A stretch of DNA of 37,543 bases from Thermoplasmata archaeon. GTDB lineage: Archaea > Thermoplasmatota > Thermoplasmata > Lutacidiplasmatales > UBA184. Of this stretch, positions 1 to 37,543 are shown in pieces. Position numbers and translations under genes: made by a program. Under the pieces are notes generated by a model. It saw nothing but the letters and a program-made list of their open reading frames with translations, had not been told where the DNA came from and ran no database searches. How positions within the stretch are numbered: the first letter of the stretch is position 1; the number at the start of each line of letters is the position of its first letter. Location of the stretch: assembly GCA_022749995.1 (NCBI GenBank), contig JAKIWO010000008.1, forward strand, positions 1 to 37,543. The letters run 5' to 3'.

Positions 1-99
1 CGCCGCCACGGCCGAGTGTCCTGAGGCTCCCAGCGCCAGCCCGCTCGCCACGAGGAGGAGCAGAATCGCGATGCTGCCTGCCGGCCCGGGGCTACTCAT
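1..99 (-). CDS. Secreted or membrane protein, N-terminal fragment
   Basis: The window edge cuts this gene, leaving only its first 33 codons. They begin with ATG at 99 and read leftward as a short polar N-terminus followed by a hydrophobic core (SIAILLLLVASGLALGAS). This looks like a Sec signal peptide ending near the Ala/Gly/Ser-rich stretch. What lies beyond cannot be seen, so no function is offered. It is oriented like the four-helix membrane gene just upstream (645-193), with about 90 bp between them, and could be co-transcribed with it. I see no clear TATA box directly ahead of the ATG, which fits that. Confidence 0.5.
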   Translation of the reverse strand, partial: MSSPGPAGSIAILLLLVASGLALGASGHSAVAA

Positions 100-192
100 G
101 GGGGTAGTCTAGTGGGGAGAGGGGGCTCTTCAACCTTGCGAAATGGTCTGTCGCTTGCTGCGCAGCGGCGGCGCACGTCTCAACCCCCGGCT

Positions 193-645
193 TCAGTCAA
201 AGTGGCGCGAAACGGCCACCAGGTACACCAGGAGCAGAATCACGATGACCAGCCCAAGGAAAGCCTGCGAAACGAACTCGATCGCGGCGTAGAGCAGGAG
301 CACGAGGATGGCAAGAACCAGGGCCCACAGCTCCTGGTTCCAGAGGCCCACGGCGACGGCCAGAATGATGAGGCCGATGATCAGCGTGACCAGGCCTGCG
401 GCGGCGCCGGTGAGCCCGAATACGCTCGCCGCTCCCCCCGCGCTCGCAAGGCCCACGCCGAGGCCCAGAACCAAGAGCAGGACGCCGATCAGGAACACGA
501 AGAATCCAAAGATGCCGATCAGTACGGCCAGGATGGCGACGCCGAGCGGCAGCCCGCCGATGCGACCTCCGGACATGCGGACCAGAACTGGGTTCCTGAG
601 GTATGAGGTTTTGCTTGCCGCGGGACCCGCCGTCCCCCCGCTCAC
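193..645 (-). CDS. Small four-helix membrane protein (paralogue of 22059-22517)
   Basis: This 150-residue protein has about four transmembrane helices: roughly 30-58, 65-95, 98-118 and 122-145. The N-terminal 25 residues are polar and the C-terminus is short (VSRHFD). It clearly resembles the protein at 22059-22517. Both have LP(L/I)GVAIL at the start of helix 1, LW(N/D)QELWAL before helix 3, and LVAVSRHFD or LLAVRHHFY at the end, with equal spacing over the last 50 residues. I do not recognise a named family. I kept the start at 645 because a TATA-like GATTAAGC lies about 27-30 bp upstream, as expected for a leaderless mRNA. An internal ATG at 576 is the alternative. It is divergent from nfeD, 58 bp away. 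Confidence 0.75.
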   Translation of the reverse strand: MSGGTAGPAASKTSYLRNPVLVRMSGGRIGGLPLGVAILAVLIGIFGFFVFLIGVLLLVLGLGVGLASAGGAASVFGLTGAAAGLVTLIIGLIILAVAVGLWNQELWALVLAILVLLLYAAIEFVSQAFLGLVIVILLLVYLVAVSRHFD

Positions 646-670
646 CGACCGGTGCGTTCGGCGGTCGAAT

Positions 671-678
671 GCTTAATC
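671..678. promoter_or_regulatory. TATA-like box between divergent genes, possibly shared
   Basis: GCTTAATC reads as GATTAAGC on the other strand. It lies 26-33 bp from the minus-strand start at 645 and 26-33 bp from the plus-strand start at 704. No other AT-rich element exists in this 58-bp gap, so one near-symmetric box may serve both genes. This is judged from position and base composition only. Confidence 0.4.
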
Positions 679-703
679 AGCACTCTCCCCCTCGCAGCCT
701 TCC

Positions 704-1174
704 GTGAGCGACGCCACATTCACCGCGGGGCTTGTGGTGCTGATCATCGGGATCGCCATCATGACCTTCGAGATCATCCATCCTGGCGCCTTCTTGCTCA
801 TTCCAGGGTCGGTGCTCATCGTGTCCGGATTACTCTACATGCTCGTCCCCGACTTCCTGCTGGCCACCTTGTATGGCCCGCTCATCGTGGCGGCCGTCGC
901 GGTCGCGGCGATGCTAGCGACCGTCCCCATGTACCAGCGCATGGGCTCGATCCACCGTCCGATGACTACGAACCCCCAGACGTTGGCCGGGGAGCAAGGT
1001 CTCGTGATCGCGCCCGTCGTCCCCGATAGCCTCCGGGGCAAGGTACAGGTAGGCTCCGAGATTTGGTCGGCCCGGTCCGTCCGGCTCATTCCGAAGGGGA
1101 CTCGCGTCAGGGTGCTGGGCGGCCAGGGCGTCGCCGTGACCGTTGAGCCCCTTGAGGGCGAGGCGGCAGCTTAG
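704..1174 (+). CDS. NfeD family membrane protein
   Basis: This 156-residue protein has three transmembrane helices in the first 78 residues, including the family-like stretch FEIIHPGAFLLIPGSVLIV. A soluble C-terminal domain follows (about 95-150, from TLAGEQGLVIAP to GVAVTVEPL), matching the small OB-fold typical of NfeD proteins. NfeD proteins usually partner SPFH/stomatin proteins at the membrane, and here the SPFH gene follows by 10 bp. This is the short NfeD form without the N-terminal serine-protease domain. The GTG at 704 was chosen because it precedes helix 1 and suits the TATA-like box at 671. Molecular role: probably membrane microdomain organisation or quality control, inferred from the pairing. 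Confidence 0.88.
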   Translation: MSDATFTAGLVVLIIGIAIMTFEIIHPGAFLLIPGSVLIVSGLLYMLVPDFLLATLYGPLIVAAVAVAAMLATVPMYQRMGSIHRPMTTNPQTLAGEQGLVIAPVVPDSLRGKVQVGSEIWSARSVRLIPKGTRVRVLGGQGVAVTVEPLEGEAAA

Positions 1175-1184
1175 GGGGTAGACG

Positions 1185-2489
1185 ATGGACTACACCACGC
1201 TCTTCATCACGCTCAGCGTGATCATCGTACTCGCGATCTTCCTCATCCTGGCGAAGGCGGCCCACTCCATCCAGCCCTACCAGCAGGGTATCGTCACGCT
1301 GTTCGGGTCGTACAAGCGGGTGCTCAACTCGGGCCTGAACATCATCAACCCTATCGCGAACGTCATCCGGGTGGACCTGCGGACGCAGGTGCTCGAGGTG
1401 CCCCGGCAGGAGGTCATCACCAAGGACAACTCCCCGACCAACGTCGACGCGATCATCTACATCAAGGTCGTCGACACCGCCCGCGCCATCTTCCAGGTCC
1501 AGGACTATCACGTCGCCACCGTGGCGCTGGCCCAGACCACCCTCCGGTCGGTCATCGGCGACATGGAACTCGACGAGGTGCTCTACAACCGCGAGCGGAT
1601 CAACGCCCGTCTGAGGGACATCCTCGACGAGGCGACCGACCGCTGGGGCGTGCGCGTGGAGGCGGTCGAGATCAAGGAGGTCGACCCCGTGGGGCCGGTC
1701 AAGGCCGCGATGGAGGAGCAGACCTCCGCGGAACGGCAGCGGCGGGCCGCGGTCCTCCGCGCCGACGGGGAGAAGCGCTCGGCCATCCTCGTGGCCGAGG
1801 GGCAAAAGCGTTCCCGCATTCTCCAGGCCGAAGGGGTACGGCAATCCCAGATCCTCGAGGCCCAAGGCGGCCGGATGGCGACCATCCTGGAGGCGCAGGG
1901 TGAGGCGCAACGCCTGAGGATCCTCTCGCTCGGTGCGGGTCCGATGGACTCCAAGTCGATGACGGTGCTCTCGTTGGACACCCTCGGGAAGATCGCCGAC
2001 GGCCAGGCGACGAAGATCATCTTCCCCTTCGAGATTTCGCGGCTAATGGAGGGCGCCGCCGACTATCTGGGAACCGGTCGCACGATCCCCGACCGCACGC
2101 TCAACAGCCTCGCGGACCTGGAGAAGCAGATTGGCACGCTGGACGACGTTCTTGGCCCCATCCCCAAACAGACGGAGCTCATGACCGAGATCCAGAGCAT
2201 CGAGGACGAGATCAAGGCCGAGTCCGACGCTTCGACCGCGATGATCACCACGAGCTCCGCGGGGGATGCCGACGCCGAGGCGGTAATCGCGCCCCACCGC
2301 GCTTCCGACGATGCCGGGGGACCGCCAGGACCTCACGCACCCATTTTCGCCACGGCCAGGGCAATCGGCTCGGCGGGTCCGACACCGCCTCCCCCGGCCA
2401 GCTCGGTCTCGACCTCCGCCGGAACGGCCCCCTCTGCCCACACCGACCCGATTCCCGACCCGAAGCGCAAGATCCCGCCACTTCCCTGA
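1185..2489 (+). CDS. SPFH/Band 7 (stomatin-like) membrane protein
   Basis: This 434-residue protein starts with one membrane anchor (about 6-24). The SPFH domain follows (about 28-190), with stomatin hallmarks such as QQGIVTLFGSYKRVL, RVDLRTQVLEVPRQEVITKD and RWGVRVEAVEIKEVD. Residues of about 187-241 form five successive 11-residue repeats of the type AILVAEGQKRS, a long helical rod as in stomatin oligomers. A Pro/Ser-rich, probably disordered tail begins near 345. It is longer than typical prokaryotic stomatins (about 250-320), mainly through this tail. AGGGGGT at 1172-1178 could act as a ribosome-binding site, and the gene follows nfeD by 10 bp, so the two are surely one operon. SPFH proteins form membrane ring assemblies, often regulating proteases; no protease gene is adjacent. 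Confidence 0.93.
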   Translation: MDYTTLFITLSVIIVLAIFLILAKAAHSIQPYQQGIVTLFGSYKRVLNSGLNIINPIANVIRVDLRTQVLEVPRQEVITKDNSPTNVDAIIYIKVVDTARAIFQVQDYHVATVALAQTTLRSVIGDMELDEVLYNRERINARLRDILDEATDRWGVRVEAVEIKEVDPVGPVKAAMEEQTSAERQRRAAVLRADGEKRSAILVAEGQKRSRILQAEGVRQSQILEAQGGRMATILEAQGEAQRLRILSLGAGPMDSKSMTVLSLDTLGKIADGQATKIIFPFEISRLMEGAADYLGTGRTIPDRTLNSLADLEKQIGTLDDVLGPIPKQTELMTEIQSIEDEIKAESDASTAMITTSSAGDADAEAVIAPHRASDDAGGPPGPHAPIFATARAIGSAGPTPPPPASSVSTSAGTAPSAHTDPIPDPKRKIPPLP

Positions 2490-2578
2490 GCCGATCGCGC
2501 CGGCAACGCGGCGTCCGAGCCTCTCCGGCTGCGGGTTGCGTGTTCGCACCAATCCTCGACGAGCGGGGGCCCCCCACG

Positions 2579-2586
2579 GCTATAGG
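2579..2586 (+). promoter_or_regulatory. TATA-like box for the glycosyltransferase at 2612
   Basis: GCTATAGG stands out in GC-rich surroundings, 26-33 bp before the ATG at 2612. That is the spacing expected for an archaeal TATA box driving a leaderless or nearly leaderless mRNA. It supports a separate transcription unit starting after the SPFH gene. Confidence 0.45.
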
Positions 2587-2611
2587 GAGGTCCGCCTGAT
2601 TTGGGAAGGGT

Positions 2612-3658
2612 ATGGCGGGCTCGGCTGCGCTCCCAATCACTCTCGATAGCGCCGAGGACCCAACGTTCGAGGAGCTCGACGGCGATTCCCCGACGACGTT
2701 GGCCCCCGTCCAATGGCTGACCGGTGGGATCGTGGCCCACAATGAGGAGCGCCGTCTGGCGGCCTCCGTTCGCTCCCTCCTTTCTCAGCAACTCCCTATC
2801 GGCTTTCGGTGGGGCACAGTCTGGGTGGTCGTAAGCGGGTCCACCGACGGAACCGAGCAGGTGGCGCGGTCCCTAGCCTTAGAGGATCGCCGGGTCCGCC
2901 TGGTGATCGAATCCCGTCGACGCGGCAAGTCGGCCGCCCTCGCCCTGGTCTTGGCGCGCGCGACCGGCCACCTGCTGGTGTTGTTGAACGCCGATGCGGT
3001 CGCGGAGCCGGGGAGCCTCCTGTCGCTGCTCGATCGAGCTCGCCGGCTGCGGGCCCCGTTCGCCGTGATGGGCCGGCCGCTCCCCCCGGCCCCTGACGGA
3101 GGATTCTCTGACGCCGTGACGCTGCTGTGGGACCTCCACCACCGATTGCATGTCGCAGCACTTCAAGGAGGGGTCGGCACACATCTCTCGGACGAGCTGC
3201 TGCTTCTTTCGCTCACCCGGGCGCCCCCGCTCGCGGAGGGGATTGTCAACGACGGTGCGTTCGTGGGCGCGTGGCTGAGCTCGCACGCCGGGACGCTCGA
3301 CTACTCGCCGGCGGCCGGCGTAGGGATCGCGGTGCCGTCGCGCTGGCACGAGCATCTGCGGCAGCGCCGACGTATACATTTCGGCCACCGACAGGTGAGC
3401 CGGCTCGTCGGCGTCGCTCCGACGACGTGGCTCGGCTTCCTTCGGCAACGACCGAGAGCCGCCTGGGCGCTCCTGCGCGCGGCGGTCCGCGCCCGCCCGG
3501 ACGGGGTGCGATCGTTCGCCTATCTCGCTACCGCCGAGCTCGCCGCCCTGTGCCTCGCAGGCTTCGACCAGCTCAGCTCGCGGGAGCAGGTGTTGTGGAC
3601 CCGGGTCACGGAGTATCGAGAGCCGACCCGTACGTCGACCGCAGCCGCTCGAACTTGA
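2612..3658 (+). CDS. Family 2 glycosyltransferase
   Basis: The 348-residue product has a GT-A nucleotide-sugar-binding fold. A first strand and loop (TGGIVAHNEERRLAASVRSL, about 37-56) is followed by VWVVVSGSTDGTEQVARSLA, the GT2 'SxDgT' element. Then come RGKSAALALVLARATGHLLV and NADA, in the place of the usual DxD metal-binding motif. The C-terminal part (about 240-348) is Arg/Trp-rich with hydrophobic stretches and may associate with the membrane. A polar leader of about 35 residues precedes the domain. Donor and acceptor sugars cannot be read from the sequence. With the second GT2 at 6218 and the methyltransferase, it suggests surface glycan or glycolipid decoration. Its 3' end overlaps the convergent gene at 4535-3606 by 53 bp. 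Confidence 0.82.
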   Translation: MAGSAALPITLDSAEDPTFEELDGDSPTTLAPVQWLTGGIVAHNEERRLAASVRSLLSQQLPIGFRWGTVWVVVSGSTDGTEQVARSLALEDRRVRLVIESRRRGKSAALALVLARATGHLLVLLNADAVAEPGSLLSLLDRARRLRAPFAVMGRPLPPAPDGGFSDAVTLLWDLHHRLHVAALQGGVGTHLSDELLLLSLTRAPPLAEGIVNDGAFVGAWLSSHAGTLDYSPAAGVGIAVPSRWHEHLRQRRRIHFGHRQVSRLVGVAPTTWLGFLRQRPRAAWALLRAAVRARPDGVRSFAYLATAELAALCLAGFDQLSSREQVLWTRVTEYREPTRTSTAAART

Positions 3659-4535
3659 GCGTGCGGAGGGTCATCCTCCCGAGGCCGGTAATCGTTCGGA
3701 ACTCCTGGCGCGCTAGGCCCGCCCGCCGCAGTCGATGCCCTGCGAGCACCCCCTTGAGCTGGAGATAGCTCGCCACCAAGGGAAACAGGAGCAGGTTCAG
3801 GAACTGGGTGGTAGCCGCCACCGGCGCAATCGACCGGTCGATGGGGGTGGAGGACGTCGATTGCCACCGCGCATAGAGCCGCGGCGCTTCCCGCTGCAGC
3901 CAGCTGGCGCGGGCGAGCAACGACCGATAGTACGGATCCCCGAGGAGGAGGCGGACGGTCAGCGCCTCCCGCGCGAACAGTAGTCCGCGGGAAGTAGCGT
4001 AGTCGGCCTCGGCCGAGTCCTCGTCGACGATGTAGTTGAGGCAGAACTCGGGCGCATCGGCACTGCTAGCGGGCCGATGCAGGGAGCGAAGCCGCAGAAA
4101 GGTGAACGTCAGAAAGACCCACAGCGCACCGCGGCGTGTGACCACCATGAGGTCGCAGTCGTCTCCCGCTTCGGGTCGGCCGAACGCAACAGAGCCGGTC
4201 ACTGCAGCGCATTGGATCAACGGCTCGAGGCTACTCAAGGGCTGGGCGAAGAGCCAGACGGCGGCCTCGGTGTACCGTGCGGCGCGGGCCTCACGCACCC
4301 GCAGGTCGTCCCGTAACGAGAGCCCCGGAGGGCCGACCTGCCCGTCGAGCGGCAGCGCCCCAATCTCGGGGTGCTCTCGCAGCCATGCCTCTAGTTCCGC
4401 AGGAGAGGTGGGGGCCTCCTCGGGGAGAAGGTCAATGAGTGCCTCCACCGGGACGGTCGTCCGGTGCTCCCCCGCTACCCGAACGATGGAATCCACACGT
4501 CGCTCCAGATCCGAGCCGATCTTCGCTCGAGGCAT
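3606..4535 (-). CDS. Nucleotidyltransferase-fold protein of unknown target
   Basis: The product is 309 residues. The central part contains GSVAFGRPEAGDDCDLMVVT, matching the polymerase-beta-type nucleotidyltransferase signature (GS, then DxD about ten residues later). A third carboxylate may be in FCLNYIVDEDSAEAD. The N-terminal 90 residues contain helical segments and an acidic PEEAPTSPAELEAWLREHPE stretch. The C-terminal third is hydrophobic and basic, with a possible membrane-associated helix near FLNLLLFPLVASYLQLKG. Such folds transfer nucleotides to sugars, RNA, antibiotics or proteins; the substrate is unknown here. Its gene neighbours are glycosyltransferases. The ATG at 4535 is supported by ATTAATAG about 32 bp upstream. 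The last 53 bp overlap the convergent glycosyltransferase. Confidence 0.72.
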   Translation of the reverse strand: MPRAKIGSDLERRVDSIVRVAGEHRTTVPVEALIDLLPEEAPTSPAELEAWLREHPEIGALPLDGQVGPPGLSLRDDLRVREARAARYTEAAVWLFAQPLSSLEPLIQCAAVTGSVAFGRPEAGDDCDLMVVTRRGALWVFLTFTFLRLRSLHRPASSADAPEFCLNYIVDEDSAEADYATSRGLLFAREALTVRLLLGDPYYRSLLARASWLQREAPRLYARWQSTSSTPIDRSIAPVAATTQFLNLLLFPLVASYLQLKGVLAGHRLRRAGLARQEFRTITGLGRMTLRTLKFERLRSTYGSALDTP

Positions 4536-4562
4536 TCGTATCCCGGTCGGAGCCCTTCGGGC

Positions 4563-4570
4563 CTATTAAT
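4563..4570 (-). promoter_or_regulatory. TATA-like box for the nucleotidyltransferase gene
   Basis: ATTAATAG on the minus strand is centred about 32 bp upstream of the ATG at 4535, in otherwise GC-rich sequence. The position fits an archaeal core promoter. Confidence 0.45.
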
Positions 4571-4667
4571 CGCCGAACTCTGGGGAGTTCCCGGACCTTG
4601 TGGTTCGATTGGGACCGCCACTCACTCTCGCGGGCCGTTGAGCGGCGCCGCGTCGCGAGGGGGGCGG

Positions 4668-4675
4668 TTTATACT
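4668..4675 (+). promoter_or_regulatory. TATA-like box for the 74-residue gene and following operon
   Basis: TTTATACT, centred about 32 bp before the ATG at 4704, is one of the best TATA-like matches in the window. It probably drives 4704-4928 and the methyltransferase and glycosyltransferase that follow with almost no spacing. Confidence 0.55.
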
Positions 4676-4703
4676 GGGCTCGGATGGATAGGTCACCCCG
4701 GTC

Positions 4704-4928
4704 ATGAAGGTCTACTCGGAGCGACTTCCGCTCAAGTACCTGGTCTCGGACCACGGGGTCTGCCTCGGGGTCGACACGAAGCGGTGTTCCTTCCTGTTCT
4801 TGGCCAGCCGTGCCGGGCTACTCCTGCAGAAACGGCCCGTGGGCGACAAGGTGGTGGAAAACCTCAGCTACGAGATTCCCGAGATTGTCCGGGCGTTGCA
4901 AGAGGAAGCCGCCGTAGGCGCCCGCTAG
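4704..4928 (+). CDS. Small hypothetical protein (74 residues)
   Basis: I do not recognise this protein. It starts MKVYSERLPLKYLVSDHGVC, carries two cysteines (C20 and C28), has a hydrophobic centre (SFLFLASRAGLLLQ) and ends in an amphipathic acidic helix (EIPEIVRALQEEAA). It looks soluble and folded rather than a random reading frame. It has a well-placed promoter, codon use like its neighbours, and its stop lies 3 bp before the methyltransferase start. The tight spacing suggests it works with that enzyme or shares its regulation. A frameshifted extension of the next protein is unlikely, because each gene has its own start and stop. Confidence 0.6.
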   Translation: MKVYSERLPLKYLVSDHGVCLGVDTKRCSFLFLASRAGLLLQKRPVGDKVVENLSYEIPEIVRALQEEAAVGAR

Positions 4929-4931
4929 GGC

Positions 4932-6221
4932 ATGCCACCGCCAGCTGCCGACAGCAACGCCCAGGGATCCGCGCAGCCCGCCGACGGTCGCTCGCTGGAC
5001 CTGCTCCTGGCGACCGGAACAGTCCCCCTAGGCTTCTGCCGCGAGGGGTCCTCGGTATTCCTCATCGCCCGGGAGCGTGCCGCGCGCTGGCCCATCGAAC
5101 TCTTGCGCCAGCAATCGGGACGGCTGCGTTGGGCGGGTGGCGACGGCGAAGGGCTCGCCGAACTCGTGACGGCCCCCGACGAGCAGGCGCGCATCTTGCA
5201 GCTGTTCGTGGCCAAGTATGGCGACGAGGGGTTCCGGCGGTGGTACGAGCACCCCGCTCGGATCCTCCGCGTCCAACTGGCAGTTCGCCCCCCCGGAAAC
5301 GACTCCGACCGGTACTACCGCTGGCTCCGGTCAGAGTTCGACAACATTGCCGAGGACTACGACCGCCACATCACCGGCAATCGGATGAACTTCCTCCTAC
5401 GCAATCGTTCCCTCGCCCGGCTTCGGCCGCTCTTTGCGGGGCGCGATCCCCTCCTCGAGATCGGCTGTGGCAGCGGGATGGAGACCTTGCCCCTCCTCGA
5501 ATCCGGTCATGAGGTCACCGCCGTGGACATCTCGGAACGGATGCTGGAAGTGGTCCGTGCCAAGGCACGGGAGCGCGGCTGCACGGAACGACTCCGCACG
5601 ATCCGCGCCCGTGCGCGGGACCTGTCCAGTCTCGTCTCGCAGCTGGGCCAGGGGTCGTTTGCCGGTGCCTACTCCACTTACGGTGCTCTCAATTGCGAGC
5701 CGGAGCTACGTCCAGTCGGGGAGGCCCTCGCCGCTCTCCTCGCGCCGGGCGCCCCGCTGTTTGTGGGGGTGTACAACCGTTGGTGCCTGTTCGAGGTACT
5801 CGGCTACACCCTCACGCTCCAACTTGACCGGGCCCTCGGGCGGAAGACGAATCCCGTACCGGTCGGAGGCTCACGGTTCTGTGTCGATGTCTATGCGTTC
5901 TCTCCACGAGACGTCGACGCGGCGTTGGGGCCCTACTTCCGGCGTCGGGCCATCGAGGGGGTGCCGGTACTGCTCCCGCCCTCGGACCTGACCAGCTACG
6001 CCGAGCGGTTCTCCCGACGATTCGACACCTTGGCGCGGTGGGACGCCCGAGTCGGGAACGTCTGGCCGTTCCAGCAGTTGGGGGATCACTTCCTCGCCAC
6101 GTACGAGAGGGAGCGCGTCGAAGCACCCGGACCGCACTCCGAAGCGGTCGCGGAGCTCCGTCCCGCGAGCTTCACCTCCCAGTCAGATCCGAGCCTATCT
6201 GCGGGCTCCCTCCGGACTTGA
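4932..6221 (+). CDS. SAM-dependent methyltransferase with N-terminal domain resembling a flavin/F420 split barrel
   Basis: The product is 429 residues. From about 135 on it is a class I methyltransferase. It begins SEFDNIAEDYDRHI, as in UbiE-like enzymes, then LLEIGCGSGMETLPLLESGH (SAM motif I) and VTAVDISERMLEVVRAKA (motif II acidic residue). A later GAYSTYGALNC occupies the motif IV region. Residues of about 20-118 form a separate domain: strands around SVFLIARERAARWP, then APDEQARILQLFVAKYGDEGFRRWYEHPARILRVQL. This pattern reminds me of pyridoxamine-oxidase/F420-type split-barrel proteins, but the match is by eye. The substrate is unknown. It lies 3 bp after the 74-residue gene and overlaps the next glycosyltransferase, so it probably modifies a glycan, lipid or quinone-like metabolite. 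Confidence 0.8.
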   Translation: MPPPAADSNAQGSAQPADGRSLDLLLATGTVPLGFCREGSSVFLIARERAARWPIELLRQQSGRLRWAGGDGEGLAELVTAPDEQARILQLFVAKYGDEGFRRWYEHPARILRVQLAVRPPGNDSDRYYRWLRSEFDNIAEDYDRHITGNRMNFLLRNRSLARLRPLFAGRDPLLEIGCGSGMETLPLLESGHEVTAVDISERMLEVVRAKARERGCTERLRTIRARARDLSSLVSQLGQGSFAGAYSTYGALNCEPELRPVGEALAALLAPGAPLFVGVYNRWCLFEVLGYTLTLQLDRALGRKTNPVPVGGSRFCVDVYAFSPRDVDAALGPYFRRRAIEGVPVLLPPSDLTSYAERFSRRFDTLARWDARVGNVWPFQQLGDHFLATYERERVEAPGPHSEAVAELRPASFTSQSDPSLSAGSLRT

Positions 6222-6991
6222 AGCCCCAGCAATCCCCTGGACGCGCGGAAGTGGATGTGCTGGTCTGCACCTACAACTCGGCCACGCACCTCGAGGAATG
6301 CCTCAAGGCCGCACGGGAGTGTCTGCCGATCCGCCGACTGATCGTCGTGGACCGCCACAGCTCCGACGGGACCGACCGCATCGCGCTGCGCTGGGGTGCC
6401 GATCTCCATCAGGAGGAGGTGGGGTTGGGGTTTGCGCGCACGCGGGCGGTGGCGCTCTCCACGACGCCCCAGATCCTCTTCCTGGACAGCGATGTCATCG
6501 TCCGACGCCGCGACTTCGTCGAGAGGGGGCTGGAGGAACTGCGCCACCCCGGTACGGGAGCCGTCGTCGGTACCGCCGTCGGACACCGTTTCCTCTACGG
6601 CCTGCCGCTGTCGCTCACACTCCTCGACCGTGCCTGGGCGAGCCGGGTGCGGGTTCCGCCAGAGGTCCAGGGTCGCGAGACGTACTACCTGCAGCGGGAG
6701 CTCCGCCGTTCCCGGCTGGGGGTCCGGTACCTCACCGACGCTTACACGCACTTCGGCACCTACCGAGCCGCACCCCATTGGCCCGAATTCCAAGGAGCCT
6801 GGGTACGGATCACCGGCGGATTCAGTCCGCGCGAGCTGCTCTACTCGGCGATGGTCGTCCTGCTCATCCAGATGAACAGTCGACGTCGGCGAAATCTGGC
6901 GTACGCCCCGATATTCTACGCCAAGCTGCTGCGTGGGTTCTTGCATCCCTCGCGCTGGCGCGATCTGGACCGCCGGAGCCAGTCCCGGTAG
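6218..6991 (+). CDS. Family 2 glycosyltransferase
   Basis: Starting from the TTG at 6218 this gives 257 residues. The GT2 core is complete: VDVLVCTYNSATHLEECLKA, LIVVDRHSSDGTDRIA, GFARTRAVALSTTPQILFLD and the metal-binding LDSDV. Near the C-terminus, ELLYSAMVVLLIQMN could be a membrane-associated helix, and the tail is Arg-rich. The TTG start overlaps the methyltransferase stop by 4 bp (TTGA), implying translational coupling. GTG at 6251 is an alternative that begins right at the first strand. The open frame continues upstream to 6038, but that part is only the methyltransferase gene read in another frame. Acceptor and donor are unknown; it probably acts with the glycosyltransferase at 2612. 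Confidence 0.8.
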   Translation: MKPQQSPGRAEVDVLVCTYNSATHLEECLKAARECLPIRRLIVVDRHSSDGTDRIALRWGADLHQEEVGLGFARTRAVALSTTPQILFLDSDVIVRRRDFVERGLEELRHPGTGAVVGTAVGHRFLYGLPLSLTLLDRAWASRVRVPPEVQGRETYYLQRELRRSRLGVRYLTDAYTHFGTYRAAPHWPEFQGAWVRITGGFSPRELLYSAMVVLLIQMNSRRRRNLAYAPIFYAKLLRGFLHPSRWRDLDRRSQSR

Positions 6992-7022
6992 ACAGCGCCC
7001 CGGGTGACGGCCGAGCCCCGCC

Positions 7023-7030
7023 GTTTTAAC
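7023..7030 (+). promoter_or_regulatory. TATA-like box for the crotonase gene
   Basis: GTTTTAAC is the only AT-rich run near the gene and is centred about 35 bp upstream of the GTG at 7061. It lies inside the longer reading frame that would start at 7004, so it argues for the downstream start. Confidence 0.4.
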
Positions 7031-7060
7031 CCCGGCTTCCTCCGGGGCCTCGGAGCTCCC

Positions 7061-7846
7061 GTGCCGACCACGATCGAGCGTCAAGGTAGCGTCGCACTGA
7101 TCCGGATCTGCCGCGCCGCGCGGCTCAACGCGCTCGATGTCCCGGAGTTTCGACAGCTCCGGGAAGCTCTCGAATCGGTGCGGCTGGACTCCTCGGTCCG
7201 CGCCGCCATCCTCACGGGAGAGGGTCGGGCGTTCTGTGCTGGAGGGGACGTGGCCGCCATGCAGGAGGCCAGCGAACGGGGGACGTTGCCCCAGTTCTTC
7301 CACGAGCTCACCGGCGAGCAGGAGCGCTCGGTTCGGGCGATTCTACTCATGCCCAAGCCGGTGGTGGCGGTGCTTCCCGGCGTTGCGGCCGGTGGCGGAC
7401 TCTCCCTCGCATTGAGCGCCGATTGGCGCATTGCCACTGAAGAGGCTCTGCTCGTGCCCGCCTTTCCAGCGCTCGGCGCCGTGCCCGACGGAGGTCTCAC
7501 GTACTTCTTGCCGCACTTCCTGGGCGTCGGCCTCGCCCAAGAGCTTCTGTTCACGAACGCCCGGATTGCCGGCCCGCGTGCGCGCGAGCTCGGGCTGGTC
7601 CACGAGCTGGTCGCACCAGATCGGCTAGAAGCGCGCGGGTGGGAGCGGGCACGGGAGTTGGCCGAAGGCCCAACGTTTGCCTACGGATGGATGAAACGGT
7701 TGATGGTGGCGGCGTTCTCCGGTTCGCTGGAGTCGCAATTGGCCCTTGAACGTGAGGGCGCCGTCGAAGCTGCCGATCGCTCGGATCTGGCGGAAGGGAT
7801 TCTGGCGTTCCGGGAGAAGCGCCGGCCAGTCTTCTTGGGACGATAG
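7061..7846 (+). CDS. Enoyl-CoA hydratase/isomerase (crotonase) family protein
   Basis: From the GTG at 7061 this encodes 261 residues, the usual crotonase size. Hallmarks are RLNALDVPEFRQLREAL, AAILTGEGRAFCAGGDVAAM (first oxyanion-hole loop), PKPVVAVLPGVAAGGGLSLA (second oxyanion-hole loop), SADWRIA, and FPALGAVPDGGLTYFLPHFL, where the catalytic-loop acid would lie. The PDGG version resembles PaaG-like hydratases/isomerases. One canonical catalytic Glu position appears to be Val/Ala, so the exact reaction is uncertain. It probably acts on acyl-CoA in fatty-acid, amino-acid or aromatic breakdown. No other beta-oxidation gene is nearby. A longer frame from GTG 7004 adds 19 poorly conserved residues; the TATA-like box at 7023 favours 7061. 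Confidence 0.85.
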   Translation: MPTTIERQGSVALIRICRAARLNALDVPEFRQLREALESVRLDSSVRAAILTGEGRAFCAGGDVAAMQEASERGTLPQFFHELTGEQERSVRAILLMPKPVVAVLPGVAAGGGLSLALSADWRIATEEALLVPAFPALGAVPDGGLTYFLPHFLGVGLAQELLFTNARIAGPRARELGLVHELVAPDRLEARGWERARELAEGPTFAYGWMKRLMVAAFSGSLESQLALEREGAVEAADRSDLAEGILAFREKRRPVFLGR

Positions 7847-7897
7847 CCGCCGGGGGCTGCGCCGCGCTCCTGCCGATTTCAACTCGGCCCTCGACCT

Positions 7898-8167
7898 TTG
7901 TCAGTGGCACGGCCAGGTAATGACGCTCGGGCCTCTCCGTGTCGCCGGGAAAACTTGCCCGAAGTCCGCGCTTGCCCATCGTGCCAGTCACCGATGGAAC
8001 ACGGTAGCCTGGCCTCGGAGTCGCTCACAGGCGGTGCAAAGTGGCACACGTCGCGATCGGTCCTCGCACTGGGGGGAGAGAAGATTGGCGAGTACACCGC
8101 CGGGGGGATGGTCTGGTTTGACGGCTTCCGCTGCGCCAGCTGCCGGTTGCTGGTCCTCCGTTTCTAA
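7898..8167 (+). CDS. Small zinc-ribbon protein, DUF6487-like
   Basis: Two CxxC pairs bracket the domain: CPSC (C26 and C29 in the longest frame) followed by MEHGSL, and CASC (C79 and C82) followed by LLVLRF. A conserved-looking KWHTS and a GGMVWFDGFRC strand lie between them. This spacing matches small zinc ribbons of the DUF6487 type, whose role is unknown. The longest frame starts with TTG at 7898, but GTG at 7904 and TTG at 7955 are equally possible, so the start is uncertain. It follows the crotonase gene by about 50 bp and converges on the membrane protein gene at 9160-8294. Confidence 0.6.
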   Translation: MSVARPGNDARASPCRRENLPEVRACPSCQSPMEHGSLASESLTGGAKWHTSRSVLALGGEKIGEYTAGGMVWFDGFRCASCRLLVLRF

Positions 8168-8293
8168 TGGCGAATCCGGCATCGCTTCCCCGCCGGTCGC
8201 GGGTGGGCTTTCCAGTTCGGCAGCTGGGTGTCGCGGAACTGCTGCTTACACACCCCTCATCCTCGATTCCGGACTTCTTGGCTCGAAGCGGCC

Positions 8294-9160
8294 TTAGTAG
8301 AGCGAGTCGAATCCGAAGGGTCCGGGCCGAATCCCGCCATCACGTCCAACTACAGGGATACCGCTGGCGGCCGTGCGACCCTCTGACAGAGCCGTGGCGC
8401 GTGCTTCGAATGGAACGCGTGCCGTGAGTGGAGCCACGACACCGGGACCGGCATCTCGGTTCACTGAGGGAGGGTCCTCGACGCTGCTCGGACGTTCGGG
8501 AACGGGGCAGCCCCCGCGGGATGGCCGACCCGCCCAGAGTAAACACGCCACCAACAGTGCCAGTACGACCTTGGAGAGGATGTAGCCGCTCCCCTCGGGA
8601 TTCGTGGGAAGTGCAATCGGCGGGATGAACGGCCAGAACCAGAGCCACCAGACCGCGAACGTCGCCAGGAACAGGGCGAGCACCGCCTGCGCACGCCGGT
8701 CTAGCTTCCAGAACGGGAAGGTCGAGACGCCGAGCGCGAGCCACACTCCGTTGAGGAACAGCGCGAGCGGCCAGAGCGCCCAGTTGTAGAGGGGGTACCA
8801 TACCCAGTAGGCGATCAATTCGTACGGTACTTCGTAGAGGTGCGTGAACGCGAACGGCACCGCAATCGCGACGAGCAATCGGCGGGGCCAGCTGAGTGCG
8901 TCGAGGGTGTACACGGCGAAGAGGAACAGGAGCACCGCGCACGCGTAGGTGACCGGGAATGCGTTGCCGGGGGTATGGCGGAAGGTGGCATTGGCCCAGA
9001 CGCCCAGAATGAACGGTCGTCCAAAGGCGATGGGCAGGCAGTCGGCGAGGATCCATGCCACGAGAGCGGGCCCAATGATGAGCTCCGGTCGTCGGCGCAG
9101 GAGCTCAAGCCAGGGCTCCTTCCGAGCGGAGGAGAGTTTGGTGACCTTCGACCCCGGCAT
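8294..9160 (-). CDS. Multi-pass membrane protein of unknown function
   Basis: The protein has 288 residues and about six transmembrane helices between 28 and 212. They are rich in Trp, Phe and Pro, as in YWVWYPLYNWALWPLALFL and FAVWWLWFWPFIPPIALP. A predicted cytoplasmic tail of about 75 residues is Pro/Arg/Gly-rich with no visible domain. The N-terminal 27 residues are basic and polar (KVTKLSSARKEPWLELLRRR). Charged residues within the membrane include an Asp and a Glu (VYTLDALSW, YEVPYELIAYW). I do not recognise the family. Its upstream region (9161-9300) contains a nested inverted repeat that could form a structured mRNA leader. It is divergent from the complex I operon. Confidence 0.65.
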   Translation of the reverse strand: MPGSKVTKLSSARKEPWLELLRRRPELIIGPALVAWILADCLPIAFGRPFILGVWANATFRHTPGNAFPVTYACAVLLFLFAVYTLDALSWPRRLLVAIAVPFAFTHLYEVPYELIAYWVWYPLYNWALWPLALFLNGVWLALGVSTFPFWKLDRRAQAVLALFLATFAVWWLWFWPFIPPIALPTNPEGSGYILSKVVLALLVACLLWAGRPSRGGCPVPERPSSVEDPPSVNRDAGPGVVAPLTARVPFEARATALSEGRTAASGIPVVGRDGGIRPGPFGFDSLY

Positions 9161-9167
9161 TCTTGGG

Positions 9168-9246
9168 CCTAGTAGGTCGCGCAGCGTGGATGGCCCGGCG
9201 GTCGCCCGCTGCCGACCACTAGGCGCCAGTCGGGCCAGCTAGTAGG
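9168..9246. repeat. Nested inverted repeat flanked by CTAGTAGG repeats
   Basis: An outer stem pairs TGGCCCGGC (9191-9199) with GTCGGGCCA (9229-9237), nine pairs with one G-T wobble. An inner stem pairs GGTCG (9200-9204) with CGACC (9213-9217). CCTAGTAGG at 9168-9176, itself near-palindromic, and GCTAGTAGG at 9238-9246 flank the structure, 70 bp apart. On the minus strand this would sit in the leader of the gene at 9160, if transcription starts near 9262 from the A-rich GGAAAAAC (9287-9294). It could be an RNA element, an operator pair, or chance in GC-rich DNA. Confidence 0.4.
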
Positions 9247-9387
9247 AGCCCGGAGCACGGCCATGGGGCTGCGTGTCCGCTCCACCGTTTTTCCGGGACT
9301 CAGGGGGTGTCCGAGTTCCCCGGACCTCGCCCGCGCATCGAGTTCCGACCTCATCGGCACTGAAGAAACCACCACGCTCGGGGGACC

Positions 9388-9396
9388 CTTAAATAC
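9388..9396 (+). promoter_or_regulatory. Promoter of the complex I operon
   Basis: CTTAAATAC is a strong TATA-like box in GC-rich sequence. It predicts transcription from about 9418-9422, about 25 bases before the chosen nuoA start. No other comparable box occurs within the 10-kb gene run, so it probably drives all eleven subunits and perhaps the two prenyl genes. Confidence 0.6.
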
Positions 9397-9432
9397 GCAC
9401 TCGGGGTGGAATGAGTGCTCCTCGTGAGCCGT

Positions 9433-9440
9433 GGGAGGGA
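9433..9440 (+). promoter_or_regulatory. Ribosome-binding site deciding the nuoA start
   Basis: GGGAGGGA ends 5 bases before the TTG at 9446. It can pair with the 3' end of 16S rRNA. This favours the TTG over the GTG at 9431, which would place the purine run inside the coding sequence. Confidence 0.45.
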
Positions 9441-9445
9441 CGTCC

Positions 9446-9808
9446 TTGGACAGCACGACCCTGTTCCTCGTTTTCGTCGTTCTCGCCGCGATTTTCGGCG
9501 TTGGTTCGGTCATCGCCAACCGCATGCTGGGCGCCAAGCCCCGCCGCGCCTACCTCCAGCCGCTGACCTACGAGTGCGGCCAGGAGCCCGAGGGGGAGGC
9601 GCAGATCGACTTTCCGACGCAACACTACACCTTCGCCATCGTGTTCGTAGCGGTGGACGTGATCGGGTTCCTCCTCGCGCTCTGGGGCCTGACCTTCCGT
9701 GCGCTGCGCACGAGCTGGGGCCCGACCCTCATCGCCTTCGGATTCACAGCCCTCGTGCTCGCCGGCATTTACTACGCCTTGAGCGGGGAACGGCGGTGGG
9801 TAGTGTGA
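9446..9808 (+). CDS. nuoA: Complex I subunit A (NuoA/FpoA-type)
   Basis: With the TTG start this gives 120 residues and three transmembrane helices, as expected for the family. The loop after helix 1 carries the signature [20 protein letters not shown], with the conserved Cys of the loop that is involved in the active/deactive transition in mitochondrial complex I. Helix 2 has the family [18 protein letters not shown]. NuoA is a small membrane subunit near the quinone cavity, beside NuoH and NuoJ. First gene of the operon; its stop overlaps the nuoB start by 4 bp. The GTG at 9431 would add five residues. Confidence 0.93.
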
Positions 9809-10404
9809 GCGCCGCCCCTACCGCGCTCCGAGCGGCGACGAACGCCGAGATGCCGCTGCCGATGATCACCGAGCCGGCGGTGTCGTTCGTCGAGATCGAG
9901 ACGCTACGGGCCCGGGAATTCGTCCCCGCGGCGAAGGAGGCGCTCGGCTCCATGCTCTCCGAGCAGGCCCAGGGGAAGCTGATCCGACCGATGTTCAACT
10001 GGGCCGGTCGGAACTCGCTGTTCCCGCTGCACTGGGGGCTCGCGTGCTGCGCCATCGAATTCGCGGCGGCGTTCGGAGCTCGCTGGGACGCCGAGCGGTT
10101 CGGCGTCGTACCCCGCTCTTCCCCCCGCCAGTGCGACCTGCTCATCGTCAACGGTACGGTCACGTGGAAGGTGGCGCACAAGCTGATCGCACTGTACGAG
10201 CAGATGCCGGAGCCGAAGTGGGTGATCGCGATGGGGAATTGCGCGACCGGCGGCGGCCCGTTCCGCACGGCCTACTCGGTGGTCCCCGGCGTCGACAAGC
10301 TGGTTCCCGTCGACGTGTACATTGCCGGTTGTCCCCCGCGGCCGGAGGCGCTGCTCGACGGCATTCTGCGGCTGGAGCAGCTCATCAAGGAGCGGAAGGA
10401 GTAG
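9805..10404 (+). CDS. nuoB: Complex I subunit B, carries cluster N2
   Basis: The GTG at 9805 overlaps the nuoA stop and gives 199 residues. All four N2 [4Fe-4S] ligands are visible: adjacent C81 and C82 in [10 protein letters not shown]146 in [11 protein letters not shown], and C176 in [12 protein letters not shown]. NuoB passes electrons from the peripheral clusters to quinone at the NuoB/NuoD interface. The N-terminal 40 residues, before the conserved core, are longer than in many homologues. ATG codons at 9850 and 9862 are alternative starts. The frame extends further upstream only as an overlap with nuoA. Confidence 0.95.
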
Positions 10405-10431
10405 TCCGCGCCGGGCGCGGAGGGGGGGCCG

Positions 10432-10902
10432 GTGGAAGCAGAGGAGGTGGGCGCGCGGCTAAGGGAACGGTTCCCCGACGTGGTGGTCGAGCCGTTCCCC
10501 GGGACCGCCGGAAGGATCCGGTTCCCGGCCGCGAGGCTCATCGAGCTGCTCACCGAGGTACGGGATGGACTCGGCTTTGACCACCTGGGCCAGGTGGGCG
10601 CCATCGACTGGGTAGAGGAGCGGGAACTGTTCTACACCGTCTGGTCCGACCGGGCCAAGCAGTACCTGTTCCTCTCGACCCGGATCCCGGCGGGCGAGCC
10701 GCACCTCGAGAGCCTAACTCCCGTCTTCCCATCGGCCAACTGGCACGAGCGGGAGGCCTGCGAACTAGTCGGGATCACCTTCGACCACCATCCGGACCTG
10801 CGTCCGCTCCTGACGCCGACCGGCTACCAGTTCCACCCGCTACTGCGCTCCTTCCGGCTGCACGAGCCCGAGGAGCTCGAGGTGAAAGTTCGCGATGTCT
10901 GA
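10432..10902 (+). CDS. nuoC: Complex I subunit C (30-kDa type)
   Basis: The 156-residue product has the NuoC fold and the C-terminal signature ANWHEREACELVGITFDHHP. This motif family is also found in hydrogenase-related complexes. The C-terminal LLRSFRLHEPEELEVKV docks against NuoD in known structures. It starts with GTG at 10432, preceded by the purine run GGAGGGGGGG (10419-10428). Separate nuoC and nuoD genes are present, not the enterobacterial nuoCD fusion. Its last 8 bp overlap nuoD. Confidence 0.92.
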   Translation: MEAEEVGARLRERFPDVVVEPFPGTAGRIRFPAARLIELLTEVRDGLGFDHLGQVGAIDWVEERELFYTVWSDRAKQYLFLSTRIPAGEPHLESLTPVFPSANWHEREACELVGITFDHHPDLRPLLTPTGYQFHPLLRSFRLHEPEELEVKVRDV

Positions 10903-12040
10903 GATGTGGATCAACATGGGGCCCCAGCACCCCATGACGCACGGACTGTGGAACCTCCGGGTCAAGATCGACGGCGAGCTTGTCCTGGACGTCGACCCCG
11001 AGATGGGCTACCTCCACCGCGGGATCGAGAAGATCTCGGAGGACCGGCACTACAACGAGATCATCACGCTGATGGACCGTACCTGCTACGTCGCGGGAAT
11101 GGCCTGGGAACACCTGTTCATCCAGGCCGCCGAGCACGCGCTCCACATCCAGGTGCCGGAGCGCGCTCAGTGGATCCGGACGATGTCGGAGGAGTTCCAG
11201 CGGGTCGCCTCGCACCTCATGTGGTATGCCGCGTTCGTCCAGGATATCGGGCTGATGAGCCCGTTCCTGTACGGCATGCGGGACCGGGACCTGGTCCTTG
11301 ACCTGTTCCAGAGCTACACTGGCGGGCGGCTCACGTACGAGTACATGCGGGTGGGCGGTGTGCGCAACGACCTGCCGCCCGGGTTCACCGATCAGGCCCG
11401 CAAGGTGTGCGACTGGCTCAGCGACCGGTTCGTCGAGTACGACCGGCTCTGCCTCGGCTCCGACATCTTTCACCGACGGTGCGACAACTTGGGCGTCCTC
11501 AAGGCGAGCGAGTGCATCCGCTACGGTATCACCGGTCCGATGCTCCGATCGGCCGGCGTCGCGCGGGATCTCCGCAAGGACCGCCCGTACGCCGCCTACG
11601 GGCAGGTCGATTTCGAGGTGGCGGTCGCCGACGGTGCCGACGTGACGGGACGCTATCTGGTCCGGATGGAGGAGCTCCGGCAGTCCCTGCGCATCCTGCG
11701 CCAGACGCTCGATTGGTTGGACCGCAACGCGGGTCCGGTGATGGCCGAGAACGTGCCGCGGTGGATGGGAGCGCCGTACGCACCGGTCGGTCGCGAGGGC
11801 TACCTGCTCAAGCGGGAGTACCCCAAGGGGGTCGGGTTCTCCGCCATCGAGGAACCGCACGGGGAAGCGCTCGCGTACGTCGTGAACGAAGGAGGCGAGC
11901 ACCCGTACCGGGTGAAGCTCAAGTCCCCCGTCTTCGTGAACATCGCCGCGGCCCGTCAGTACTTGGTCGGCTACCGGGTCGCGGACATCCCGCCTATCAT
12001 GGGCAGTGTCGACGTCTGCGTAGGGGAGGTGGACCGCTAG
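10895..12040 (+). CDS. nuoD: Complex I subunit D (49-kDa type), quinone site
   Basis: The 381-residue product matches the family length. It begins almost directly with NMGPQHPMTHGLWNLRVKID, whose His residues line the quinone site. MDRTCYVAGMAWEHLF follows, with the Tyr equivalent to the one that hydrogen-bonds the quinone headgroup. The C-terminus, MGSVDVCVGEVDR, is the family ending. The [NiFe]-hydrogenase cysteine pairs are absent, so this is a quinone-reducing complex rather than an energy-converting hydrogenase. The ATG at 10895 overlaps nuoC by 8 bp. Confidence 0.96.
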   Translation: MSEMWINMGPQHPMTHGLWNLRVKIDGELVLDVDPEMGYLHRGIEKISEDRHYNEIITLMDRTCYVAGMAWEHLFIQAAEHALHIQVPERAQWIRTMSEEFQRVASHLMWYAAFVQDIGLMSPFLYGMRDRDLVLDLFQSYTGGRLTYEYMRVGGVRNDLPPGFTDQARKVCDWLSDRFVEYDRLCLGSDIFHRRCDNLGVLKASECIRYGITGPMLRSAGVARDLRKDRPYAAYGQVDFEVAVADGADVTGRYLVRMEELRQSLRILRQTLDWLDRNAGPVMAENVPRWMGAPYAPVGREGYLLKREYPKGVGFSAIEEPHGEALAYVVNEGGEHPYRVKLKSPVFVNIAAARQYLVGYRVADIPPIMGSVDVCVGEVDR

Positions 12041-12044
12041 TCCC

Positions 12045-13175
12045 ATGGCCCCGCTCTCGCTCTACGGCGTCTCCAACTCGCTGGTTTCCACCCTCCTGCT
12101 CCATCTCGCGGCCGTACTGCCGGCCCCGCTCAGCACGCTACTCTCGAACGGGGACCTCATCCTACTCCTCTCGGTCCTGGTGTTCTGCGGGACGTTGCTC
12201 GGGGCGAGCCTCCTCAACACGATCCTGCTGATCTGGTTCGAGCGGAAGATGCTCGGCCGGTTCATGGACCGCCGGGGGGCCATGCACGTGGGCTACGCGG
12301 GCCTCCTGCAGAACTTCGCCGACGGGCTCAAACTGTTCCGCAAGCACACCTTCCGTCCGCAGGACGCGGACCCGCTCGGCTTCTTCTCCGCCCCGACGGC
12401 GTACATGGTCGCCTCGATCGTGATGTTCGGCATCCTGCCGGTCTCGACCGGTTGGAGTGCCGGCACGCTGCCGCTGAGCCTACTGCTCGCCTTGGTGGTC
12501 TTCTCCTTTGCTCCGCTGTTCATCTTCCTCGGCGCGTGGTCATCGGCGAACAAGTACTCACTGATCGGAGGGATGCGCTCGGCCGCCCAGATGATTGCCT
12601 ACGAGGTCCCCATCCTGCTCGCGGTGGTGGCGGTGGTGCTTCTCTCGGGGAGCTTCGACCTCACGACGATCGTGAACGAGCAGCGCAACTACTGGTTCTG
12701 GGGGCCGCTGTTCCTTGCGCTCATCGTCTTCGTGGCGGGGATGCTCGCCGAGATGGAACGGATCCCCTTCGACCTGCCCGAAGCGGAAGCCGAGCTCGTG
12801 GAGGGCTGGAACACCGAGTTCGGTGGGATGCTCTTCGCCTTCTTCATGCTCGCCGACTACGCCCGGGCGCTCGTGGGCAGCTACCTCATCGTGCTGCTCT
12901 TCCTCGGCGGCTGGACGCTGCCGAGCTGGGTGCCCGCGCCGCTCACCAACTTCCCGTTGGCCGGCATCTTCTGGTTCCAAGTGAAGACCTACCTGGTCTT
13001 CGGGGTGTTCATCTGGATCCGGGCCTCGCTGCCGCGCGTCCGGACCGACCAGCTGCTGCGGGTGGGCTGGATGCGGATGATCCCGCTCTCGCTGCTCTCC
13101 ATCGTCCTCGCCGCCCTCGTCGTCCTCGCCAAGTGCCTGCCGGTCTTCGGCTGCCTGCCGTCGATGGGGAGCTAA
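12045..13175 (+). CDS. nuoH: Complex I subunit H, membrane quinone-channel subunit
   Basis: The product has 376 residues and about eight transmembrane helices. Family motifs include FERKMLGRFMDRRG at the start, FNLP-like IPFDLPEAEAELVEGWNTEF (acidic loop near the quinone channel) and VFIWIRASLPRVRTDQLLRVGW near the end. NuoH links the quinone cavity to the proton-pumping arm. The first 30 residues include an additional hydrophobic segment. It starts 4 bp after the nuoD stop. Confidence 0.95.
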   Translation: MAPLSLYGVSNSLVSTLLLHLAAVLPAPLSTLLSNGDLILLLSVLVFCGTLLGASLLNTILLIWFERKMLGRFMDRRGAMHVGYAGLLQNFADGLKLFRKHTFRPQDADPLGFFSAPTAYMVASIVMFGILPVSTGWSAGTLPLSLLLALVVFSFAPLFIFLGAWSSANKYSLIGGMRSAAQMIAYEVPILLAVVAVVLLSGSFDLTTIVNEQRNYWFWGPLFLALIVFVAGMLAEMERIPFDLPEAEAELVEGWNTEFGGMLFAFFMLADYARALVGSYLIVLLFLGGWTLPSWVPAPLTNFPLAGIFWFQVKTYLVFGVFIWIRASLPRVRTDQLLRVGWMRMIPLSLLSIVLAALVVLAKCLPVFGCLPSMGS

Positions 13176-13179
13176 GACC

Positions 13180-13950
13180 GTGTCCGAAAGCACGACCGCC
13201 GAATCGAACAGCTCGGTGCTCTGGGTCGCCAAGCCGCTCATCACCGCGGCGCGGCAGTTCGGCAAGAGCCTGCTGCGCCCCTCGACGATCGTCTACCCGT
13301 TCGAGCGGCTCGAGGACCCCAAGTTCCGCGGCGCGGTCCGGATCGCGCCGGGCAAGCCGATCGGCGTGGGCCAGGTTTGGGACAACTACCGCGGCGTCCA
13401 CGCGCTGAACATCGAGACCTGCATCTCGTGCAACCTGTGCGCGTTCAGCTGCCCGGACCTGTGCATCGACATGGTCACCGTCCCCGGCGGGGACCCCAAG
13501 CACCCGAAGAAGTGCCCCCAGATCGACTACGGGAAGTGCAGCTACTGCGGCTTCTGCTCCGACGCCTGCCCCGAGGGCTGCCTCAGCATGACCACCCGGT
13601 ACGAGCTCTCGGTATCCAAGCGCTCGGACATGATCTACTCCCCGCAGCGGCTCGAGGAGGTGTTCAAGGCCAAGCTGCCGATGAGCCCGATCCGGGTCGA
13701 GCGTCCGAAGAACGAGGACGCGATCCTGCTCGACCCGCCGCTCTGCATCGGCTGCAACGCCTGCGCCCGCGACTGCCCGACCAAGTGCATCACCATGGTC
13801 GACCTCCCCAAGCCCGTCGCCAAGGCCGGGGAGAAGCTTCCCAAGCGGATCTGGAAGGAGCCGGTCGTCAACGACTCCGATTGCGTCCGCTGCGGCACCT
13901 GCATCTCGGTGTGTCCTAAGGAGTGCCTCTTCTGGGGGACTCACCGGTGA
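13180..13950 (+). CDS. nuoI: Complex I subunit I with four [4Fe-4S] ferredoxin motifs
   Basis: The 256-residue protein has four CxxCxxCxxxC motifs: C81/84/87/91, C120/123/126/130, C189/192/195/199 and C235/238/241/245. Each continues as CPxxC, so each has a fifth Cys. Ordinary NuoI has two such motifs and about 160-180 residues. The first pair, with its N-terminal membrane-facing helix region (VWDNYRGVHALN), is the normal NuoI core. The second pair looks like an added or duplicated 2[4Fe-4S] ferredoxin domain. Since nuoEFG are missing, the extra domain could accept electrons from a soluble donor; that is inference. Start GTG at 13180; its stop overlaps nuoJ by 4 bp. Confidence 0.94.
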   Translation: MSESTTAESNSSVLWVAKPLITAARQFGKSLLRPSTIVYPFERLEDPKFRGAVRIAPGKPIGVGQVWDNYRGVHALNIETCISCNLCAFSCPDLCIDMVTVPGGDPKHPKKCPQIDYGKCSYCGFCSDACPEGCLSMTTRYELSVSKRSDMIYSPQRLEEVFKAKLPMSPIRVERPKNEDAILLDPPLCIGCNACARDCPTKCITMVDLPKPVAKAGEKLPKRIWKEPVVNDSDCVRCGTCISVCPKECLFWGTHR

Positions 13951-14441
13951 GCCCGGAGGGACTCGCGTTTCTCGCCCTCGGGGCGGTCGCCGTAATCACG
14001 GCGCTCGCCGCGCTGCTCGTGCGCGAGCTGGTCCACACGATCATGTGGATCGCGTCGTTCTTCGTGGCACTCTCCGGCCTGTACTTCCTGCTCCAGGCGA
14101 GCTTCCTCGGGGTGCTGCAGCTGGGGGTCTACGCCGGCGCCGTGACCATCCTGTTGCTGTTCGGGATCATGGTCACCCGCCGACGGATCTTCTCCCGCGA
14201 GGCCGCCACGGGTCTTTCGCTCACGTCGCTCTTCCTCGCGCTGCTGGTCATCGTGCTGCTCGCCGCCGTAGCCTCCGACCTGGCCGGCGCCTCGAACTCC
14301 ACGACCATCCACAGCTACGCCGTGGTCGACCTCTCGAGCGCGCTGTTCGGACCGTACGGCGGCTGGCTGCTCCTGCTCGGCCTGGTCATGCTCTCTGCCC
14401 TCTCGGGCGCCATCTACCTGGTCCGGGAGGGGCGCGAGTGA
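13947..14441 (+). CDS. nuoJ: Complex I subunit J
   Basis: From the GTG at 13947, which overlaps the nuoI stop (GTGA), this encodes 164 residues with five transmembrane helices. The family stretch LQASFLGVLQLGVYAGAVTI includes helix 3 with its pi-bulge region, known to link quinone chemistry to the proton path. The frame extends eight codons upstream into nuoI, which is not needed. Its stop overlaps nuoK by 4 bp. Confidence 0.92.
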   Translation: MSPEGLAFLALGAVAVITALAALLVRELVHTIMWIASFFVALSGLYFLLQASFLGVLQLGVYAGAVTILLLFGIMVTRRRIFSREAATGLSLTSLFLALLVIVLLAAVASDLAGASNSTTIHSYAVVDLSSALFGPYGGWLLLLGLVMLSALSGAIYLVREGRE

Positions 14442-14761
14442 GCGACCCGATCACCACCGCCAGCTTCCTCGGGCTCTCCGGTGCGCTCCTCGGGATCGGC
14501 CTCTTCGGCATCCTGACCCGCCGCAACTTCATCCTGCTGCTGATCGCCATCGAGATCGCGATCAACGCGGCGGTGCTCAACTTCGTCTACTTCGCCGCCT
14601 TCGCCTCCACTCCCGCCAGCGGGCTCAACGGCCAATCCGCCGCCGTGGTGCTCGTGGGCCTCGCCGCCACCGAGATCGCGGTGGGGCTCGCCATCGTGCT
14701 GGCGCTCAACCGACTCCGCGGCTCGATCAACGTGACCGAGGCCACGAGCCTGCGGCTCTAG
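14438..14761 (+). CDS. nuoK: Complex I subunit K
   Basis: From the GTG at 14438 this gives 107 residues, close to the usual 100, with three helices. ILLLIAIEIAINAAVLNFVY contains the conserved membrane glutamate of helix 2, and VLVGLAATEIAVGLAIVLAL the second glutamate in helix 3. Both belong to the proton-translocation path. The gene overlaps nuoJ by 4 bp. It lies inside a longer open frame starting at 14045, which upstream of 14438 is only nuoJ in another frame. Confidence 0.93.
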   Translation: MSDPITTASFLGLSGALLGIGLFGILTRRNFILLLIAIEIAINAAVLNFVYFAAFASTPASGLNGQSAAVVLVGLAATEIAVGLAIVLALNRLRGSINVTEATSLRL

Positions 14762-14770
14762 GAGGCGACG

Positions 14771-16756
14771 ATGTGGCAAGCGACCTATCTGTTCGACTGG
14801 GCGTTCCTCCTACCCCTCCTACCGGCGCTCTCCTTCGTGATCGTGGGTCTGCTCGGCCCGCGGCTCAAGCGGCTCGAGCACGGGGGCTGGGTGGCGGTCG
14901 GGTTCGGCTTCGCCACGATGGTCATCGGCGTGTGGATCGCCGTCGAGGAGATGCTCTCGAGCGGCGGCTACACCGACCAGCAGTACACCTGGTTCTCGAT
15001 CCCGGGGAACGGTACGGGCACCTTCCCCAACGGGTTCTCGCTGGTCGTGGGAACGCTCGTGGACCCGATCTCAGCGCTGATGCTCATCGTTGTCACCGTC
15101 GTCGGCTTCCTGGTTCTCCTCTACTCGATAGGCTACATGCACCACGACGGGGGACTGCCCCGGTACTACGCGGAGCTCTCGCTGTTCCTGGCTGCGATGA
15201 ACGGCCTCGTCCTGTCCGATAACCTGCTCGAGTTCTTCCTGTTCTGGGAGTTGGTCGGCGTCTGCTCGTACTTCCTGATCGGATTCTACTACGAGAAACC
15301 GAGCGCGGCTAGCGCCGCGAAGGAGGCGTTCCTCGTCACCCGGGTCGGGGACATCCTGTTCCTGCTCGGCATCTTCGTGTACTTCGCCACGTACGCCACC
15401 AGCGGGAGCGCGGGCGGCTGGGCGGCCAACGGCTTCCCGTTCGTCCAGGGGAACCAGCCGTTCCTCGCCGGAGCGATGGGGGGCCACTCGACCACCCTTA
15501 CGATCGCGGGCCTCCTCATCCTCGGGGGAGCCGCCGGAAAATCCGCCCAGTTCCCACTCCACGTCTGGCTACCGGACGCGATGGAAGGCCCCACCACGGT
15601 GAGCGCGCTCATCCACGCCGCCACGATGGTCGCCGCCGGCGTCTACCTCCTCGCCGTCGCCTCGCTGTTCCTCGGTTTCACGCCGGCCGACCAGCTGGCG
15701 ATCGTGGCCATCGGCGGGTTCACGAGCTTCTTCGCCGCGACGATGGCGCTGGTGAACACGGACATCAAGCGGGTGATCGCCTACTCCACGATCTCCCAGC
15801 TCGGCTACATGGTGCTCGCCGTCGGCGCCGGCTTTGCCATGGTGGGTCTCTACCACCTCTTCACCCACGCGTTCTTCAAGGCGCTCCTGTTCCTCGCCGC
15901 CGGTTCGGTCATCCACGCAGTCGGCACGCAGGACCTGTTCAAGATGGGCGGGCTCGGCAAGTCGATGCGGATCACCGGCTTCGCGTTCCTCGTCGGGGGT
16001 CTCTCGCTCTCCGGCATCGTCCCGTTCGCCGGATTCTGGAGCAAGGACGACCTGCTCGCGTCGGTGTACGGCACGCTCGCGACGCACCCGGTGTACTGGC
16101 CGTTCTTCCTGATGGCGCTCGCGACCGTCTTCCTCACGGCCTACTACATCTTCCGGGCGTTCTTCCTCGCCTTCTCCGGCCCGGCATCGAGGGACCCGAC
16201 GCTGCCGACCGCGCACGAAGCCTCCTGGGTGATGACCGGACCGCTGCTCGCCTTGAGCGGCCTCGCGATGGGCGCTGGTCTTCTGCCGTTCATTCCGGCC
16301 TTCGCCAGCCTGCTGCCCGGCGCCGGTATCCCCCCGCACTACGGCCTGAGCGAGCTCGCCCTCTCGGGGATCTCCTTGGGACTTGCGGCCGGCGGCATCG
16401 GACTCGCGTATTCCCTGTGGGGGAACGGGAAGGTCTACACGGCCGCGCCCAATTCGGCGCTGGGCCCCGTCCGCGCGCTGCTCCTTCGCCGGTATTACTT
16501 CAAGGACGCCTACGACGCGATCGGCCTGCGCGGTCTCTACGGGCTCTCCCGCGCCGCCGACTTCGTCGAACGGTACATGATCGATGGGACGGTGCACGGG
16601 CTCGAGCGGGCCTTCGGGGGCCTCTCCAACCGGCTGCGGCATATCGAGAGCGGGGTGGTGCTCGACTACGCGGCCTTCCTCGTTTCGGGGCTCCTATTCC
16701 TGCTGCTGTTCCTACTCGTCATCGCCCCCTGGCTCGTCAGCACGGGAGGGATCTAG
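14771..16756 (+). CDS. nuoL: Complex I subunit L, antiporter-like
   Basis: The 661-residue product has about 16 membrane helices. LFWELVGVCSYFLIGFYYEK carries the helix-5 glutamate. AGKSAQFPLHVWLPDAMEGP carries the helix-7 lysine, followed by PTTVSALIHAATMVAAGVYL. KRVIAYSTISQLGYM covers a further channel region. The C-terminus has a long segment (RYYFKDAYDAIGLRGLYGLS and beyond) for the lateral helix and a final anchor, LLFLLLFLLVIAPWL. NuoL is the distal proton channel. GGAGGCG (14761-14767) sits 3 bases before the ATG at 14771. Confidence 0.96.
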   Translation: MWQATYLFDWAFLLPLLPALSFVIVGLLGPRLKRLEHGGWVAVGFGFATMVIGVWIAVEEMLSSGGYTDQQYTWFSIPGNGTGTFPNGFSLVVGTLVDPISALMLIVVTVVGFLVLLYSIGYMHHDGGLPRYYAELSLFLAAMNGLVLSDNLLEFFLFWELVGVCSYFLIGFYYEKPSAASAAKEAFLVTRVGDILFLLGIFVYFATYATSGSAGGWAANGFPFVQGNQPFLAGAMGGHSTTLTIAGLLILGGAAGKSAQFPLHVWLPDAMEGPTTVSALIHAATMVAAGVYLLAVASLFLGFTPADQLAIVAIGGFTSFFAATMALVNTDIKRVIAYSTISQLGYMVLAVGAGFAMVGLYHLFTHAFFKALLFLAAGSVIHAVGTQDLFKMGGLGKSMRITGFAFLVGGLSLSGIVPFAGFWSKDDLLASVYGTLATHPVYWPFFLMALATVFLTAYYIFRAFFLAFSGPASRDPTLPTAHEASWVMTGPLLALSGLAMGAGLLPFIPAFASLLPGAGIPPHYGLSELALSGISLGLAAGGIGLAYSLWGNGKVYTAAPNSALGPVRALLLRRYYFKDAYDAIGLRGLYGLSRAADFVERYMIDGTVHGLERAFGGLSNRLRHIESGVVLDYAAFLVSGLLFLLLFLLVIAPWLVSTGGI

Positions 16757-16762
16757 GCGCCC

Positions 16763-18229
16763 ATGTTCCCGGCCCTCTCCTTCCTGCTGCTCACGCTCCT
16801 CGTGGGCACCGTCCTCACGTTCCTGTCCGGCCGGTGGGCGCGGTGGGTGGCGCTCGGCAGCTCGATGCTCTTCCTCCTCGAGGTGTCCGGCCTCCTCTCT
16901 GGGTTCAGCTGGCCCGGGGTCAGCGCCTCGGGAGTGCCGCAGTACGCGTACGCGGAGAGCTACCCGTGGATCTCGCTGCCCTGGCTGCACATCTCCTACA
17001 CGGTCGGCGTGGACGGCATCTCGCTCCCGCTGCTGCTCCTGACGGCGATCCTCCAGCTGGTCACCGTCCTCTACTCCTTCGACGAGCGCCGGCAGCCGGC
17101 CGCCTACTTCGGGCTCGTCCTGCTCACCTGCCTGGGCTGCGCCGGCGTGTTCCTCGCGCTGGATGTACTGCTGTTCTTCCTGTTCTGGGAGCTCGTCCTC
17201 ATCCCGATGTTCTTCCTCATCGGGTACTGGGGCGGGCTGCGCCGCCGGTATGCGGCGCTCAAGTTTTTCGTCTACACCCACGTCGGCAGCATCGTCATGC
17301 TGGTGGCGCTGCTCGTCACCGCGTTCTACTCCCACGCCCCCAGCTTCGACTTCGCGGGGATGTACGTCCCCGCCCAGGCGCTGGGGGTCACGACGCAGGC
17401 GCTGCTGTTCGCCGCGATGCTCTTCGGTTTCGGGATCAAGTTCCCGATCGTCCCGTTCCACACCTGGCTCCCGGACGCCCACGTCGAGGCGCCCACCGGC
17501 GGTTCCGTGCTCCTCGCGGGACTGCTGCTCAAGCTCGGGGGGTACGGGCTCATCCGTTGGGGGCTCGAACTGTTGCCGACGGGCCTGGTCCACGACCAGC
17601 CGCTGCTCTACGCCGTCGCGTTCGCCTCGATCATCTGGGGCTCGGTCATTGCGCTCGCCCAACGGGACCTGAAACGGCTCGTCGCATACTCGTCGATCAA
17701 CCACATGGGGATCGTGCTGCTCGCGATCGCCGTCGACTCGAACTTGGGGCTGCTCGCCGCGGTGCTCCTCATGTTCGCCCACGGGGTCGTGAGCGCGCTG
17801 CTGTTCATGGTCTCGGGCAGCATGCACCACACCTTCGGCAGCCGGGACATCGCCACGGTGCACGGGATCACGCCGCGCACGCCGGTGCTCTCGACGATGA
17901 TGATGGTCGGAGCCCTCGCCTCGCTCGGCCTGCCCGCGCTCATCAGCTTCCCGGCGGAGTTCAGCGCGCTGCTCGCCACCTGGGACCGTCTGGGCTACTG
18001 GGTGCTGGTGCCGCTGCTCCTGCTCGTCGTCACCGCGGCGTTCTACCTGTGGATGATGCAGCGGGTGCTCTTCGGCCCGACCGAGGGGGTGCCGGAGACC
18101 GCTCGCGACCTGCCCTGGCCCGAGGCGCTCGCGATGTCGATGCTCGTGGCCCTGACCGTGCTCTACGGGATCCTGCCGGGTCTGCTGACGAACGTGATCA
18201 TCCACTCACCGGTCTACGGACTGCCGTAA
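16763..18229 (+). CDS. nuoM: Complex I subunit M, antiporter-like
   Basis: The product has 488 residues and about 14 helices. LFFLFWELVLIPMFFLIGYW has the channel glutamate. KFPIVPFHTWLPDAHVEAPT and GGSVLLAGLLLKLGGYGLIR are the classic NuoM signatures with channel lysines and the broken helix. LKRLVAYSSINHMGIVLLAI follows. It forms the second proton channel of the membrane arm. The ATG at 16763 lies 6 bp after nuoL. Confidence 0.96.
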   Translation: MFPALSFLLLTLLVGTVLTFLSGRWARWVALGSSMLFLLEVSGLLSGFSWPGVSASGVPQYAYAESYPWISLPWLHISYTVGVDGISLPLLLLTAILQLVTVLYSFDERRQPAAYFGLVLLTCLGCAGVFLALDVLLFFLFWELVLIPMFFLIGYWGGLRRRYAALKFFVYTHVGSIVMLVALLVTAFYSHAPSFDFAGMYVPAQALGVTTQALLFAAMLFGFGIKFPIVPFHTWLPDAHVEAPTGGSVLLAGLLLKLGGYGLIRWGLELLPTGLVHDQPLLYAVAFASIIWGSVIALAQRDLKRLVAYSSINHMGIVLLAIAVDSNLGLLAAVLLMFAHGVVSALLFMVSGSMHHTFGSRDIATVHGITPRTPVLSTMMMVGALASLGLPALISFPAEFSALLATWDRLGYWVLVPLLLLVVTAAFYLWMMQRVLFGPTEGVPETARDLPWPEALAMSMLVALTVLYGILPGLLTNVIIHSPVYGLP

Positions 18230-18242
18230 CGGAGGGATCGCC

Positions 18243-19796
18243 GTGGACCTTGGAACACTGATCCCTCAATTCCTCCCCGAGTTCGTCCTGCTCGGGGCGG
18301 GACTGCTCATCCTGCTCGGGGAACGGGTCGGGCTCGAGCGTCGGGAGTACTTTGGCGCGCTTTCCCTCGCCGGCATGCTGCTCGCCTTCCTGCTCGTGGC
18401 GGCCGACCTCGGCACCCCCGGGATGGGCGGATTGCGGGGCGTCTCGGCGGGCCAGGTCGACGGGGCGGCCATCCCCGGGGCGCTCTACGGGTTCAGCTCG
18501 CTCGGCCTGTGGTTCCAGGAGTTCTTCCTCCTCGCGGCCGGCTTGGTCGCGCTCGCCTTCCTCTCCCGTCCCTCGGTCGAGCGGGGCGCCGCCGTCTCCT
18601 ACGCGCTGCTGATCTTCGCGACGCTGGGGATGCTGCTCGTCACGCTGGCGGCGGACCTCGTCTACCTGCTGCTCGCCCTGGAGATCACCGCGATCTCGAG
18701 CTACCTCCTGGTCGGGTACACGCGCCGGGACCCGCGCGGCCTCGAGGCCGCGATGAAGTTCTACATCATCGGCGCGCTCTCCGCCGCGCTCTCCTTCTTC
18801 GGTGCGTCGCTGCTCTTCGGCGCCTACGGCACCACCAGCCTGTCGGTGATCGGGCACAGCTGGCCGTCGGGCTCCGGCGGTCTGGCCAGCGCCGGCTACG
18901 CGTTCCTCCTCGTGGGCCTCGGCTTCGAGGTGACCGCGGTGCCCTTTCACATGTGGGCGGTGGACGTCTACGACGGCGCCCCCGACGAGGTCTCCGCGTT
19001 CCTCGCAGGCGGGACCAAGAAGGTGGGACTGTTCGCCTTCGTGCTGCTGTTCACCGTCCCGCTGCTGCTCGTGGGCAGCCTCTCCTCGGCGACCGGCTCG
19101 GCCCGCGAGTCGATCCAGCTCTCGCTGGTCGTGCTCGCGCTGCTGACGATGACGCTCGGCAACCTGCTGGCGCTGCTGCAGCCGGAGATGAAGCGGCTGC
19201 TCGCCTACTCCTCGATCAGCCAGGCCGGATACATGCTGCTCGGCATCGCCGTCGGAACGGCGCCCGCGCTCACCGGTGCGTCGCTCCAGATCCTCGCGCA
19301 CGTGCTGCTCAAGACCGGAGCGTTCCTGGTCGTGGCGGCGGTCTCCGCGCTCGGCATCGGGCCGCTCGTGGCCGACTGGCGGGGACTGGGGGTGCGGCGA
19401 CCGTACCTCTCCGCCGCGTTCGCGCTGTTCCTGCTCGGGCTCGCGGGCATCCCGCTCACGGTCGGGTTCGTCTCCAAGTTCGTGCTGTTCTCCGCGCTCG
19501 TGCAGGCCGAGGGCTGGTTCTTGTGGCTCGCTGTGGCCGGCTTACTGAACAGCGCCCTCTCGGTCTTCTACTACGCCCGGATACTCAAGACGATGTACGT
19601 CGACAAGTCCCCCACGGCGGAGGAAACCGCACCCGCGCGGTCGGGGGAACCGCTGGGGGCCGATGGCCTCGGATGGGGGCGTGCCGGCGCCATCGCGCTG
19701 GCGGCCGTGGCGGTGGTCGCGCTCGGCGTGTATCCCCAGCCGGTGTTGGGCGCCCTCGGCACCGCCGCCCAGCACTTCCTGTCCCTCGGTCTGTAG
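18243..19796 (+). CDS. nuoN: Complex I subunit N, antiporter-like
   Basis: The product has 517 residues and about 14 helices. VYLLLALEITAISSYLLVGY holds the channel glutamate, VPFHMWAVDVYDGAPDEVSA is the NuoN version of the helix-7/8 region, and GGTKKVGLFAF provides the lysines. LLAYSSISQAGYMLLGIAVG follows. The GTG at 18243 is preceded by GGAGGG (18231-18236). This is the last subunit gene; none of nuoE, nuoF, nuoG or an fpoF-like gene follows. Confidence 0.95.
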   Translation: MDLGTLIPQFLPEFVLLGAGLLILLGERVGLERREYFGALSLAGMLLAFLLVAADLGTPGMGGLRGVSAGQVDGAAIPGALYGFSSLGLWFQEFFLLAAGLVALAFLSRPSVERGAAVSYALLIFATLGMLLVTLAADLVYLLLALEITAISSYLLVGYTRRDPRGLEAAMKFYIIGALSAALSFFGASLLFGAYGTTSLSVIGHSWPSGSGGLASAGYAFLLVGLGFEVTAVPFHMWAVDVYDGAPDEVSAFLAGGTKKVGLFAFVLLFTVPLLLVGSLSSATGSARESIQLSLVVLALLTMTLGNLLALLQPEMKRLLAYSSISQAGYMLLGIAVGTAPALTGASLQILAHVLLKTGAFLVVAAVSALGIGPLVADWRGLGVRRPYLSAAFALFLLGLAGIPLTVGFVSKFVLFSALVQAEGWFLWLAVAGLLNSALSVFYYARILKTMYVDKSPTAEETAPARSGEPLGADGLGWGRAGAIALAAVAVVALGVYPQPVLGALGTAAQHFLSLGL

Positions 19797-19798
19797 CG

Positions 19799-20902
19799 AT
19801 GGAGCGGTTCGACGTCGTCGTCGTAGGAGCCGGCCCCGCCGGGAGCAGCGCCGCCCGGTTTGCGGCCGAGGGCGGAGCGCGTACCTTGCTCGTCGACCGG
19901 CGGCCCGAGCTCGGAGAGCCGGTGCAGTGCGGGGAGTTCCTGCCGAGCCCCGAGGAGCTCGCCGATCTGCTGCCGGCGCGCGAGGCGATCGCTCGCGCCT
20001 ACTGGATCCCGCCCGAGACGGTACTACGGCGGACCCGACGGATGGTCTGCGTCGCGCCGTCCGGCCGCCGCTTCGAGTTCCCGCTCGACGGCGTTTCGGT
20101 GAGTCGACGCGCGTTCGACAAGCGCCTCGCGCTCACCGCCGAAGGGGCGGGCGCTGAACTTCGCTTCCCGGCCGGTGTGACCGGGTGCGCCGCGGACCGG
20201 GTGCGATTCGCCGACGGGAGCGAGGCCGGTTGCCGGGTCATCGTCGGGGCGGACGGCCCGATCTCTACGGTGGGGCGATCCTTCGGGTTTCGGCCGCGCC
20301 GGGACATGTACCGCATGATCACGGCGAACTGCGAGGGAGAGTTCCCCGACGAGATCGCACTCCACTTCGGCCGGGGCGCTCCGGGCGGCTACGCCTGGGT
20401 GATCCCCAAGAGCCGGGAGGCCAACGTGGGGCTCGGCGTCTCGCACCTCCCCCCCGGCACGACCCTCTCCCGTCTCCTGGACCGGTTCACCGACGGCGCT
20501 GGTTTGGAGCGCGCCACGGAGCGGACCCGCTGGTGGGTCCCCATCGGCCCCCCTCCGGCGAGCGCGGTCCGTGGCCCGGCACTGTTCGTCGGCGACGCGG
20601 CCAACCTCGTCATGGCCACGAACGGCGGTGGAATACCCACGGCGATGCTCTCCGGGTACGATGCGGGCCAGGTGGCCGCCGACCACGTGCGGGAGGGGCT
20701 GCCGCTCACCGAGTACGACACCCGTTGGCGCTCCCGAATGGCGGAGCCGCTCGAACGTGGCTATCGGATCAAGCGGTTCGGCGACCGGTTCGCCGCGCGC
20801 GACGCGTGGTTGTCGCTCGGGATGCGCTACCTGGGCGCCCGCGGCCTCGAGGAGATGATGCGACTGCGCTGGCCGGGCCGTCTCGCCGGAGTGGCCGCAT
20901 GA
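19799..20902 (+). CDS. Geranylgeranyl-reductase family flavoprotein
   Basis: The 367-residue protein begins MERFDVVVVGAGPAGSSAAR, a GxGxxG Rossmann site for FAD. GEPVQCGEFLP is the Cys-containing loop of the family, GRGAPGGYAWVIPK is the YxWxFP-type substrate motif, and GDAANLVMATNGGGI is the second FAD motif. Such enzymes saturate isoprenoid chains of archaeal lipids, or of menaquinone (MenJ-like). It starts 2 bp after the nuoN stop and overlaps the polyprenyl synthase by 4 bp. This placement points to the quinone of the respiratory chain as substrate, though lipid saturation is equally possible chemically. The ATG at 19799 is the first codon before the Rossmann strand. Confidence 0.85.
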   Translation: MERFDVVVVGAGPAGSSAARFAAEGGARTLLVDRRPELGEPVQCGEFLPSPEELADLLPAREAIARAYWIPPETVLRRTRRMVCVAPSGRRFEFPLDGVSVSRRAFDKRLALTAEGAGAELRFPAGVTGCAADRVRFADGSEAGCRVIVGADGPISTVGRSFGFRPRRDMYRMITANCEGEFPDEIALHFGRGAPGGYAWVIPKSREANVGLGVSHLPPGTTLSRLLDRFTDGAGLERATERTRWWVPIGPPPASAVRGPALFVGDAANLVMATNGGGIPTAMLSGYDAGQVAADHVREGLPLTEYDTRWRSRMAEPLERGYRIKRFGDRFAARDAWLSLGMRYLGARGLEEMMRLRWPGRLAGVAA

Positions 20903-21948
20903 GCAGCCCATCGACCGGGACCGAGCGGCCGCTCGAGGCGCTCGTGGGCCGGAGCATCGGTGCCGAGCTGCCCAGCGAGCTCGAAGAGCTGCTGCCCCCG
21001 CTGATGCAGGACCTACGGGAGATCGATGCACGCCTCGAGCAAGTGCTCCAGGCCACGTACCCTCAGCTCACCCAAGCCGCGCGGTACGCCTGCCAGGGCG
21101 GCGGGAAGCGCATCCGACCGCTCCTCATGGCCGTCGCGCTGCGCGCGCTCGGTGCGGACTCGACCCGGTCGGTCCATTCGCTGGCGGCGGCCTTCCAGCT
21201 CATCCACACTGCGACGCTCGTGCACGACGATGTCATCGACCACGCCGAGTTGCGGCGCGGCCGGGCCTCCGTCCCGCGCGCCTTCGGGTTGCCGGTCGCG
21301 ATCGTCACGGGGGACTACTTGTTCGTTCGGGCGTTCGAGCTCGCTGCCGAATATCCGCGGGGCATCATCCTGCGCTGCGGCGAGGCGTGCGCCGACCTGG
21401 CGGAAGGAGAGGTGCTCGAGTCGGGCGCCCGCTTTGACCTGACCACGGGGAGGGCCCACTACTTCCGGGTGGTCGAGCGCAAGACCGCGGCGATCGTCTC
21501 CGCGGCCCTCGCCTCGGTGGCCGAGATCGGGGGCGGCGGTCCCCCGGCCGTGGATGCCTATGCGGAGTACGGTCGCTCCGTGGGCATCGCGTTCCAGCTG
21601 CGCGACGATGTGCTCGACCTGTACGGGGACCCGGACTTGCTGGGCAAGCCGCTGTTCTCCGACCTCCGAGAGGGGAACCCGACGCTCGTGGCGCTGGAGG
21701 CGCACGCCGCGCTCTCGGGGCCCGAGAAGGGGGAGTTCGAACGGCTCTTCGCGATCCGGCGGAAGCAGTCTGGTGATCTGCTCAGGCTCAAAGAGCTGAC
21801 CGAGCGCGCCGGCGCCCCCGAGCGGGTCGGAGAGGAGGCGCGCCGCTGGGCGGAGCGTGCCGTCCATGCCTTGACCCCGATTCCCCCGGGACCGTACCGT
21901 TCCTTGCTCGAGCACCTAGCTCGTGCCGCCGTCGCCCGCCGGTTCTAG
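20899..21948 (+). CDS. Polyprenyl diphosphate synthase, probably long-chain
   Basis: The 349-residue trans-prenyltransferase has GGGKRIRPLL (about 67-76), first aspartate-rich motif D110-D111-V-I-D114, RRGRASVP after it, GDYLFVRAF, and second motif D236-D237-V-L-D240. It extends an allylic diphosphate with isopentenyl diphosphate using Mg2+. Five residues before the first motif is Ala105 (LIHTATLVHDD). In this family a bulky residue there stops at C20, while small residues go with longer chains as in quinone side-chain synthases. This suggests a C30-C40 product rather than the C20 lipid precursor. A polar N-terminal extension of about 35 residues is present. The ATG overlaps the reductase stop (ATGA). 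Confidence 0.88.
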   Translation: MSSPSTGTERPLEALVGRSIGAELPSELEELLPPLMQDLREIDARLEQVLQATYPQLTQAARYACQGGGKRIRPLLMAVALRALGADSTRSVHSLAAAFQLIHTATLVHDDVIDHAELRRGRASVPRAFGLPVAIVTGDYLFVRAFELAAEYPRGIILRCGEACADLAEGEVLESGARFDLTTGRAHYFRVVERKTAAIVSAALASVAEIGGGGPPAVDAYAEYGRSVGIAFQLRDDVLDLYGDPDLLGKPLFSDLREGNPTLVALEAHAALSGPEKGEFERLFAIRRKQSGDLLRLKELTERAGAPERVGEEARRWAERAVHALTPIPPGPYRSLLEHLARAAVARRF

Positions 21949-22012
21949 AACCCCGAAGCGGCAGGGGTCCCGACGGTCGGAACGAACGGCGGGGCGTGCG
22001 TTCGGGTAGAGC

Positions 22013-22024
22013 GAAACCTACAAA
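22013..22024 (+). promoter_or_regulatory. Candidate promoter for the membrane protein/nitrilase pair
   Basis: GAAACCTACAAA, a purine-rich BRE-like part plus a weak TATA-like part, is centred about 40 bp upstream of the ATG at 22059. It is in the 110-bp gap after the prenyl synthase. The match is weak, and read-through from the complex I operon is possible. Confidence 0.3.
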
Positions 22025-22058
22025 CCGCCGTTCGGCGCGGTGGGGATTCCTTCACGCG

Positions 22059-22517
22059 ATGACCGGTACGACCTCCCACGCGCACAGCAGTCGCGCAGCC
22101 GCGGCCCCGGTCGTGCAACACCTGCCACCACGTCAGCCTCCCCTGCTCCGCCCGAGCCTCCCCATCGGCGTCGCCATCCTGAGCTTCCTCCTCGGGGTCG
22201 CCGGACTCGTACTGCTCCTGACGGGAGCGATCGCTTTTCTCCATCAGTACGCCGGGACTACCGCCTTTCCGGATTCGTTACTGATCTCGAGCTCGGTCGA
22301 TGTCTACGGCGCCGCCATTCTCCTCGTCCTCGGAGCGGCGATCATCGCCCTGGCGCGGGCCCTCTGGGATCAGGAGCTCTGGGCCCTCTACCTCATGGTG
22401 ACGTTGCTGTTCGCTGGCCTGGCCTACGAGTTCTTCACCGCCTCGATCACGGTGCTCTTCCTGGTGCTCATCGTGCTGTTCATCTATCTGCTCGCGGTTC
22501 GCCACCACTTCTACTAG
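22059..22517 (+). CDS. Small four-helix membrane protein (paralogue of 645-193)
   Basis: The product has 152 residues. The N-terminal 40 are polar and Pro/Ala/His-rich (PPRQPPLLRPS). About four membrane helices follow, at roughly 42-66, 80-100, 105-125 and 128-147. Its landmarks LPIGVAIL, LWDQELWAL and a C-terminal LLAVRHHFY match the protein at 645-193. The family is not one I can name. The ATG at 22059 was chosen over the ATG at 21996, which would add 21 Arg-rich residues and lies upstream of the candidate promoter. The nitrilase gene starts on the very next base after its stop, so the pair is co-translated. Confidence 0.75.
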   Translation: MTGTTSHAHSSRAAAAPVVQHLPPRQPPLLRPSLPIGVAILSFLLGVAGLVLLLTGAIAFLHQYAGTTAFPDSLLISSSVDVYGAAILLVLGAAIIALARALWDQELWALYLMVTLLFAGLAYEFFTASITVLFLVLIVLFIYLLAVRHHFY

Positions 22518-23309
22518 ATGCGGCTTCTCTTGGCCGAGCTGGCGCCGGTGCGAGGCGATCTCGAGGCCAACCTCGCTCGGCTCGAGCGGCTCAGCGGAGC
22601 GCATCCGGCCGAGCTCACCGTCTACCCCGAGCTGTTCCTCACGGGCTATCGCGTCGGGGATCGACTGCACCGGATGGGAGTGCGTCCGGGGGACGCCACC
22701 GTGGGTCGGCTGAACGCTGCGGCCGAGCGGGCCCACGGGGCGATCCTGGTCGGGGGGGCGATCGCCGGGCCACGGCCCGGCGAGATCCAGAACGGCGCGT
22801 TGCTGGCCTCGCCTTCCGGGGAGCTCCAGGTGCAGAGCAAGCGGTTCCTCCCGACCTACGGCCCCTTCGAAGAAGGGGTGCCGTTCTCGGCCGGAGATCG
22901 CTCCGTGCCCCTCCAGCTGGGGGAACGCCGGGTCGGTGTGGGAATCTGCTACGATACCTTCTTTCCGGAGGTATTCCGAACTCTCGCGCTGGCCGGCGCC
23001 GAGCTGTTGGCCATCCCGTCGGCCGCTCCCGTGACTTCCAGCCGACTGTTCGCGAAGCTCCTGCCCGCCCGCGCCGTGGAGAATGCCGTGCCCGTGGTCT
23101 ACGTCAACCGAGTCGGGGTGGTGGATGGGGTCGTCTTCGGCGGGGGCTCGGGAGCATGGGACGCCCGGGGCGAGCCGCTGCCGACGGAGGAACTGCCCCT
23201 CGAGCATGCGGGCGACGGCGAGCGGTTGCTCGGCGTGGAGGTGGACCTCGACGATGCGGCCCGTTGGCGGCCGTTCCGACCCGTGCTCCGCGACGGGGAC
23301 CACGCCTAA
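22518..23309 (+). CDS. Carbon-nitrogen hydrolase (nitrilase superfamily)
   Basis: The 263-residue product has the full catalytic set: E38 in VYPELFLTGY, K108 in QSKRFLPTYG and C144 in GICYDTFFPE. A second conserved Glu lies in GPFEEG (118-119). NRVGVVDGVVFGGGSGAWD matches the late part of the fold. These enzymes hydrolyse amides or nitriles through a cysteine acyl-enzyme. Members include omega-amidases, N-carbamoyl amidases and the glutaminase domain of NAD synthetase; the substrate here cannot be told. The C-terminal segment (WRPFRPVLRDGDHA) is short. It starts directly after the membrane protein, with no gap. Confidence 0.85.
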   Translation: MRLLLAELAPVRGDLEANLARLERLSGAHPAELTVYPELFLTGYRVGDRLHRMGVRPGDATVGRLNAAAERAHGAILVGGAIAGPRPGEIQNGALLASPSGELQVQSKRFLPTYGPFEEGVPFSAGDRSVPLQLGERRVGVGICYDTFFPEVFRTLALAGAELLAIPSAAPVTSSRLFAKLLPARAVENAVPVVYVNRVGVVDGVVFGGGSGAWDARGEPLPTEELPLEHAGDGERLLGVEVDLDDAARWRPFRPVLRDGDHA

Positions 23310-23342
23310 CGGACCCGTCCCATCGTTCGGTTCGAACTCACG

Positions 23343-23350
23343 GCTTAAAG
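23343..23350 (+). promoter_or_regulatory. TATA-like box for top6BA
   Basis: GCTTAAAG is centred about 29 bp upstream of the top6B ATG at 23376. This fits a leaderless mRNA covering both topoisomerase VI genes. Confidence 0.5.
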
Positions 23351-23375
23351 AGGGCGCCCCGTCGGTCCGGAACCA

Positions 23376-25391
23376 ATGCCCGGAACGCCGAGCCTGGCGC
23401 AGCAGCTCGGCGCGAAGCAGCGCGAGATCTCCGTCGCAGAATTCTTCGAGCGCAACCGGCAGATCCTGGGCTTCGACAACCCGCTCCGCGCCGCGCTCAC
23501 CACGGTGAAGGAAGCGGTCGACAACGCCCTCGACGCCTGCGAAGAGGCCCGAGTGCTTCCCGAGATCCAAGTCGAGATCGCCAAGGAGGGGACCGAGCGG
23601 CTTCGGATCGCCGTCGAGGACAACGGCCCGGGGATCGTCAAGAAGCAGATCCCGAACGTCTTCGCGAGGCTCCTCTACGGCTCCCGGTTCCATGCCAACC
23701 GGCAGTCGCGCGGCCAGCAAGGGATCGGCATCTCGGCCGCGGTGCTCTACGCGGCGCTCACTACCGCCCGCCCGGCCCGCATCCGATCCAAGGTCGCCGA
23801 GGAAGAGGCCGCGCACGTCGCGGAGCTGCTGATCGACACGCAGCACAACCAGCCCCGGATCGTCTCGGAGGAGCTCGAGCTCTGGGACCGCCCCCAAGGG
23901 ACGCGGGTGGAGCTCGTACTCAAGGCGCGGTACACTCGGGGTCGGCAGTCGCCGTTTGATTACCTCCGCAACACGGCCATCGTCAACCCGCACGCACGGA
24001 TCGTCCTGATCGAGCCGGACGGAACCCGCATCACCTGGGATCGGGTCAGCACTGAGGTCCCTCCGGTCCCGAAGGAGATCCCGCCCCACCCGCATGGGCT
24101 CGAGCTGGGCGAGCTCGCCTACCGCCTCAAAGCCTCGAAATTCACCTCGCTCCGAGAGACGCTCACCAAGGACTTCGCCGGCGTGACCCCCCGCGCACTC
24201 CGAGAGGTGCTGGCGCTCGGGAAGTTCACCGGCAAGGAGTCACCGGAGGAGGTTCACGGCGAGGAGCTGGAGCGCCTGCTGCGGGTCCTCCATGAGGTGC
24301 CGCTGCTGCCCCCCAACACGGAGGCGCTCTCCCCCATCGGACCGCTGCTCATCAAGCGCGGCCTGCGCAATGTCCTCGGAGAGATTCGACCGGACTTCTT
24401 CGCACCGCCGGTGAGTCGGCCGCCCAAGGTGCGGGGAGGGAACCCCTTCCTCGTCGAAGTGGGCTTGGTCTACGGCGGCGGCCTGCCCGCGGACCAGCCG
24501 ATGCAGCTGCTTCGGTTCGCCAACCGGGTCCCTCTCCTCTTCCAGCAGGGCGCCTGCGCCATCACCACCGCGGTCTCCAACCTGGACTGGAGGCGGTACG
24601 GTCTGGATCAGAAGGGCGGCAACGGCCTACCGGTTGGCCCCTGCCTGCTGCTCGTCCACCTCGCGTCGACCAAGGTGCCGTTCACGAGCGAGGCCAAGGA
24701 GGCCGTCGCCGAGGACCCGGAGATCGACAAGGAGCTCACCCTGGCACTCCAGGGGGCCGCCCGCCACCTGCGGACCCACCTGTCCCGGCGCAGCCGGCGC
24801 GATCTGGCGTCGGAGAAGTTCATCATCATCCAGCGGATCCTTCCCCAACTCGCGGAAAAGGCGAGCCGATTGGCCGGCAAGCCCGTCCCGGACCTGACCC
24901 CCGTGATCACGAAGATCATGGACGTGGTCGCCCTGGAGGCGACCAGCGGGCCGGGGCCATCTCCCTCGGAGTCATCGGTGACGGTCGAACTCACGAACTA
25001 CACTCCACGCGCCCGCGTGCTCGAGCTCTTCGTGGAGATGCCGCCGGAGGATCTCGCCTCGGCCACGCTCGAGCCGCTGCCGGAGGGGACCGACGCCGAG
25101 CTCGGCCGGGCCTGGTGGACGCTCGAGAAGCTCGCGCCGAGCGCCCGCTCCCGCCTCACCCTGCGGTTCCCGAAGTCCTGCGAGGTCGAGCTCAACGACC
25201 TCGACTGGTTCATCGCGGGCGTCGACGAGGCGCACCTGCTGGGGGCCGAGTCGCTGCCGGGCGACTGGGAGGTCCGCCTCCCGCGGGCGATCATCGAGGC
25301 GGCCGAAGGAGCCTCCGCCGAGAGTTCACGCGACGAAGCGGAGGTGGATTACGATGGCGAAGAAGCCCACGCCGCCCTCGAAGACGAGTAA
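23376..25391 (+). CDS. top6B: DNA topoisomerase VI subunit B
   Basis: The 671-residue ATPase subunit begins with a GHKL fold. KEAVDNALDACEEA has E46 and N50, the catalytic base and Mg2+ ligand. VEDNGPGI is the G1 box and SRGQQGIGISAAVLY the glycine-rich ATP lid. A helix-two-turn-helix-like stretch (about 255-295, SLRETLTKDFAGVTPRALRE) follows. The transducer domain includes STKVPFTSEAKEAVA with the ATP-sensing switch lysine. A C-terminal Ig-like domain (about 525-640, VELTNYTPRARVLELFVEMP) and an acidic tail complete it. Dimerisation on ATP binding drives strand passage by the A2 core. The gene overlaps top6A by 38 bp. Confidence 0.96.
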   Translation: MPGTPSLAQQLGAKQREISVAEFFERNRQILGFDNPLRAALTTVKEAVDNALDACEEARVLPEIQVEIAKEGTERLRIAVEDNGPGIVKKQIPNVFARLLYGSRFHANRQSRGQQGIGISAAVLYAALTTARPARIRSKVAEEEAAHVAELLIDTQHNQPRIVSEELELWDRPQGTRVELVLKARYTRGRQSPFDYLRNTAIVNPHARIVLIEPDGTRITWDRVSTEVPPVPKEIPPHPHGLELGELAYRLKASKFTSLRETLTKDFAGVTPRALREVLALGKFTGKESPEEVHGEELERLLRVLHEVPLLPPNTEALSPIGPLLIKRGLRNVLGEIRPDFFAPPVSRPPKVRGGNPFLVEVGLVYGGGLPADQPMQLLRFANRVPLLFQQGACAITTAVSNLDWRRYGLDQKGGNGLPVGPCLLLVHLASTKVPFTSEAKEAVAEDPEIDKELTLALQGAARHLRTHLSRRSRRDLASEKFIIIQRILPQLAEKASRLAGKPVPDLTPVITKIMDVVALEATSGPGPSPSESSVTVELTNYTPRARVLELFVEMPPEDLASATLEPLPEGTDAELGRAWWTLEKLAPSARSRLTLRFPKSCEVELNDLDWFIAGVDEAHLLGAESLPGDWEVRLPRAIIEAAEGASAESSRDEAEVDYDGEEAHAALEDE

Positions 25392-26484
25392 GGCGAGCGA
25401 GCGTCACGCGCTGGCGCTCGCCCCTACGCTCGCGCTCGCCCGCGAGGTGTACGACCAGCTCTACGCGGGGGAGATCCCCCGGATGCGCCTGCCGCTGCGC
25501 ACCAAGCAGAACATCGCCTTCCAGATGCGGGAAGGCGTGTGGAAGCTCGGCCGGGCGATGGGAACGCGCTCGGCGCGCAAGCGGGACGGCGCGCTCATGC
25601 TGCTGCGGACCTTCTGCCTGGTCGATTTCATCAACGAGATGGCCGCGGAGAACAAGACCTCCACGCTCCGCGAACTGTACTACATCTCCGAGGGCTGGCA
25701 GGACGGCAAGTTCCACAGCGAGGACGAGTCGAACCTGCTCATCGAGGACCTCGAGGTGCTCTGCGAGCGGCTGCGCGAGGATTTCCGGCTCCACCCCGAG
25801 GAGAACGGCGCCTCGGTGATCGGCGACCTGACCTTGAAGGAACGCAACCGCAAGGGGCTCGTCAAGTCGATCAACTGCCGCGACGATGTGGGGGACGGTG
25901 GCTACGCCCTGCCGTTCAACGTCGAGAAGGAGAAGATCGAGCTGGTCAAGACCGGCGCGAAGTTCGTCATCGCCATCGAGTGCGGCGGCATGGTCGACCG
26001 GCTCGCCGAGAACGGCTTCGACGAGGAGCACCACGCGCTGCTCCTGCATCTCAAGGGCCAACCGGCCCGGTCCACGCGTCGGTTCCTGAAGCGGCTCAAC
26101 GAGGAGCTCAAGCTACCGGTGGTGGTCTTCACGGACGGCGATCCGTGGTCGTTCCGGATCTTCGCGAGCGTCGCGTACGGGGCGATCAAGACCGCCCACC
26201 TCTCCCACTACCTGGCCACGCCGTCGGCCGAGTTCCTCGGCGTGACACCGAGCGACATCGAGACCTACCAGCTGCCCTCCGACAAGCTCACCGAGCAGGA
26301 CGTGCGGGCGCTCCAGGCCGAGCTCACCGACCCGAGGTTCCAGACCGCCGAGTGGCGGAGCGAGATCGAGCTGATGCTCAAGAACGGCAAGAAGGCCGAG
26401 CAGCAGTCGCTCGCCAAGTACGGGCTCAACTACGTGACCGAGAAGTACCTGCCCGAGAAGCTGGGCGAGCTCGGAATGATCTAG
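25354..26484 (+). CDS. top6A: DNA topoisomerase VI subunit A (Spo11-like)
   Basis: The 376-residue product has the winged-helix CAP domain with TSTLRELYYISEGW; the DNA-cleaving tyrosine is in the Y109-Y110 pair. The Toprim domain follows, with E209 in IAIECGGM and D261/D263 in FTDGDPWSFRIFASVAYGAI. These bind the metals needed for cleavage. Together with Top6B it forms the heterotetramer that relaxes and decatenates DNA. Its start is inside the end of top6B (38-bp overlap), suggesting coupled translation. It converges with the kelch/PKD gene, whose stop lies 12 bp beyond. Confidence 0.96.
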   Translation: MAKKPTPPSKTSKASERHALALAPTLALAREVYDQLYAGEIPRMRLPLRTKQNIAFQMREGVWKLGRAMGTRSARKRDGALMLLRTFCLVDFINEMAAENKTSTLRELYYISEGWQDGKFHSEDESNLLIEDLEVLCERLREDFRLHPEENGASVIGDLTLKERNRKGLVKSINCRDDVGDGGYALPFNVEKEKIELVKTGAKFVIAIECGGMVDRLAENGFDEEHHALLLHLKGQPARSTRRFLKRLNEELKLPVVVFTDGDPWSFRIFASVAYGAIKTAHLSHYLATPSAEFLGVTPSDIETYQLPSDKLTEQDVRALQAELTDPRFQTAEWRSEIELMLKNGKKAEQQSLAKYGLNYVTEKYLPEKLGELGMI

Positions 26485-26496
26485 GCCGAGCCGGCC

Positions 26497-28602
26497 CTAC
26501 CTCGGGGCGCTCGCCGGCGGACCCGGTGGTGGGCGGCGTCGGCGGGACACCAGGAGCGCGGAACCCAGCACCCCGACGGCGAGGAGGACCGCCACACCGG
26601 CCCAGAACCAGAGCGGAGGGCTCGAATTCGAGGAGGAGCCTCCCGGTGTCGAGCCGCTGGGGTTGGACGCTGGTCCCACCTCGACCGTGAACCGGACCGA
26701 GGTCGAGCCGCCGGCCGAGTCGTTCACCCACAGGTGCCCGACGAACGCCCCCGGCGAGGAGTAGGTGTGGGTCGGCGTGGCGAATCCGCTCGAGCCGCCG
26801 TCGCCGAACAGCCAGGAGAAGTTGAACGGTCCGGTGCCGCCGGAGACATTGGCGAGCAGCGTGGCGACCGAGCCGGCGGCGGGGTTCGTAGGATTGACCC
26901 GAACGGACGCGTTCGGGTCCGCACTGACGGTCTCCTGGACCGATGCCGAGGCGATCCCCTGGTGGGTGTCGGTCAGGTTCACGACGACGGCGTAGCTCCC
27001 GGCGGTGGTGTAGGTGTGGGACGCGCTAGCTCCCGTGCCGACCCCACCATCACCGAAGCTCCAGGTGTAGCTGAACGGGCCGACGCCGTACGTCGGCGTG
27101 GCGATGAACATCACCGCGTGCCCCACGTCCCCGCTGGCGGGCGCCGCGAGGACCGCCACGAGTGGCCCGGCGCTGATGGCGACGGGCGCGGCGGTGCCGG
27201 TGGCCAGCTCCCCCACGCCGTCGGTCAGGTTGACCGAGCCCGTGTAGTTCCCGGGGTGCGTGTAAACGTGCGTCGTCGTGAGTTGCGTTCCGTCCCCCGA
27301 GACCACGCCCAGGGTCCCGTCGCCAAAGTAGACGGTCCCGCCAAACGGACCCGTGCCGCCAGAGAGCGGTATCGTGAATCCGATGGTCTGGGAGGTCTCC
27401 GCCGCGGAGACGTTCGCGCCGATGGAGGCTGCGAGCGGGAACTCGAACACCCACGTGTCGTTGCCGCTACTGGTATTGAGGGCACCGCCAAACAGCACCG
27501 GGGTCTGGCCCGTTGGGTCCAGCGCCAGCGCGTACGAGCCACGAACCGACGGCGCGAGGGCGGGGGCGAGCAGCGTCCAGGTCCCTGCGAAGAAGCTCCA
27601 GGTCGTGTTGTCCAGCGCAAAGCCGGCCGTGATCCCGCCGAACAGGATCACCTCTCCGAGCTTCGGTGAGTACACCATCGAGGCATCGGTGCGGTTCACC
27701 GGGCTGCTCGAAGGAAACTCGGCCCACCACTGGCCCGAGTAGAGCTCCCAGGTCGAGCCGATGACGCCGAGGCACAGGAATCCACCGCATCCGCCGAAGA
27801 GGAGCAGCACCTGGTCGGCGACGTCGAAGGTCATGGCGGAATAACCGACCGCGGGGGGGGCGAGCGAGGGGGTGAGCTGCACCCAGCCGGACCAGCCGGC
27901 CCACACCCAGGTGTCGTTGGTGCAGACGGCGTTGAGACCGGACGTCACGCAGCCCCCGAACAGCACCGAGCCGTTCTCCTCGGGCTGGGGGTCGAAGGTC
28001 ATCGAAGCGCCCGCCCGTGGGCTGGGGGCCATCGGCCCGACGAAACCGAGGTTCGTCCACCGGCCGCCGTGGAATAGCCAGGTGTCATTGAAGTAGCCGA
28101 GGGTACCGTCGCCGCCGAACAGGAGCACCCCTTGCATGTTCGCATCGTAGTCCATGCTCGCCGAGTTTCGGGCGGGCGGAGCGTCCGAAGGGTTGGTGAT
28201 GTTATGCCAGGAACCGTTGGCGAGCACCCACGTCTGATTCGACGGGCAGGCGATCAGGAGGCATCCGCCGAACAGCACGGTCTCGTTGTCGCCGGGAGCG
28301 GCGTCGAACGCGGAGGAGCTCTCGCTGCCCCGCGGCGGAGCGGCTCCGCTGAGGGTCCCGGTCACGTTGACCCAGGTGGGTTTGGGCTGCGGCGGGGTCA
28401 CAATATCCGGCGGGGGAGCGAGCGCTGGGTGTGTGCGCGGGGCGGTGGAAGGCTCGGTAGCCGCCGGCAGGGCTCGAGCATGGAACCCGGCCGGTACGGT
28501 CAGGGCCGACAGGAGCAGCACGGCAGGAACGACGAGCGACAGCAGAGCCCTCGTGCGGAACGCTCCCCGATGGTCTGGCGACCCTCCACGACCTGCGCGC
28601 AT
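26497..28602 (-). CDS. Membrane-anchored surface protein with kelch propeller and three PKD domains
   Basis: From the ATG at 28602 this gives 701 residues. A signal peptide (ALLSLVVPAVLLLSALTVPA, about 17-36) leads into six kelch-type repeats (about 95-385), each with a (V/L)LFGG core and an NDTW-like strand. Three PKD/Ig-like domains follow (about 385-635), marked by YFGDGT, WSFGDGG and WLFGDGG with HVYTHPGNY, HTYTTAGSY and HTYSSPGAF. A Ser/Gly/Pro-rich linker, one membrane helix (FWAGVAVLLAVGVLGSALLV) and a basic tail complete it. Many N-x-S/T sequons suggest heavy glycosylation. It probably binds glycans or other surface proteins; the ligand is unknown. It starts 12 bp after the stop of the larger kelch gene. 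Confidence 0.87.
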   Translation of the reverse strand: MRAGRGGSPDHRGAFRTRALLSLVVPAVLLLSALTVPAGFHARALPAATEPSTAPRTHPALAPPPDIVTPPQPKPTWVNVTGTLSGAAPPRGSESSSAFDAAPGDNETVLFGGCLLIACPSNQTWVLANGSWHNITNPSDAPPARNSASMDYDANMQGVLLFGGDGTLGYFNDTWLFHGGRWTNLGFVGPMAPSPRAGASMTFDPQPEENGSVLFGGCVTSGLNAVCTNDTWVWAGWSGWVQLTPSLAPPAVGYSAMTFDVADQVLLLFGGCGGFLCLGVIGSTWELYSGQWWAEFPSSSPVNRTDASMVYSPKLGEVILFGGITAGFALDNTTWSFFAGTWTLLAPALAPSVRGSYALALDPTGQTPVLFGGALNTSSGNDTWVFEFPLAASIGANVSAAETSQTIGFTIPLSGGTGPFGGTVYFGDGTLGVVSGDGTQLTTTHVYTHPGNYTGSVNLTDGVGELATGTAAPVAISAGPLVAVLAAPASGDVGHAVMFIATPTYGVGPFSYTWSFGDGGVGTGASASHTYTTAGSYAVVVNLTDTHQGIASASVQETVSADPNASVRVNPTNPAAGSVATLLANVSGGTGPFNFSWLFGDGGSSGFATPTHTYSSPGAFVGHLWVNDSAGGSTSVRFTVEVGPASNPSGSTPGGSSSNSSPPLWFWAGVAVLLAVGVLGSALLVSRRRRPPPGPPASAPR

Positions 28603-28613
28603 CCGAACGCTCC

Positions 28614-31600
28614 CTATCCTGTTCCTCCCGAGGAAGAACGGGGAGGGGGAGTCGGACCTTCGGGCGGCCCGGAAGGACCGGCCGGGCCGGACCAAGGAGT
28701 GGGCGCCGCCTTTCCGCCGGCCGGAGGTCGGCCGCGCGTGCCGACGGCAATGACGGCCAGCACCAGCACCACGGCAGCGGCGATCACGGCGAGGTAGAGC
28801 GCGTAGGTGGAGCTCGAGACCGAGCTCTTGCCGGAGGAGGACGAAGCGGAGGCCCCGCCGACGGGTAGGGGCACCGGGATCAGATCGGCCGAGAGCTCGG
28901 CGAAGGAGAGCGTCTTGATCGGCTGGCTATGGTTGCCGTTGGTCTGGAGCCCGTAGAGCAGCACCGAGCTCCCCGCCTGGACCACGCCGTAGCTCTCGAG
29001 GTTCGGTTCGCTGACGGCTGTGAAGTTGGAGAAGGCCGAAGCGACCGGAGGAGAACCCGAGACACTGACCGTCCATCCCTGGATCCCGAGACCGGTACGG
29101 ACGAACAGGTAGTACGTGTTCCCGCTAAGAATCCCTTGGGCCTCCGACGTGTTCCCGCCGAGCGCGAGCGAGGCGATGCTCTGGTGCCCACCGGTGTCGT
29201 ACAGCACGAGCTTCGAGCCGTTCGGCTCCCGATACAGCAGCACGAGGCTCGAGGAGGAGCCCGTCACGAAACTGGCCGAGATGAGGCTGGCATTGCTCGG
29301 CAGTCCGGAGGCGATGGGGACGGGAGTTCCGCCGGCCACGTTGACGAGGGAGTAGTTCCCCCCGAGGTCTTCGACCACGGCCTGGCCCGTCGACCCCCGG
29401 ACGGAGAGCACCTGGCTCATCCCCGTCACCCTGGCGCTCGAGATCAACGCGCCGGAACTCACGTTGTACTGGTCCAGCCACTCGGGCGCGGAGTTCCCCA
29501 GCAGGAACTGGTGGGCGACCAGGACGAGCAGGGAGCCCGAGCTGTCGAGGGCGTACGACTGGGTGACCCCCGGGGAACCCCCGCCCCGGCTCCAATCCTG
29601 GACCGGTCCCCAGCTCCCGTTGTTCGGGTAATACCGGGCGCCGTGCAACGGTAGGTTGGTGATCCCGACGGGGGAGGCCAGCGAGGAGTCGTTCGAGGGC
29701 AACGCGGCCCAGACCACGTAGAGGCTGCCGTCGGAGAGTGTGGTCGCGCGGGGGTTGGTAGGCACGAATCCGGGGTCGGCCGGAAGGGCCAGCGCCGTGA
29801 GCTGGTTGGTCCCGGCCTGCAGGTGGAGGCCGGAAACTCCCATCCCCTGCGCGACGGGCAGCGACGAGTTGTCGTCCGTGTAGAACAGATACGCGCCGTT
29901 GGCGGCCGCGGCGGCCGAGAGCTCCGCGCCCGGATAGATATTCGAGATCGCCGGGCCGCTCGAGCCGCCAGCGTGCCAGACGTTCGAGTCGTAGCCGGGC
30001 ACGTTGTAGTAGCGAGAGTGGAGCACCCAACTCGTGTTCCTGCCATCGTTGTAGCACTGGGAGCACGCCGCGGGCAGCGCGGAGAGCGGGGAGGCCGGCG
30101 GCGGGTCCCAGGAGTAGATCGTCCCGCCAAAGAGCGTCCACGAGTCGGACCAGAACAGGAACTGGGCTTGAACGAACACCGAGCCGTTCACCCAGCCGGC
30201 GGCGATGGAGAGGCTCGGACTCGTGTAGAACTCGAGGGCGACGGAGAGCGTCCCGCCGATACCGACGGAGGCGATCCCGATGCCGAAGGAGATGGCGACC
30301 GAGAGCGGGAGGGTGAAGCTCCCGTAGAACTTCTCGATCATGACGCCGATCCCGGCGATGACCTCCTGGGAGGTCTGGGTGGTCGGCGCCAGCATCATCC
30401 CGAGAGTGACCGACGGACTCACGCTCAAGTCGAGCACGAAGCCGATGGTGACGCCGAGGATCTCGAAGCCGTAGATCGGGACGCTGCCCGAGAAAGTGCC
30501 CTGGACCGACACGTCGGCCGAGGCGCTCTCCCAGACGATCCCCTGGGTGCCGGCTTCGACGTAGAAACTGCCTTGAAGGGACAGCGAGGCGCTCAGCGAG
30601 AGACTGAACACTCCCAGATCGATCGTCGGGGGATTGACCGAGAGCTTGCCGCTGAGATTGAAGAAGCCCGTCGAGCTGCCGCTGAAGACGACCGTGATCG
30701 CCGGAATGAGCGAGTAGCTGCCCCCGACGAGCGGAACCGGGAGGCTGAAGCCCAGCGCGTCCCCGATGTTCCACTGGTAGGTCTCGTCGATCGTGAACGT
30801 CTTGTTGTAGGGGCCGGGCCCACTCGTGTGGATGCTCTGGGTGGCACCGGTGTACTGGAACAGCGAGAGCAGCCACGAGGGCGTGTTGACCATGACGATG
30901 GAGTAGCTCGTGTTCTCCGTCCAATTGCCGAACTGGGCGGTGGCCAGGATGGTCGCGCCGTTGGCCACCGACTGCATGCCCACCGTCGTGTCCCAGTACT
31001 CCGGCTGCCCCGACCGCTGGTGGAAGGTGAGCGGCGAGCCCCCGAGCGTGGCGACCATGCTGAGCGGAGGTCCGTTGGCGACCTCTGCGTACACCGTGAA
31101 CGCGTTCTGGAAGTTCACGTTGGCGTAGAAGTAGGTCACGTACTCCGAGTAGACTCGGATCGACTCGGGGGGCAGGATGCTGAAGGTCCAGTTCGCCGTG
31201 GCGTAGTCGGAGTTGTTGAGGGCGTCGACGACCTTCACCGTCAGCCGGTAGATGTTGAACGCCTTCGGCGAGGGCGTGCAGTTGACGTTGACCACACCGA
31301 AGTACGGCAGCGTCGGAGTGTGCCCGTTGGTCAGGACGGCACAACCGCCGCCCGTCAAGGCGTTAGAATTCCGTTCTCCTTTGAGGAAGAACTGGTAGGT
31401 GAGGTCCCCCGAGCCGCCGTACCCGATGACCGTGAACGGGATCTTGAACAGCACGAGCTGAGCCGCCGTGTCGATGGAACTCGGTCCGGAGAGGGACGCG
31501 TGGACGATCGCGTAGAATCGCCAGGTCTCGTTGAGGAAGTTGCCCCCGCCGACCCCGCCGAAGATGTAGAAGTAGTTGTCCGAGAAGTCGCTCGCGTAGC

Positions 31601-33101
31601 CCATCTCGGCGCGACCGTACGGATCGCCGGGGTCGCTCTCGTTCCGCCAGACGAATCCTCCCCCCGGAGGCAGCGTGTACACCCACGTGTCGTTCAGCCA
31701 GGTCGGGTAGCCGAACGGTCGGGAGCCGTTGCAGAGGCCGTTGAGCCCCTCGATCGGCGTTCCGATCCCTCCGTAGAGCACGAACCGCGCGTTCTTCGGA
31801 CTCCAGCCCAGCGCGGCATTGACGCGGCCGCAGGGCGGAGTCATGATCGGGGTCGGCGCGGCCGGGTGGGGCACCTCCGCGCCGGGGGCACTGGGAAGGT
31901 GCGGAGCGCACAGGCCGTCCGAGGCGTCGTCGCCCCAGCCGGTCTGGGCGAGCCAATGGCCCTTGTAGAACCACCAGGCCACGGAGGAGATCCCGGTGGT
32001 GAAGTAGGCCCCGTTGTTGCAGTAGTTCTGGATCAGGGTGCTGCCGTCCTCCCCGCCGTAGATCATCACGTAGCCGGAGGGGGAGTTCGCGATGGCCGCG
32101 CCCGCGCGCGGCTCGGGCGCGAGGTTGCTCTGGTACCCGTACACCCCGCCCTCGTCGGCGGTGATGTTCGTCCAGTACCCGTTCGAGAACTGCCAGGTGT
32201 CGCCGAACGCGCCGCCGTAGGCGTCGGAGCCGCCGAACAGGAGGACGTAGTTGTCGGAGGGGTCGTAGACCATCGAGCCGTCGTATCGCGGGGCAGGAGG
32301 CTGCCCCGCGGCCGAGGTGACATTGTGCCAGGCGTTGCTGTAGAACAGCCAGCTGTCGCTGTACACTTGGTAGGACGAGTTACTGTAAATGTACCCCCCG
32401 AACAGCAGGAGCGCCTGCATCGCCGGGTAGTAGGCCAGCATCGCGCCCGAGCGAGGGGACGGGCAACTCGTGGCGGTGCAGCTGGTATTCCGTATGAGGG
32501 GCGTCCAGGTGTCGCCGTGGAAACTCCAGGTGTCCTGGAAGAACCCGTTCTGGAGCGTCCCCGGGATGACCCCGTATCCACCGAACAGGATCACGTCGTG
32601 ACCGGACGGATAGTAGACCGTCGCTGGGAAGATGCGCTCGGAGGGCGAGATTCCCGTCGGCGGGGTGATATTGGTCCAGGAGGAGAGCGGACCCCCCAGG
32701 GGCGTGGGAGTCGCGGGCGCGAAGGGGTAGCCACCGCAACCGGGGGCTGCGCCAAGCAGGCAGATCGCGGCGAGGTTGGGGATGCGAGTCGGCGCCGACA
32801 CCGGGGCGCTCCTCACCGTCGGGGCGGGGGGAGCGACGATCTGGGCTGCAGCGGGAAGGAGCGCCGTGATCGGGGCGTGGGCCGGGCCGACGATGAGCGC
32901 CGTCGCCGAGGGAACTCCCGACAGCAGCAGGATCGCCACGACGGCGACGGAGCCCACGACGATCCGGGACTTGAGTGAACGGACCTTCCGGGTAGCCGCG
33001 CCCGGTTCACGGCCTCGCAGCAGCCGGATCGAAGGCAGCACGCCCGGAAGGGAGTCGAGGGAACCGATAGTCGGGCCCGGGCGATTCGAGCCTCCCCCCA
33101 T
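28614..33101 (-). CDS. Giant membrane-anchored kelch-repeat surface protein
   Basis: From the ATG at 33101 this is about 1495 residues. A basic N-terminus precedes a hydrophobic signal or anchor (IVVGSVAVVAILLLSGVPSA). Six kelch repeats follow (about 150-545), with LFGG or IFGG cores. Next is a PKD/Ig-like region (about 550-690) and an unusual block (about 795-1000) of short hydrophobic strands. The final third (about 1030-1430) looks like a second beta-propeller. One membrane helix (YLAVIAAAVVLVLAVIAVG) and a Pro/Gly-rich tail close the chain. Dozens of N-x-S/T sequons are present. A longer frame starts at 33134, but a TATA-like GTTTAAC lies within it, 28 bp before the ATG at 33101. Confidence 0.87.
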   Translation of the reverse strand: MGGGSNRPGPTIGSLDSLPGVLPSIRLLRGREPGAATRKVRSLKSRIVVGSVAVVAILLLSGVPSATALIVGPAHAPITALLPAAAQIVAPPAPTVRSAPVSAPTRIPNLAAICLLGAAPGCGGYPFAPATPTPLGGPLSSWTNITPPTGISPSERIFPATVYYPSGHDVILFGGYGVIPGTLQNGFFQDTWSFHGDTWTPLIRNTSCTATSCPSPRSGAMLAYYPAMQALLLFGGYIYSNSSYQVYSDSWLFYSNAWHNVTSAAGQPPAPRYDGSMVYDPSDNYVLLFGGSDAYGGAFGDTWQFSNGYWTNITADEGGVYGYQSNLAPEPRAGAAIANSPSGYVMIYGGEDGSTLIQNYCNNGAYFTTGISSVAWWFYKGHWLAQTGWGDDASDGLCAPHLPSAPGAEVPHPAAPTPIMTPPCGRVNAALGWSPKNARFVLYGGIGTPIEGLNGLCNGSRPFGYPTWLNDTWVYTLPPGGGFVWRNESDPGDPYGRAEMGYASDFSDNYFYIFGGVGGGNFLNETWRFYAIVHASLSGPSSIDTAAQLVLFKIPFTVIGYGGSGDLTYQFFLKGERNSNALTGGGCAVLTNGHTPTLPYFGVVNVNCTPSPKAFNIYRLTVKVVDALNNSDYATANWTFSILPPESIRVYSEYVTYFYANVNFQNAFTVYAEVANGPPLSMVATLGGSPLTFHQRSGQPEYWDTTVGMQSVANGATILATAQFGNWTENTSYSIVMVNTPSWLLSLFQYTGATQSIHTSGPGPYNKTFTIDETYQWNIGDALGFSLPVPLVGGSYSLIPAITVVFSGSSTGFFNLSGKLSVNPPTIDLGVFSLSLSASLSLQGSFYVEAGTQGIVWESASADVSVQGTFSGSVPIYGFEILGVTIGFVLDLSVSPSVTLGMMLAPTTQTSQEVIAGIGVMIEKFYGSFTLPLSVAISFGIGIASVGIGGTLSVALEFYTSPSLSIAAGWVNGSVFVQAQFLFWSDSWTLFGGTIYSWDPPPASPLSALPAACSQCYNDGRNTSWVLHSRYYNVPGYDSNVWHAGGSSGPAISNIYPGAELSAAAAANGAYLFYTDDNSSLPVAQGMGVSGLHLQAGTNQLTALALPADPGFVPTNPRATTLSDGSLYVVWAALPSNDSSLASPVGITNLPLHGARYYPNNGSWGPVQDWSRGGGSPGVTQSYALDSSGSLLVLVAHQFLLGNSAPEWLDQYNVSSGALISSARVTGMSQVLSVRGSTGQAVVEDLGGNYSLVNVAGGTPVPIASGLPSNASLISASFVTGSSSSLVLLYREPNGSKLVLYDTGGHQSIASLALGGNTSEAQGILSGNTYYLFVRTGLGIQGWTVSVSGSPPVASAFSNFTAVSEPNLESYGVVQAGSSVLLYGLQTNGNHSQPIKTLSFAELSADLIPVPLPVGGASASSSSGKSSVSSSTYALYLAVIAAAVVLVLAVIAVGTRGRPPAGGKAAPTPWSGPAGPSGPPEGPTPPPRSSSGGTG

Positions 33102-33125
33102 CCCGCGGGCGGCACCTCGACTCGC

Positions 33126-33132
33126 GTTAAAC
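33126..33132 (-). promoter_or_regulatory. TATA-like box for the giant kelch gene
   Basis: GTTTAAC on the minus strand is centred 28 bp upstream of the ATG at 33101. It falls inside the first codons of the longest reading frame, which argues for the shorter start. Confidence 0.45.
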
Positions 33133-33219
33133 ATCTATCGCCCTGGGCCGAACGGGCCACTCGCGGTGGACGAGCACGAGGGGTCCCGGCGGCGCCAATG
33201 CTGCGCGCACCCGACGGTC

Positions 33220-33630
33220 CTAGGCGAGTTCTTGGACCCCGCCGAGCGCGCGGAGCTCGCTCGCATGCTCCGCGGGCAGGTACAGGAGTCGTTCCACCCG
33301 CGGGCGCCAGCGGACCCAGGCGATTCCCTGCTCCTCGAACTCGTCCGGTTCGGCCGCGACCTCCAAGGCGGGACCGCCCGGCCCGGCCCGCCCGGGCTCG
33401 GGACCGGAGCCGAGGAGGAGCAGCTCCCCGGCAGGATCGAGGTGGAGCCACGCCTGGGGCGTGAGGACGCGGAGCCGGATCACGCGGGGGCGGAACTTGG
33501 ACTCGCTCTCGGTCTCGCTCCGGGCGAACACCACCCACGGTTCGGAGCCCACCGCGAGGTTTCCCTCGAAGGAGAACGACTTGTGCCGAAACTCGAGCAG
33601 CGTGGATTGGACGACGCCCGTCTCGAGCAC
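33220..33630 (-). CDS. Hypothetical protein (136 residues)
   Basis: I do not recognise this soluble, probably beta-rich protein. It has strands such as LLEFRHKSFSFEGNLAVG and PWVVFARSETES, then VIRLRVLTPQAWLHLDPAGE, and a C-terminal part with IAWVRWRPRVERLLYLPAEH. There is no signal peptide, membrane helix or cysteine motif. The GTG at 33630 is favoured because GTTATCTA lies 27 bp upstream. It is upstream of the kelch genes on the same strand but has its own promoter, and it is divergent from eL41. Codon use resembles the neighbours. Confidence 0.55.
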   Translation of the reverse strand: MLETGVVQSTLLEFRHKSFSFEGNLAVGSEPWVVFARSETESESKFRPRVIRLRVLTPQAWLHLDPAGELLLLGSGPEPGRAGPGGPALEVAAEPDEFEEQGIAWVRWRPRVERLLYLPAEHASELRALGGVQELA

Positions 33631-33652
33631 GGGTTCCGGAACTCGGGACGCG

Positions 33653-33660
33653 TAGATAAC
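33653..33660 (-). promoter_or_regulatory. TATA-like box for the gene at 33630
   Basis: GTTATCTA on the minus strand is centred about 27 bp upstream of the GTG at 33630, as expected for a leaderless transcript. Confidence 0.45.
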
Positions 33661-33714
33661 ACACCCCGCCTCCGGCGCCGCTCCGTCGTCGAGGAACGCC
33701 CCGCTCCCGGTAGC

Positions 33715-33722
33715 GCTTATAA
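33715..33722 (+). promoter_or_regulatory. TATA-like box for eL41
   Basis: GCTTATAA is a good archaeal TATA match. It predicts transcription from about 33745, giving a leader of about 17 bases before the ATG at 33762. It is the only plus-strand promoter candidate in this gap. Confidence 0.55.
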
Positions 33723-33761
33723 CCCGTCGCCGCTACGCGGGCCCCGCTCGGTCGAGAGGGA

Positions 33762-33869
33762 ATGAAACGGAGCTCGCGGGTCTGGAAGAAGCGCGGCCAC
33801 ATGCGCTGGAAGTGGCGAAAGAAGCGCATGCGCCGGCGGATGCGAGCCCAGAAGATGCGGCACGCCTAG
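33762..33869 (+). CDS. rpl41e: Large ribosomal subunit protein eL41
   Basis: This is a 35-residue peptide rich in Arg, Lys, Met and Trp. Residues 14-33 contain [20 protein letters not shown], which closely follows the eukaryotic eL41 pattern [21 protein letters not shown]. eL41 is a single helix that bridges the two ribosomal subunits. It is so short that automated gene callers often miss it. Support comes from the composition, the TATA-like box at 33715 and the convergent layout with the next minus-strand gene (19-bp gap). An internal ATG at 33801 would give 22 residues. The surrounding strand has no other gene in this orientation. Confidence 0.85.
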   Translation: [35 protein letters not shown]

Positions 33870-33888
33870 GCGTGCGGCTCGACCGAAG

Positions 33889-34119
33889 TCAGTAGCGGCC
33901 CAGGCGGGCCAAGGCCCGGTCGGCCCGTGTCGACTTCTTGTACACCTTGTAGTGCGTCCGGCACAGGTTCACCCGGCCGGCTTCGTCCGCGACCGCCGGA
34001 AACGCTTGGTGCGCCGCGGAACGGGCCACCGAGCGGGCCGAAGGCTCGGGGCATTCGGCGATCCCACACGGATCCGCCGGCGCCTCCCCCCGGCGGTGCG
34101 GGGAGATCTCCGGGCTCAT
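33889..34119 (-). CDS. Small conserved archaeal Cys/His protein (putative zinc-binding)
   Basis: The product has 76 residues. C18-x4-C23 near the N-terminus and C53-x2-H56 ([19 protein letters not shown]) make a likely zinc site. The ending resembles small archaeal proteins of the LCxxHYKxxKKxTKxDR type that I recall as conserved but uncharacterised. The basic C-terminal helix could contact nucleic acid. Its ATG overlaps the sucD stop by 3 bp (ATGA), so it is translated with sucCD. The function may nevertheless be unrelated to the Krebs cycle. It converges with eL41. Confidence 0.7.
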
Positions 34120-35000
34120 TTCGCGTGCCGGGCGGCGAGCGCGTCCCGGACCAACGACGGGATCTCGTACGGGAATCGCGCCACCTGGGCCCCCGCGGCT
34201 TCGAGCGCGCTGACTTTGCTCTGGGCGGTGCCACGGCCGCGTGCAATGATCGCTCCCGCGTGGCCCATCCGCTTGCCGGGGGGAGCCGAGTGCCCGGCGA
34301 TGTAGGCCACCACGGGTTTCGAGAGGTGGGTTCGGATGTACTCCGCCGCCTCCTCCTCGGCGCTCCCGCCGATCTCCCCGACCACGACGAGGGCGTCGGT
34401 TTCGGGGTCTTCCTCGAACAGCGGTAGCGCGTCGACGAAGCTGGTGCCGACCACCGGGTCGCCTCCGAGCCCGATGCAGGTGCTCTGACCGAGCCCGATC
34501 TCCTTGATCCCACTCACGATCTCGTAGGTCAGCGTCCCCGACCGGGAGATGACCCCGACCCGACCGGGGCGAAACACCACGTTGGGGATGATCCCCACCT
34601 TGGCCTGGCCCGGCGCGGCGATCCCCGGGCAGTTGGGCCCGATGATGCGGGCACCCTTCATCCGAGCGTAGTGGAACATCACGAGCATGTCGTGGAACGG
34701 AATATGCTCGGTCACGATCACGGCGAGCCGTATTCCGGCGTCGACCGCCTCGAGGAGGGCATCCTTGGCGAACGGGGCCGGGACGAAGATGCAGGTGGCG
34801 TTCGCGCCCGTCCGCGCGACCGCTTCCTCCACCGAGTCGAAGACCGGCACCCCCTCGACGACGCTCCCGCCCTTCCCGGGGGTGGCGCCGGCGACCACCT
34901 TCGAGCCGAACTTGAGCATCTGGACGGTGTGCACGGTTCCCTGGTGACCGGTGATTCCCTGGACCAGCACGCGGGTGTCCCCATCGACCAGCACGCTCAC
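34116..35000 (-). CDS. sucD: Succinyl-CoA synthetase (ADP-forming) alpha subunit
   Basis: The 294-residue product matches the family length. The CoA-binding fold begins [20 protein letters not shown] and continues with [34 protein letters not shown] follows, then the nucleotide/ligase part with [13 protein letters not shown] and [21 protein letters not shown]247 in RMGHAGAI is the residue that is phosphorylated. It makes ATP (or GTP) from succinyl-CoA, or the reverse. The GTG at 35000 overlaps the sucC stop by 4 bp (GTGA). The open frame extends to 35198, but that part is sucC. Confidence 0.95.
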
Positions 35001-36133
35001 GGTCGGGCCCCCTTCGAGGCCGCGACCGCGGCCTGGGCGGACTCCTGGAGCTCGTGCAGCGAGGTGATACCCGCCTCGCGCAGAATGGCGATCCCCTCCT
35101 CCTCGTTGTTGCCGCGGATCCGTGCCACGAGCGGGAACCGCTCGGCCGGCGGCACCTGAGCGATCGCCGCGGCCAATCCCCGCGCGACGGTGTCGCACCG
35201 CGTGACTCCGCCGAAGATGTTCAGGAACACGGCCGATGGCTTCGCGCGGGCCATGAGCAGGAACGCCTCGGTCACCTTCGCGGGGTCGTCGGTGCCCCCC
35301 AGGTCCAAGAACACGCCCGGGCGACCGCCGAACTGCTGCAGTACGTCCAGCGTGGCCATCGTGAGGCCGGCGCCGTTGGCGATGACGCCGATGTCCCCGT
35401 CGAGCTGGACGAAGGCGATCCCCTTCTCGCGGGCGACCTCTTCGAGCGGAGTGCGGTCGTCGCGGATGTCCGCATACTCCGGATGGCGGAACGTGGCATC
35501 GTCCTCGATGATGACCTTCGCGTCCAGGGCGACGACGCCCTCCCCCACGACCGCGAGCGGGTTCACCTCGATGAGCTCGGCATCCTCGTGCTGGAACGCC
35601 CGCCAGAGCCGGTCCAGCATCCCGTCGACGGACTTGGCCGTGCTCCCGCTGAGACCGAGCGTGCGCAGCACGCGCCGCTTTTCGTAGGAGGAGAGTCCTG
35701 CGAACGGGTGGATCGGAAGACGGAGCAGGTCGGACTCCGCGACCGATTCGATCTCCACTCCGCCGTGCGCGCTCGCGATCAGCAGGGGCAGGCGGGCGCT
35801 CCGGTCGAGTGTCAGTGAAAGGTACAACTCCCGCGCGATCGGTAGCTTTTCCTCAAGGAGAAGTTCCTTTACGGTCTCGCCGTGGAACTCCATGCCGAGA
35901 ATGCCGCGAGCGGCCTCCGCCGCTTCGGCCGGGGAGGAAGCGAACCGAACCGCACCCCCCTTGCCCCGTCCGCCGGCCAGCACCTGGGCTTTGACGACAC
36001 ACGGGAGCGGAATGTCCCCCGACTCGGTGAGCGAGAGCGCTTCCTCCGGCGACCGGACAACCCGCCCCCGCGGCAGCGCAATCCCGTACCGGCGGAAGAT
36101 CTCCTTCCCCCGCCACTCCGCCAGCTTGACCAT
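34997..36133 (-). CDS. sucC: Succinyl-CoA synthetase (ADP-forming) beta subunit
   Basis: From the ATG at 36133 this gives 378 residues, the usual size. It starts [20 protein letters not shown]. An ATP-grasp domain follows, with [20 protein letters not shown] for nucleotide binding and [11 protein letters not shown] for metal. The C-terminal ligase domain shows [19 protein letters not shown] and [19 protein letters not shown], and ends in a region with [10 protein letters not shown]. The open frame continues 65 codons upstream, but these are Pro/Arg-rich and lie across the promoter, so they were left out. The order sucC-sucD-small Cys/His gene forms one overlapping operon. Confidence 0.95.
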
Positions 36134-36165
36134 GCGATCCGAACGGCCGTCGGAGATTCGACGGG

Positions 36166-36173
36166 TAATAAGA
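36166..36173 (-). promoter_or_regulatory. TATA-like box for sucCD
   Basis: TCTTATTA on the minus strand is centred about 36 bp upstream of the sucC ATG at 36133. This predicts a leader of about 10 bases. Confidence 0.5.
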
Positions 36174-36331
36174 CCACCATCCCTCGGTTCCGCTGGCGGC
36201 GTACTTTGCGGCTCGGGGGTTCGGGGTGGGGGCAGATGTGGACTCAAGGGGTCCGAACAATTCCCCCGTGGGATCGTCCGTGGAAAGGGGCGGCGAACGC
36301 TCCTCTCGCAGCGATGATCTGAGCCCAACGG

Positions 36332-37543
36332 CTAGCTACGCAGCGGGCGGGAGTCCTTTCGGGTCGCTGCCGATCGAGCGACTGCGGCCCCGACCAGGTC
36401 GAGAAGCTCGCCCGCCACCTGGGGCTTCTCCCCCGACAGGACCCGGACAGCCCCCCGCGGCGGGAGTAGTTGCCAGCTGCCGCGGGATTGGCCGAGGTTC
36501 GTCGCGGCGTTGGCGACGACCCAGTTCGCGCCGGTCTCCTGGCGCAGCTCGCGCGCGCGGGCCAGCAGTGCTCGCCGGCTCACTCCACTCTCGAGCTTGA
36601 ACGCGACGAGCACGGTAGGGGCCGGCGCCAAGCGGCGGAGCTCGGGAAGCACCTTCGGAGCGCGGACGAGAGAGAGCTCCAGCCGAGCTCGGTCGTGCGA
36701 GCCGATCTTGCCCTTGCGAGGGGTGAGGGTGAAATCCGAGAGCGCGGCCGGGACCCAGATCGCGTCGAGCGGGAGCGGGAGGCCCGGATCGCCGTGGACC
36801 CGCGCGAGGAGGTCGCGTACGCTCTTCCACCGTAGCACGGAGACGTATCGGGGCGCGGTGTGCTCGGAGGCCCCGAGCCAAAGGCTCACTTTGGCCCCCC
36901 GATGGTACGCCTCGCTCGCGAGCGCCACGGCCGTGGCGCCGCTCGACTCGTTCGTCACGCTCCGCACCTCGTCGATTGGCTCGCGGCTCGCGCCCCCGAT
37001 CACGAGGATCCGGCGGCCGGCCCAGGGACCCCGGGCGAGCCGATGCAGCACCTCCGCGGCGACCTCCTCGGGGGTCGGCAACTTCTCCTCCCCTTCCTCC
37101 GCGCGCGGCACGATGAGGCCCACGCCGAATCCCTGGAGCTTCGCGAGGCTCTCGGCGACCGCCGGGTTGCGCGACATGTCGGCGTGCATGGCCGGGGCGA
37201 GCAGTATCGGGACTCCGGCCCCGAGCGCGATCGAGGCGAAGGAGGTCACCGGGGTGTCGTCGATGCCGTGCGCGATCTTTCCGATCGTGTTCGCCGTCGC
37301 CGGCGCCAGGAGGAGCAGGTCCGCGCGATCCGGCCCAGGTCCGAGGAACGCGACGTGCTCGACCGCCCCGGTCAGGGTCGTGATCGGTGGATGGCCGGTG
37401 GCGAACTCCACCGCCTCGGGCGTCAGCAGCCTCGTCGCCTCGGCGCTCATCACCACCCGCACATCGGCGCCGTGCCGGATGATCTCGCGGGCGATGCGCG
37501 GCACCTCGATCGCTGCGATGGAGCCCGAGACCCCGATGAGCAC
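36332..37543 (-). CDS. coaBC: Bifunctional phosphopantothenoylcysteine synthetase/decarboxylase CoaBC, start missing
   Basis: About 403 residues are visible. The window edge falls on a GTG codon at the start of VLIGVSGSIAAIEVPRIARE, the first strand of the flavoprotein fold, so a few N-terminal residues are probably outside. The CoaC half (about 1-175) has APATANTIGKIAHGIDDTPV and APAMHADMSRN, the FMN and active-site regions. The CoaB half (about 178-390) has IGGASREPIDEVRSVTNESS and an LSDFTLTPRKGKIGS loop, and a lysine-containing VAFKLES, as in CTP-dependent synthetases. Together they make 4'-phosphopantetheine in CoA synthesis. The gene is oriented like sucC, with about 200 bp between them. 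That gap holds no gene but contains the sucC promoter. Confidence 0.93.
   Translation of the reverse strand: MLIGVSGSIAAIEVPRIAREIIRHGADVRVVMSAEATRLLTPEAVEFATGHPPITTLTGAVEHVAFLGPGPDRADLLLLAPATANTIGKIAHGIDDTPVTSFASIALGAGVPILLAPAMHADMSRNPAVAESLAKLQGFGVGLIVPRAEEGEEKLPTPEEVAAEVLHRLARGPWAGRRILVIGGASREPIDEVRSVTNESSGATAVALASEAYHRGAKVSLWLGASEHTAPRYVSVLRWKSVRDLLARVHGDPGLPLPLDAIWVPAALSDFTLTPRKGKIGSHDRARLELSLVRAPKVLPELRRLAPAPTVLVAFKLESGVSRRALLARARELRQETGANWVVANAATNLGQSRGSWQLLPPRGAVRVLSGEKPQVAGELLDLVGAAVARSAATRKDSRPLRS

Follow-up and report, generated by a model that had tools for sequence, protein, structure and literature searches.

The NDH-1 complex of cyanobacteria and chloroplasts is a headless complex I which is fed by ferredoxin, its NdhI subunit harbouring two clusters and ferredoxin docking via NdhS. 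Headless gene sets have also been described in archaea. The Fpo-like complex of the Methanomassiliicoccales is composed of FpoABCDHIJKLMN and is devoid of FpoF and FpoO (PMC4153887), and the archaeal-type NuoABCDHIJKLMN of the Thermoplasmatales constitutes a headless gene set as well (PMC3750248). Ferredoxin-dependent NDH-1 is cited in PMC11238625, and according to the same article no donor protein shared by the bacteria possessing the 11-subunit form emerged from an earlier search. The route by which electrons enter headless complex I is thus an open question, for which a fused and conserved two-cluster extension of one of its subunits offers a concrete and removable candidate input site. A survey of archaeal gene fusions mentions, in its passages on complex I, B-C and B-C-D fusions only (PMC11237513), and in the open-access literature searched we found no description of a NuoI with four or six clusters.

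The window, i.e. the whole stretch of 37,543 nucleotides analysed here, stems from an archaeon of the Lutacidiplasmatales, which are described as aerobic or facultatively anaerobic (PMC9287336). It comprises the complete set nuoABCDHIJKLMN within one operon that contains no nuoEFG, and hence the genes of an 11-subunit (headless) complex I (Table 1). The operon ends at nuoN without an NADH module or an fpoF-like gene, just as an earlier note on this DNA had stated. The cysteine motifs LACC, MGNC and AGCPP are visible in the sequence of NuoB, the carrier of N2. The nuoJ gene has an in-frame GTG at 13947, which overlaps the stop codon of nuoI, while the list of open reading frames places its start at 13923. 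A group 4 [NiFe] hydrogenase was ruled out, since reading of the NuoD sequence revealed none of the nickel-binding CxxC motifs and NuoD scores above the NuoD equivalog threshold. Two bases past the stop codon of nuoN a gene for a GGR-family flavoprotein begins, which is followed by a polyprenyl synthase gene (19799-21948). Among the 60 family loci which extend far enough, 53 show the order nuoN-GGR, the polyprenyl synthase being most often next, and the two genes may act on quinone or lipid side chains in connection with complex I.

Table 1. Genes of the nuo operon together with the motifs and domains of NuoI (coordinates refer to the window).
Feature	Position	Strand	Description	Model match
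nuoA	9431..9808	+	gene order conserved	NCBIfam NuoA 3.8e-12, below cut-off
nuoB	9850..10404	+		NCBIfam NuoB 1.6e-64, above cut-off
nuoC	10432..10902	+		TIGR01961 2.4e-25, below cut-off
nuoD	10895..12040	+	quinone type	NF004739 NuoD equivalog 415.5 bits, cut-off 360
nuoH	12045..13175	+		NuoH models to 1e-88, just below cut-off
nuoI	13180..13950	+	256 aa, GTG start, four [4Fe-4S] motifs	TIGR01971 120.9 bits, cut-off 113.05
NuoI domain 1	13411..13599	+	residues 78-140, canonical NuoI dicluster domain	TIGR01971 over residues 68-158
NuoI motif 1	13420-13464	+	C81ISCNLCAFSCPDLC95, domain 1
NuoI motif 2	13537-13581	+	C120SYCGFCSDACPEGC134, domain 1
NuoI domain 2	13735..13935	+	residues 186-252, extra C-terminal dicluster domain	Fer4_7 over residues 189-248
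NuoI motif 3	13744-13788	+	C189IGCNACARDCPTKC203, domain 2
NuoI motif 4	13882-13926	+	C235VRCGTCISVCPKEC249, domain 2
nuoJ	13947..14441	+		NuoJ model 3e-22, below cut-off
nuoK	14438..14761	+		NuoK models to 4.8e-21; NF004320 above cut-off
nuoL	14771..16756	+		NF005141 573.8 bits, cut-off 556
nuoM	16763..18229	+		TIGR01972 439 bits, above cut-off
nuoN	18243..19796	+	last complex I gene; conserved order	TIGR01770 280 bits, below cut-off

The whole NuoI protein passes the cut-off of the NuoI subfamily model TIGR01971. It departs, however, from the two [4Fe-4S] clusters which are the usual form of this subfamily, albeit no formal criterion of the model, as it displays four motifs of the type CxxCxxCxxxCPxxC arranged in two dicluster ferredoxin domains. 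The first of these domains is expected to be the site of N6a and N6b. The earlier note had claimed four ferredoxin motifs, and the sequence bears this out: none of the 20 motif cysteines varies in any of the 108 Lutacidiplasmatales rows, which correspond to 79 distinct sequences, so that the four-motif form is not due to chance. The extra CPxxC cysteine, which the note had emphasised for each motif, is indeed present in all four motifs and typical of the family. The 16 ligand-type cysteines never change in 37 diverse four-cluster sequences from across the class, whereas the fifth cysteine is near-invariant in motif 1 (C95) only and patchy in motifs 2-4 outside the window's family; we therefore dropped it as a class-wide ligand.

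Full-length NuoI matches were found in 35 of 37 family genomes including that of the window, with one genome yielding no match (G005) and another a partial one (G012). Mean pairwise identity amounts to 0.89 for domain 1 and 0.87 for domain 2, and dN/dS to about 0.02-0.14 and 0.05-0.09, respectively; these values indicate that domain 2, like domain 1, is under purifying selection. An artefact arising from a frameshift, the fusion of neighbouring genes or mis-assembly is refuted by this conservation and has next to no probability, as the gene is uninterrupted in all 79 distinct sequences, which stem from independent MAGs, and its dN/dS lies well below 1. In one genome two full-length four-cluster copies are present (G031:C24 and G031:C2), which are either paralogues or the result of a strain mixture.

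The four-cluster form is widespread in the class and not special to the operon of the window. The earlier note had proposed to look for this form in related genomes, and a class search detected NuoI relatives in 280 of 300 genomes. Located between nuoH and nuoJ, four-cluster NuoI occurs in 11 or more families of the class, mcrA-bearing methanogens included; where the gene was read within its operon, four motifs are present in f1, f8, f11, f16, f20, f22, f24, f29, f30, f32 and f33 and, outside the class, in f36 and f52. Among the genomes tested for mcrA, those of f8, f22, f29, f30, f32 and f33 carry the gene, while it is absent from those of f1, f5, f11, f16, f20 and f24. Judged from its sequence, the NuoI of these acid-soil archaea is predicted to bind twice the usual number of clusters, in a conserved form common to related methanogens. 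Two-motif NuoI is found in f10, f13, f14, f18, f19, f27, f31 and in one f24 genome, and six-motif NuoI in f5 (L041, L169) and f21 (L177, L178), one motif lacking a cysteine in L170, L172, L174 and f21. This series of two, four and six motifs in related families provides a natural comparison. A plasmid search serving as outside control returned 144 matching records, none of which covered more than 80% of the query. At six loci of f23, f25, f26 and f28 (L164, L166, L171, L175, L186, L187) a four-cluster NuoI-like gene was observed with nuoB alone detected nearby. One further genome (G038) contains a two-cluster NuoI near B-C-D as well as a truncated open reading frame which resembles the second pair and lies at a contig end before J-K-L-M-N (L032 5141-5371 and L031 6247-6798 loci); its NuoI-like genes probably belong to two different complexes.

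In a tree of NuoH, NuoI domain 1 and NuoD the four- and six-motif forms are grouped with f4 apart, yet the support of 35% for this grouping does not establish a single origin. The six-motif clade of f5 and f21 is supported at 100% and stands beside f16/f20 (100). A tree of the NuoI domains separates domain 2 only weakly from domain 1.

The earlier note had made its reading depend on nuoEFG or fpoF not being encoded elsewhere, and neither module was found in the genome of the window, a MAG of 1.6 Mb in 95 contigs which is 87% complete: it yields no match to PF01512, the family of NuoF used as genome-wide test for NuoEFG, and none to PF04432, used for the FpoF-type F420H2 module. In the 81 family genomes, that of the window among them, PF04432 is absent throughout, which leaves them without the FpoF-type subunit characteristic of an F420H2 dehydrogenase (Fpo). 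PF01512 occurs in a single one, adjoining a formate-dehydrogenase-like molybdopterin oxidoreductase that contains 2Fe-2S and Fer4 domains. NuoF and FpoF are, however, also absent from the two-cluster families f27, f31 and part of f19. Since these sister families possess headless complexes with two clusters, working without an input module does not depend on the second pair, which is therefore no required substitute for the missing module. Of the built-in input or docking module which the earlier note had seen in the second pair, a genuine, selected dicluster domain that is predicted to fold stands, its part as input site being putative. As a simple replacement of NuoEFG or FpoF the second pair was rejected, because the comparison of presence and absence did not hold cleanly.

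Two AlphaFold predictions of the single chain gave well-folded NuoI domains and an uncertain linker. In the one based on 37 sequences the block means of the pLDDT amount to about 73-91 in domain 2. The linker residues 167-174 fall below a pLDDT of 50, which, together with a pTM of 0.60, leaves the placement of domain 2 undefined. A Foldseek comparison with the PDB matched the NuoI and FwdF folds and found no template for the two-domain arrangement. We consider it improbable that the second pair lies off the electron path, where it would stabilise the tip of the arm or shield N6a at the position of NuoG, its clusters being structural or an electron reservoir. The poor prediction of the linker would be in line with such a role, as would the existence of two-cluster headless complexes lacking the second pair and the loss of a cysteine from one motif in several six-motif members, but the invariance of 16 out of 16 ligand cysteines in the four-cluster form seemingly exceeds any purely structural need.

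A place on the electron path could also be filled by an arm which, instead of free ferredoxin, docks a single dedicated donor protein, e.g. an OFOR, an electron-transfer flavoprotein, an Hdr-like protein or a dehydrogenase subunit. We regard this as unlikely; the donor may vary by lineage. Four-cluster NuoI is found in metabolically very different lineages, with and without mcrA, and 11-subunit complexes have been proposed as docking platforms for various donors (PMC11238625); in addition, a few four-cluster genomes also carry NuoF-like proteins. However, no conserved donor gene was found at the operon, the conserved neighbours of which are the GGR-family flavoprotein and the polyprenyl synthase.

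The explanation we prefer, and to which we assign about an even chance, is that the headless 11-subunit complex is fed by reduced ferredoxin with the second pair serving as extra dock and relay. 2-Oxoacid:ferredoxin oxidoreductases (OFOR) would reduce ferredoxin, which would dock on NuoI; the clusters of domain 2 would accept the electrons and hand them on to N6a, N6b, N2 and finally quinone, the flow to quinone driving proton pumping. The six-motif NuoI of sister families may extend this relay further. Ferredoxin input is favoured by the case of Methanomassiliicoccus luminyensis, whose headless Fpo is reported to oxidise reduced ferredoxin (PMC7374477), by two OFOR genes in the genome of the window and by small ferredoxin-like open reading frames therein. 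Ferredoxin is thus a plausible donor of the window's complex. OFOR occurs in 41 of 41 genomes of the family. The charge of domain 2 ranges from neutral to mildly positive (0 to +3), while that of two candidate ferredoxins is negative (-3 and -9). Against this explanation, the surroundings of the operon yielded no ferredoxin gene, and both Methanothrix Fpo and the NDH-1 of cyanobacteria are fed by ferredoxin although they lack a second cluster pair. More tentatively, NuoI of the Thermoplasmatota might form a polyferredoxin arm, extendable stepwise from two to four and six motifs, which acts as an input module replacing NuoEFG or FpoF in methanogens and aerobes alike.

Compared with known systems, the NuoI of the window resembles canonical NuoI (TIGR01971) over residues 68-158. 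The NuoI chains of solved complex I structures match it to about residue 172 only, and a profile search revealed no solved NuoI matching both cluster pairs. With the polyferredoxins FwdF and MvhB it shares tandem dicluster domains, the NCBIfam FwdF model spanning residues 75-249 at 45.8 bits, far below its cut-off of 375. Yet their domain arrangement does not superpose on that of the NuoI model (rmsd >20 Å, TM ≤0.25) and, unlike them, the gene of the window lies within a nuo operon. The representatives of f19, which we take to be Thermoplasmatales, possess a NuoI with two clusters in contrast to the four of the window. The archaeal-type complex of the Thermoplasmatales nevertheless has the same headless gene set (PMC3750248). 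The Methanomassiliicoccales Fpo-like complex likewise shares the 11 subunits and the absence of an input module (PMC4153887), and a four-cluster NuoI or FpoI lies between H and J in mcrA-bearing families of the class, a form which the FpoI of M. luminyensis may share. In contrast to the Methanomassiliicoccales, the genomes tested of the window's family are devoid of mcrA. Its NuoI further differs from the Methanomassiliicoccales Fpo-like form by the fifth cysteine in all four motifs and by a longer N-terminal region, and from that of f8 by a shorter linker and a longer spacer between motifs 3 and 4.
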